From positions 1 through 42,677 of IMG/VR virus record IMGVR_UViG_3300045241_000140: a stretch of DNA of 42,677 nucleotides. The stretch is one strand, 5' to 3'. This document shows, piece after piece, positions 1-42,677 of this stretch. Position 1 is the first letter of the stretch. Each line of letters starts with the position of its first letter. The position numbers were made by a program, and so were the translations under genes. Source of the DNA: a virus. A model generated the notes under the pieces. The model saw only the letters and a list, made by a program, of their open reading frames with translations, made no database searches and had not been told where the DNA came from.

Positions 1-342
1 CACCAGCACAGGGCGCGGGGCAGGCGCCGCCGGCCCGGTCAGCGCCAGGGGCTGGGCAGTGGTGACGGTGGTGATAGGCGGATCCCCTGCCCGGCGCGGC
101 GTCAGCTGCTCCACGGGGATGCCGAGCGCCTTGGAGAGAACCTGGCGCAGCTGCGGACCAGGCGCGCCCTTGGCGGCGAGCCACACATGCGGCGGGGTGT
201 AGTGGCTGTCCCGCCCGATCACCTCGTTGAGATCGGCGACTTTCCAGCCGCGCTGCTTCAGGACCGCTCGTAGCGCCGCCGCGACATGCCCGTTGCGGGC
301 AACCTGCTCGCGCGTGGCGGGCGTGGGCTTGCCGGTCGGCAT
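1..342 (-). CDS. XRE-like HTH protein, N-terminal part (gene crosses the contig junction)
   Basis: Minus-strand frame opening with ATG at 342-340 and reading off the window start; because the ends overlap it continues at 42550 and stops at 42425, giving about 155 aa in total. The first 85 residues look like a helix-turn-helix domain: a helical stretch, QRGWKVADLNEVIG, then a second helical segment ending in KALGIPVEQL, the usual end of an XRE/HTH_3 fold. The C-terminal half is a Pro/Ala linker and a short beta-rich tail. It shares the A of a TGATG overlap with the upstream gene (342-620). Probably a DNA-binding regulator of the leftward unit; the target is unknown. Confidence 0.75.
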   Translation of the reverse strand, partial: MPTGKPTPATREQVARNGHVAAALRAVLKQRGWKVADLNEVIGRDSHYTPPHVWLAAKGAPGPQLRQVLSKALGIPVEQLTPRRAGDPPITTVTTAQPLALTGPAAPAPRPVLV

Positions 343-620
343 CACGCCACCCTGCGCGAAGTGACGACGCGTAACCGCGTCACACGCGGCTGCTCAGCCT
401 GCGCCACGAGCGCATACCAGGCGTCCCGGTAGGCTACCGTCTGGGTCTTGAAGCCACCCTGGAAGCGCGACCCGTCGCGCGCGATCCATTCCCATCCGGT
501 GAGGAGCCTCAGCTCGCCATCCTTCCGGTGCTCGTTCCAGGCCTGCGTCTCAATGACGCCGATGTAACGCACCCGCGCGACGCGTCCGACGTCGGCGATT
601 ACTTTTGCTGATAGCCACAT
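342..620 (-). CDS. Hypothetical protein, 92 aa
   Basis: Not recognised. It starts with ATG at 620 behind a good ribosome-binding site (GGGAGG about seven bases upstream on the minus strand). The protein is basic and rich in W, R and V, with a predicted mixed alpha/beta character and no signal peptide or membrane segment. It lies between the ERF gene (61-base gap) and the HTH gene, to which it is joined by a TGATG overlap, so it is co-translated in the leftward early unit. Confidence 0.7.
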   Translation of the reverse strand: MWLSAKVIADVGRVARVRYIGVIETQAWNEHRKDGELRLLTGWEWIARDGSRFQGGFKTQTVAYRDAWYALVAQAEQPRVTRLRVVTSRRVA

Positions 621-681
621 GACGTGCCTCCCACATCATTTGGCAGACTCGGAACGCCCCGCGCGCACGATCACCCGCCCT

Positions 682-1596
682 TCATCCTGCCATCACCTTA
701 TCCTCGCCCGCGATGGGCGGCAGCCCGTCCCCCGCCTTGCCGTCTGGCTCTTCGGGCTCCTCGGGCTTTTCCTTCAGCCGCTCAAAGTTTTCCGCCAGGA
801 TGTGGTCGATCTCATCGTGCGCCCATGTCGGGCTCGCGGCGATCACGGTCTTGATCCTATTCGTGCCGGCGAGCTGCACCAGCTCCTCGCGCCGATAGAT
901 GATCGCGCAGGCGCCGCGTAGCTTGACCAACCAAGCGCTCCATTCCTCGTCGGTCTGCGGTATCGGCAGCGGCTGGCGCGGTGGTGGATCGGTTGGCCTG
1001 TGCTGACCTTGGACGCCGCGCAGCGCCTCGCCGTCGTCATCCGGCTCGATCTCGCCGGCCACGAGATTGAGCGCATTGGTGTAGATCTGCCGCCTGAGAT
1101 ACGTCATCGTGGCAGCGACCGCCTGCGCTGGTGTCATCGGTAACTTGCCGCCCTTGGAGCCGCTGTCGGTAACGCCCACCGACATCCAGAACGGCTCGTC
1201 CTCGTAGCCGCAATCGTGGCCGAGGATGATGCCCATCTTAAGCCAGCCAGGCGGCGCATCCGCGCTGACATAGCGCACGTTCAGCCCGTGTTTTTTCATG
1301 TAGGGCTGCGCCGTCTCGACCGTTTTCTGGAGCGTGGCGTATTTGTTTTTGAGGAATGGATTGATCGCGTCTCTAACGATCGGATCCACCTCGCCCTGAA
1401 ACGCAGTCAGCGCCTCGGAGAAGACCCGCTTTCTCTGCTCGGCCCGCTCGATGCGCTGCTGCTCCATCTCCCTGTGACGCATCTCGAGCAGGGCTGCCAG
1501 CTTGTTGGTGTCGAAGTTCGGGTCGCGCATGGCGCGCTCCATGAACCCGACCCACGGATCAATCCCGCCCTGCGACACGGTGGTGACTTCGCTCAT
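682..1596 (-). CDS. erf: ERF-family single-strand annealing protein
   Basis: 304 aa. Residues about 50-200 match the ERF superfamily of phage annealing proteins as I know it: a helical lead-in, the NKYATLQ motif followed by a TAQPYMKKHGL helix, a GHDCGYED segment and the conserved MTPAQAVAATMTYLRRQIYTNALNL block. These proteins bind single-stranded DNA ends and pair homologous strands, in P22 circularising the entering genome. The C-terminal third is acidic and proline-rich (residues about 205-304), usual for the variable tail. The start overlaps the stop of the Gp157-like gene by ATGA, and the two commonly sit together in phage recombination modules. Family call is firm; the substrate role is inferred. 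Confidence 0.88.
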   Translation of the reverse strand: MSEVTTVSQGGIDPWVGFMERAMRDPNFDTNKLAALLEMRHREMEQQRIERAEQRKRVFSEALTAFQGEVDPIVRDAINPFLKNKYATLQKTVETAQPYMKKHGLNVRYVSADAPPGWLKMGIILGHDCGYEDEPFWMSVGVTDSGSKGGKLPMTPAQAVAATMTYLRRQIYTNALNLVAGEIEPDDDGEALRGVQGQHRPTDPPPRQPLPIPQTDEEWSAWLVKLRGACAIIYRREELVQLAGTNRIKTVIAASPTWAHDEIDHILAENFERLKEKPEEPEEPDGKAGDGLPPIAGEDKVMAG

Positions 1597-2057
1597 GCGG
1601 TCCTCAAGGTTAAAACCGGATACGGATTTGACAGCTCGGCACCTTCCACCGGCCCGTCCTTCAGCGCGCGCTGGAGCAGCCGCATGTCCGCCGCCTCACG
1701 CAGGAACGCGCGCGGTAGCGCCGCCAGGTCGGTGACGATCGCCTTGCGTTGATAGCTGTAGGATGCGGTGTAGAGCGGTCGCTCCGCTTTGTTCAGATCG
1801 GCTACCTCGAGCATCCGCCGCAGGATCTCGCGATGCCGATCAGCGCGCGCCTCGAGGCGTTTGATGCGCTCTCTGGCCAGCTCCACCAGGCGCGCGTCGG
1901 AAAGCGCCTGCTCGGCCAGATCATCGAGCACTGCAAAGAATCTGGTCTCGCCTTCCAGGCTGTCGTGGCGCAGGCGATCGTCATCATCGGGCAGCTCGGC
2001 AAGTAGCTGCATCGCCTCCGACATGGCCGCTTCGATGCGCCGCGGGCTGATCGTCAC
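1593..2057 (-). CDS. Gp157-like protein (siphovirus Gp157 family)
   Basis: 154 aa. It shows the Gp157 layout: an N-terminal acidic helix, a central long coiled coil (ERIKRLEARADRHREILRRM), then a short strand region around YTASYSYQRKAIV, and the C-terminal LPRAFLREA...LKDGPVEGAEL block that is diagnostic for the family. Gp157 was named from a streptococcal phage-resistance context, and members usually neighbour ERF, RecT or SSB genes, as here. The start is GTG at 2057 (GTGA overlap with the upstream stop), with an in-frame ATG at 2024 as alternative. Biochemical role unknown; a helper in recombination is inference from position. Confidence 0.85.
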   Translation of the reverse strand: MTISPRRIEAAMSEAMQLLAELPDDDDRLRHDSLEGETRFFAVLDDLAEQALSDARLVELARERIKRLEARADRHREILRRMLEVADLNKAERPLYTASYSYQRKAIVTDLAALPRAFLREAADMRLLQRALKDGPVEGAELSNPYPVLTLRTA

Positions 2058-2308
2058 GCAGCGCTGTCCGGATCGTTGTCCTGCCGCTGCGGCAGATTGA
2101 TCACCGTGATCTTGCGCTGCTTTGCGCGCCGCGGGCTGTCGTCCAGCAGCTCGTCGAGCGCTGCCAGCTGCTCCAGCACCTCATCGCTCCTGCCGCGCAC
2201 CAGCACCGCGTCCAGTTCGAGATCCCGCAGGTGTTTTCTCAGGTGATCCCGCCGCAGCTCCAGCCGGCGGCGCAACACCAGCGCGGCATTAAGAACATCG
2301 TCGCTCAT
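2054..2308 (-). CDS. Small charged helical protein, 84 aa
   Basis: Not recognised. I chose the ATG at 2308-2306 because it makes an ATGA overlap with the preceding stop, the pattern used throughout this genome; an ATG at 2329 would add seven residues. The protein is almost all charged helix (RRRLELRRDHLRKHLRDLELD, then acidic LEQLAALDELLDD) and probably forms a coiled coil. Its 3' end overlaps the Gp157-like start. Likely an accessory protein of the recombination module by position only. Confidence 0.65.
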   Translation of the reverse strand: MSDDVLNAALVLRRRLELRRDHLRKHLRDLELDAVLVRGRSDEVLEQLAALDELLDDSPRRAKQRKITVINLPQRQDNDPDSAA

Positions 2309-2535
2309 GCGGCGCCTCGGCGGTGCCATTCACGGACCATCCGATCGACCACACCAGCGCCCTCGCGGGCCAGCGCCGTATCGATGCGCGCGGTGCTTTT
2401 GACATATCGCAAAGACTCGAGGTGCCCGAGAATCTGCCTTGGCGGAGGGTTTGGTTGGGTTACCCTAGCCGCGCCAGGCGTGCCGACGTGATGCCTTCTA
2501 GGAACGCAATCAGGACGCTGCCAGTGCCGATCCAT
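2305..2535 (-). CDS. Hypothetical small basic protein
   Basis: Start uncertain: ATG at 2535 gives 76 aa; a TTG at 2610, overlapping the repressor stop, would give 101 aa. No function recognised. The C-terminal half (RYVKSTARIDTALAREG, then VVDRMVREWHRR) is helical and amphipathic and looks more protein-like than the Pro/Arg-rich N-terminal part. It is placed between the repressor and the helical gene and overlaps the latter by ATGA, so it fits the leftward unit. An opposite-strand ORF at 2323-2787 is less convincing. Confidence 0.5.
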   Translation of the reverse strand: MDRHWQRPDCVPRRHHVGTPGAARVTQPNPPPRQILGHLESLRYVKSTARIDTALAREGAGVVDRMVREWHRRGAA

Positions 2536-2596
2536 GACAAGAAGGTAGGGATCAATGACCCTGATAGTCAATCCGGAATGGGGCGAGATGTCCCTA

Positions 2597-2998
2597 TCAG
2601 CTGGCACCAATCACTGTCGAAGACCCGCATATGTTGGTGTGGAGATCAATGTGAAGAGTGTCAGATATGGGGGTTCTATAGGCCGATGACCCGGGTGGCG
2701 CCAACTCTGGGTGAGCCATCAGCAGGCCCTCCGTCAGGTCGGCGGGCATTCCAACGAGCCGCCCGGCGACTACGTAGTCCAGACTGATGTGCAGGCTGTG
2801 GAAGATACGGAACGCTAACTCGATGCCTGGGTTGGACCGACCGGTTTCGATGTTCCGCATTGTGGTCATATCGACGCCTATTTGGCGCGAGAACTCCATC
2901 CGGCTAGTCTCATACCATTCCCTGGCCCAACGAATACGCCGGCCCCTTGCCCTGCGCTTTTCCAGGGAATCTCCCGGTGTGCGAACTGTTCCCTGCAT
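2597..2998 (-). CDS. XRE-family transcriptional repressor (CI-like)
   Basis: 133 aa. Residues about 20-75 form a classic XRE helix-turn-helix: RIRWAREWYETSRMEFSRQIGVDMTTMRNIETGRSNPGIELAFRI contains the scaffold, recognition helix (MTTMRNIETGR) and closing helix. The remaining 55 residues have no LexA-type Ser/Lys peptidase domain, so release is unlikely to be by RecA-stimulated self-cleavage. It is transcribed divergently from the Cro-like gene at 3131, across a 132-base gap, which is the standard lysogeny switch arrangement. No clear Shine-Dalgarno precedes the ATG at 2998, so leaderless translation is possible. The immunity role is inferred from fold and position. Confidence 0.8.
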   Translation of the reverse strand: MQGTVRTPGDSLEKRRARGRRIRWAREWYETSRMEFSRQIGVDMTTMRNIETGRSNPGIELAFRIFHSLHISLDYVVAGRLVGMPADLTEGLLMAHPELAPPGSSAYRTPISDTLHIDLHTNICGSSTVIGAS

Positions 2999-3030
2999 GT
3001 GCTGTCGCGAATCTGTCCCGGCACAACTAT

Positions 3031-3045
3031 GGGGCTTTTAGCCCC
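3031..3045. promoter_or_regulatory. Inverted repeat, possible operator or hairpin
   Basis: GGGGCT-TTT-AGCCCC, a perfect 6-bp inverted repeat with a 3-base centre, about 33 bases upstream of the repressor start. It could be an operator or a small RNA hairpin in the repressor leader. Confidence 0.4.
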
Positions 3046-3083
3046 TTCATTCCACCATCTGCAGGTTACATTCTGTAGAGGTG

Positions 3084-3101
3084 GGCGTCAGGCTTGACGC
3101 C
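3084..3101. promoter_or_regulatory. Inverted repeat, candidate repressor/Cro operator
   Basis: GGCGTCA-GGCT-TGACGCC, a perfect 7-bp inverted repeat with a 4-base spacer (18 bp overall), the size expected for a dimeric XRE repressor. It overlaps the TTGACG -35-like hexamer about 32 bases before the Cro-like start, so binding there would block rightward transcription. Confidence 0.5.
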
Positions 3102-3130
3102 AGGGTCAATGGCCCAGCAACATATCCGTC

Positions 3131-3343
3131 ATGTCCCGGCATCGGGCGATTATTCGGGATCTCGGGGGATACGTGGCGCTGGCCGAACACCTCGGCGTGG
3201 ACGTCGAGACCGTGAAAAGCTGGAACAAGCGCGATAGGGGCATCCCGCCGCGCTATTGGGTGGATATCGCGCGCCTCGCCGGGATGAAGCCCGAGGATCT
3301 GCAGCGCACGTCGCCCAAGCCCTACCCGGCGCCGCGCAAGTGA
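3131..3343 (+). CDS. Cro/YdaS-like helix-turn-helix protein
   Basis: 70 aa. Almost the whole chain is one HTH fold: helix 1-2 at GGYVALAEHLGVD, recognition helix at VETVKSWNKRDRGIPPRYW, closing helix at VDIARLAGM. The 'switching to a non-integral IPPRYW' pattern is that of Cro/YdaS-type antirepressors that open rightward early operons. It is the first gene of the rightward unit, divergent from the repressor, and shares a TGATG overlap with the nuclease that follows. No obvious ribosome-binding site precedes its ATG. Role as Cro-like regulator is inferred from size, fold and position. Confidence 0.75.
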   Translation: MSRHRAIIRDLGGYVALAEHLGVDVETVKSWNKRDRGIPPRYWVDIARLAGMKPEDLQRTSPKPYPAPRK

Positions 3344-3804
3344 TGCCGGTCACCGCTGACCTGTTCGGCGCCCGCCCGCCAGCCAAGCTGCGTCTGACCC
3401 GCGTCGTCACGCCCGAGGACGACATCCACCAGGCCGTGGCCAAGGCGCTGCAGCGCCTCGTGCTGCCGCCGGCAGAGTGGACATGCTTCCCCGCCGGCAA
3501 CATCCCGTTGCCAGCGCAATGGGCCGCGAAGCTCGTGCGTTTCGGGTTGCAGCCTGGCTGGCCGGATTTCCTTGTGCTGCACGAATGGGTCTACGGCATC
3601 GAGCTGAAGCGGGTGGGCGCTGGGCTGTCGAAGACCCGGCTGGTCCGCACCCGACGCGGATCCTGGCGTGAGGTGATCGGTCAGGAGGACGTGTTCCCTA
3701 GGTTGGAACGCGCCGGGATGACGATCACGGTGTGTCGGTCGGTCGACGAGGTGCTGGCCGCTCTGCGTGGCTGGGACATCCCGATGCGGAAGTTCGCGGC
3801 ATGA
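3343..3804 (+). CDS. VRR-NUC domain nuclease
   Basis: 153 aa, starting at the ATG that overlaps the upstream TGA. The stretch from about residue 22 (EDDIHQAVAKALQRL) to the end matches the VRR-NUC fold, a PD-(D/E)XK-type nuclease: an early Glu/Asp in the first helix, then GWPDFLVL and YGIELKR supplying the catalytic D...E-x-K, followed by a QEDVFPRLERAGMTITVCRSVDEV helix-strand-helix closing the fold. Phage VRR-NUC proteins are believed to act on branched DNA such as Holliday junctions before packaging. The next gene (HNH nuclease) overlaps by ATGA. Confidence 0.85.
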   Translation: MPVTADLFGARPPAKLRLTRVVTPEDDIHQAVAKALQRLVLPPAEWTCFPAGNIPLPAQWAAKLVRFGLQPGWPDFLVLHEWVYGIELKRVGAGLSKTRLVRTRRGSWREVIGQEDVFPRLERAGMTITVCRSVDEVLAALRGWDIPMRKFAA

Positions 3805-4322
3805 GTAGGCCAACAGACCACACCGGGCTGGTGCCCAAGTCTGGCCGCTCGGCGGCAAAGGACTTCGCAACTGCGGCATTTAATGGCTCGATTCCGGAGC
3901 CGAACAGTGGCTGCTGGCTCTGGTTGGGGGCGATCAAGCACGGATACCCGATCATCCGCCGCAGCCAGGATTTCAAGCGCTGGGACATCCTCGTGCATCG
4001 AGCGGTCTGCGAGGAAAGACACGGGCCGCTCGGTGCTCTTATGGCCAGGCACACGTGCGACGTGCCCTGGTGCGTCAATCCCGACCATGTGCTGCCTGGC
4101 ACTCACAGCGACAACATGGCCGACAAACAAAGCCGCGGGCGTCAGGCCAGACTGGGCGGCGCGCTCTGTGGGCGACGCAAGCTAACACAGCAACAGGTCT
4201 CCGAGGTCTTGGCGACCGCCCATATTCGGGGAAGTGGGCGGGCATTGGCTCGCAGGTTTGGTGTGCGACCGAACGCGATCTCCGACATCCGAACCGGCAA
4301 GACGTGGGCTGCGCCGAGATGA
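3801..4322 (+). CDS. HNH endonuclease with C-terminal HTH (homing-type)
   Basis: 173 aa from the ATG at 3801 (ATGA overlap). An HNH_3-like core runs from about residue 35: GCWLWLG, then VHRAVCEERHG, then RHTCDVPWCVNPDHVLPGTHSDNM, which carries the H...N...H metal-binding residues and the paired Cys of the treble clef. The C-terminal part (LTQQQVSEVLATAHIRGSGRALARRFGV...IRTGKTW) is a DNA-binding helix-turn-helix of the NUMOD kind seen in free-standing homing endonucleases. It may therefore be a selfish intruder, but its tight overlap on both sides argues it is well integrated. Confidence 0.85.
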   Translation: MSRPTDHTGLVPKSGRSAAKDFATAAFNGSIPEPNSGCWLWLGAIKHGYPIIRRSQDFKRWDILVHRAVCEERHGPLGALMARHTCDVPWCVNPDHVLPGTHSDNMADKQSRGRQARLGGALCGRRKLTQQQVSEVLATAHIRGSGRALARRFGVRPNAISDIRTGKTWAAPR

Positions 4323-4576
4323 GCCTCTGGCGCGTCAGCTATCAAGATTACCGCGGCTGGCGCACTGCCGATCTCGCGCAGCCGCGCCCCGAGCTGCAGG
4401 TGCGCGACTTCGCCACCATCGAGGAGGCCAACCGCGAGGCGCGCATCCAGCGGCACGCTGGCATGACCGTGTGCGTGACACCGACGCCAGAGCCGCGGAG
4501 CGCCCGCCGCCGTTCGCGATTCCCCGATCCGGCGCTGCCCACGGTCCCGAAGGATGCGCGGAGGCTGACGCCATGA
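4319..4576 (+). CDS. Hypothetical protein, 85 aa
   Basis: Not recognised. It begins at the ATG overlapping the HNH stop (ATGA). The N-terminal half looks folded and beta-rich (LWRVSYQDYRGWRTADL), followed by a helix (FATIEEANREARIQRHAG) and a strand ending in a Pro/Arg-rich tail. The layout resembles small phage proteins that reformat an input string of hydrophobic strands and one helix, but no family can be named. It ends in an ATGA overlap with the small membrane gene. Confidence 0.6.
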   Translation: MSLWRVSYQDYRGWRTADLAQPRPELQVRDFATIEEANREARIQRHAGMTVCVTPTPEPRSARRRSRFPDPALPTVPKDARRLTP

Positions 4577-4695
4577 GGCGCCGGCTGCCGCGCGACGCGG
4601 TGTGGGGCCTGGCGCTGGTGGCAGTGGCATGGGCGCTGGCGACGATCATGACCGCGGCGATCGTGGCCGGCCTGGCGAACGGTGTGGTGCGATAA
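4573..4695 (+). CDS. Small single-pass membrane protein, 40 aa
   Basis: A 40-residue ORF starting at an ATGA overlap: a basic N-terminus (MRRRLPRD) followed by a continuous hydrophobic stretch, about residues 10-36, rich in Ala, Leu, Ile and Val, and a one-Arg tail. By the positive-inside rule its N-terminus should be cytoplasmic. No family recognised; phages often carry such peptides in early regions where they alter the host envelope, but that is only a possibility. Confidence 0.55.
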   Translation: MRRRLPRDAVWGLALVAVAWALATIMTAAIVAGLANGVVR

Positions 4696-4707
4696 ACAGG
4701 GGGACGT

Positions 4708-5583
4708 ATGATCCAGGGGCAAGGGGGCGGCACGCTCGATAAAGAGCGCAAGATCGGTTCCGCCGAGACGATCGGCATGACCATCGCGAACGGTCTCGCC
4801 AGACGCCATGCCTGGCGACAGGCAAAACCATATTTCCACCTCGACCTCAACGCCGGCTCTGGTTGGAACGAGATCGCCGGATGCCCGGGCTCGCCCGTGG
4901 TGTTCTGCGAACTGGCGCAGCGCAAGCTGACAGCGATGCCGCTCTATGCCTGGTTCTGTGACATCAACCAGGCCTCAGTCGAACAGATGGAGCGTTGGTT
5001 GGTGCGGTATGGCCATCTGCCACAGCCCGGCATCTCGCTGTTCTGCGAAGACAACCGCTCGGTGATCAGCCGGTTCGCCGAACAGATCTGCCGGCGCGAC
5101 CGGCCTGAGCATGCCCTCGGCAGCCTGCTGTGTGATCCCAACGCCTGGTTCTACCGCGCCAAGAACGGCAACGGCGTGCCGGTCGAAGAGATCATTGCGT
5201 TCGCTCGCCTGTTTCCCAAAATCGACATTATCCTCAACGTCAACTATCGGTTCTATGCAATGGCGGCGCATGCCACGAATGGCGGCTTTGATGCGCTGCT
5301 CTCACCCGACCAGATCCGCAGCCTGCTCAACCGCAGCCACTGGCTGGTGAGCCGCCAGCACTTCGGTGGCCGAGACCGGTTCTGGCTGGCGATCGGACGC
5401 AACGTCATCACCGGAGACCACAGGCGGCTTGGGTTAGTCCATTGGGACAGCCCCGAAGGTCGCTCCATCATGAACATCGTGGCGGGCGGGCGGCAGGGCG
5501 ACCTGGACCTCGAGGCACCACGCGCACGGCGCGAGCCACAGCTGGCGTTGCCATTGCCCACCAGGCAGAGGGGGGCAGCGTGA
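4708..5583 (+). CDS. tcmP: TcmP-like protein (three-Cys-motif partner), methyltransferase-like
   Basis: 291 aa, ATG preceded by a strong AGGGGGA site. Residues 43-54 (FHLDLNAGSGWN) resemble motif I of class I SAM-dependent methyltransferases, followed by GSPVVF, an acidic WFCDINQ segment where motif II would lie, and LLCDPNAW at the motif IV position. This pattern fits the three-Cys-motif partner family TcmP, which is known from its habit of neighbouring CX3CX2C Gp37/Gp68-type proteins. Exactly such a protein is encoded by the next gene, overlapping by GTGA. The substrate and chemistry are unknown. A plain DNA methyltransferase is less likely because no clear DPPY-type motif is present. Confidence 0.7.
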   Translation: MIQGQGGGTLDKERKIGSAETIGMTIANGLARRHAWRQAKPYFHLDLNAGSGWNEIAGCPGSPVVFCELAQRKLTAMPLYAWFCDINQASVEQMERWLVRYGHLPQPGISLFCEDNRSVISRFAEQICRRDRPEHALGSLLCDPNAWFYRAKNGNGVPVEEIIAFARLFPKIDIILNVNYRFYAMAAHATNGGFDALLSPDQIRSLLNRSHWLVSRQHFGGRDRFWLAIGRNVITGDHRRLGLVHWDSPEGRSIMNIVAGGRQGDLDLEAPRARREPQLALPLPTRQRGAA

Positions 5584-7355
5584 GCGAACGACCGCAACTC
5601 ATTCCACTTGCCAGCCTAACACCACACCCTGGCAATCCACGCCTGGTCGAGCGAACGGAGGTGATCGAACAGCTCACCGCGCTGATCCGCGAACACGGCT
5701 TCGACGCGGCGCACGCCATTATGGTCCGACCGCTCGGCGAGGGGTTCCAGATCGTGTCTGGCCACAACCGGGTGAAGGCAGCGCTGCTCAGTGGATTGAC
5801 GACGATCTGGGCCTGGCCACGCGAGATGACCGACGAACAGGCCTACATGCAACTCGTGCTCGCCAACACACAGGGCGAGCTGTCGCCGCTGGAGCGTGGA
5901 CTGCATGCGCTGCGCAGCGGTATGACCGTGTCAGCATATGCCACGAGCGTCAGGCGGCCACGAACGTCCGTGCAACACGAGGTCGAGGCCGCCAGGGTCG
6001 CTGAGGTGATCGATCTCGATCACAGTCAGATCCCCTTCTGGTGCCTCGTTCACATACACCCTGCCAAACGGTGGTTTTGGCCAGTGCTAATCGCCAAGGC
6101 GACGCGCGGCGATGGCCTGACTGGGGATAAGATGCGCGACCTGGTGCGTGACCGGCAACTCAAGGACGCCCCCGAGCAGCGCTGGGCCTTCGCCTGGGAC
6201 CGCATCGCCGAGCGGGTGGTCGAGGGCAAGATGCCGCTGGACGACGTGCGCGAAATGCTGGCGATGTTCCAGCATTACGTCGATGTGCTAGGCGACACTG
6301 ACGTGCATCCCGACACACTGTTGCCAGGCACGGTGGACATGGTGCTGGAGGGCCACAACGTGGCGTCACCATCTCAGCTGCAGCAGGTGTTGCGACCACT
6401 GCTCGCCGAACTGGAAGACCCAGCCAGCGCGCAGGGGCGTGCGGTGTCGCTGTTCGCCATCGTCTCGCTCGATCAGTGGGGCGGCCTCGATGACGCGACC
6501 AAGCGCATCCTGCTCGACCCACAGCGGCTGCCGGCGACCGGCACCTTCAACCTGCAGTCCGGTCCCGGCATCGAGTGGGCCAAGTATTCATGGAACCCGA
6601 TCACCGGCTGCCTGCACGACTGCCCGTATTGCTATGCCCGCGACATCGCCACGCTTGGCAACACCGCGCGCGCCTTCCCGCACGGCTTCGCGCCAGCCTT
6701 CAAGCCGGTGCATCTCAACACGCCGAACAACATGCGCCCGCCGAGGGGCGCTGCGCATGACCAGCGTGAGCGCAACGTGTTCTGTGGCTCGATGTCCGAC
6801 TGGTGGGGGCGTTGGGTGCCGGTTGAATGGATCCACGCGGTGCTGACCGCGATCGGCGACGCACCATGGTGGACGTTCCTGACACTGACGAAATTCCCGA
6901 AACGGATGGCCGAGTTTGAGTTGCCGGCGAATATGTGGGCCGGCACCACCGTTGACCTGCAGGCGCGCGTGCGAAATGCCGAGGCGGCGTTCGCCGACAT
7001 CAATGCCTCGGTGCGCTGGCTGTCGATCGAGCCGATGCTGGAAAACCTGCGATTCTCACGGCTCGACCTGTTCCAATGGATTGTGATCGGTGGTGCCTCG
7101 GTCTCATCGCGCACGCCAGAGTGGAAGCCGCCGATGGCGTGGATCGTGGATCTGCTGGCGCAGGCACGCGAAGCTGGTGTGCCAGTCTACATGAAACCCA
7201 ACCTGCTGGGCCACCGTGTCCTTGAAATGCCGAACGGATTGCCGGTGCCGCAGGACTATCCTGCCGCACCACCGTCGGTGTTCGACTATCTGCGCGACAA
7301 GCGATCACTTGAGGCCAAGCCGCTGTCTGAGCGCCGGTCGGAGGTTGGCGCATGA
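5580..7355 (+). CDS. ParB-like domain fused to DUF5131 (Gp37/Gp68) three-Cys radical-SAM-like protein
   Basis: 591 aa from the GTG at 5580, chosen because it makes a GTGA overlap and follows AGAGGGGGG. Residues about 3-120 are a ParB/Srx-type domain: LIPLASLTPHPGNPRL, then VRPLGEGFQIVSGHNRVKAALLSGL, with the GHNR box at 61-64. The middle is helical. Residues about 330-560 are the Gp37/Gp68 (DUF5131) domain: EWAKYSWNPITGC, then C344, C348 and C351 in a CX3CX2C arrangement followed by YA, as in radical-SAM iron-sulphur clusters, then FCGSMSDWWG, WWTFLTLTKFP, NMWAGTTV, WLSIEPML and WIVIGGAS. The N-terminal domain may bring DNA or CTP/nucleotide binding to the cluster enzyme. Activity is not established for this family. 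Confidence 0.85.
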   Translation: MSERPQLIPLASLTPHPGNPRLVERTEVIEQLTALIREHGFDAAHAIMVRPLGEGFQIVSGHNRVKAALLSGLTTIWAWPREMTDEQAYMQLVLANTQGELSPLERGLHALRSGMTVSAYATSVRRPRTSVQHEVEAARVAEVIDLDHSQIPFWCLVHIHPAKRWFWPVLIAKATRGDGLTGDKMRDLVRDRQLKDAPEQRWAFAWDRIAERVVEGKMPLDDVREMLAMFQHYVDVLGDTDVHPDTLLPGTVDMVLEGHNVASPSQLQQVLRPLLAELEDPASAQGRAVSLFAIVSLDQWGGLDDATKRILLDPQRLPATGTFNLQSGPGIEWAKYSWNPITGCLHDCPYCYARDIATLGNTARAFPHGFAPAFKPVHLNTPNNMRPPRGAAHDQRERNVFCGSMSDWWGRWVPVEWIHAVLTAIGDAPWWTFLTLTKFPKRMAEFELPANMWAGTTVDLQARVRNAEAAFADINASVRWLSIEPMLENLRFSRLDLFQWIVIGGASVSSRTPEWKPPMAWIVDLLAQAREAGVPVYMKPNLLGHRVLEMPNGLPVPQDYPAAPPSVFDYLRDKRSLEAKPLSERRSEVGA

Positions 7356-7585
7356 GGGACAAACAAAAACTGCACAACATCCGTGACGACATCTCGCATC
7401 TGCTCTGTGAGCGTAACGCAGACATTCACGACAGGATCAATGTGCTGACGCGGTTGGTGGCTGAAGCCCTATGGATGTTCTCAAAAGCAGACAGGACAAA
7501 GGCGATGCAGGAGATCGTCAAGATGGTGGCGATCAATCTCGATGACATCGACGGCTCGGTAAGACCAGCCAAGGTGGATGCATGA
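7352..7585 (+). CDS. Hypothetical helical protein, 77 aa
   Basis: Not recognised. ATGA overlap with the ParB fusion gene. The sequence is predicted helical throughout, with two Asp/His-rich segments (HNIRDDISHLLCERNADIHDRI) and a hydrophobic helix (VLTRLVAEALWMF), no membrane segment. It lies between the ParB/DUF5131 protein and the zinc-ribbon protein, all coupled, so it may be an accessory subunit; nothing in the sequence says which. Confidence 0.65.
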   Translation: MRDKQKLHNIRDDISHLLCERNADIHDRINVLTRLVAEALWMFSKADRTKAMQEIVKMVAINLDDIDGSVRPAKVDA

Positions 7586-8327
7586 CATGGCGTCAGGCAC
7601 ACCGCGGGCATACACAAATGCTATCGTCAGCGTCGGCAACAGCAGCCGTGCTGTGGTGCGGTTCACCTGTGTGTCCTGTTCCCACGAGCTCGAGTTGGCC
7701 AACAACGATCCAGGCAGGAAGCACGGCGCATTCTTTGGTTCGCAGGCGCGCAAGCGCGGTTGGGACACCGATGGATCCGCCATCAACCGGGTGTATTGCC
7801 CAGACTGTCGCAAGACGCCGGCGTTTCGCACACGGCGCGAGATCGAGCTGGATGGCGTGGTGCTACCAGCACTTGAGGCCAGCGAGCCGCCGATCATCGA
7901 GGGGCATGTGGAACCAATGCCGACGCCGAGGGAGGACTACGAAAAGGGACTGCAGAGATTGCCGCCTTCCAGGGAGATTACCATGCCGCGCGAGTTGACG
8001 CAGGCGCAGCGGATGCAGATCCGCAGCCTGTTGGACAAGCATTTCGACGACAAGGAGGGTTGCTATCTCGTGTCGGATGACGGCGCGCCGATGAGCGATC
8101 AGGCGATCGGCTCAATGGTCGGCGTGCCGTGGGGCGAGGTGACCAAGATCCGCGAGGCGGCCTACGGCAAGATCCTGGTCGACCCGGCGATTGCGGCGCT
8201 GCGTGCGCAGATGGACGAACTGCACCGGGTTGTTGCCGAACAGTTGGCGATCCTGGAGCGGCGGATGGGTGAGATGCGGCTGGCGCTGGACGGCTACGGA
8301 CGCCAACAGCAGGCGAAGGTGGGTTGA
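7578..8327 (+). CDS. Zinc-ribbon protein with C-terminal coiled coil, 249 aa
   Basis: Overlaps the preceding gene by eight bases; an ATG at 7587 is an alternative start. Four cysteines, C31-x2-C34 and C74-x2-C77, are placed as in a zinc ribbon with a 39-residue insert. A Pro-rich linker follows, then from about residue 135 a HTH-like region (LTQAQRMQIRSLL... MSDQAIGSMVGVPWGEVTKIREAAYG) and a coiled coil (LRAQMDELHRVVAEQLAILERRMGEM). The fold suggests a DNA-binding protein of the early region, close to the replication gene. No family name is assigned. Confidence 0.7.
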   Translation: MHDMASGTPRAYTNAIVSVGNSSRAVVRFTCVSCSHELELANNDPGRKHGAFFGSQARKRGWDTDGSAINRVYCPDCRKTPAFRTRREIELDGVVLPALEASEPPIIEGHVEPMPTPREDYEKGLQRLPPSREITMPRELTQAQRMQIRSLLDKHFDDKEGCYLVSDDGAPMSDQAIGSMVGVPWGEVTKIREAAYGKILVDPAIAALRAQMDELHRVVAEQLAILERRMGEMRLALDGYGRQQQAKVG

Positions 8328-8330
8328 CGC

Positions 8331-8507
8331 ATGAGCATTGCCGCGACGCGAGTCGATCTGCCACAAAACAGAACAGCCCCGCGGGAACGGGGCTGGAACT
8401 GTAGCGTAACCAAGCGGCTGCTTGGGGTGTGCGTGCCTTGTGGGCGCCTGAACGTGCCCATCTTGCACAGCCTCCAGCGCCGCGTCAACGGAGCTGTGCG
8501 CTCATGA
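8331..8507 (+). CDS. Possible small ORF upstream of the replication gene, 58 aa
   Basis: ATG at 8331, three bases after the previous stop, running to a TGA that overlaps the replication gene start in the ATGA form. It encodes two close cysteines (CVPC) and a basic tail. The strong hairpin 8374-8395 lies inside it. The overlap pattern supports translation; the composition (Arg/Pro-rich, no recognisable fold) and the hairpin argue for a leader region instead. Confidence 0.4.
   Translation: MSIAATRVDLPQNRTAPRERGWNCSVTKRLLGVCVPCGRLNVPILHSLQRRVNGAVRS
8374..8395 (+). terminator. Strong GC hairpin before the replication gene
   Basis: CAGCCCCG (8374-8381) and CGGGGCTG (8388-8395) form an 8-bp stem with a 6-base loop. 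There is no T-run after it on the plus strand; on the minus strand it is followed by a loosely T-rich stretch. It may be an attenuator or a terminator for antisense transcription, 109 bases before the initiator start. Confidence 0.4.
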
Positions 8508-9478
8508 ACGCGACGCAATTAAAGTGGATCATCGGCCAGCGCGGCCTCACGCCGACAACGCGGCTGCTGTTGTTCTATTACTGTGCCAGAGCAAACGGCG
8601 AGCTGGTGTGCTTTCCGTCGTATGGCAAGACCGCAGACGATTGCGAGCTGACCAGGCGTGGCGTGATTAAGGGCACGCTGGCGCTCTGTGCCGGCGGGCA
8701 GATCAGCATCCTGGCCAACGGCGAGCGCGACGCGATCCTTGCCAAGGCGGTCGGCAAGCACAACCCCAAGGTGAACGTCTACCGCATCAACAGCCCAAGC
8801 TGTGCGGCTAATGGTGAACACAGTTCACCACCACATAGTGAACACAGTTCACCATCCCTTCCTAATGGTGAACACAGTTCACCATCCTATACCAGCCTAG
8901 AGGCCAAGGCGCTGGCTATGTGCGTGCCGATCGAGCCTGAAGGTGGTGAACACAGTTCACCATTAGCCACCACTGATGGTGAACAGGATGCACCATCGGT
9001 GGTGAACAGGATGCACGCTGATGGTGAACAGGATGCACGCCAGGTGGTGAACACAGTTCACCCAAACTTAGAAGAGAACTTAAAAGGGAACTTCGCGCGC
9101 GAGGCTGAAGCCCCGCACGCCGCTCCCGTCGTCGGTCGCTCGCACCCTGCGGGCGCTCCCTCCTCCGCTCGCGCTCCGGAGCCCAAGGACGACGAGGGGC
9201 TGCCGAAACGCGGCACAACCATCGGTGGTGCCCTCGGTGGCGCCCCGGCCAAAGCCCCTGTGCTCGGGGCTGGCGATGGAAGCGCCCCCACCCAAGGCCT
9301 GCGCAAGCCAGGCGCACCCCCCGACCCTTTCGCTGAGTGGCTCGACGATGGCGCACCAGCCGCTCGAGCCCTCGCCCTCGCCATCCCCAGGCCCAAGCCA
9401 ATCTACGCCACGCCAGAGGCGATCAAGGCAGCACGCCAGGCGCTCGCCACCGCCAGCGCCGCCAGGGGCGGGCCATGA
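8504..9478 (+). CDS. Lambda-O-like replication initiator with internal origin
   Basis: 324 aa from the ATG at 8504 (ATGA overlap). Residues about 1-95 form a winged-helix/HTH domain (TPTTRLLLFYYCARANGEL... PSYGKTADDCELTRRGVIKGTLALCAGG... VYRINSP) like the HTH_36 replication proteins. Residues about 100-190 are low-complexity GEHSSP/GEQDAP/VVN-VHP repeats produced by DNA iterons (8813-9062). The rest is an Ala/Pro/Gly linker and a C-terminal tail that would contact a helicase loader or DnaB. Placing the iterons between the DNA-binding and C-terminal domains is the lambda O/ori design. Initiator function is inferred from fold and origin. Confidence 0.8.
   Translation: MNATQLKWIIGQRGLTPTTRLLLFYYCARANGELVCFPSYGKTADDCELTRRGVIKGTLALCAGGQISILANGERDAILAKAVGKHNPKVNVYRINSPSCAANGEHSSPPHSEHSSPSLPNGEHSSPSYTSLEAKALAMCVPIEPEGGEHSSPLATTDGEQDAPSVVNRMHADGEQDARQVVNTVHPNLEENLKGNFAREAEAPHAAPVVGRSHPAGAPSSARAPEPKDDEGLPKRGTTIGGALGGAPAKAPVLGAGDGSAPTQGLRKPGAPPDPFAEWLDDGAPAARALALAIPRPKPIYATPEAIKAARQALATASAARGGP
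8813..9062. repeat. Iteron array, candidate replication origin inside the initiator gene
   Basis: Eight copies of a 17-bp element. Type A, GGTGAACACAGTTCACC (7-bp inverted repeat, 3-base centre): 8813-8829, 8837-8853 (one mismatch), 8867-8883, 8945-8961, 9046-9062. Type B, GGTGAACAGGATGCAC(C/G): 8978-8994, 9001-9017, 9023-9039. Spacings between the last four (23, 22 and 23 bases) are not multiples of three, so the same DNA is read as GEHSSP/GEQDAP in one frame and as VVN-VH in another. Conservation is therefore at the DNA level. Confidence 0.85.
9063..9093. other. AT-rich stretch beside iterons, candidate DNA unwinding element
   Basis: Directly after the last iteron comes AAACTTAGAAGAGAACTTAA and a few further A/T-rich bases, clearly poorer in GC than all flanking sequence. 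In lambda an AT-rich unwinding region follows the O-binding iterons in the same order. Confidence 0.6.
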
Positions 9479-9951
9479 CCGAGCCACGCACCGTCACGCC
9501 ACACGAGGAGGACGTCGCGTGGGCCACGGCATGGCTCCGCAACGCCGATGCGGGCATGGAGCAACACCTCCTCGAGCGACGGCTCAGGCGCATGCACGAG
9601 CGGCGCATCGGCGGGTTCCGATGGCTCGTGGCCAACGACGCACGCGCCAGGCGCATAGCCAGCCGCCTCAGCCTGCTGGACGCCGGCAAAGCCTCCTGGG
9701 AAGCCATCGATGCGATCGAGGTCAGGCGTAAGATCCGCAACGTCGAAGCCGCGGCCTTCCCGCCGCTGCTCGGGCACTTCCTCGCCACGGCGCTGCGCAA
9801 CCATGCGCCGCACCACCTCGGTCTGTTGCCACCACAGTGGCTCGAGGACAGCGACGACCAGGCAGCGACCGTCGTGCCACTGCGCGCCGCCGCCACACCC
9901 ATCCACGCCGAAGTCCGCCGCGGCCCGGTGATCGAGCCACCCGATGCTTGA
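9475..9951 (+). CDS. Hypothetical protein after the initiator, 158 aa
   Basis: ATGA overlap with the initiator. It is strongly helical and Arg-rich (MEQHLLERRLRRMHERRIGGFRWLVANDARARRIASRLSLLDAGK, then AIDAIEVRRKIRNVEAAAFPPLLGHFLATALR). No Walker motif, so it is not a DnaC-type ATPase. In lambda the gene after O encodes the helicase loader P, which also lacks a P-loop; occupying that slot makes this a candidate helicase loader, on position only. Confidence 0.65.
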   Translation: MTEPRTVTPHEEDVAWATAWLRNADAGMEQHLLERRLRRMHERRIGGFRWLVANDARARRIASRLSLLDAGKASWEAIDAIEVRRKIRNVEAAAFPPLLGHFLATALRNHAPHHLGLLPPQWLEDSDDQAATVVPLRAAATPIHAEVRRGPVIEPPDA

Positions 9952-10549
9952 CCAGCCAGGAGATGCGATCCTACAACCCGCAGCGGAGCTGGGGCAGGGC
10001 AACCACCACCAGTGCTACTGCGTGCCAGGCTACCGCTGGACCTGCGTGCGGACACACACACAGGCGGAACGATGGGCACAGGCCAACCTCGAGCGCTCGG
10101 GATATCGCACATACCTGCCCCTGGTCTCGCTGCACCGCCCCGATCGCGCAGTCGCCACGATGGTGCATCGCGTCACCGTCCCAGCCTTCACCGGCTACGT
10201 CTTCGTCCAACACGATCCAGCCACCTCGTGGGGACCGATCCGTGACACACCAGGCGTCAGTTCAGTGCTTCGATGCGGTAATCGCATCGTGTATGCACGC
10301 AGTGGGGCCGTGGAGGCCGTCAGGAGCGCGCTACAGGCCTCTGAGGCGCTGGCCGCTACTCGTCCACCCAAAAACAGCTGGGCGGCGCCAGGGGTGCCTT
10401 GCAGGCCTCGCATAGGGGTGTTCCGGCAGATGCCAGCCGTGATCCTGTCGGTGGGGCAGGATATGGCGCTGGTCAGCATCATGTTCCTGGGCGAGCTCCG
10501 CGAGGTAGCGCTGGACCTCGACTGCATCGAGCCAAGGGATGGTGGGTGA
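9944..10549 (+). CDS. NusG/RfaH-like transcription elongation/antitermination factor
   Basis: 201 aa, overlapping the previous gene by eight bases. Residues about 31-120 match the NGN fold: WTCVRTHTQAERWAQANLERSGYRTYLPL, VPAFTGYVFVQHD, then WGPIRDTPGVSSVLRCGNR. Residues about 155-197 match a KOW domain: IGVFRQMPAVILSVGQDMALVSIMFLGELREVALDLDCIEP. NGN binds the RNA polymerase clamp and suppresses pausing, and KOW recruits Rho or ribosomes. A phage-borne copy just before the long late unit suggests that it lets polymerase read through to the structural genes, as lambda Q or RfaH do; that role is inference. Confidence 0.82.
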   Translation: MLDQPGDAILQPAAELGQGNHHQCYCVPGYRWTCVRTHTQAERWAQANLERSGYRTYLPLVSLHRPDRAVATMVHRVTVPAFTGYVFVQHDPATSWGPIRDTPGVSSVLRCGNRIVYARSGAVEAVRSALQASEALAATRPPKNSWAAPGVPCRPRIGVFRQMPAVILSVGQDMALVSIMFLGELREVALDLDCIEPRDGG

Positions 10550-10791
10550 TGCCCTACGGACAGGCCAGCTCGTTCAATGTCAGCGCCACACCGAGAGGAC
10601 GCGGAGTCGGATACACGGACAAGCTACCCTCGTCGAAGCGTCACCGACGCGTGCTCCGCGAAAGCTTCCGCGCACAGCATCTCACCACAGCTAAACCCAC
10701 GATGACCCTCTCGCCACGCGCCATCATGATCCGCGCCAATCATGCCAGGCGACGGGAAGCTTGGCTCAGAAAGCACGCAATGGAGAGCTGA
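10549..10791 (+). CDS. Small basic protein, 80 aa
   Basis: TGATG overlap with the NusG-like gene. Highly basic, with a Ser/Gly-rich N-terminus and a helical Arg/His-rich C-terminal half (SPRAIMIRANHARRREAWLRKHAMES). No family recognised; charge suggests nucleic-acid binding. Confidence 0.6.
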   Translation: MPYGQASSFNVSATPRGRGVGYTDKLPSSKRHRRVLRESFRAQHLTTAKPTMTLSPRAIMIRANHARRREAWLRKHAMES

Positions 10792-10793
10792 TC

Positions 10794-10985
10794 ATGCCTA
10801 GCGGTTTGCTCGACAAGGCTGTTGATCGCATAATATCGCGCGGTGTGAAGAAGAGCAGCGCATATCCAATCGCTGTCGCCGCGTTGCAGAAGTCTGGGAG
10901 CCTAAAGCAAGGGACTGTGAAGCCCACAGCTAAGGGCGTGAAACGCAATCAGATGTCGCGCAAGGAGCGGGAGGCAACGCGGTAG
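10794..10985 (+). CDS. Small conserved-looking phage protein, 63 aa
   Basis: ATG at 10794 behind GGAGAG at a good distance. The chain (LLDKAVDRIISRGVKKSSAYPIAVAALQKSGSLKQGTVKPTAKG) resembles a short family common in phages and mobile elements in which a YxIAxAxLQKxGxLK motif is followed by a basic tail. No function is known to me. Confidence 0.65.
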   Translation: MPSGLLDKAVDRIISRGVKKSSAYPIAVAALQKSGSLKQGTVKPTAKGVKRNQMSRKEREATR

Positions 10986-11040
10986 AGGAATGCCGGCTCC
11001 AACGGGAATGGCGCAGGACCAACAGTTTAGGCGCTGACCA

Positions 11041-11397
11041 TTGCTCACTATTGAAACAGTATCGACTGTCAGACTACCTCCAAGGCAGCGCGGACGTCCG
11101 CCAGGATCGCCGAACGAGATCAATCGTGACGTGCGCGAGATGATCGTGAAGGCGCTCAATCGTGTCGGTGGCGTGATGTATCTCGCGCGCCAGGCCGAGG
11201 AGAACCCGAGCGCCTTCCTATCGCTGCTCGGTCGCATCCTGCCGAAGGAGGCGCTGCCCGAAGGTGGCTCGACTTACCATCTTCACCTCGTGGCTGCGCA
11301 GCTGGTCGCGGCGCAGCAGAGGCTGCCGCCAGACGCTGGAGCGCACGATCAGCCGCGCCCGCCGCTGACGATCGACGGCTCGATACCGACCGAATAG
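11041..11397 (+). CDS. Hypothetical protein with GRPPGSPN motif, 118 aa
   Basis: The frame opens just after a stop at 11035, and its first start is TTG at 11041, so the N-terminus is uncertain. It shows a basic RQRGRPPGSPNEINRDVREM motif, a helix, then AEENPSAFLSLLGRILPKEAL. This layout (GRP-x-GS/T-xN, then 'P-x-AF/YL-x-L...ILPKE') is shared by small phage proteins often labelled as putative small terminase or DUF5681-like. It is far from the large terminase, so a packaging role is only a possibility. It ends just before the GATACCC repeat cluster. Confidence 0.55.
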   Translation: MLTIETVSTVRLPPRQRGRPPGSPNEINRDVREMIVKALNRVGGVMYLARQAEENPSAFLSLLGRILPKEALPEGGSTYHLHLVAAQLVAAQQRLPPDAGAHDQPRPPLTIDGSIPTE

Positions 11398-11398
11398 C

Positions 11399-11493
11399 GA
11401 TACCCTGCTGATACCCTATAGGGTATCAATGCCTAGAAATCCGCAGAGATCCGCCATTTGCGAGGGTATTGCCTATCACCTGCTCAGGGTATC
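11399..11493. promoter_or_regulatory. Cluster of GATACCC/GGGTATC sites with an 18-bp palindrome
   Basis: GATACCC at 11399-11405, then the perfect palindrome GATACCCTATAGGGTATC at 11410-11427 (two head-to-head sites), GGGTATT at 11464-11470 and GGGTATC at 11487-11493. It lies in the largest uncoupled gap of the rightward unit, so it is a likely protein-binding control region. Confidence 0.6.
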
Positions 11494-11523
11494 GCGTGTC
11501 CCGTTAGGATCTAGGACGCGCTC

Positions 11524-11625
11524 ATGATGCACCAATCACTACCCGCAAACCCGCAGTCTACCGTGGTCGCTGAGCGCCGATCGGACGTCCTGCTGGGGCA
11601 AGGCCTAATCGGACACCATCGATGA
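11524..11625 (+). CDS. Possible micro-ORF, 33 aa
   Basis: ATG-ATG start preceded by AGGATCTAGGA, ending with a TGA that overlaps the next small ORF in the ATGA form. The peptide has no recognisable motif. Support is only the ribosome-binding site and the coupling to the membrane peptide that follows. Confidence 0.35.
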   Translation: MMHQSLPANPQSTVVAERRSDVLLGQGLIGHHR

Positions 11626-11702
11626 GCAGCTGGGCTGATGTCGGCACCATGGCAGTGGTCGTCTTCGGTGTGCTCGGGGTGGTGTGGCTGACCCGCTGGT
11701 GA
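11622..11702 (+). CDS. Possible 26-aa membrane peptide
   Basis: ATGA-coupled to the previous micro-ORF. After SSWADVGT comes a hydrophobic run, MAVVVFGVLGVVWL, ending in TRW, typical of a single-pass membrane peptide with an external N-terminus. A lysis or envelope role is possible but unsupported. Confidence 0.4.
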   Translation: MSSWADVGTMAVVVFGVLGVVWLTRW

Positions 11703-11810
11703 CGGAACGATCGGTATAGGTAACGGGGGTGGACGCCCCCCTTCGAGGCGGGGCGGCCAGGGTGGTCGTAACCACACCCACCACAAATTTTTTGCATACA
11801 CGGAGGCGAT
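11703..11810. other. Non-coding spacer with a GC hairpin and T-run
   Basis: Contains a hairpin at about 11735-11754 (GCCCC/GGGGC arms with a further CC/GG and a TTCGA loop) and, about 30 bases further on, an A/T-rich stretch with six T in a row near 11790. The two are too far apart for a standard intrinsic terminator. The A/T-rich stretch may be part of a promoter for 11811 onward. Confidence 0.4.
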
Positions 11811-12059
11811 ATGTCGCGAACCAGCACTGAGCATGCTGCGGAGTGCCTCTATCGCATCAACGAGTTCCGGCTATGGGTGCAGAGCAACGTGCTGTTCCCG
11901 TTGGTGCCTGACTCCATCGTATCGCCATTGCGTGCGCAGTTGCTCACTGCAGAGCACACGCTGGTGAACATGCTGTATGATGCTGAGCAGCTCGACGGCA
12001 TCAATGCGCTGCTGAAGGCGACCGCGGGCCCGTCGTTGCGATCGGCGCTGAGCGAGTGA
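11811..12059 (+). CDS. Hypothetical protein, 82 aa
   Basis: ATG behind a clear CGGAGG site, first gene after the regulatory gap. Helical throughout with His/Glu/Leu-rich segments (RAQLLTAEHTLVNMLYDAEQLDGINALLKATAG). No family recognised. It opens a run of small genes leading to the lysis candidate. Confidence 0.65.
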   Translation: MSRTSTEHAAECLYRINEFRLWVQSNVLFPLVPDSIVSPLRAQLLTAEHTLVNMLYDAEQLDGINALLKATAGPSLRSALSE

Positions 12060-12256
12060 ACCCCTCGGCTGCATCGCCCATGCGGTTCGTGTATGTGCGT
12101 GCCCCGACGTTATCCGACCGTCGTGCGATCGAGATCGACGAGGCGTTGCGTGAGATTGAGCGCGAGTTGTGCCAACACTTGGGCCCTGTGCGTCGCGCTG
12201 CATTGACGTTTGTGCTGGAGCGTTTTGCTGAGCGGTGGCCGAGCCATGAACCGTGA
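12056..12256 (+). CDS. Hypothetical helical protein, 66 aa
   Basis: GTG start in a GTGA overlap with the previous gene. After a short strand (RFVYVRA) the rest is amphipathic helix (LSDRRAIEIDEALREIERELCQHLG... ALTFVLERFAERW). No family recognised. Confidence 0.55.
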   Translation: MNPSAASPMRFVYVRAPTLSDRRAIEIDEALREIERELCQHLGPVRRAALTFVLERFAERWPSHEP

Positions 12257-12600
12257 TGCGACGTCCTAATCGCCACCCCCCGACGCCCTTGGCGATCACG
12301 GTGCCCTTGCGGCTGCACGAGTATCGCTGGCTGAAGTGGAACGTGGAGCCGGCGCCGAAGCCTGACGGTAAACGTCGTCCTCTTGGCGGATACCCTCGGC
12401 TGGAGAATTGGTGCATTGAGCACTTCGATACGAAGGCCAGCAGCATAACCTTTGACCCCACGCATTTTGCGCGTTTGTGGGAATACGTCAGTCCCAAATA
12501 CGGGGGTGGCGGTCCGAACCGGCGGCTGCGTGCGTGTTTTATCCCGGCGCTGCGTCGGATTGGTCGGGATCCGCTGCCTGAGTGGAGGGTGACGCCATGA
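12253..12600 (+). CDS. Hypothetical protein, 115 aa
   Basis: Start is GTG at 12253 or ATG at 12256, both overlapping the upstream stop. The protein is basic with aromatic clusters (LRLHEYRWLKWNVEP) and a C-terminal RLRACFIPALRRIGRDPLPEW; no membrane segment and no recognised domain. Ends in ATGA with the DUF3309-like gene. Confidence 0.6.
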   Translation: MMRRPNRHPPTPLAITVPLRLHEYRWLKWNVEPAPKPDGKRRPLGGYPRLENWCIEHFDTKASSITFDPTHFARLWEYVSPKYGGGGPNRRLRACFIPALRRIGRDPLPEWRVTP

Positions 12601-12764
12601 ACCTACTCCTGTTGGTCGTCATCATCCTCGTGCTGTTTGGCGGCTTCGGCGGCTATTACGGCTACTCGAGCGGCTACTACGGTCGCGGTGGTTTTGGTGG
12701 CATTGGGCTGATCCTGCTGATCCTGGTGATTGTGTTGCTGTTTGGTGGTGGGAGGATATGGTGA
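12597..12764 (+). CDS. DUF3309-like small membrane protein, 55 aa
   Basis: ATGA overlap. Two hydrophobic segments (residues about 2-15 and 36-51) flank a Gly/Tyr-rich loop (GGYYGYSSGYYGRGG). This matches the DUF3309 pattern, small Gly-rich proteins with a C-terminal leucine-rich membrane helix common in alphaproteobacteria. Two membrane helices and a position five genes before the lysis enzyme make it a possible holin, but DUF3309 itself has no known function. Confidence 0.65.
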   Translation: MNLLLLVVIILVLFGGFGGYYGYSSGYYGRGGFGGIGLILLILVIVLLFGGGRIW

Positions 12765-13009
12765 GGGGTGATGCGCCGCTGACGGTGTGGCTGCGGCCTA
12801 GCCCGTTGCGGGACGGCCTGTGGTTTCAGAGTATCCTCGAGCCGCCCGAGCCTGACGCGGTGGAGTATGTCCGCAAGGACGTGTGCGACGCGATGCTGAC
12901 CGAGGCCAGCAGGCAGCTGCTGCAGGCAGCAAGGGTATCGCTAGACAGCCCACCGTCGTGGCTACTACCACGTAGAAGCCCCCCGAGTAGCGAACCGAAG
13001 GCCGGATGA
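12758..13009 (+). CDS. Hypothetical protein, 83 aa
   Basis: Overlaps the DUF3309-like gene by seven bases. Short strands around TVWLRPSPLRDGLWFQSIL and a helix (AMLTEASRQLLQAARVSL) before a Pro/Ser-rich tail. The pattern W-x-R...VEYVRKDV resembles small phage proteins that carry an 'EYV(R/P)' signature, but no family is named with confidence. Confidence 0.55.
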   Translation: MVRGDAPLTVWLRPSPLRDGLWFQSILEPPEPDAVEYVRKDVCDAMLTEASRQLLQAARVSLDSPPSWLLPRRSPPSSEPKAG

Positions 13010-13211
13010 TCGGTTCATAAGCCCGCCTGGCCTCTGCACCACCAACGCCTTAGCTAATCGCCTGCCGAGCCGGAACCAGGGGCCTCCCCCCGAGGTAGTT
13101 CCACCGCGTGTGGTCCCCGAGCGCGCCGGTTCATCGGTTCGGGGACGGATCCCAAAGCCCCATCAACCCCCAGCGCCACAACGCCGACTCACACACCCAC
13201 AGGAGAGTTGT
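13010..13211. other. Spacer, nothing coding recognised
   Basis: About 200 bases, C-rich, without a supported ORF or clear hairpin. It ends in an ACAGGAGAG ribosome-binding site for the next gene. A promoter may be present but I cannot identify one. Confidence 0.4.
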
Positions 13212-13790
13212 ATGCCGCTCGCGTATATCCAATTCCTCGATCACTTTGGCCGCCCGGTCGATCCTGGGTATGGCGTGCCAGGAGGCCCATACCCCGACCA
13301 GGGGCTGCCGGGCCGCCCGCCGTATCCGTCGCAGGGGCTGCCTGGCGGACCCAACTATCCGAGCCAGGGTCCGGTGTATCCTGGTGAGCCGGGGCATCCG
13401 AGCCACCCGATCTATCCGGGGGCGCCGGGAACGCCGGATCAGGGTCTGCCGGTGCCGCCTGGCGAGGTGGGGCAACTGCCGAGCCCGCCGCACGGTGAGC
13501 ATGCCAACAAGATTATTGTGGCGGTCTACCGGCCCAGCCAGGGGTGGAACGTGAAGAGCTACGATCCGAGCCTGCATCCTGGGCACGGGCTGCCTGGCGG
13601 GCCGAACTATCCCAGCCAGGGTCTGCCTGGCCATCCTGGCCATCCGGACCAGGGTTTGCCAGGTGGGCCTAACTATCCATCGCAGGGGTTGCCTGGTGGT
13701 CCCAACTACCCCAGCACGGGCCCGGTGCCACAGCCACAGCCGCCGCGTCCTGACCAGGGACTGCCTCCCACGCCGCAGCCGCGGCGGTAG
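13212..13790 (+). CDS. Collagen-like Pro/Gly-repeat protein, 192 aa
   Basis: ATG behind CAGGAGAG. The opening (PLAYIQFLDHFGRPVDPGYG) is followed by imperfect repeats of GLPGGPNYPSQ/DQGLPG and HPSHPIYPGAPG, interrupted by a short folded piece (KIIVAVYRPSQGWNVKSYDP) near residue 100. Similar PDQGLP/HPSHPI repeat proteins are common in phages of rhizobia and relatives, where they precede lysis or head genes. The spacing is not strict Gly-X-Y, so a true collagen triple helix is doubtful. Possibly a virion decoration or assembly protein. Confidence 0.65.
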   Translation: MPLAYIQFLDHFGRPVDPGYGVPGGPYPDQGLPGRPPYPSQGLPGGPNYPSQGPVYPGEPGHPSHPIYPGAPGTPDQGLPVPPGEVGQLPSPPHGEHANKIIVAVYRPSQGWNVKSYDPSLHPGHGLPGGPNYPSQGLPGHPGHPDQGLPGGPNYPSQGLPGGPNYPSTGPVPQPQPPRPDQGLPPTPQPRR

Positions 13791-13818
13791 GGGAGGCGCT
13801 TAGGGCAACCTGGCAACC

Positions 13819-14202
13819 ATGCCGTTCGTTGCCAAACACCCAGAGCGATATCTCGGCCAGGCGGTCGGGAATGGGCACTGCGTCGCATTCGTCCGCGCCG
13901 CGGCTGACGTGCCCCATACATCGCTCTGGGTGCGAGGTGACGCGGTGGCGGGCGTCTCGGTTCCTGCTGGCACTGCCATAGCCACGTTCGACCACGCGGG
14001 GCGCTACGCGAACCGGACGGACGGTAGTAGCCACGCGGCCATCTTCCTGGTGCGGCACGGTGCGGGGATCAATGTTTGGGACCAGTGGCTCGACCATCCG
14101 GTCTCGCAGCGGACCATCCGCTGGAAGGATGGGGCGGGCGACGCGGTGGATGATGCGAGCCGTTACTACGTCATAGAGATTGCCTCGGTGCCGGATGACT
14201 GA
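13819..14202 (+). CDS. BPSL0067-family (NlpC/P60/CHAP-like) putative endolysin
   Basis: 127 aa. The chain follows the BPSL0067 family: ERYLGQAVGNGHCVAFVRAAADVPHTSLW with the candidate nucleophile Cys in GHCVAFV, then GTAIATF, SSHAAIFL with the candidate His, INVWDQW, and a final YYVIEI strand. This is a circularly compact papain-like fold related to NlpC/P60 and CHAP peptidoglycan hydrolases. No signal peptide is visible, so it would need a holin. The next gene encodes a membrane protein with a TGATG overlap, so these two probably form the lysis pair. Confidence 0.72.
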   Translation: MPFVAKHPERYLGQAVGNGHCVAFVRAAADVPHTSLWVRGDAVAGVSVPAGTAIATFDHAGRYANRTDGSSHAAIFLVRHGAGINVWDQWLDHPVSQRTIRWKDGAGDAVDDASRYYVIEIASVPDD

Positions 14203-14834
14203 TGGTGAGCGAGCCACCAGCGTCCGAGAAGCTATCGGCAGCCGGTATCCTCGATCGGCTGCTGGCGTATGCGTCGAGCCCATGGAAGGCGGCGGTCGTT
14301 ATCATAGCGGCGATCGTATGTGGCGCGGGGTGGTTGATCTGGACCGAGCGGGTGCGGATCGCCGATGCGGTGCTGCACAACGCCAATGAGCGTGTGGAGT
14401 TGAACGAGGCGGGGTTTATCGCCGATGCGCCGATGCTACTGCGCAACACCCGTGCCGACTTTGCCATGCTGGTTCAGATTGACCTGAACGACAACCTGTT
14501 GATCGATAAGATTGGCGTCGATGCGGATGGCAATCGGTGGGTGCCGACAACGGGGCCGCAGCAGGCATTGATGGTGTCGTCATCGATGCCGCGGTTGGTG
14601 AAGTTCCTGAACAACGAGGTGGTGTGCACCGACATCGAGGCGGCCTCATTTGAGGACGCCAAGGCGCTGGCGGCCAAGGGTTACGCCCGCGCGTGCCTGG
14701 TGTCGGTGCCACCGATCCTGGGCGTCGAGGTGGGCGGGTTGATTGTGGCGTGGAAGCAAGCGCCAGCGCCCGCTGCCGAGCAGCGCGCCGATCTGGCGAT
14801 GAAGAGTGCGGCGCTGAAATACGCGTCGTGGTGA
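14202..14834 (+). CDS. Membrane-anchored protein beside the lysis gene, 210 aa
   Basis: TGATG overlap with the putative endolysin. One membrane segment at about residues 30-47 (AAVVIIAAIVCGAGWLIW) follows a short cytoplasmic N-terminus; the remaining 160 residues form an alpha/beta domain, periplasmic if the N-terminus is inside. The pattern resembles phage holin-like proteins that carry a GAF-type periplasmic or cytoplasmic domain, but the family is not certain. Two Cys (residues about 146 and 165) could pair in the periplasm. A lysis role is inferred from position. Confidence 0.65.
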   Translation: MVSEPPASEKLSAAGILDRLLAYASSPWKAAVVIIAAIVCGAGWLIWTERVRIADAVLHNANERVELNEAGFIADAPMLLRNTRADFAMLVQIDLNDNLLIDKIGVDADGNRWVPTTGPQQALMVSSSMPRLVKFLNNEVVCTDIEAASFEDAKALAAKGYARACLVSVPPILGVEVGGLIVAWKQAPAPAAEQRADLAMKSAALKYASW

Positions 14835-14841
14835 AAGAAAA

Positions 14842-14869
14842 GCCCCGCACGGTCTGGCACCGCCGGGGC
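14842..14869. terminator. GC hairpin after the lysis genes
   Basis: GCCCCG (14842-14847) and CGGGGC (14864-14869) with an inner CGGT/ACCG stem. An A-rich run precedes it on the plus strand, so a T-run follows it only on the minus strand, where it would be an intrinsic terminator; on the plus strand it may act as an attenuator or 3'-end stabiliser. Confidence 0.45.
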
Positions 14870-15035
14870 GAGGAAGGAATATCGATGCTTTTAGGGTGCG
14901 GGCAGTGTAGCGCTGCGACAGCGCGCGGCCAAGCCCCGATAACCAGCTGATGGCCAGATCCTCTCCCACAGGTCAGGCCAGATGGCGGACCCCCGCGCAA
15001 CAGGCGAAGGCGCGCGGGGGCACTGCCAGGAGCAC

Positions 15036-15302
15036 ATGCCAATGCTCAACGTCCCACAGCGTCCTTGGACGGACGCTGAGCGCGCCATGCTGCGGCGGAT
15101 GCGGCGGAACGGGCAATCCCTGCAGGACATATCGGTGGCGCTCGGGCGCAGCTACGGCTCGATCCAGCGACAGATCCGCTACCTCGGCATCCAGGCACAG
15201 CGCCACGAGCCGAAGCCCGAGCCGGCGCCGCGGCGCGACGCGCCGATCCGCGCCGGTCGCACCACGCTGCCGCCGCTGCCGTCATTGCAGAGCGACAGCT
15301 GA
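15036..15302 (+). CDS. Small HTH protein, SANT/GcrA-like, 88 aa
   Basis: ATG at 15036 chosen for the AGGAG five bases upstream; ATG at 14982 is the longer alternative. Residues 8-55 (RPWTDAERAMLRRMRRNG, then DISVALGRSYGSIQRQIRYLGI) form a three-helix Myb/SANT- or GcrA-like DNA-binding domain, followed by a Pro/Arg-rich tail. It is coupled by TGATG to a DNA methyltransferase. The gene on the other side of that methyltransferase encodes a similar domain. Confidence 0.7.
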   Translation: MPMLNVPQRPWTDAERAMLRRMRRNGQSLQDISVALGRSYGSIQRQIRYLGIQAQRHEPKPEPAPRRDAPIRAGRTTLPPLPSLQSDS

Positions 15303-15850
15303 TGTCGATGCGGTTTGCTTATGCCGATCCGCCCTATCTCGGGTGCGGGGCGCGGTATGCGAAGGACCATCCGGAAGCGCGCATCTGGGACGACCCCGAG
15401 ACGCATCGCCGACTGATCGGGCGATTGAGCGACGAATACCCAGACGGTTGGGTGTTGTCCGCCTCGACCCCGAGCCTGATCACACTGTTCCCGATGCTGC
15501 CGGTGCAGCACCGCGTCTGTGCTTGGGTGAAGCCGTTTGCGGTGTTCAAGCCGAACGTGGGTGTGGCGTATGCCTGGGAGCCTGTGGTGCTGGTCGGTGG
15601 CCGGCGACGGACGCGGCAGCAGCGCACCATCCGCGACTGGTTCTCGTGCGAGATCACGTTGCGCAAGGGGTTGGTCGGCGCGAAGCCGCCGCCTGTTGTG
15701 CATTGGATACTGGATCTACTGAATGTGCAGCGGGGCGACGTGGTGGACGATCTATTCCCTGGCACGGGTGTTGTCGGTCTGTGTGTTGAGGCGCGGGTGA
15801 GTGCCCGCCCGATGCTGGATGACCTGCCGCTCGGGCTCGCCGCAGCATGA
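15302..15850 (+). CDS. DNA methyltransferase (DPPY-type, beta order)
   Basis: 182 aa. The catalytic motif IV is at residues 9-12 (DPPY), and the SAM-binding motif I lies near the C-terminus at 149-156 (DDLFPGTG), preceded by KPPPVVHWILDLL, the usual lead-in. This IV-then-I order is that of the beta amino-methyltransferases (N6-adenine or N4-cytosine). Motif I has Leu-Phe-Pro-Gly-Thr-Gly where FxGxG is typical, close enough to be functional. At 182 aa the target-recognition region is minimal, so specificity may come from a partner. It could protect the genome from host restriction. Confidence 0.8.
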   Translation: MSMRFAYADPPYLGCGARYAKDHPEARIWDDPETHRRLIGRLSDEYPDGWVLSASTPSLITLFPMLPVQHRVCAWVKPFAVFKPNVGVAYAWEPVVLVGGRRRTRQQRTIRDWFSCEITLRKGLVGAKPPPVVHWILDLLNVQRGDVVDDLFPGTGVVGLCVEARVSARPMLDDLPLGLAAA

Positions 15851-15860
15851 TCGGCCTCTG

Positions 15861-16118
15861 ATGTCGATGCGCAGAGACTTCCATTGCTGGACCAACCACG
15901 AGCTGCGCCAGCTGCGCAGCCTGGCCGCCGCCGGCCTCACCCGTGCCGAGGCTGCCGCGGCGATGGGGCTGCCGCTCAGTGTCGTGCAGCACGGTGGACG
16001 AAATTATGCCGTGCATTTTGTCCATCCGCTGACGGCCAAGAACCTGTCGGTGAGGCCAGACGGTGGCGCCTGTGTCCAAGCCATGGCGGGCGTGGACACA
16101 GGTGACTGCCGGGCATGA
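15861..16118 (+). CDS. Small HTH protein upstream of TerL, 85 aa (candidate small terminase)
   Basis: ATG at 15861. Residues about 8-50 (CWTNHELRQLRSLAAAGLTRAEAAAAMGLPLSVVQHGGRN) repeat the three-helix W-T-x-x-E pattern of the 15036 gene. The start sequence CTGATGTCGATGCG is also identical to that of the methyltransferase gene (14 bases). It ends in an ATGA overlap with the large terminase, the usual place for the small terminase subunit, so DNA recognition during packaging is a reasonable guess. It is short for a small terminase. Confidence 0.6.
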   Translation: MSMRRDFHCWTNHELRQLRSLAAAGLTRAEAAAAMGLPLSVVQHGGRNYAVHFVHPLTAKNLSVRPDGGACVQAMAGVDTGDCRA

Positions 16119-17569
16119 GCCACACTGAGACCCTGCCGCCGGATTGGGCTGAGGCGATCGCCAGCAGCCCGAATCCCTTTCACACGGCGATCACCCGCTA
16201 CAGTCGCGCGCCGATCGCCTTCGTTAGGGAAGTCTTGCATTGCGAACCCGACCCCTGGCAGCTCGAGGCGCTCAGGGCGATTGCCAGGGGACACACCAGA
16301 ATTGCCATCCGTAGCGGTCACGGCGTCGGCAAGACGGCGCTGGCTGCATGGACGATCTGCTGGTTCGCGAACACGAGGGCGCCGTTCAAATGCGCCATCA
16401 CGGCGCCCAGCTCGCCACAACTTTTCGACGTCTTAGTCCCCGAGCTGCGGAAGTGGTTCGAGCGGTTACCGATGGGCTGGCGCGGCCTGTGGGACATCAC
16501 CAGTGATCACATCCGTCTCAAGGCGGACTCCGAATGTTTCATCACTGCCAGAACGAGCAGAGCTGATCAGCCGGAGGCCATGGCCGGCCTGCACAGCACG
16601 CACCTCCTCCTCGTTGCGGACGAGGCGTCGGGCATCCCTGAGCCGGTGTATGAGGCTGCGGGCGGTAGCATGTCATCGCCTGGCGCGATCACGCTGCTGA
16701 TCGGCAACCCCACCCGCAGTTCCGGCTTCTTCTGGCGTGTGTTCACCATGGAGCGCGATCGCTGGCATTGCATGCGGGTGTCCAGCGCCAACAGCAAACG
16801 CGTGTCGGCGGAATACTGCGAGGAGATCGAAAGCCGCTACGGCACCGACAGCAACGTGTTTCGCGTGCGGGTGCTGGGCGAGTTCCCGGTCGCCGATGCG
16901 GACACGGTGATCCCCGCCAGCCTGGTCGACGATGCGATGGTCAGAGACGTCCCGCTGGATATGACCGCGCCGGCCATCTGGGGCGTCGATGTGGCGAGGT
17001 TTGGTTCGGATGCCAGCGTGCTCATTAAGCGGCGCGGCAGCGTCGTCACCGAGTTCCCTCGCCGCTGGCGAAATCTCGATACCATGCAGCTGGCGGGTGC
17101 GTTGAAGGCCGAGTGGGACGCGTCGGTGCATGATCGCCCGGCGCTGATCGTGGTGGACGTTATCGGCATCGGCGCGGGCGTGGTCGACAGGTTACATGAG
17201 CAAAATCTGCCCGTGCTCGGTGTGAATGTCGCCGAGGTGCCGAGCACGACGGGCAGGTATGGGCGGCTACGCGATGAGTTGTGGGTGAGATGCAGGGAGT
17301 GGCTCGAGACGCGGAGCGTAAGGCTCCCCAGGGATGATCAGCTCAGGGATGACCTCGTCGCTCCGCGCTACTCCTTCCTATCGGACGGCAGGCTTCAGGT
17401 CGAGAGCAAGAACCTGATGCGGGCCCGCGGACTGTCATCACCGGACAGCGCCGATGCGCTGAACTTAACCTTTGCCGAGCAGGGTCTCGGCATTGCCTCG
17501 GGCATGACCTCTGGCCTGCACGACAACATGCCGGTGCGTATGGCGTTCGCCGCGGCGGATTTTGTGTGA
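16115..17569 (+). CDS. terL: Terminase large subunit
   Basis: 484 aa. The ATPase half has Walker A SGHGVGKT with the lysine at residue 73 and Walker B LLLVADEA with D169-E170; a coupling segment, LLIGNPT, follows. The nuclease half has the RNase H-like acidic residues in GVDVARFGSD, VVDVIGIGAGV and SPDSADALNL. The motor packages DNA into the prohead through the portal and cuts it. Length is typical for the family. It is coupled by ATGA to the small HTH gene upstream and by TGATG to the small gene downstream. I cannot tell pac from cos packaging here. Confidence 0.95.
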   Translation: MSHTETLPPDWAEAIASSPNPFHTAITRYSRAPIAFVREVLHCEPDPWQLEALRAIARGHTRIAIRSGHGVGKTALAAWTICWFANTRAPFKCAITAPSSPQLFDVLVPELRKWFERLPMGWRGLWDITSDHIRLKADSECFITARTSRADQPEAMAGLHSTHLLLVADEASGIPEPVYEAAGGSMSSPGAITLLIGNPTRSSGFFWRVFTMERDRWHCMRVSSANSKRVSAEYCEEIESRYGTDSNVFRVRVLGEFPVADADTVIPASLVDDAMVRDVPLDMTAPAIWGVDVARFGSDASVLIKRRGSVVTEFPRRWRNLDTMQLAGALKAEWDASVHDRPALIVVDVIGIGAGVVDRLHEQNLPVLGVNVAEVPSTTGRYGRLRDELWVRCREWLETRSVRLPRDDQLRDDLVAPRYSFLSDGRLQVESKNLMRARGLSSPDSADALNLTFAEQGLGIASGMTSGLHDNMPVRMAFAAADFV

Positions 17570-17790
17570 TGGATGATCCCCCTGAGTTTCATGATGTCGG
17601 GTTGGAGCTGGACATCCGCAGCGCGCTCCTCAACCTGCATAGTGCCCTGGCCGTCATCGTCAACCGGAGCAGGCGGACTGGCCCACGGACAGCGCGCGAT
17701 GAAGCCCGCGAGCAGAACGCTCAGGCGATGGTCTGCCTGATCGAGGGGCTGGAGGAGGTGCGCCCGTATGTCGGAACGGAGGCGTGGTGA
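17569..17790 (+). CDS. Hypothetical protein between TerL and portal, 73 aa
   Basis: ATG at 17569 in a TGATG overlap (GTG at 17566 is possible). Acidic N-terminus, then helices (LELDIRSALLNLHSALAVIVNRS and REQNAQAMVCLIEGLEEVRP). No family recognised. Coupled to both neighbours. Confidence 0.6.
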   Translation: MDDPPEFHDVGLELDIRSALLNLHSALAVIVNRSRRTGPRTARDEAREQNAQAMVCLIEGLEEVRPYVGTEAW

Positions 17791-17927
17791 TGCCAAGGCA
17801 ACCGTTTCCACCGATTCCGCTCGAGACGCTCGAGACACGCCTTATCCGCATCGAGGCGCTGGTGGTGGAGATTAAACAGATCATGACCGAGATCCTGCAG
17901 AGGCTGAAAGCGAGAGCGCTGCAATGA
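17790..17927 (+). CDS. Small helical protein before portal, 45 aa
   Basis: A 45-codon gene with TGATG overlap upstream and ATGA overlap with the portal start. After MPRQPFPPIP it is a single amphipathic helix (LETRLIRIEALVVEIKQIMTEILQRLKARAL), with heptad-like Leu/Ile spacing that suggests a coiled coil. No family known. Confidence 0.6.
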   Translation: MPRQPFPPIPLETLETRLIRIEALVVEIKQIMTEILQRLKARALQ

Positions 17928-20632
17928 GCGGCATGTTGCCTCCCACAGGGCCGCCACCAATGATGCCGCCGCCAGGCGGACCACACGGCGGCCCGCAAGG
18001 CCCATCGCCCATGCCACCGATACCGGGCCTGATCCCGCAGGGCATGCGCCCTACCGGCATGCAGCTCGGCTCCGAGCAAATGCTCGCCTTCCTGTTGCCC
18101 CCGAAGCGCGACGACACGCCACCCGACAACAGCGATGACGGACTACCGCCTGGCCTGCGGCCATACGCTGCAGGCCTGCGTCCCTCGGTGAAACCAACCG
18201 GCGCCGCCTGGCAGCAAGAGATCGTTTTTGAACGTCTCGGCAAGACCGATCGGGAGATCGAGGAGATCGCCCGCTACTATTTCCGTATCGCGCAAAATTA
18301 TGACACCTATCTGAGCCGCGAGCGCATCAAGGCGTCTGAGTATTACGCCGGCAAGGAGGAGACCGCCCTACCGGAAGGCCGCAGCAAGCTGGTCATGACG
18401 GTGGTCAGAGATACGATCCGCCAGACATTGCCGAGCCTGCTTCGTCTCTTCACGGCGGTCGAGGATCCGTGCTCGTTTGAGCCCATCAGCAGTGAGATCC
18501 AAGGCAACGACCAGCTCGCCACGATGCTGAGCAGGCAAGCCACGGACTACTGTCGCTGGGCGTTATTCACGGCGAACCGCGGCTGGCAGATCATCCACGA
18601 CGCGCTACTCGACGGGTTGACGCGCAAGGCCGGGTGGGTCCGCTGGTATTGGGGGAAGAAGACGCACATCCGCACCGAAGTGTGCGAAGGGCTGTTGCTG
18701 CCGCAGCTGGCGCGCCTACTAAGCGAGCCAGGGGTCGAGGCGCAGCGCATTGTCAGGCGTCCGATGCTGCAATCGGAGCAAGAGGCGATGATGAAGACGC
18801 CCGATGGACAGATGTATTTACAGGGCGCGCCGCCTGAGTATTGGTCTGCCACGATCACCCGCAATGCCGCACAGGCCTGGCCGATCGTCGAGCACGTCCC
18901 GGCGGACTGTGTGTGGGTCGTGGCGGATGCCAACACGGTGGAGACCGCGCGCGGGCTGTTCCATGTCAGGCATGTGCCGGCATCCGACCTGATCGAAATG
19001 GGGCTGCCCGAGGATGCTGTGCTGGCGGCGGGCACCAGCGATCTGTCGACGCGAGCACGCACCGAGGCAATCGCCCGCAACGCTGGGCAAGGCCAGAACC
19101 TCCGCGGCGCACCGCCAACCGATCGGTCGATGGCCGCGGTGCGTTACGCCGAAGGCTGGATCCGCTGCGACACGGATGGCGATAACAAGGCCGAGCTCAT
19201 CCACGTCCACCTACTCGGCCAATCCAATAAGCTGGTGCAGTGGGAACGCACCGATGAGATCCCGTTCTCGTGCTTCGTGCCATATCGCGAGCCCGGCAGC
19301 CTCATCGGCATGAGCCAGGCCGACATGGTGATGGATCTGCAGCGCATTGAGTCGCGTGTGATGCGCGCTGTGCTCGACAGTCTCGGACAGAGCATGTTTC
19401 CCAGGACCACCATGGTGGTCGGCCAGGCCAATATGGCCGACGTTCGGCAAACCAGCATTGGCGCGATCATAAGAGTCGCGCAGCAAGGCGCGGTTCAGGA
19501 ACTGGTAAAGCCCTTCAGCGGCAAGGAAGCATTGCCCGTGATGGACGTGCTGGAAGGGATACGAGAGTCGAGGACGGGAATCACCAAAGCCTCCGCTGGA
19601 TTGACCATCGACGAGCTGCAAAGCACGGCGCCGATCGCGGTGAGCCAGCAGGCAGCAGCATCGCAGGATCGGCTGGACATGGTCGCGCGGACGCTGGCTG
19701 AGACAGGGCTCGCGCCGCTCTACAGTGGGCTCCTGCGGATGATGGCGAGGCAGCAAGACAGACCGAACACGATCAGAATCAGGGGTCAGTGGCTGAGCAT
19801 CGACCCAAGAGCACTCGCAACGATGTGGGAGTGCTCGGTGAATGTGGGCGGCAAGGGCATGCCCCACGAAAGATTGGCGATGTTGGCCCAAATTGCCGGA
19901 AAACAGGAACAAATTATCCAAATGGGCGGGATGGACAACCCATTGGTCGGGATTCCCGAGTATCGGAACACCCTGGCGCGGATGTTGGAGACGGTGAGCA
20001 TCTCGGACGTGTCGTCCTACTTCAAAGCATTGCCTCCTGGCTTCCAACCACCGCCGCAGCCGCAGCAACCGAACACGGATGTGCTGTTGGCCGAGGTGCA
20101 GAAGCAAAAAACCGCCGCCGACGTCGAAAATGACCGCGCAAAGGCGCAAACCGACCGCGCGAAGCTCGTGATGGAGGACGATCGGGAGCGAGACAAGGCC
20201 GCGCTCGATGCGTGGAGCCGCACCTGGGTCGCCGCGGCGCAATTTGGCACGCCGGCACCGAGTTTCGACGAATTTCGCGCTGCCATGGCATCGCGCGTGC
20301 CGTCAGTCGGTCTGTTGGGCGATATGCCGCCGCCGACCAGCCCGCAGCCGCCCGCTACGGGACAGCCGCCGCCGCAGCGCCCCGGTATGGCCCCTATGGG
20401 CCCGCCAGGCGCACCGCGGCCGCCGATGGCGCCACCGATGCCGCCACGTCCTGCCGGCCCGCCAGGCGGCTCTGTAGACCCCGCAACAGCCGCGGCTGTG
20501 CGTGGCGCGCTGGTGGGCAAGGGAATGCCCTCGGCATACGGCCAGCTGGCCAACAGGGCGATGCTGTCGCCGCTGTTCGGCGCGGGCGGGCCGCCGATGC
20601 CACCGCCAGGGGGCGCCAATGCCGCTGGATAG
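17924..20632 (+). CDS. Portal protein (P22-like)
   Basis: 902 aa. The conserved core runs from about residue 95 to 760: EIARYYFRIAQNYDTYLSRERIKASEYYAGKE, EGRSKLVMTVVRDTIRQTLPSLLRLF, GWIRCDTDGDNKAELIHVHLLG, PFSCFVPYREPGSLIGMSQADMVMDLQRIESRVMRAVLDSL and a long C-terminal helix with KQKTAADVENDRAKAQTDRA, as in P22-type portals with their barrel helices. The first 85 and the last 90 residues are Pro/Gly/Met-rich and probably disordered, making it longer than usual. Twelve copies form the DNA channel and the docking site for terminase and the gp4-like adaptor. Confidence 0.9.
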   Translation: MSGMLPPTGPPPMMPPPGGPHGGPQGPSPMPPIPGLIPQGMRPTGMQLGSEQMLAFLLPPKRDDTPPDNSDDGLPPGLRPYAAGLRPSVKPTGAAWQQEIVFERLGKTDREIEEIARYYFRIAQNYDTYLSRERIKASEYYAGKEETALPEGRSKLVMTVVRDTIRQTLPSLLRLFTAVEDPCSFEPISSEIQGNDQLATMLSRQATDYCRWALFTANRGWQIIHDALLDGLTRKAGWVRWYWGKKTHIRTEVCEGLLLPQLARLLSEPGVEAQRIVRRPMLQSEQEAMMKTPDGQMYLQGAPPEYWSATITRNAAQAWPIVEHVPADCVWVVADANTVETARGLFHVRHVPASDLIEMGLPEDAVLAAGTSDLSTRARTEAIARNAGQGQNLRGAPPTDRSMAAVRYAEGWIRCDTDGDNKAELIHVHLLGQSNKLVQWERTDEIPFSCFVPYREPGSLIGMSQADMVMDLQRIESRVMRAVLDSLGQSMFPRTTMVVGQANMADVRQTSIGAIIRVAQQGAVQELVKPFSGKEALPVMDVLEGIRESRTGITKASAGLTIDELQSTAPIAVSQQAAASQDRLDMVARTLAETGLAPLYSGLLRMMARQQDRPNTIRIRGQWLSIDPRALATMWECSVNVGGKGMPHERLAMLAQIAGKQEQIIQMGGMDNPLVGIPEYRNTLARMLETVSISDVSSYFKALPPGFQPPPQPQQPNTDVLLAEVQKQKTAADVENDRAKAQTDRAKLVMEDDRERDKAALDAWSRTWVAAAQFGTPAPSFDEFRAAMASRVPSVGLLGDMPPPTSPQPPATGQPPPQRPGMAPMGPPGAPRPPMAPPMPPRPAGPPGGSVDPATAAAVRGALVGKGMPSAYGQLANRAMLSPLFGAGGPPMPPPGGANAAG

Positions 20633-20849
20633 CGCCGGCGAACCAGATGACGACGACTTCGAGCATTGCCTGCGCATCGCCAAGGCGGCGCTGACGCTGA
20701 TCTCTTACGCCACCGACGACGACAGCAAGATGTTGGCCATCCTCGGCGCGATGACCGAGATGACGCTCAAGCACCTCGAGGATGACGACGATCGGGTGCG
20801 GCTGACCGATCAGTTTCTGGCCACCCTCATGGAACACATGGCGCGCTGA
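20619..20849 (+). CDS. Small acidic protein, 76 aa
   Basis: Overlaps the portal by 14 bases. Very acidic (EPDDDDFE, TDDDSK, LEDDDDR) and helical, no family recognised. Coupled by TGATG to the next gene. Between portal and scaffold it could be a head-assembly accessory. Confidence 0.6.
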   Translation: MPLDSAGEPDDDDFEHCLRIAKAALTLISYATDDDSKMLAILGAMTEMTLKHLEDDDDRVRLTDQFLATLMEHMAR

Positions 20850-21106
20850 TGCCGATCACCTCGGAGCAGATGAAGGCCGCCATTGGTGCGCGTCGCCTGC
20901 AGGACGACGAGGTGCTGCAGGGCGTGCTCGACCGGATTGTGGAGGACGCCACCGGCCAGGCGATCTACCTCGACGACGCCGCCACCCGCGAGGCGGCACG
21001 CCAACTCGTGCTCGCGGTCACCCGGCTCCGCGTCCATCTCCAGGCCGATGCCGAACTGCCCGACGAGATCAAGGCCCACGACGAGCTCGCGCGGAGCATG
21101 GAGTAG
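20849..21106 (+). CDS. Hypothetical helical protein, 85 aa
   Basis: TGATG overlap with the acidic gene. Helical, with Asp/Glu-rich and Ala/Arg-rich stretches (TREAARQLVLAVTRLRVHLQAD). No family recognised. Confidence 0.6.
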   Translation: MPITSEQMKAAIGARRLQDDEVLQGVLDRIVEDATGQAIYLDDAATREAARQLVLAVTRLRVHLQADAELPDEIKAHDELARSME

Positions 21107-21108
21107 CC

Positions 21109-22695
21109 ATGCCGTCGCTGCTCTTCCCCGATGACGATCAGAGCCGGTTCCAGCCGCTCCTGATTCAGCCGCCGGATCCCGATCGCCCCGACCAGGGTGC
21201 AGCGCTGGCGCAGACCTATCAGGCAGTGGTTGCTGAGATGGAGCGGCAACGGCAGATCAGCGCCGATCGCGGGCTGTGGACAGGCCCAGGCCTGCTCGAG
21301 GGCGGCCACCCGACCGGCGCAGGCGTGGTCGATGCCGCGAACCAGACAGCGCAAAGCTTACTGTTCGGCACCACAGCGCCAGGCGAGGTGCCAGGCGTTA
21401 ATTCCCGCGTCTCCACCCGCATCCCGACGGCCAAAGGCACCGACGCCGCAGCCATCCATGCCGGCAACGATCTGCAGATCGGCAGCGACAGCATCCTCGG
21501 CACCAACGTCGAGGGCAAGGTAGCCGCCAAGCTGCAGGGCTATCCCGATGTGCTCGGCGCACAGCCGGGGATGGACAACCAGGCGACCATCGAGGCCGCC
21601 ATCGCCCATTTCAAGGACAACCTGCGCTGGATCTACGACAACATGGATCCCGAAGTGCGCCGCCAGGCCGCGGGCTGGTATGACGGCGCGCACAAGCTGA
21701 CCGGCGAGTTGGCGGATCAGTATGGCGTCCCGCATGAGGCGGTCACTGGCATGACGGCGCGGCTTAGCCCAGGCACTGATTGGTATCAGAACGTCGCGAT
21801 GACCAAGCGCATGCTCGACATCCATGCCAATCAAGGCGACAGCGTGTTGGCCGATGCGCAGCATCCGCTGATCCAGAGCTATATCGATGGGCAAAAGAAG
21901 CCGGCGACCCAGGCTGCGCTGCAGAGCCAATACGACGGCATGGCGGGCACCAAATACGCCGACATGAGCGATATGCAGAAGGCGCTCTTCATCCGTAGCC
22001 ACGATGAGGCGGCAACGGCTGCCAATCCGGAAAATGGCTACTACAATATGATCCATCCACAGGGTTACGAGTTGGGCCGGGCCACCTTGGCTGACAAAGT
22101 GACGCCGACCAGCCTCGGATGGCAGTCGTTGGACAATATCGCGGCAGCCAACAAGATCCTGCGCGACCCATCGCGCTCCAACATCTCGATCCAACTCGGC
22201 GACGCGCACAAGATCCGCTCGTTTAATAACAACATCATCAGCCCAAATGCCCCCCATGGCGACGTCACGGTGGACACCCACCAGATCGCCGCTTCGCACC
22301 TCCTGCCGATCGGCATCTCGGATCAGGTGGTGGAGCACGGCATGTCAGGGCCACCCAATACCAACCAGACCGGCTCGTCTGGCCTCTATGGCGTCTATGC
22401 CGACGCCACCAGGCAGCTAGCCGACGAGTTGAACGCCCAAACGCCAGGGTTGAATCTCTTGCCCCGGGAGGTGCAGAGCATTACATGGGAAGGCGCGCGG
22501 GGCCTGTTCCCCGCCGCATTTAAGCGGGGCAAAACCGAGGGCCTCCCCCAGGCCGATTTCTTCCGTAATCTTTGGAGCAGTTCGCCAGATGCCGCAGCAG
22601 CCAGGGACGCCATCGGAGCCAGACGTGGCATCACGTCTACAGGCGATGCGCCCAGACGAATACCAGCGCCTGATTGGTTCACACCCAATCCTTGA
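21109..22695 (+). CDS. VDTH-motif protein, possibly HhH-GPD DNA-glycosylase-like (DUF7178-like)
   Basis: 528 aa between portal and scaffold. The first 110 residues are a variable lead-in. The centre reads like an alpha-helical enzyme: DPEVRRQAAGWYDGAHKLTGELADQYGV, then AVTGMTARLSPGTDWYQNVAMTKRML, and later AHKIRSFNNNI followed by VTVDTHQIAASHLL with V388-D389-T390-H391. In HhH-GPD glycosylases such as endonuclease III the catalytic Asp lies in a VDTH motif after the helix-hairpin-helix; here the 'SP...W..N' and 'K.R.F.NN' blocks precede it in the same order. I believe this is the DUF7178-type family. Enzyme activity is inference. Confidence 0.55.
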   Translation: MPSLLFPDDDQSRFQPLLIQPPDPDRPDQGAALAQTYQAVVAEMERQRQISADRGLWTGPGLLEGGHPTGAGVVDAANQTAQSLLFGTTAPGEVPGVNSRVSTRIPTAKGTDAAAIHAGNDLQIGSDSILGTNVEGKVAAKLQGYPDVLGAQPGMDNQATIEAAIAHFKDNLRWIYDNMDPEVRRQAAGWYDGAHKLTGELADQYGVPHEAVTGMTARLSPGTDWYQNVAMTKRMLDIHANQGDSVLADAQHPLIQSYIDGQKKPATQAALQSQYDGMAGTKYADMSDMQKALFIRSHDEAATAANPENGYYNMIHPQGYELGRATLADKVTPTSLGWQSLDNIAAANKILRDPSRSNISIQLGDAHKIRSFNNNIISPNAPHGDVTVDTHQIAASHLLPIGISDQVVEHGMSGPPNTNQTGSSGLYGVYADATRQLADELNAQTPGLNLLPREVQSITWEGARGLFPAAFKRGKTEGLPQADFFRNLWSSSPDAAAARDAIGARRGITSTGDAPRRIPAPDWFTPNP

Positions 22696-22828
22696 GATGA
22701 TGGTGAAGGCCAACATCCCGCTGACCCGCGAGAACTACGTCGACATCGCCAATGCGGGACGGCCAGACGAGGCCTGGACCCACGAGCACGAGGCGATGCT
22801 TCCGGCCATCTTCCGGAGCGACGACTAA
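22646..22828 (+). CDS. Small conserved-looking phage protein, about 60 aa
   Basis: Start uncertain: ATG at 22646 overlaps the upstream gene by 50 bases; 22589 (79 aa) or 22697 (43 aa) are alternatives. The core, VKANIPLTRENYVDIANAGRPDEAWTHEHEAMLP, has the pattern NIPLTRENYxxLAxxGxPxxxWxxExExxLP shared by short proteins found in many phage head regions. Function unknown. Confidence 0.6.
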   Translation: MRPDEYQRLIGSHPILEMMVKANIPLTRENYVDIANAGRPDEAWTHEHEAMLPAIFRSDD

Positions 22829-22862
22829 CCCACTGACGCCACAGGCGCACTTCCTGTGATCT

Positions 22863-22912
22863 GAACCGAACCGGCCCAGTTCGGTTCGCTACTCGGGGCC
22901 GTTTCCGGCCCC
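22863..22912 (+). other. Two adjacent hairpins before the scaffold gene
   Basis: GAACCGAAC/GTTCGGTTC (22863-22871 and 22879-22887, perfect 9 bp, 7-base loop) followed by GGGGCCG/CGGCCCC (22895-22901 and 22906-22912, 4-base loop). No T-run follows. They fill most of the 123-base spacer and may stabilise or process the scaffold/capsid mRNA. Confidence 0.55.
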
Positions 22913-22951
22913 CTCCCCGCAGCCATAGCCTTCGCCTGCTAAGGCCTCCCC

Positions 22952-24073
22952 GTGTCCGAGTCCGTTGGCGCGCCGGTAGCCCCGGCTGCGCCTCCAGCCG
23001 CGCCGCCGTCCGACGCCGGCACATTCTCGCCTGCACCCTCCTCCCAGCCGCCGATCTCCGTCTCTGAGGCCGGCAGGCTGCTGCGTCAGCAGCGCCAGGC
23101 CAATGGCGAGCAGCCAGCCGCGCCCGGCGCGCCCGAGCGCAAGCCCAGCGCCAATGAGCTAGTCCGCGAGGCCGCTCAGAAGCCCGCAGAGGCGCCTGCG
23201 GCCACACCCCCACGACGTGCCGAGACCGGCCTCAGTGCCATGGAGAAGGCTCTGGGGGTGCCTGGCGTGGCCCCTCCGGACGGCGCGCCAGGTGACGCCC
23301 CGGCAGCGCCTGCGCCGGCAGCGCCGGATGGCGCCTTCCCCGAGATCGAGATCGAAGGGCAGCGCCTGCGTTCGCTCGAGGAGGTGCGGGCGTTCGCCCA
23401 GCGGAAGAGCGCGGACTACACCCAGAAGACGCAGCAGCTTGCTCAGGAGCGCCAGCAGCTGCAGGCCCAGCAGCAGGCCTTGGCGACCGTCCTGCCGTAT
23501 ATCCAACCGGAACTGCAACGCCTCGGCGAGATGCTGCAGCGGGCCGACGCGGTGCAGCTGCCGGATCCCGCGCTCGCGCACACTGATCCGACCGCCTACG
23601 TCCAGCAACGCGCGGCCTATGACGCCGCGGTGGCCGAGCAGCAGCGCCTCGGCTCGCTGACCACGCTGCAGCAGCAGGCGCACGAGCGGGCGGTCGCCCA
23701 ACAGGTGGCCCAGGCCAACGAGCAGCTCGCCGCGGAGTATCCGTTCTGGCGCGACCCGCAGCAGCGCCTCGAGGCACAAAATCAGATCGTCGAGTGGGCG
23801 ACCACGAAGGGCGGTTTCAGCCGCGATGAGCTGCGCGGCCTGGCGGATCCGCGGCATTTGAAATTGATGATGAAAGCCAGAGCCTATGACCACTGGGTGG
23901 AGGGCGCTCGCACCACTGCGCCGCCGCAGCGTCTCGCCGCTCCACCTCGAGGCGCACCACCGCCGCCGGCTCCGACCGCGCGCGTGCAGGAGGCAGCCAC
24001 CGCATTCGACAACCGTCCGAACTTCCGCACCGGAGCGGCCCTCCTCGCCGCCCGCCGGGCTAACGAGCGGTAG
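22952..24073 (+). CDS. Scaffolding protein
   Basis: 373 aa, GTG start. The N-terminal 130 residues are Pro/Ala-rich, then FPEIEIEGQRLRSLEEVRAFAQRKSADYTQKTQQLAQERQQLQAQQQALATVL begins a long coiled coil rich in Gln and Ala. A 'EYPFWRDPQQRL...IVEWATTKGGFSRDELRGLADPRHLKLMMKARAYD' segment and a basic C-terminus (LLAARRANER) complete the typical scaffold design, in which the basic end binds the capsid protein. It lies between portal and major capsid genes, the standard place. Called on composition, motif and position. Confidence 0.85.
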   Translation: MSESVGAPVAPAAPPAAPPSDAGTFSPAPSSQPPISVSEAGRLLRQQRQANGEQPAAPGAPERKPSANELVREAAQKPAEAPAATPPRRAETGLSAMEKALGVPGVAPPDGAPGDAPAAPAPAAPDGAFPEIEIEGQRLRSLEEVRAFAQRKSADYTQKTQQLAQERQQLQAQQQALATVLPYIQPELQRLGEMLQRADAVQLPDPALAHTDPTAYVQQRAAYDAAVAEQQRLGSLTTLQQQAHERAVAQQVAQANEQLAAEYPFWRDPQQRLEAQNQIVEWATTKGGFSRDELRGLADPRHLKLMMKARAYDHWVEGARTTAPPQRLAAPPRGAPPPPAPTARVQEAATAFDNRPNFRTGAALLAARRANER

Positions 24074-24303
24074 GGTATTTACAATCGCACCTACGAGGTC
24101 ATAGGCTCCCGTCCCGACGCGCTCCGGAGTGCTTGCACCCACCGTTGCGCGTGACGTGCCGTCGCTGGACTGACTGCAGGCTTCTCGGGAGTGCGTAGCA
24201 CCCACCCGAATGAGCCACCGCCACTCCATTGCGAAACCAGACAATTCGGTTTCACCGGTAGGCACGCGCAAAGCGCGCTGCTTGCCATGCAATGGAGAGT
24301 GCC
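24074..24303 (+). promoter_or_regulatory. Structured leader of the major capsid gene
   Basis: A 230-base gap. It holds two imperfect copies of a GGAGTGC..GCACCCACC element (24126-24143 and 24188-24206), each with a GTGC/GCAC mini-stem; a GAAACC/GGTTTC pair (24233-24253); and CGCGC-AAA-GCGCG (24265-24277) bracketed by GGCA/TGCC, just before the GGAGAG site of the capsid gene. A TACAAT at 24080-24085 resembles a -10, without a good -35. Confidence 0.5.
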
Positions 24304-25287
24304 ATGGCACTTGGCGCACAGGGCGCTGCGCCCGCAAGCACCTATCTCGAGACTGCCGCTGTCGGCGTGAAGGAAGACCTCGCCGATATCATTTACCGCA
24401 TCGACCCAGACGAGACGCCGCTGGTATCCGCGTGCTCTCGCGTCGGCGCAAGTCAGGTTCTTACCGAGTGGGTCGTCCAAGAGCTCAATAGCGCCGCCGA
24501 TAACGCCCAGCCCGAGGGCTTTACTGCGGTAATGCAGGCGGTGCTAAAGCCGGTGCGGCTCAACAACGTCTGCCAGATCCTCGCTCGCACCGTGGGTGTG
24601 TCGAACACCCTGCGCGTCGTCGATGTGGTCGGCGGTGAGGACGAGTTTAATCGCCAGCTCGTGCTGCGTGGGATGGAGATCAAGCGCGATCTCGAGCTCG
24701 CCATCACCTCGCCGCTGGTGCGCACGATCACCGATCCCAGACATATGTCTGGACTGCCCTGCTACTGCGTCAATGGCTCGCGCGGCGCAGGCGCAGGCGC
24801 GATGCCGGTGGGCGACGGCTCCAATGCCGGCACGGCAGGCACGCTCCGCGATCTCACGTTGGCCATGGTCGACGCCGCCACACAGCAATGCTGGCAGGCC
24901 GGTGGCAAGCCGACATTGGGAATCATGAGCGGGAACGTCAAAGCGTATTTCGCGACGCTGTCGCAGGGTGGTGTCGGCAACGCTGTGGTGGCGCAGAACA
25001 TCCAGAACGTCACGTCGGCAGAGTCGGTCACCATCATGGGCGCCGTCGATGTCTACCGCACCAACTTCGGCACCATCCAGCTAGCGCCCGATCGCTTCTG
25101 CCCGGCGCATCAGATCCTTCTTGTATCTACAGACTACGTCGAGTTGGCTCCACTACCAGAGCGCGATATAGTGGAGCAGAGATACGCGCAAACGGGCGAT
25201 AATTCTCAGGGAGGCGTCCTTTTCGAGGGAACACTTCGCCCTACTGCACCTAAAGCGCATGCTTGGATTGCCGACCTCAACCAGTGA
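24304..25287 (+). CDS. Major capsid protein (SU10/DUF5309-like)
   Basis: 327 aa from the ATG at 24304, behind GGAGAG. The N-terminal part (VGVKEDLADIIYRIDPDETPLVSACSR) is the hallmark of the SU10-type/DUF5309 major capsid proteins with the HK97 fold. Further conserved parts are AVMQAVLKPVRLNNVCQILARTVGVSNT, ELAITSPLV, GIMSGNVKAYFATL, VDVYRTNFGTIQL and WIADLNQ at the end. It follows the scaffold gene and is bounded by structured non-coding spacers on both sides, unlike nearly every other gene here, which suits separate control of its high dosage. Confidence 0.9.
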   Translation: MALGAQGAAPASTYLETAAVGVKEDLADIIYRIDPDETPLVSACSRVGASQVLTEWVVQELNSAADNAQPEGFTAVMQAVLKPVRLNNVCQILARTVGVSNTLRVVDVVGGEDEFNRQLVLRGMEIKRDLELAITSPLVRTITDPRHMSGLPCYCVNGSRGAGAGAMPVGDGSNAGTAGTLRDLTLAMVDAATQQCWQAGGKPTLGIMSGNVKAYFATLSQGGVGNAVVAQNIQNVTSAESVTIMGAVDVYRTNFGTIQLAPDRFCPAHQILLVSTDYVELAPLPERDIVEQRYAQTGDNSQGGVLFEGTLRPTAPKAHAWIADLNQ

Positions 25288-25342
25288 CTGCACTATATCT
25301 TGGTTTGGATACACCTGAGGTGGTAGCCCTGGGCAAAAAGAA

Positions 25343-25362
25343 AGGCCGGTGTGTGCCGGCCT
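25343..25362. terminator. Intrinsic-terminator-like hairpin after the capsid gene
   Basis: AGGCCGG (25343-25349) and CCGGCCT (25356-25362) with a TGTGTG loop. An AAAAAGAAA run precedes it and CTCTGT follows, so it is stronger as a terminator on the minus strand and weak on the plus strand, where it may partially stop transcription after the capsid gene. Confidence 0.55.
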
Positions 25363-25462
25363 CTCTGTCGCCTCGATCAGTGACGGTTACGTCGCTATCG
25401 CCGTCGGCGGATCAGCCATTCCTCCATGGTCGCCGCGCTTTTGCTCATGTTGCATCTGCGTG

Positions 25463-25485
25463 GACGGCGCCTGACACGCGCCGTC
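25463..25485 (+). other. Hairpin in the capsid-tail spacer
   Basis: GACGGCGC (25463-25470) and GCGCCGTC (25478-25485), a perfect 8-bp stem with a 7-base loop, extended imperfectly by GG/CC outside. No T-run. Lies 40 bases before the next gene; possible RNA-processing or stability element. Confidence 0.45.
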
Positions 25486-25525
25486 ACGTCCCGCTTATAG
25501 ATATCCGCGCATCAAGGGGCAACGC

Positions 25526-25837
25526 ATGAGTGCCCCTCTCTATCAGCGCTACGACCCGGTCACGGGCCGCAACACCGAGATCGAGGCCGATCCGGACGGC
25601 GGCCTCGTGTTCATTCATTCGCAGGACACCAAGCCGATCGTGGAGTCGGCGAAGGCGATCGCCGCCTCCTTCGACCCGTTGGTGCGGCGCGACACCGTCC
25701 ACGTCGCGCGCATCCCCTTGGTGATCTGGCGACAGCTGCAGCGCCTCGGCATCACCCGCGACGAAGCGGCGCTGAACGCCTGGCTGAACGACAGAGACAA
25801 TCGCGTCTTTAGAACCGACGACGGCTCGCAACTCTAG
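25526..25837 (+). CDS. Hypothetical virion-region protein, 103 aa
   Basis: First gene after the capsid spacer. It resembles a family of about 100-120-residue phage proteins found after the capsid gene in P22-like and related podophages: VFIHSQDTKPIVESAKAIAASFD, then VHVARIPLVIWRQLQRLGIT, then LNDRDNRVFRTDDG. Function in those phages is unknown to me, though the conserved position suggests a head-completion role. Confidence 0.7.
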   Translation: MSAPLYQRYDPVTGRNTEIEADPDGGLVFIHSQDTKPIVESAKAIAASFDPLVRRDTVHVARIPLVIWRQLQRLGITRDEAALNAWLNDRDNRVFRTDDGSQL

Positions 25838-25848
25838 GAGCAACCACC

Positions 25849-26322
25849 ATGGCACTCCCCTCCGCACCCTACACGCCCGCACCGCAGCAGCCGCCCACGC
25901 CAGGCGTTGGCCTGCAGGGCGCGCCACCGGTCGTCGAACCGCTGCCCGTGCCGGATCCCGTGCTGTTCGCCGATATCGATCCGGTGCTGCTGGTGCGGCT
26001 GTATCCCGACGCCTCCAACGCGGTCGAGCTACGCAGCGCGGCGATGGCAGCCGGCGAGGCCGCAAAGGCGCAGGGCGAGGATCTGCTCGCCTCGCAGCAG
26101 GAGCCGATCCTGCTGACCGGGACCGAGGAGATGCTGCCGTCACCCATGCCATGGCAGCAGGGTGGCGTGCCAGCACAGCCGCAGCAGCCGCCACAGGCAA
26201 AGGGGCCGCAGCGTCCGCCGCAGTATCCGCCATCGACGCAGCTGCCGTATCCGCCGCAATATCCAGGGCAGGGTCAGGCGAACCCCTATCCGCCGCAGAC
26301 GCAGTATCCACAGCAGCCGTGA
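25849..26322 (+). CDS. Pro/Gln-rich protein, 157 aa
   Basis: ATG behind TAGGAGC. A short folded core (DPVLFADIDPVLLVRLYPDASNAVELRSAAMAAGEAAKAQGEDLL) is flanked by Pro/Gln/Tyr-rich ends; the C-terminal third is a PPQYP/QYP low-complexity tail. No family recognised. Position between capsid and adaptor suggests a structural role. Confidence 0.6.
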   Translation: MALPSAPYTPAPQQPPTPGVGLQGAPPVVEPLPVPDPVLFADIDPVLLVRLYPDASNAVELRSAAMAAGEAAKAQGEDLLASQQEPILLTGTEEMLPSPMPWQQGGVPAQPQQPPQAKGPQRPPQYPPSTQLPYPPQYPGQGQANPYPPQTQYPQQP

Positions 26323-26331
26323 CGCCTGCCG

Positions 26332-26997
26332 GTGCCGACCTACCAACAGCTACAGGATGAGGTTGCCGGCTGGCTGGCCCGCAGGGACATCGCCAGCCTC
26401 ATCCCCGGCTGGGTTGCCATGGTGGAGACGGAGCTCGCCGAGACCCTGCGCGCACGCTGCATGGTGGTCTCGGGCGTCCAGGCGATCGACGCGGCCTACA
26501 TCTCGCTGCCCACCGACTTCGCCACCATGGAGTCGATCCGCGACGCGCAGAGCGGCCAGCTGCTTGAGCTCAAAGATGAGTGGAGCGGCCACTGGACTGG
26601 TAGCAATAGCAGCGCCTGGCAGGACGGCGCGGTGGTTGGCATCACGACGCCCTCCACCGCCTACCGGCTGGTGCATGATTGCATCGAGTTCCTGCCGCAT
26701 CCGTGGATCCCCGACCCACCAGATCCGCTGTGGAGCCCGCAGCAGGTTCTGATGGGATACTACGCCAAACCCAGGCCGCTGCTGCTGCCGTCCGATACCA
26801 ACAGCGTGCTCGAGGCGCTCTATGGCGTCTACCTGTGGGGCGTCCTCAAATACGGCGCGCTGTTTGAATTAGACGATGACCGCGCAGCGCAAGCCGACGC
26901 GCAATGGCAGCAGGCGATCACGCGCGCCAATCTTTGGAAGCAGCAGAGCGATTACAGTGGCGCACCGTTCCGTGCTGAGTTGGCGGTGGTGTTTTGA
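26332..26997 (+). CDS. Head-tail adaptor (P22 gp4-like)
   Basis: 221 aa, GTG start. It follows the phage adaptor/gp4-like pattern: an N-terminal helix pair (TYQQLQDEVAGWLARRDIASLIPGWVAMVETELAETLRARCM), then LPTDFATMESIRD, a beta segment, PSTAYRLVHDCIEFLP, MGYYAKPRPLLLPSDTNSVLEALYGVYLWGVLKYGALFELDDDRAAQADAQWQQAI, closing with helices. Such adaptors sit beneath the portal and seal the packaged head. Ends in an ATGA overlap with the fibre gene. Confidence 0.82.
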   Translation: MPTYQQLQDEVAGWLARRDIASLIPGWVAMVETELAETLRARCMVVSGVQAIDAAYISLPTDFATMESIRDAQSGQLLELKDEWSGHWTGSNSSAWQDGAVVGITTPSTAYRLVHDCIEFLPHPWIPDPPDPLWSPQQVLMGYYAKPRPLLLPSDTNSVLEALYGVYLWGVLKYGALFELDDDRAAQADAQWQQAITRANLWKQQSDYSGAPFRAELAVVF

Positions 26998-29690
26998 CCA
27001 TCGTCCTCACCCGCTCCTCTAAGCAGGCTGCGCGCTACACCGACGCAGGCGGGCGCGAGCGCTGCAGCGCCTGCCGTTTCTTCATGCCGCAAGGCACCTG
27101 TGGCCGCATCATCGGCCCCGTCTCGCCACGCGGCTGGTGCCGGTTCTTCTCGCAGGAGATGGTGCAGAGGCAGCCGCAAGGCGCCATCGGCATCGGCGGC
27201 CCATCGCTCGATATCTCGTTCGGTGGCCCGACACTCGATCCGCGCCTCACCTTCACCCGCGCTAGCACCGCGACGTATTTCAACGCCGCTGGCACGCTGC
27301 AGACCGCCGCGACTAACGCAGCGCGCTTCGACTACGATCCGGTAACGCTGGCGTTGCGTGGATTGTTGATCGAGGAGCAGCGGACGAACCTGATCCTGCA
27401 ATCACAGTTTGCTGCATCGTGGACTCCATCGGATGCATCGATTACCGCAAACCAGGTGCAATCACCGGACGGCGGTATAACCGGGGCGGTCTTGCAAGAA
27501 GGTGGCTCAGTAGGAATACCGCACTATATTGTGCAAAGTTTGAGCAAGGCCGCATCCAGCATCACTTATGCGGTCTCGGTCTACGTCAAGGCAGGCGTCG
27601 GCTCGCGCAATCTCCAATTTCAGATAGACGACGGCAGCGCGAATGGCATTAGTGCCCTTGTGAACCCCGCAACCGGCGCGATCGTCACAGGCATAACTAC
27701 GATCGGAGCGGGTTGGAGCGGTGCATCACTCAGCTACTCGGCGATCAATAACGGGTGGGGCAGGTTCGCGTTCACGGTGACGACAGCCGCAACGACGACA
27801 TTGCGCACAATCCTGTTCATGGCGAATGGCGCGAGCATCAGTTACAATGGCGATAACACGTCCAACATTCGGATGTATGGCTTCCAGATCGAACAGGGCG
27901 CCTTCGCCACATCCTACATCCCAACGACTGCCGCTGCGGTGACGCGGAGCGTGGATTACTGCACCATGCCTAGCGCGAACATGGGTTGGTATGTGTCACC
28001 TGGTGGCTCATGGTTTGCAGAGTTCATCGGTCTGGAACCACCTGCATCGATATCTGTTAAGACGGCGCGCGTTGTCTGTCAGGCAGCCTCAGGCGGCGTT
28101 GCTCCATTGTGGTTACAAGGACTGCCGCTCTCACAGTTCGATGGCGCGGTCCTTGCGACAGCCAATAATGTCCTTGCTCCTAATATCGTCAACAAGGGTG
28201 CGTCAACTTGGGCGCCAGGAAGTGCTAAGACATGCCTAAACGCAGGAGTCATCGCTTCGGGAAGCCTGCCAAATGGTTATCCTCAGTTGCCAGGGTCAGG
28301 TATTGCTTTTCTTGCAAGCGGTAGCGGCATAACCGCTGAGAGCCTTACCGGCTACATCCGTCGCGTGCGCTATTGGCCTCGCGTGCTGTCGAACAGCGAA
28401 CTGCAAGCCGTGACAGACAACAGCGCACCGACGATCGATCTCGATTTCACCAAGATGACGCTCGATCCGATGCTGACGTTCGCGCGTGCCAGCACGGCGA
28501 CGTATTTCAACGCCGCCGGCACGATGCAGACGGCAGCAACCAACTCGCCGCGCTTCGACTACGATCCGGTGACGCACGCGGCGCTCGGGCTGCTGGTCGA
28601 AGATCAGCGGACGAATGTAGCATTGTATAGTGCTAACCTTGTTGGGGCGGCATGGGCTGGTGGTGGTTCCACGATCACTGCGGGTCAACCCGGCGCACCG
28701 GATGGCACGGCTACCGTGGCACGGATAGCGGAGACTGCAACGACTGGGTTGCATTACACAATACAGAACCCAGTATCGACGGCTGCCACTGGCATGTATA
28801 CGGTTTCGCTTTATGCTAAGGCGGCAGAGGTCCGATATCTGCAAGTCTCTTTCGACGACAGTGGATCGGGGACAGTCGGTGGTTATGCCACATTCGACGT
28901 GCAGGCTGGTGTTATATCAGGCCCGTTGACCGCATATGGTGGAGCAACCATCGGCGGAGCCAGTATTCAATCGGTGGGCAATGGTTGGTATCGTTGCTCG
29001 ATTTCTGCTACGCATGCCGACACACCCACTGGTCGTCTGCTGTTAGCGCTTAGTAATATACCCACCCCTGGTTTCAGTCCCAGCTACTTAGGCAATGCGT
29101 CCAACGGATTGCTGTTGTGGGGCGCCCAGATTGAGTCCGGCGCCTTCGCCACATCCTACATCCCAACGACTGCCGCTGCGGTGACGCGAGCGCAGGATTG
29201 GTGCGGGATGCCGACTGGCGCATGGTTCAATGCCACGCAAGGGTCCATGGTAGCCCAGTTCCTTAACGAAAGCATTATAGCGACAGGGAACTTTTACAAT
29301 AGCGGTCTGTTCGCGCTGGACGACGGAGCAAGCAATCGCGCTAATGGCATAGACTTCATGGGATTTCTTAATAGCGCGACCTTTTCCCAGCCTAATTTCA
29401 ATATCAACGTGGCATCAGCTTCTACTGGCGCAATCAGTTATAGCAACCTCAATCTGGCCGGCAGGAGTTACTCAGGCTTCGGTTGCTCGTGGAATGCCAC
29501 AACAGCAGCGGTGTGTGCCAATGGTGGCACTGTGCAAACCACCGCGGTAACTGGATTACCACCCGGCATAAATAGGCTCACGCTCGGAAGTGGCTACGGC
29601 GGTATACTGCCGCTGAGCGGCTGGCTGCGTCGTGCGCGCTACTGGCCGCGTGTGTTGTCGAACAGCGAACTGCAATCGGTGACGACATGA
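26994..29690 (+). CDS. HiPIP-signature/fibre fusion with tandem carbohydrate-binding-like domains
   Basis: 898 aa. Residues 15-53 carry four cysteines (C24, C27, C36, C49) in the arrangement of high-potential iron-sulphur proteins, including C-x6-V-x3-GWC-x2-F. Stand-alone HiPIP-like genes are known next to tail genes in other phages; here it is fused. Residues about 70-475 and 478-898 are two copies of one fibre domain, each opening with a TFTRASTATYFNAAG-type strand, DYDPVT and L(L/I)E-QRTN, and closing with YIPTTAAAVTR, RRVRYWPRVLSNSELQ. The copies resemble phage head-spike/LamG-like lectin domains. It probably binds the host surface. A structural or redox role of the cluster is unknown. 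Confidence 0.78.
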   Translation: MTIVLTRSSKQAARYTDAGGRERCSACRFFMPQGTCGRIIGPVSPRGWCRFFSQEMVQRQPQGAIGIGGPSLDISFGGPTLDPRLTFTRASTATYFNAAGTLQTAATNAARFDYDPVTLALRGLLIEEQRTNLILQSQFAASWTPSDASITANQVQSPDGGITGAVLQEGGSVGIPHYIVQSLSKAASSITYAVSVYVKAGVGSRNLQFQIDDGSANGISALVNPATGAIVTGITTIGAGWSGASLSYSAINNGWGRFAFTVTTAATTTLRTILFMANGASISYNGDNTSNIRMYGFQIEQGAFATSYIPTTAAAVTRSVDYCTMPSANMGWYVSPGGSWFAEFIGLEPPASISVKTARVVCQAASGGVAPLWLQGLPLSQFDGAVLATANNVLAPNIVNKGASTWAPGSAKTCLNAGVIASGSLPNGYPQLPGSGIAFLASGSGITAESLTGYIRRVRYWPRVLSNSELQAVTDNSAPTIDLDFTKMTLDPMLTFARASTATYFNAAGTMQTAATNSPRFDYDPVTHAALGLLVEDQRTNVALYSANLVGAAWAGGGSTITAGQPGAPDGTATVARIAETATTGLHYTIQNPVSTAATGMYTVSLYAKAAEVRYLQVSFDDSGSGTVGGYATFDVQAGVISGPLTAYGGATIGGASIQSVGNGWYRCSISATHADTPTGRLLLALSNIPTPGFSPSYLGNASNGLLLWGAQIESGAFATSYIPTTAAAVTRAQDWCGMPTGAWFNATQGSMVAQFLNESIIATGNFYNSGLFALDDGASNRANGIDFMGFLNSATFSQPNFNINVASASTGAISYSNLNLAGRSYSGFGCSWNATTAAVCANGGTVQTTAVTGLPPGINRLTLGSGYGGILPLSGWLRRARYWPRVLSNSELQSVTT
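27897..27946 (+). repeat. 50-bp exact repeat in fibre domain copy 1
   Basis: Identical over 50 bases to 29139-29188, encoding the FATSYIPTTAAAVTR segment in both domain copies. The rest of the two domains has diverged far more, so gene conversion or strong constraint is indicated. Confidence 0.85.
29139..29188 (+). repeat. 50-bp exact repeat in fibre domain copy 2
   Basis: Second copy of the repeat at 27897-27946, in the same reading frame, 1,242 bases apart. Confidence 0.85.
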
Positions 29691-30142
29691 GCGCCACATA
29701 CTTCGACTACCAGCTGAACTTTCCCGTGGCAGGCCTCGCGCTGGCCCTCGAGGGGTTCGATGCATTGCGCGCCGAGTTGGGAATTGAGACGAATACGTTG
29801 CTGGGTCACATGCTTGGTGACCCACGCGATGCTGAGGGCAGCGTTATCGTCGCGCAGCCTCGCGAAATCGATGATCCACCAGATACCAGTGTCGTGTGGG
29901 TCGGGCGGCCAGGGATGGCTGCATACACCTACACGGACCCCATCACCGATCAGGTGGTCGAGGTTCCGGCGCGCGGCGATCCAGCGCGCTATTACATGCA
30001 CATCCGGAGCGCGAGCGATCATAGCACTCTCGTGTTCGACCCGTCGCAGTATGGCATGATGCCGACCGATCCCGCCGAGAGCGCCGCCGTGCTCGGTGTC
30101 TGGTCAGGTGATGACGTCTCCTTCCTAGTGCGGGCCGCCTGA
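29687..30142 (+). CDS. Tail-region protein, 151 aa
   Basis: ATGA overlap with the fibre gene. Opens with SATYFDYQLNFPVAGLALALEGFDALRAELG; a later RPGMAAYTYTDPITDQVVEVPARGDPARYYMHIRSAS piece is beta-rich. No family recognised. Coupled by TGATG to the next gene, so likely a tail or fibre accessory. Confidence 0.6.
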   Translation: MSATYFDYQLNFPVAGLALALEGFDALRAELGIETNTLLGHMLGDPRDAEGSVIVAQPREIDDPPDTSVVWVGRPGMAAYTYTDPITDQVVEVPARGDPARYYMHIRSASDHSTLVFDPSQYGMMPTDPAESAAVLGVWSGDDVSFLVRAA

Positions 30143-30618
30143 TGCCGGGCACCCTCACCTTCCCGCTCGCTTGCTTCGTGGGCCTCGCGGTGGCCGGCAC
30201 TGAGGTCACCGCTGCCGGCTACGTCCGCCAGCCCTGCACGCTGGCGCTGTGTGGGGACGGCATCACCTATGCCAACACCGCCAGCCTGCAATGGCAGCAC
30301 GCCGCGCAGCCCTGGGGGGCGCTCGACACCGTGCAGATCTGGGACACCGCTGTGGGTGGCGCGCGGCTGGGATTGCTGACACCTCTTGCCGCGGTGACCA
30401 TCGCTCAATACGACATCGCGCGCATTCCGGCCTCTGGCCTGGCAGTCACCTACGACAAGGCCAGCCGTCCCTACGGCACCGGTCGCTTCGGCACCTTCGC
30501 CTACGGCACCATGCGCGCGTTCACCGCAACCAGCGTGCTGCTCGAGCGCGGGTTCGATCAGCAGCACGTCTGTAGCCCAGGCACCTGGGCACCTGGTCCC
30601 TTCTCACTGGCGGCATGA
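30142..30618 (+). CDS. Tail-region protein, 158 aa
   Basis: TGATG overlap. Beta-rich, with repeated short strands (TVQIWDTAVGGARLGLLTPLAAVTIAQYDIARIPASGLAVTYD). Resembles small phage tail-fibre-associated proteins in composition; no named family. Confidence 0.6.
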   Translation: MPGTLTFPLACFVGLAVAGTEVTAAGYVRQPCTLALCGDGITYANTASLQWQHAAQPWGALDTVQIWDTAVGGARLGLLTPLAAVTIAQYDIARIPASGLAVTYDKASRPYGTGRFGTFAYGTMRAFTATSVLLERGFDQQHVCSPGTWAPGPFSLAA

Positions 30619-30619
30619 C

Positions 30620-31843
30620 ATGAGTGGCACAGACTACACGACCACGCCTAACTTAGGTTTATTCAAACCCATCTACGACGCCGACGCGGAGCAGTGGGGA
30701 GCGCATTTAAACCAGAACGCCGACATCCTCGATACGGCGCTAGGGCCTAGCGGCACGACGTTCCTGCCGATCGCTGGCGGCACTATGACTGGGCCGGTGA
30801 CGCTGGCTGGCGTGAACACCGCGCCGAACCCCGCCGTGGGGAACAATTCGCAGCAGCTCGCAACCACCGCCTTCGTCGGGGCTGCGGTCGCCGCCGCGCC
30901 GGTCTCGGGGCCTGGCAACGTCGGTCGCAACCTGCTGCACAACTCGCTGTTCAATGTGCGGCAGCGTGGGGCGGGGCCGTGGACGACAACGAGTAGCTAC
31001 ACGGCAGACCGCTGGGCCATCTATCTGGTCAGTGACACGGTAAGTGCGTCCTTACCAGCGGCCAACGATGCCGTGAGGACTGCGATAGGCGATGAAGCCG
31101 TCATGACGTTTTGGCAAAATTCATTCACCGGTAACGCAGCGGCTGGCGCGTATAGTTCGCTGCAACAGCCGATTGAGAGCGTGCGGCGGTTGGCTGGCAA
31201 AACCGTCACGCTATCGTTCTGGGCCGCTGGGACTGCGGGGCTGAAGTTGGGCATCAACTATCTGCAGAACTTTGGCACTGGAGGATCGCCATCGGCTGCT
31301 GGGTGGGCTTTGGCAACAGGTGCATCGGTTACGATCAGCACGACATGGACCCGCTACAGCGTGACGACCACGCTTCCGACTGCGGCTGGTAAGACCATCG
31401 GGACCAATGGCAACGATTACACATCCATAGCCCTCGCATTCTCATCTGGTGCCACCAACAACGCGGTATTTGGTAATGTCGGTGTGCAGAGCGGCAACAT
31501 TTCGCTCTGGGGCGTGCAGCTAGAGATCGGCCCGGTCGCAACGCCGTTGGAGAAGCCCGACCCGCAACAGGACGTGGCGAAGTGCCAACGGTTTTATCAG
31601 ACTGTCACGGCCTCGTCGCGCATGACTCTAACCGGCGCATTCCCCGTAACTGCCCCTGCCTATTGGACACCGATGCGCGCTACTCCAACGGCCACGCTTA
31701 ACACAGCGGGAACGCGCGGCAACGTCGCTAGTGTTTCAGTCCTCACATATACCAATAACAGTGGCGCGCTTACCTTCACCACAGTTGCCCCTGGCGATGC
31801 GTATATTCTGGCTGACGGCTGGAACCTATCGGCAGACCTCTGA
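30620..31843 (+). CDS. Tail fibre / receptor-binding protein, 407 aa
   Basis: The N-terminal 45 residues (MSGTDYTTTPNLGLFKPIYDADAEQWGAHLNQNADILDTAL) are the common attachment segment of phage fibres, with NLGL-x-KP and W-x-x-LN-x-N. A GGTMTGPVTLAG linker follows, typical for fibre shafts, then a helix (AVGNNSQQLATTAFVGAAVAAA) and, from about residue 105 (NLLHNSLFNVRQRG), a beta-sandwich carbohydrate-binding-like domain with TADRWAIYL, SLQQPIESVRRLAGKTVTLSFWA and WGVQLEIGPVATPLEKPD. The 32504 gene shares the N-terminal attachment pattern. Confidence 0.85.
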   Translation: MSGTDYTTTPNLGLFKPIYDADAEQWGAHLNQNADILDTALGPSGTTFLPIAGGTMTGPVTLAGVNTAPNPAVGNNSQQLATTAFVGAAVAAAPVSGPGNVGRNLLHNSLFNVRQRGAGPWTTTSSYTADRWAIYLVSDTVSASLPAANDAVRTAIGDEAVMTFWQNSFTGNAAAGAYSSLQQPIESVRRLAGKTVTLSFWAAGTAGLKLGINYLQNFGTGGSPSAAGWALATGASVTISTTWTRYSVTTTLPTAAGKTIGTNGNDYTSIALAFSSGATNNAVFGNVGVQSGNISLWGVQLEIGPVATPLEKPDPQQDVAKCQRFYQTVTASSRMTLTGAFPVTAPAYWTPMRATPTATLNTAGTRGNVASVSVLTYTNNSGALTFTTVAPGDAYILADGWNLSADL

Positions 31844-31850
31844 GGACGCC

Positions 31851-32180
31851 ATGGCAGAATACCAGCAACTTCTCGATCCGATGACCGGCGGCATCGCTAC
31901 CACGATCCTCCGGCGTGCCGATAACGCGCACATCCCCGACGATCCCGCGAACCGCGATCGGCAGGATTACGAGACGTGGCTGGCGTATGGTGGCGTGCCG
32001 GATCCACCCGACCCGCCACCGCAACCAGCAGCACCCACGCCGCTGAAGCTGCCGGCTGCCGCGCCGGTCGATCCGCTCGACGCCACACCCAAGGCGTTCG
32101 TCGATGCCGAACTCACACCGATCATACAGCGCATCGAGGCTCTCGAGGCGCGTATCTACGCGGTGGAAAGGAGAGTGTGA
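31851..32180 (+). CDS. Fibre-associated small protein, 109 aa
   Basis: ATG behind GAGGACG. It opens with EYQQLLDPMTGGIATTILRRADNAHIPDDPANRDRQDYETWLA, a pattern shared by short proteins that follow tail fibres and may assist their assembly, then a Pro-rich linker and a C-terminal coiled coil (AELTPIIQRIEALEARIYAVERRV). Function as a fibre chaperone is inference. Confidence 0.65.
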   Translation: MAEYQQLLDPMTGGIATTILRRADNAHIPDDPANRDRQDYETWLAYGGVPDPPDPPPQPAAPTPLKLPAAAPVDPLDATPKAFVDAELTPIIQRIEALEARIYAVERRV

Positions 32181-32494
32181 TGCCGACGTTCGCTGGTCAG
32201 ATGGACAACGCCGCGCACCCGAACCCGCAATGGTATCCGTGCGATGGCAAATATCACTACGGCTACGTGGCGTTGCCAAATCCGGCGCGGCCACATATCG
32301 GCCTGTCCACCGGCACGCGCCGCGACTACTGGCGCATCAACCGCTGCTGGCTACGGACGCGCGGCATAGGGGGATGGATGATCGGCGTCCCTTATGATCC
32401 AGGCGCGACGTGGATGGTTTCGCTCGCCGACGACAACGGCGAGACGCCGGTCGCCAATGCCACCGTGCAGAAGCCACCAGCAGGCGTGCGGTAG
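32180..32494 (+). CDS. Hypothetical protein between fibres, 104 aa
   Basis: TGATG overlap. Aromatic and His/Pro-rich (NPQWYPCDGKYHYGYVALPNPARPHIGLS, then RRDYWRINRCWLRTRGIGGWMIGVPY). Beta-type, no family recognised. Its position between two fibre genes suggests a tail component. Confidence 0.6.
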   Translation: MPTFAGQMDNAAHPNPQWYPCDGKYHYGYVALPNPARPHIGLSTGTRRDYWRINRCWLRTRGIGGWMIGVPYDPGATWMVSLADDNGETPVANATVQKPPAGVR

Positions 32495-32503
32495 GAGCCA
32501 CCG

Positions 32504-33589
32504 ATGCCCGATGCATTCACTCCAAACCTCGGCCTCACGCTGCCCGAGGTTGGCGCGAGTCGCGATACGTGGGGCGCCAAGCTAAACGCCAATACCACCA
32601 CGCTCGACACCTTCGTCGGCATGGCCACACCGATCGGTGCAATACTGGACTATGCCGGGACACAGGCGCCGAGCGGCTGGCTGATCGCCGATGGCCGGCT
32701 GATCAGCCGCACGACATACAGCGCGCTGTTCGCCGTTATCGGCGTGGCCTTCGGCGCGGGCGATGGCTCCACCACCTTCGCGCTGCCTAACCTCACAGGC
32801 CGCGCTGGCGTCGGTCCTGGCACCATGACGGATCAGGGCGGGCGGGGGTTCACATTCAGCTTCGCCACCACGCTCGGCTACGTGTGGAACGTCATCGCCC
32901 AGGCCAACCTGCCGAACTATAACCTGGTGACCGACACGCAGGGCTACCACAGCCATGGTGGCGGCACACTCAATGCCGGCGCGCACTATCACACCACCGA
33001 TTTGCAGGGCAATCACAGCCACGGCGACTACACCTCGACCGAGACAGTGGCGCATGTCCATTATGGCAACACCGATGCCGTTGGCGACCACACGCACGGC
33101 GTCAACGCGTGGGCGACCTCGGGCGGCGGCTCGTTTGCTTCTCCTGGTGCGGTGGGAACGCAAGGTGGCGTGACTACCAACCCAGCCGGCGCACACGGAC
33201 ACAGCTTTCAAACCGGCACGGAAAGTGCCCTTCACCAACACCAGATCTACTACGACGGCAACCACGCGCACACCACGACATGGGTCGGCGACCACGCGCA
33301 CAGCATCTATGCCGATGGTAACCACCAGCACAACGTCGCCCTCGGTGGCGGCGGGCAGTTGTTCTCAGTGTTGTCGCCGGTCATCGTCATCACGAAGATT
33401 GTCTACGCCGGCAACCAGGCAGCGACGCGTATCGCTGTCACCGCGGATGCAGTGACGCTCGAGGGCTTCGCCGAGGATGTGGACGAGCTCGCCGCGATCC
33501 GCCAGGAGCTGGCCGAGGTGCGCGCGCTGCTGACCGCCGCACCGCTGCGCCAGCGTCTACTCAGCGCGCCGATACGCGGGCCGCACTAG
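32504..33589 (+). CDS. Tail collar fibre with ten HxH motifs
   Basis: 361 aa. The N-terminus (PDAFTPNLGLTLPEVGASRDTWGAKLNANTTTLDTF) is the same attachment type as in the 30620 gene. Residues about 43-100 are a Phage_Collar domain: PIGAILDYAGTQAPSGWLIADGRLI...ALFAVIGVAFGAGDGSTTFALPNLTGR. From H149 to H276 there are ten H-x-H motifs (HSH, HYH, HSH, HVH, HTH, HGH, HQH, HAH, HAH, HQH), each in a short beta turn, as in the metal-binding tips of T4 long and short tail fibres. A coiled coil (LAAIRQELAEVRALL) ends the chain. Probably a trimeric receptor-binding fibre with stacked metal ions. Confidence 0.88.
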   Translation: MPDAFTPNLGLTLPEVGASRDTWGAKLNANTTTLDTFVGMATPIGAILDYAGTQAPSGWLIADGRLISRTTYSALFAVIGVAFGAGDGSTTFALPNLTGRAGVGPGTMTDQGGRGFTFSFATTLGYVWNVIAQANLPNYNLVTDTQGYHSHGGGTLNAGAHYHTTDLQGNHSHGDYTSTETVAHVHYGNTDAVGDHTHGVNAWATSGGGSFASPGAVGTQGGVTTNPAGAHGHSFQTGTESALHQHQIYYDGNHAHTTTWVGDHAHSIYADGNHQHNVALGGGGQLFSVLSPVIVITKIVYAGNQAATRIAVTADAVTLEGFAEDVDELAAIRQELAEVRALLTAAPLRQRLLSAPIRGPH

Positions 33590-33591
33590 CC

Positions 33592-35139
33592 ATGCCACGC
33601 ATGCCACAGGCCCCGCCGCCTGGTGTGGTGCGCAACGCCACGCCTGAGGCGACGCCTGGCCGGTGGTGGGATGTCAATAATATCCGATTTCGCGGCGGCC
33701 AGTTGCAGCCGATCGGCGGCAATATCATGCAGCCGAATACCGGGGTGGCGACGCTGCCGCGCGATCTGCTGACCTGGCACGACAATGCCGGCGTGCGCTG
33801 GGCGGCGTTTGGCACCGACACGCATCTCTACGCCTACCGCTTCGATCTGCAGCAACTGCACGACATTACGCCAGCTGGCGTGGGACCATTGGATCCGCCA
33901 GGCGCCCAGGTGGGCTTCGGCCTAGGTAACTACGGCGCCACGGCCTTCGGCACCGCGCGAGATGCGTCCGATATCGGGCCGCAGGACATCGCCGCGACGC
34001 AAGGCGACCGCTGGAGCCTGGACACGTTCGGGCAAGACCTGTTCGTCGTCCCGACTCAGGACGGGCACCTGTATCGCTGGAGCCCAACCGCGCCCGCGAC
34101 ACTCCCCGCGATCGTGCTTAATGCACCGACACTGAATAGGGGCGTGATCGTGACCGATCAGCGCCACGTTGTTCTGCTCGGAGCTGGCGGCGACCCGCGA
34201 AACATCGCGTGGTGCGATCAGGAGAACCCCAGCGTGTGGGCGCCGGATATCACCAACCTCGCCGGCGCCAAATTGTTGCAGACGCAAAGCTATGCGATGA
34301 CCGCGGTCAAAGTGAGCGACGGGGTTCTAATTTTCACCGCGAATGATTGCCACAAGATGAGCTATGTAGGCGCTCCTTACGCCTACGGAATTGTGCAAAT
34401 TGCTTCTGGCTGCGGGCCGATCTCGTCGCGCTGTGTGGTCGGTGTCGGTTCGTTCCTCGCCTGGCCAGGACTGCAAAGCTTCTGGGCTTACAATGGCAAC
34501 GTGCAGCCGCTGCCGTGCGACGTCGGAGATTGGTTCTTCTCGCTGCTCAACCGACAGATGGTCGGGCGCACATTCGGTTCGCCCAACCCGGCGTTCTCCG
34601 AGTTGTGGTGGGATTGGTGTGACGAGGGCGCGCTCGAGTGCAATCGCTACATCGCGATCAATTACGGCGACCCGAAGCGGCCTTGGACGATCGGTGTGCG
34701 GCAGAGAACCTGCGGCGATCCGACAGGAACCATGGACTATCCGGTGATCGGCGGCCCGGCTGACGCAGGCGGTGGGTGCCTGTATCTACACGAGTATGGC
34801 TGGTCGGACAACGGCGCGCCCCGCGCGGCGGTGGGCGAGGTGTATGCCGAAGGCGGCGCCATCGTGCTCGGCGAAGGCGACCGGCGCTTTCATGTGCTGC
34901 AGCTGGTGTTCGATGCCGCGTGCTCGTTCGATGACATGCTGGGGTATCGGTTCTTCGTGCGCGAGCAGCCCTACGACGAGAACGAATTTGACACCGGCCT
35001 ATACACTGCCATCCACAACGGATTGATGGATATGCGGTTCAGCGGGCGCACCGCGCGCATGCGAATGGAGGCAACCGCCGATGGGCCGTTCGCGGTCGGG
35101 CGTCCGCGGCTCGAGGTGAAGCAGGGAGGCCGCCGCTAA
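33592..35139 (+). CDS. P22 gp10-like tail hub / packaged-DNA stabilisation protein
   Basis: 515 aa. The pattern matches the podophage gp10/stabilisation family: WWDVNNIRFRGGQLQPIGG near the start, LLTWHDNAGVRWAAFGTDTHLYAY, WSLDTFGQDLFVVPTQDGHLYRW, RNIAWCDQENPSVW, GVLIFTANDCHKMSYVGAPYAYG, SFLAWPGLQSFWAYNG and ELWWDWCDEG. These repeats form a beta-propeller-like hub that plugs the portal-adaptor channel. Length is close to P22 gp10 (about 470). Coupled to the next gene by TAATG. Confidence 0.85.
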   Translation: MPRMPQAPPPGVVRNATPEATPGRWWDVNNIRFRGGQLQPIGGNIMQPNTGVATLPRDLLTWHDNAGVRWAAFGTDTHLYAYRFDLQQLHDITPAGVGPLDPPGAQVGFGLGNYGATAFGTARDASDIGPQDIAATQGDRWSLDTFGQDLFVVPTQDGHLYRWSPTAPATLPAIVLNAPTLNRGVIVTDQRHVVLLGAGGDPRNIAWCDQENPSVWAPDITNLAGAKLLQTQSYAMTAVKVSDGVLIFTANDCHKMSYVGAPYAYGIVQIASGCGPISSRCVVGVGSFLAWPGLQSFWAYNGNVQPLPCDVGDWFFSLLNRQMVGRTFGSPNPAFSELWWDWCDEGALECNRYIAINYGDPKRPWTIGVRQRTCGDPTGTMDYPVIGGPADAGGGCLYLHEYGWSDNGAPRAAVGEVYAEGGAIVLGEGDRRFHVLQLVFDAACSFDDMLGYRFFVREQPYDENEFDTGLYTAIHNGLMDMRFSGRTARMRMEATADGPFAVGRPRLEVKQGGRR

Positions 35140-35363
35140 TGCCGAGACCATACCACCCGCCCGCGCCGTTCACCGCGCCCACCAGCGGCTCGATCGACCA
35201 GCGACTGAACGACATTGCCGCGGCGATAAACCGCAAGGCCGATGCCGGTGTGCAAGGGCCGGCGTTCCATTTCCTGGCGTTGATTGCGCCGGATGGTTCC
35301 ACATGGCGTATCGAGATCGACACAGCTGGAGCGCTGCACACCTCCGTGGTGCCACGCACATGA
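35139..35363 (+). CDS. Small virion-region protein, 74 aa
   Basis: TAATG overlap with the hub gene. Pro-rich start, a helix (SIDQRLNDIAAAINRKAD) and a strand pair (FHFLALIAPDGSTWRIEIDTAG). No family recognised. ATGA overlap with the next gene. Confidence 0.6.
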   Translation: MPRPYHPPAPFTAPTSGSIDQRLNDIAAAINRKADAGVQGPAFHFLALIAPDGSTWRIEIDTAGALHTSVVPRT

Positions 35364-35746
35364 CCGCAGAGGAATGCCGCGCACGCATGGAACGCGCGCT
35401 CCAGTGGGGCGGGCCGACACACACGGTCGGTGACATCGCTGGGCTCATCAAGGAAGGCCGTGCGCAATGGTGGAGTAATGGTGACGGCATGATCGTCACC
35501 GAGATCCATGACTTTCCGCTGCTCAAGGCGGTGCATTACTGGCTCATCTTTGGCGAGCTGAAGCACTGCCTCGCGCTCGAGCACGAGATCAACCCGTGGG
35601 CGATCGAGCAGGGCTGCACCGTGGCGACCGCGGTCGGTCGTCGCGGCTGGGGGCGCGTCGCAGCGCCGACAGGGTGGCGTGAGTTTCATCCCACTTTCTG
35701 GAAGCCGCTAGTGACAACGGAGGCTGGCTATGGGCGGCGGGGGTAA
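35360..35746 (+). CDS. GNAT-like virion-region protein, 128 aa
   Basis: ATGA overlap. It belongs to a group of about 130-residue proteins common between tail-hub and ejection genes in podophages, with the pattern EECRARMERALQW, VGDIAGLIKEGRAQWWSNGDGMIVTEIHDFP, then GELKHCLALEHEINPWAIEQGCTVATAVGRRGWGRVAAPTGW. This reads as an acetyltransferase (GNAT-like) fold, often annotated as such in phages. Whether it has activity or is structural is unknown. Confidence 0.65.
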   Translation: MTAEECRARMERALQWGGPTHTVGDIAGLIKEGRAQWWSNGDGMIVTEIHDFPLLKAVHYWLIFGELKHCLALEHEINPWAIEQGCTVATAVGRRGWGRVAAPTGWREFHPTFWKPLVTTEAGYGRRG

Positions 35747-36917
35747 AGGCGGCGGCGGCGGAGGAGGCGGCGGCCAAAGTTACAACTTTTCGCAGACCAC
35801 CCTTCCCGGCTGGCTCGATGACGCGTCGCAGCAGGCGGTCATGTCCGCGCGGAATCTCAGTGACCGCCCGTTCGACCCCTATACCGGTCAGGTGGTCGCC
35901 ACGCCGGGCGCTGACACCAACGCGGCCTATCAGCAAGTGCGCGATCTTCAGGGCGGCGCCAACCCGGCGTTCTCCACCGCGTCTGGCGTCTACGGCGGGC
36001 TGCTCGATCAGGCGCACCCCATCACTGCCGACCAGATCAACCAGCTGTCGGGTCAGCTGTATGGCGGCTATACGTCAAACGTCGTCGACCCGACACGCGA
36101 CCTGCTGGGTAACTACCTCGGAGCCGCGAGCCCGGCAACGACGGGACAAGTCACCCAAGGCGCGCTGGATATCATGTCGCCCTACTCCGCGGCGGTGATC
36201 GATCCGGCGATGCAGATCGGGCGCCAACAGCTGGCGCAGTCGCTGCAGCAGATCTCCGGCCAGGCCAACAATGTGGGCGCCTTCGGCGGATCTCGGCAAG
36301 GAGTCGCGGAAGGCGTCGCCACAGCACAGCAGGCGATCGGTGCGGGACAAACGGTCGGCGATCTGTTGCAGAAGGGCTGGAGCACAGCGCTGCCGACGTC
36401 GCTCGATCTGGCGAAGACCGCCAGCGCGCAAGGTTATGGTGCGTCGGGGCTGCTCGCGCAGCTGATGCAGGGCGGCTACAACGCCGCGGGCACCGAAGCT
36501 GGCAACATCGCCAACACGAACTTGCAGACCGGGATGACCGCGACGGCACAGCTCCCGGCGCTGGCACTGCAGGAGCAGGCGCAGAAGCAAAAGGAAGCGT
36601 CGATGCTGCAGACGATCGGGGCGGCGCAACAGAACCAACAGCAGACGGAACTGAGCGCTGCGCTCGGGCAACATTACGAAGCGCAGGATTGGCCAGTGCA
36701 AAACCTCGACATGCTGCTGTCGGCGGTCGGCGCTGTGCCCTACGGCTCCTCGACGTTCTCCTATGGTAAGACACAGCCAGACCCGGCGCGGAAGAATACG
36801 GCAGGCAGCGTGCTGGGCGGCGCGGCGTCTGGTGCCAGCACCGGCTTCATGCTCGGTGGTCCGTGGGGCGCGGCAGGCGGCGCTGTGGCCGGAGGCATTC
36901 TCGGTGCGCTCAACTAA
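35730..36917 (+). CDS. Putative ejection / internal virion protein, 395 aa
   Basis: Overlaps the previous gene by 17 bases. N-terminus is a Gly run (MGGGGKGGGGGGGGG), then SYNFSQTTLPGWLDDASQQAVMSARNL and DPYTGQVVA, a signature opening of phage minor virion proteins, followed by long Ala/Gln/Gly-rich helices. Conserved GAFGGSRQGVAEGVA near residue 185 is typical of DNA-ejection/'DNA transfer' proteins. The C-terminus is Gly/Ala-rich (GGPWGAAGGAVAGGILGAL), suited to membrane insertion. It is probably ejected to form the DNA conduit. Confidence 0.72.
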   Translation: MGGGGKGGGGGGGGGQSYNFSQTTLPGWLDDASQQAVMSARNLSDRPFDPYTGQVVATPGADTNAAYQQVRDLQGGANPAFSTASGVYGGLLDQAHPITADQINQLSGQLYGGYTSNVVDPTRDLLGNYLGAASPATTGQVTQGALDIMSPYSAAVIDPAMQIGRQQLAQSLQQISGQANNVGAFGGSRQGVAEGVATAQQAIGAGQTVGDLLQKGWSTALPTSLDLAKTASAQGYGASGLLAQLMQGGYNAAGTEAGNIANTNLQTGMTATAQLPALALQEQAQKQKEASMLQTIGAAQQNQQQTELSAALGQHYEAQDWPVQNLDMLLSAVGAVPYGSSTFSYGKTQPDPARKNTAGSVLGGAASGASTGFMLGGPWGAAGGAVAGGILGALN

Positions 36918-36935
36918 CATTCCGGAGCTCAACTG

Positions 36936-37394
36936 ATGTTTGAATCGGCAGGCGGCGACGCGGGGCTGTGGCTCTCCCGATTGTTCGGTGGCGGTGGCGG
37001 CGTGCCGATCGCATCAGGATCCGTGCCAGGCGGCATGGATTTCGGCGCGGCGCTCGGCGCGATGAACCCTGGCATGACCGGCTTCGGCGCGGTGCCCAGT
37101 GACGCGTTCAATGCATCGCAGCCGTTTACCACCGGCAACACCGCGCTTGGTAGCGCCAGCAACAAGCAACTGTCCGATGCGTTGGGCGGCCTCGGCAAGG
37201 CCGCGGGAGGGGGCGCTGCTGGCGCCGATCAGCGTCCGATCATGCCAGGCGGTGGCGGTGGCGGCGCTGGTATCGGCGGCGGGCGCGGCGGCGGCGTCTC
37301 GCTCGATGCCCTGGTGCAGATGCTGGCCAAGCGACGGCAGGCGCTGATGCCAGGCGGCGGCTCGCAGGGCGCGACGGGCTTGTTGGGGTTCTAG
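36936..37394 (+). CDS. Gly-rich virion-region protein, 152 aa
   Basis: ATG behind CCGGAG. Gly/Ala-rich, with a short helical core (LSDALGGLGKAAGG, then DALVQMLAKRRQALM). Composition like the flanking ejection proteins; no named family. Likely a minor ejection or virion component. Confidence 0.6.
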   Translation: MFESAGGDAGLWLSRLFGGGGGVPIASGSVPGGMDFGAALGAMNPGMTGFGAVPSDAFNASQPFTTGNTALGSASNKQLSDALGGLGKAAGGGAAGADQRPIMPGGGGGGAGIGGGRGGGVSLDALVQMLAKRRQALMPGGGSQGATGLLGF

Positions 37395-37396
37395 CT

Positions 37397-39862
37397 ATGG
37401 CAGACGCAGCAACCGATCCCACCGCTGACCTCGAGGCAACCTACCGGCAACTGCTGCAACAGACGCTGCAGCCGCAACCCGTGCCGTTGCCACAGGGTCC
37501 GTCAGCCTCGTCGCACGAAGGGCGCGGCTGGTTGTCGCTGCTCGGCGAGGCGCTGGGCGGTGGCGAACAGTATGGCTCCACAGCAGAGCGCGAAGCGGGC
37601 GGCATCGCTGCGCTGGGCGCCATGGGCCGGCGTATGCTCGAGGCGTCGGACTACAGCTATCGCCCGCACACTCTCGGCTCGATCATCGGCCAGGGCATGG
37701 GCGCTGCCGGCGAGGCGCTGGGACAGCGCCAGGCAGTGTCCGCCGCGCAGGCCGCGGCAGCGCAAGATTATCAGACGAAACAACAGGAGATGCAGCTCGC
37801 GCGGATCAAGGAAGCGGTGCCGCTGCTGACCAACCTGCAGTCGATGCAGCAACTGGCCCAGGCCAGGAGGATCGCCCTCGGTGGCAACGCGCCTGGCACG
37901 TCGATCGGCGCGGTCGGCGGCGATCTGCCGAACGACAAGGCCGCGGCGCTCAAGATTATCGCGCAGCGCGAATCGGGCGGCGATCCCACCGCGCTGAACT
38001 ATGTCGCGAAAGCGGATCCGACCGCTTACGAACGCGGCGCCACGGCGAGCGGCAAGTATCAGATCGTCAACAGCACCTGGCGCGAGGGGATGCAGCTCGC
38101 CGGCATCGACCCGTCGAAATACGCCACCGCGCGCGACGCACCGGAATCGGTGCAGGATCAGGTGGCCGGTGCGATCTGGGACAAATACGGCAACAAGCCC
38201 TGGCAGAAGGGCGCCAAGGACTGGGTGAAAGACGAGGCGGGGAAGTATCAGCTGGCGACCGTCAGGCCGCCGGCAAGTGCTCCCGGTGGCGCACCCACAA
38301 CAACCCCGCCAGCAGGCTCCACAGCCTCTACAGCGCCGCCTGGCGTGACGATGGGTGATGTCGCACACCCAGAGCTGGCACCAGGCCCGCCTGGCAGCAA
38401 AGGCGGCGCTCCGATCGGCATCGGCGCCGCACTCGGTGGCGGCACCACCACGCTGCCAGTGCCACCGATCCCACCTCCCGCTGTCGCCGGCACACCGCTC
38501 CCGGCAGGCAAGTTGCAGTCCACCGGCAAGCCGCCTGGGCAGGCCGCGGCAGACGCCATCCTGGGCGGCGTGCAGCTCGCCCAGGCGACGCCTCTGGTGC
38601 GCGGCACCGGGCAGGAGGCCGGGCCGTCCAGCGCCGTGGCGACGCTCGCGCAGCCACCCGCACAGCCAGGCTGGGGAGGCGCTGTGGGGGCCTATGGCGA
38701 CGGGGCTACGACCACACCCCCGCCAGCGCCAACGCCACAGGCGACCTCCCAGGCGCCGCCTGCGCCCACGCCAGCGACAACGCCGACACCACCAGCTGTC
38801 ACCGCGCCGCCGCCAGGCGGGATGCCTGAACCGGCGCCATACGCCTATCAGCGCCAGCCGCTGCCGCCCGACATCCAGAGCCGCATCGCCCAGCCGCTGA
38901 GCCCCGAGCAGCTCGAGCCCTACAATCGCGCAATCCAGAGCGCCACCACGGTCGAGGCGATCCAGGCCGCGCAGGACAAGAGGAGCGCAGCGATCGCCGC
39001 CGCCCGCGCCGAGGTGGTTAAGGAAGGCGACGCTTGGCAGCAGAACGAGCGCAACAAGCAGCAGGAGATCTGGCAGAAGCGCTGGGACGCCTGGCAGACC
39101 GGCGAATCGCAGCGCCAGCAGGCGGCGCAGAAGCTCGAGGCCGATCTGAGGCTGAAGCAGGCAGAGGGTGAACAGCAGCGCATCACCAACAAGGAAGCGG
39201 TGTTCAACCAGGCCAACCAAAAAGGCCTCGAGGCAGCGCAAACCGAGCAACTCGCCGCTCGCAACTCCGTCGCCCAGCTCGAGGGCTTCCGCTCCGTCTC
39301 CGACGCTGTGAAGCAGCCGAACTGGCTGCAGACTACGAAATGGCCAGGTTCCAACCACTCGATCGCCGAGCAACTGCAGCAAGCCGGCATCCCCGTGGAG
39401 GACACAGCGGGTGTGCAGCTCCTGCAGGGCGCGATGACCAACCTCACGCGCACGCTCCGTGAAGGCATGCCTATGGGCGCGTTGTCCGATCGTGATCTCG
39501 ACTTCATCCAGCGCATGGGACCGACCGAATGGATGGATCAGGACACGCGCACCGCCGCAGTCGATTATCTGCAGCGTGCGTTTCGCGCCAAGCAGCGTTT
39601 TGCCTCCGATGTGCAGAAGGAGATGAGCCGCGGTAAAAATTACGGCGATGCCGTTGATACCGCAGACGCCAAACAGCCGAAGTCGTTCGTGCCGACCGTA
39701 GATTCTGAGCTGTCCTCGCATTGGACAGACAACAGCAAGGAATGGGTCGATCGCCGCATTAAATGGGCGCAGGACAACGACGTGAGGCCAGGCACGCTGT
39801 TCCACATGAATAACGGGAACATCGTGATCTGGAAGCGTAAATCCAGCCAGGGGCAACAGTGA
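37397..39862 (+). CDS. Ejection protein with lytic transglycosylase domain, 821 aa
   Basis: Residues about 183-285 are a lysozyme-like transglycosylase domain: AALKIIAQRESGGDPTALNYV with candidate catalytic E192, ASGKYQIVNSTWREGMQLAGI (the GxYQ-x-x-xxTW motif) and QVAGAIWDKYGNKPW. A long Pro/Thr/Ala-rich linker (about 290-495) follows, then an extended helical C-terminal half (EVVKEGDAWQQNERNKQQEIWQKRWDAWQTGESQRQQAAQKLEADLRLKQAEGE...) resembling internal virion proteins. The enzyme would open the peptidoglycan during DNA entry. It overlaps the next gene by TGATG. Function by domain and position. Confidence 0.82.
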   Translation: MADAATDPTADLEATYRQLLQQTLQPQPVPLPQGPSASSHEGRGWLSLLGEALGGGEQYGSTAEREAGGIAALGAMGRRMLEASDYSYRPHTLGSIIGQGMGAAGEALGQRQAVSAAQAAAAQDYQTKQQEMQLARIKEAVPLLTNLQSMQQLAQARRIALGGNAPGTSIGAVGGDLPNDKAAALKIIAQRESGGDPTALNYVAKADPTAYERGATASGKYQIVNSTWREGMQLAGIDPSKYATARDAPESVQDQVAGAIWDKYGNKPWQKGAKDWVKDEAGKYQLATVRPPASAPGGAPTTTPPAGSTASTAPPGVTMGDVAHPELAPGPPGSKGGAPIGIGAALGGGTTTLPVPPIPPPAVAGTPLPAGKLQSTGKPPGQAAADAILGGVQLAQATPLVRGTGQEAGPSSAVATLAQPPAQPGWGGAVGAYGDGATTTPPPAPTPQATSQAPPAPTPATTPTPPAVTAPPPGGMPEPAPYAYQRQPLPPDIQSRIAQPLSPEQLEPYNRAIQSATTVEAIQAAQDKRSAAIAAARAEVVKEGDAWQQNERNKQQEIWQKRWDAWQTGESQRQQAAQKLEADLRLKQAEGEQQRITNKEAVFNQANQKGLEAAQTEQLAARNSVAQLEGFRSVSDAVKQPNWLQTTKWPGSNHSIAEQLQQAGIPVEDTAGVQLLQGAMTNLTRTLREGMPMGALSDRDLDFIQRMGPTEWMDQDTRTAAVDYLQRAFRAKQRFASDVQKEMSRGKNYGDAVDTADAKQPKSFVPTVDSELSSHWTDNSKEWVDRRIKWAQDNDVRPGTLFHMNNGNIVIWKRKSSQGQQ

Positions 39863-41616
39863 TGGCAGACGAGGATCTGGACCCAGGCGCCGGTTCTGTC
39901 GTGGTCGGCTACGGACCACCCGGCGCCACGTCGCCCTACGCCGACCCAGGCGGATCTCGTTACCCCGACATGACGCCCGGCCCGCCGAAGGCGAAGATCC
40001 TCGAGACCAGCTTTCACAGCGTGCCCTCCGACACGCGGACAGCCGGCGAGGTGTGGGATGACGGCGTGCGCCGGATGCGTGAGTCCGCGGAGCGCATCGG
40101 CACCGAGATGAACCAGACGTATCGGGATACCCCTCCCGTGGTCGGGCCGGCGGTGCGCGACGCGATCGGCAAAACGGGATGGCTCGGTCGCAATGTCTTC
40201 GGGCCGGCGGCAGATGCCGCTGACTTCGTCGGCAAGGAAGGCTCGGCGATTGGCTCGGGCTTCCTCGCTGCCGGCGCTGAGCTGCTCGGCGGCGGCGATC
40301 CGCAGCGCACCAGAGACGCGCACGCCGCGCTGCAGATCCTGCCGGTGCTGAAGACCGCCATGCCGCCGGTCGCCGCGCCGATCGTCCTACCGGAGCGCAA
40401 GCTGCCGCCAGGCCCCGCAGGCCCGCCAGGCCCCGCAGGCCCAGGTCCGGTTTCACTTGGACAAGTGACAGGCGCGGTCCAGCGCGCGGCGCCGCCCAGC
40501 TGGCGACCCGTGGCGCCGGGAGAGGATTATGCCCCAGGTCGCGAATATCGGATGAACCAGGCGACCGGGCGGCGAGAGGTGAATGTAGGCGGTCCTGCTG
40601 CACCACCTGACAACGTGACCATACCGCCAGCCCCACCACCGCCGCCTGCTGGCCCCGCCGCCTCGCCATACCCGCCAGAGCGCATCCCGATCCGGACGCC
40701 CGACGATGCCTTGCGGGTCTACAAACCGCAGATCCAGGCAGCTGAACAATCGGACTTCAAGTTATCGCCGCAGTTCACCCACGACTGGGTCGGCAGCCTC
40801 GATCCGCATGCGGATCTAACTCCGGCAGCAAGGGCGGCGACGCCTAGCGGTAATTCGGTCACCAATCTGGTCGCTGATCTGCGCAACACGGCTGACGCGC
40901 CGCTGGACAACATCAAGAGCATCCAGCAGATCGATGAGCGGATTCAGGGCGCCATCTCCAAAGAGTCCGGATCGGGCGGCGATCCGAACCAAGTCAGGCA
41001 GCTGCGGCAGATCCTGCAGGATTTCCGCGACCGCTACAGCAATGTCCCCGCCAATCAGTTCACTGGCAGCCCACAGGGGATCCAGGCGTTTCAGGATTCC
41101 ATCAAGAGCTACGCTGCGGTGTCGCGCCTGCGCGAAGTGCAGGGCATCATTGATTCGACGGAGGGGAACCCAAACCGGGCCACGCTGCTCGCCTCGCGCG
41201 TCAACGGATTCCTGAACGATGAGCGCAACACGCGCGGCTGGACCGACGAGGAACGTGCCAGTTTGCGTAGGGCAGCCAATTCCGGCTTCGTGTCGGAATG
41301 GATGCGCGCGCAGGGTAGCCGCTTGGTAGGCATTGGCTCCGCCGTCACAGGCGGCGTCGCCGGCATGTTGTTCGGCGTGCCGGCACAGGTCGGCGTCTCC
41401 TATGCGGTGCGCAACGCCGCGGAGAACGCACGCCTGGCGCGATTGCGCGGTGCGATGGAAGTGCTGGGACAACGCGTGCCGCAGCCTGGCACCATACCAA
41501 CGCAACCGCCGCCCCGAGTTCCCTCGCAGGCGGCGGTGACGCAGGCTCGGTATGGGCCCCTCACGGGGCTGTTGGGGCAGACGGCCAATCAGCCTAGGGA
41601 CGATCGGCTATTCTAA
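39862..41616 (+). CDS. Putative ejection protein, 584 aa
   Basis: ATG at 39862 in a TGATG overlap (GTG at 39859 possible). The N-terminal region includes WLGRNVFGPAADAADFVGKEGSAIGSGFLAAGAELLGGGDP, then a collagen-like GPAGPPGPAGPGP stretch and Pro-rich linker; the C-terminal 300 residues are helical (RIQGAISKESGSGGDPNQVRQLRQILQDFRDRYSNVPAN... ANSGFVSEWMRAQGSRLVGIGSAVTGGVAGMLFGV) with one possible membrane segment near residue 500. Position as last gene of the rightward unit after the transglycosylase protein fits an ejection protein. Stop codon overlaps that of the opposite-strand gene. Confidence 0.68.
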   Translation: MADEDLDPGAGSVVVGYGPPGATSPYADPGGSRYPDMTPGPPKAKILETSFHSVPSDTRTAGEVWDDGVRRMRESAERIGTEMNQTYRDTPPVVGPAVRDAIGKTGWLGRNVFGPAADAADFVGKEGSAIGSGFLAAGAELLGGGDPQRTRDAHAALQILPVLKTAMPPVAAPIVLPERKLPPGPAGPPGPAGPGPVSLGQVTGAVQRAAPPSWRPVAPGEDYAPGREYRMNQATGRREVNVGGPAAPPDNVTIPPAPPPPPAGPAASPYPPERIPIRTPDDALRVYKPQIQAAEQSDFKLSPQFTHDWVGSLDPHADLTPAARAATPSGNSVTNLVADLRNTADAPLDNIKSIQQIDERIQGAISKESGSGGDPNQVRQLRQILQDFRDRYSNVPANQFTGSPQGIQAFQDSIKSYAAVSRLREVQGIIDSTEGNPNRATLLASRVNGFLNDERNTRGWTDEERASLRRAANSGFVSEWMRAQGSRLVGIGSAVTGGVAGMLFGVPAQVGVSYAVRNAAENARLARLRGAMEVLGQRVPQPGTIPTQPPPRVPSQAAVTQARYGPLTGLLGQTANQPRDDRLF

Positions 41617-41729
41617 TAGCCGCGACGGCGGCGGCGACGTTCCTCCCACGGCTCGATCACGGCCATCGTCATGCGGGCTAGCCCGTAGACAATCAGCGGC
41701 AGGATAGCGATGGCAATGAGCGCGCCCAT
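41613..41729 (-). CDS. Small membrane peptide, 38 aa, last gene of the leftward unit
   Basis: ATG at 41729-41727 sharing a TGATG overlap with the preceding gene. The peptide has a membrane segment (ALIAIAILPLIVYGLARMTMAVI) and a very basic tail (EERRRRRRGY). The reading frame extends upstream without a stop (to 41993) but that stretch overlaps two better genes. It ends with TAG overlapping the rightward TAA by three bases. Function unknown. Confidence 0.5.
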   Translation of the reverse strand: MGALIAIAILPLIVYGLARMTMAVIEPWEERRRRRRGY

Positions 41730-41950
41730 CAGCGTGACCTCCACGGAGCTGGTGGCGGGGGTGGATCCCCCGGCATCGGTATCATGATGCCAGGCGAGCC
41801 TGGGGGCAGCGTAGGTGGCGCCCAGGAGGGCAGCGTGCTCCGCGGGTAGGCCTGCGGCGCGTAGGGGCTCGGCTGGACGTAGGGCGTGTAGGGCGGCGGC
41901 ACATACTGCGCCTGCAGCGCGAGCGCGAAGGCGAGGACGAGGGGGGTCAT
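41729..41950 (-). CDS. Pro-rich secreted-looking protein, 73 aa
   Basis: ATGA overlap with the membrane gene upstream. A short hydrophobic N-terminus (MTPLVLAFALALQA) looks like a signal peptide; the rest is Pro/Tyr/Ser-rich (YVPPPYTPYVQPSPYAP) and ends PPPPPAPWRSR. Small size, secretion and proline content recall outer-membrane spanins (Rz1), but there is no lipobox cysteine, so that identity is not supported. It might bridge the periplasm. Confidence 0.5.
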   Translation of the reverse strand: MTPLVLAFALALQAQYVPPPYTPYVQPSPYAPQAYPRSTLPSWAPPTLPPGSPGIMIPMPGDPPPPPAPWRSR

Positions 41951-42165
41951 TGTCTGGTCTCCAATTGAACGTGAAATGGCTGCGATACTTCAATGCGGGT
42001 GGGGGCGTTGCCCAGCTTGAACCCGACCACGCCGGCTATGGCGGCCACCGCGGCGATGATCAGCGCCAGATTGCGCGGACTTTCCCAGAACGCCTGCCGG
42101 CGCTTCAGCAGCAGATCGATCTTGAGAACGGCCTTGCGCAACTCGTCCTCGGTGAGATCGCTCAC
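41947..42165 (-). CDS. Single-pass membrane protein with N-terminal helix, 72 aa
   Basis: ATGA overlap with the ribbon-helix-helix gene. Acidic-basic helix (TEDELRKAVLKIDLLLKRRQAFWESP), a membrane segment (LALIIAAVAAIAGVVGFKLG) and a periplasmic tail of about 20 residues. This order (cytoplasmic coiled coil, one membrane helix, short tail) recurs in small phage holin- or superinfection-type proteins. No family recognised. Confidence 0.6.
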   Translation of the reverse strand: MSDLTEDELRKAVLKIDLLLKRRQAFWESPRNLALIIAAVAAIAGVVGFKLGNAPTRIEVSQPFHVQLETRQ

Positions 42166-42356
42166 CGGCTCGCCTCGCGCTTGGTCGGGCCGGTCTTGCC
42201 GAGGACAGTTTCCAGCGCGCGGGTGATGAAGGTGGAAACCGGCTGGCCCGCCTTGTCGGCAGCCAGCCTGACCTCGCGATTGAGCCAGTGCGGCAGATAG
42301 AACGTCAGCCGCTCGTGCGAGCGGACAGTGTTGAGGGTAGACGGTCGAGATGACAT
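42162..42356 (-). CDS. Ribbon-helix-helix (CopG/Arc-like) regulator, 64 aa
   Basis: The core (RLTFYLPHWLNREVRLAADKAGQPVSTFITRALETVL) is a ribbon-helix-helix fold: a strand for the DNA groove, helix A, a turn with G-x-x-x-S-x-F, and helix B. Family members such as CopG, Arc and MetJ are dimeric repressors. The start codon directly abuts a perfect inverted repeat (42357-42384), so autoregulation is likely. It is followed by ATGA to the membrane gene. Good AGGAGG site within that repeat's loop. Confidence 0.75.
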   Translation of the reverse strand: MSSRPSTLNTVRSHERLTFYLPHWLNREVRLAADKAGQPVSTFITRALETVLGKTGPTKREASR

Positions 42357-42384
42357 GGGTGGCGCCTCCTTTATTGCGCCACCC
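42357..42384. promoter_or_regulatory. Inverted repeat at the RHH start, autoregulatory operator or RNA hairpin
   Basis: GGGTGGCGC (42357-42365) and GCGCCACCC (42376-42384), a perfect 9-bp inverted repeat with a 10-base centre. The first arm touches the RHH start codon, and the centre overlaps the AGGAGG ribosome-binding site on the minus strand. Binding or hairpin formation would change RHH translation. Confidence 0.6.
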
Positions 42385-42424
42385 TCCAGGCTATCACCAA
42401 ATGTGGATGAGAGTGAACAACTAT

Positions 42425-42664
42425 TTACGCCGGCTTACGCAACACCACCCCGGCGTCCAGCAGCATCCTCAGGAGGGCAGAGCCTTCCTCGAGAGGCAGG
42501 CGGACCCGGCGCAGCTCCAGCTCCACGCCGCCATCCTCGAGGACGTTGAACACCAGCACAGGGCGCGGGGCAGGCGCCGCCGGCCCGGTCAGCGCCAGGG
42601 GCTGGGCAGTGGTGACGGTGGTGATAGGCGGATCCCCTGCCCGGCGCGGCGTCAGCTGCTCCAC
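42425..42664 (-). CDS. XRE-like HTH protein, C-terminal part (gene enters across the junction)
   Basis: Continuation of the gene at 1-342. In the terminal repeat the sequence also reads from a GTG at 42664, which equals codon 77 of the full gene. This part encodes the Pro/Ala linker (ITTVTTAQPLALTGPAAPAPRPV) and the final VLEDGGVELELRRVRLPLEEGSALLRMLLDAGV region, and stops at 42425, 68 bases before the RHH gene start. The linear contig cuts one gene in two here. Confidence 0.7.
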   Translation of the reverse strand: MEQLTPRRAGDPPITTVTTAQPLALTGPAAPAPRPVLVFNVLEDGGVELELRRVRLPLEEGSALLRMLLDAGVVLRKPA

Positions 42665-42677
42665 GGGGATGCCGAGC
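42551..42677. repeat. 127-bp direct terminal repeat of the contig
   Basis: Bases 42551-42677 equal bases 1-127. A 127-base end overlap is what an assembler using k=127 leaves on a circular path, so it most likely marks circularity (circular or circularly permuted genome) and not a biological terminal repeat. It lies inside a gene, which supports that reading. Confidence 0.9.

Follow-up and report, generated by a model that had tools for sequence, protein, structure and literature searches.

A TcmP-like methyltransferase coupled to a ParB-DUF5131 fusion: a conserved gene pair of phages and plasmids and a candidate DNA-modification unit

The window analysed here is a 42.7-kb viral record (IMG/VR record IMGVR_UViG_3300045241_000140, positions 1-42,677), in which terminase, portal, scaffold and major head genes are present. 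A rightward (+) gene run, beginning opposite a repressor-like gene (2597-2998, -), contains two genes that overlap by GTGA at positions 5580-5583, where the ORF at 4708-5583 meets the ORF at 5580-7355, exactly as the preliminary description of this DNA had read it. Replication-initiation and NusG/RfaH-like genes follow downstream in the same run, and the pair is located in the early/replication region of the record. The features of the two genes are as follows.

4708..5583, + strand: TcmP-like protein P0002, 291 aa, ATG start (TIGR04474, AlphaFold2 model, Foldseek, hhalign)
4741..4743, + strand: Lys12, in helix 1, invariant in 41/41 TcmP and TcmP-like proteins (alignment)
4843..4863, + strand: motif I, DLNAGSG, residues 46-52 (alignment, hhalign)
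5134..5142, + strand: motif IV, DPN, residues 143-145 (alignment)
5580..7355, + strand: ParB-DUF5131 fusion P0001, 591 aa, GTG start (Pfam domains)
5595..5873, + strand: ParB N-terminal (ParB/Srx fold) domain, residues 6-98 (Pfam, Spo0J 1vz0, Foldseek)
5874..6224, + strand: ParB/KorB-type helical DNA-binding region, about residues 99-215, boundary approximate (Foldseek, model helices)
6570..7214, + strand: DUF5131 radical-SAM-like domain, residues 331-545, pLDDT ~96 (Pfam, model, hhalign)
6609..6632, + strand: CX3CX2C motif, Cys344/348/351, predicted [4Fe-4S] site (sequence, alignment)

The first gene had been proposed to encode a TcmP-like methyltransferase, and both profile and structural searches bear this out. 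P0002 matched TIGR04474 (NCBIfam) with E = 7.4e-7 and 29.4 bits, which misses the NCBI cut-off of 53 bits, and we therefore refer to the protein as TcmP-like rather than TcmP. Structure prediction, which the preliminary description had suggested, gave an AlphaFold2 model (pLDDT 86, pTM 0.84) with a methyltransferase fold, for which the best Foldseek matches were LPL1258 and E. coli RlmJ (E 2.6e-7 upward, whole-chain TM ~0.46). The 50 matches listed were methyltransferases or had the methyltransferase fold, and further structural neighbours were tRNA enzymes, such as Trm1 and MnmM. Independently of the model, RlmJ ranked first in a profile-sequence search of PDB chains (E 9e-6), and hhalign joined the P0002 family to RlmJ homologues at 96% (E 3.4e-9). 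By sequence and predicted fold, the TcmP-like protein is a class I methyltransferase nearest to RlmJ, an rRNA m6A enzyme.

P0002 keeps the D..AG.G and GSP motifs, Asp143-Pro144 and Lys12. Judged by its place in helix 1, Lys12 is a candidate counterpart of the catalytic K18 of RlmJ, an enzyme whose methyl transfer requires both D164 and K18 (PMC3814359, PMC9178011). RlmJ's motif IV, DPPY, is replaced by DPN at residues 143-145, so methyl transfer by the TcmP-like protein is put forward here as a prediction. Residue 145 is Asn in 24/28 partners of the ParB-fused clade defined below and Tyr or Phe in 12/13 canonical TcmPs, a difference that is diagnostic between the two groups in the alignment. 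A tblastn search of annotated phages with the TcmP-like protein returned no match at E<=1e-5.

The second gene had been described as a fusion of ParB and Gp37/Gp68 domains, and both domains score above their Pfam gathering cut-offs: ParB_N at residues 7-98 (E 8.5e-9) and DUF5131 (PF07505, Gp37/Gp68 family) at residues 331-539 (E 2e-37, 129.5 bits versus a gathering threshold of 28.9). The fusion architecture is already represented in public databases, since the BFVD viral protein A0A1B1IPY1 matches the whole P0001 chain (E 4.8e-29). Within the DUF5131 domain, the cysteine motif reads ITGC-LHD-C-PY-C. Cys344, Cys348 and Cys351, singled out earlier for their radical-SAM spacing, form a CX3CX2C motif that is invariant across 51 aligned members, as are the core residues of DUF5131.

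Further profile evidence agrees with the radical-SAM character claimed for the C-terminal domain. Pfam Radical_SAM (PF04055) scored in 25/51 members, and TIGR04471 matched P0001 over the whole domain (residues 339-543, E 2e-18), below its own cut-off. In hhalign comparisons, DUF5131 aligned to the PA0069 family at 96% (E 2.5e-9, 97 columns), with the TD and TK motifs in register; true spore photoproduct lyase reached a modest 67%, and TcmP, the negative control, 0.9%. These radical-SAM alignments are confined to the N-terminal ~110 residues of the domain. An NCBIfam scan of P0001 gave no match to TIGR04070 (spore photoproduct lyase), and the DUF5131 profile found no credible match among PDB sequences. 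The P0001 model has a pLDDT of 87; its low pTM (0.60) makes the domain arrangement uncertain. The order of strands and helices in the DUF5131 domain fits a partial TIM barrel, and a Foldseek search with the whole model gave a weak RlmN match (E 0.024); the weakness of this direct fold match may be attributed to the ParB part, which dominates the whole-model search. Based on the invariant cysteine motif, the PF04055 and TIGR04471 scores and the alignment to PA0069, the DUF5131 domain is likely a radical SAM enzyme of the PA0069/spore-photoproduct-lyase kind.

The N-terminal part of P0001 resembles ParB well beyond the Pfam match, and the ParB-type assignment now extends to the DNA-binding part. 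A sequence match to Spo0J (1vz0) covers residues 8-136 (E 1.9e-15), and the N-terminal 200 residues of the model match CTP/CDP-bound ParB, Noc and KorB in Foldseek (E down to 7e-9), in alignments spanning ~200 columns with a TMt of 0.66 for KorB. Together these matches place a helical DNA-binding region beside the Srx-like fold. Box II is SGHNRVKA (residues 60-67), with the core SGHNR where ParB has GERR. By sequence and model, P0001 combines a ParB/Srx N-domain that has box II with a helical DNA-binding domain behind it. Across the clade, ParB is the most divergent part: the box-II signature is found in 35/43 members and absent from 8, and Pfam ParB_N recognises just 10/51 aligned proteins, which indicates that this part diverges fast. 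No clearly repeated palindrome that might serve as a ParB-type binding site was found in the 42.7-kb window, which contains 25 palindromic 12-mers versus 15.5 in shuffled sequence, a slight excess.

To place the pair among its relatives, we scanned IMG/VR as well as bacterial and archaeal genomes with a profile; the 160 loci obtained were analysed together with plasmid matches. DUF5131 proteins fell into three forms: (a) long proteins whose N-terminus is ParB-like, with CX3CX2C and, in most cases, a TcmP-like gene upstream; (b) short proteins with CX6CX2C, adjoining canonical TcmP; and (c) short phage proteins that have CX3CX2C but no TcmP. Among the DUF5131 loci L028-L086, CX3CX2C occurred in 120 ORFs and CX6CX2C in 46 ORFs, the latter found in no clade other than that of the canonical TcmP partners. 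In a midpoint-rooted maximum-likelihood tree of 125 sampled DUF5131 domains, form (a) and a few shortened members made up a single clade (43 rows, SH-aLRT 100), which lies a long way from the CX6CX2C clade (46 rows).

The ParB clade originates mostly from viral contigs, with some plasmids and bacterial contigs. It occurs in ~6 bacterial contigs among the 80 best genome matches versus ~35 viral contigs, and hence is carried mainly by mobile elements. TcmP-like genes, which were found without using their position, lie directly upstream on the same strand in 34/41 clade members with a readable upstream region, often with short overlaps (1-14 bases); near-identical loci were counted separately, so that these counts refer to sequences and not to independent events. 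The divergence of the TcmP-like proteins is correlated with that of the DUF5131 domains (Mantel rho 0.44, 0/2000 permutations). Judged from these sequences, the TcmP-like and ParB-DUF5131 genes form a conserved, translationally coupled unit, and their association goes beyond chance. The pair is not obligate: for 7 clade members (L007/L090, L008, L010, L011/L012, L089), no TcmP partner was detected in the whole record or genome.

The unit does not extend to the two genes that follow it, which had also been suggested as members. Among the fetched loci, the 249-aa Zn-ribbon gene turns up again in the nearest relative (L002) alone, and the 77-aa gene in none; both were rejected for want of conservation, and an enlarged four-gene unit is unsupported. 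An NCBIfam match of the 77-aa ORF to ZntB (E 0.0025) was judged to be due to chance. Elsewhere in the window, a NusG/RfaH/UpxY-like protein is encoded between the replication and packaging genes (9944-10549, +; NusG domain E 5e-12, RfaH-like E 7e-15, under cut-off); an RfaH-type antiterminator is unusual for a phage. A 1055-codon open frame at 37502-40669 (-), antisense to the + ORFs 37397-39862 and 39859-41616, is probably a shadow ORF of GC-rich coding DNA.

Among the neighbourhoods of the ParB clade, replication, recombination and DNA-methylase genes (C5 and N6/N4 DNA methylases) are found, no repair gene recurs, and no third gene recurs as widely as the TcmP-like gene. In the phages Dulem virus 34, Estave1 and RcapNL, DNA methylases are found close to short DUF5131 genes, and canonical-pair loci adjoin MADS, type I, II and III restriction-modification and AbiE genes. 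Individual loci show further features. On one viral contig (L001), a separate ParB-like gene (289-1218, +) immediately upstream of the TcmP-like gene puts ParB, TcmP-like and ParB-DUF5131 genes in a row. Just upstream of the TcmP-like gene of L002 is a small ORF (5776-5997, +) that has, by eye, the look of a GcrA-type regulator; if it is one, it would suggest an alphaproteobacterial host. On an S. caniferus plasmid (L003), Ku and ATP-dependent DNA ligase genes (470-3705) lie <4 kb upstream of the pair.

That nucleic acid is the probable target, as proposed at the outset, is supported by these observations, and the genomic context leans towards DNA, given the position of the pair in the early/replication region and of phage DUF5131 genes beside DNA methylases. 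The reading we favour is that of a two-protein nucleic-acid-modification unit of phages and plasmids, acting most likely on DNA, in which ParB would deliver the radical enzyme and the partner would be an amino-methyltransferase; we judge it about equally likely to be right or wrong. DNA is suggested as the substrate by the ParB part with its DNA-binding region, by the DNA-methylase neighbours and by the reported frequent fusion of ParBc domains to phage DNA methyltransferases (PMC12783734). Also in favour are the conserved pairing, the correlated divergence and the lack of an equally widespread third gene, as well as the resemblance of the RlmJ active site to those of DNA m6A methyltransferases (PMC3814359). 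The hhalign likeness to spore photoproduct lyase (67%) counts on the same side. Spore photoproduct lyase acts on DNA. Counting against this reading are the RNA substrate of RlmJ, the nearest solved methyltransferase, the DPN form of motif IV, the 7 members without a partner, the 8 without box II, the missing repeated palindrome in the window and the weak radical-SAM fold match.

The likeness to RlmJ and RlmN makes an RNA substrate the strongest rival. The pair might modify the infected cell's tRNA or rRNA, so as to sustain translation, for instance, or to evade anticodon-cutting defences, with ParB serving regulation or localisation. RlmJ, closest by both profile and fold, is an rRNA enzyme, RlmN is an RNA methylase, and Trm1 and MnmM act on tRNA; however, most of the clade carries ParB with its helical DNA-binding region, and the neighbours are DNA methylases and replication genes rather than RNA genes. 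We regard this alternative as unlikely.

A temperate phage might instead carry the pair, a variant of canonical TcmP/DUF5131, for anti-phage defence or superinfection exclusion; such a role is suggested by the listing of the canonical pair as the PADLOC candidate system PDC-M41/PDC-M30, by the defence genes around canonical loci and by the S. meliloti tcmP gene SMa2243, which shares a co-regulation table with the defence gene hna (SMa2245) (PMC12445080). PDC-M41/PDC-M30 was predicted by 'guilt-by-embedding' without experimental validation (PMC10855318). The window pair, however, sits in an early replication operon and not beside cargo genes, its TcmP-like protein matches no PADLOC model at E<=0.01, and the ParB-clade and canonical DUF5131 proteins are distinct clades with different cysteine spacing, which makes such a role improbable. 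Less probable again is DNA repair, in which ParB would load an SPL-like radical-SAM domain onto phage or plasmid DNA to remove a lesion, with the methyltransferase-like protein in an accessory role: the alignment to the PA0069/SPL kind of enzyme and the Ku and ligase genes beside one related plasmid pair are consistent with it, but similarity to true SPL is modest, an amino-methyltransferase would have no obvious job, and repair genes do not recur nearby. A regulatory or partition protein whose function is set by ParB, with the enzyme domain as sensor or relic, would suit the strong ParB similarity but is scarcely credible given the invariant radical-SAM cysteines and DUF5131 core, a conserved partner that is a methyltransferase and not ParA, and a ParB part that is the most divergent of all.

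For the favoured DNA-modification unit, a sequence of steps can be envisaged. The ParB/Srx and helical domains, possibly acting as a CTP-dependent clamp, would place the radical-SAM domain on the element's DNA, where it could generate a 5'-deoxyadenosyl radical and functionalise a base or a group attached to one. The RlmJ-type partner might methylate an exocyclic amino group, either before the radical step, preparing the site, or after it, finishing the product. The likeliest benefit would be altered DNA that escapes host nucleases in early infection. In its most specific form, in which a ParB-clamp-loaded radical-SAM enzyme and an RlmJ-like amino-methyltransferase of phages and plasmids make a novel radical-derived DNA base modification, the proposal is tentative, a possibility rather than a probability.

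The component families and the TcmP/DUF5131 pairing are already known, and DUF5131 and TcmP are widespread partners whose canonical pair is a defence candidate. Among the open-access PMC papers searched, we found none on DUF5131 function and none that describes the ParB-fused clade, its cysteine spacing, the DPN partner or the RlmJ-like and SPL-like assignments; nor did these papers give a substrate, a product or a phenotype for a protein of either the DUF5131 or the TcmP family. The pair is a good candidate for an undescribed chemical alteration of DNA: the ParB-fused clade hints at DNA as the target, and a chemistry open to testing follows from the RlmJ-like and radical-SAM assignments. If the proposal is true, it would also provide a clue to the reaction of the defence-associated canonical pair.

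Among the closest known systems, canonical TcmP (TIGR04474) and DUF5131 (PF07505) share with the pair adjacent methyltransferase-like and three-Cys DUF5131 genes, both of whose products are homologous. The pair differs in its ParB N-terminus, in CX3CX2C instead of CX6CX2C, in DPN instead of DP[FY] and in its separate DUF5131 clade, found mainly on viruses and plasmids, whereas canonical pairs lie in defence-gene neighbourhoods. Of the two PDC-M41/PDC-M30 components, only B was matched (E 1.9e-33), A having no match at E<=0.01. Short phage DUF5131 (Gp37/Gp68) proteins have the domain and CX3CX2C in common with the fusion, but are ~220-400 aa long, lack ParB and had no TcmP partner that we could find.

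The PA0069/Rv2578c/spore photoproduct lyase enzymes share the (N)P..GC...C.YCYAR signature and the TD and TK motifs, within an alignment limited to the N-terminal ~110 residues; we know of no ParB or methyltransferase partner in that kind. RlmJ, the 23S rRNA m6A2030 methyltransferase, has the fold, the D..AG.G...GSP motif, the Asp-Pro of motif IV and the helix-1 Lys in common with the TcmP-like protein, which by comparison has DPN for DPPY, lacks the insert that separates motif I from GSP in RlmJ, shows no clear Y4/H6 motif X tail and has no RNA-acting context. Fusions of ParB to phage DNA methyltransferases likewise place a ParB N-domain on a phage base-modifying enzyme (PMC12783734); here the enzyme part is a likely radical SAM domain instead, and, if the proposal is true, radical chemistry would join phage DNA modification.
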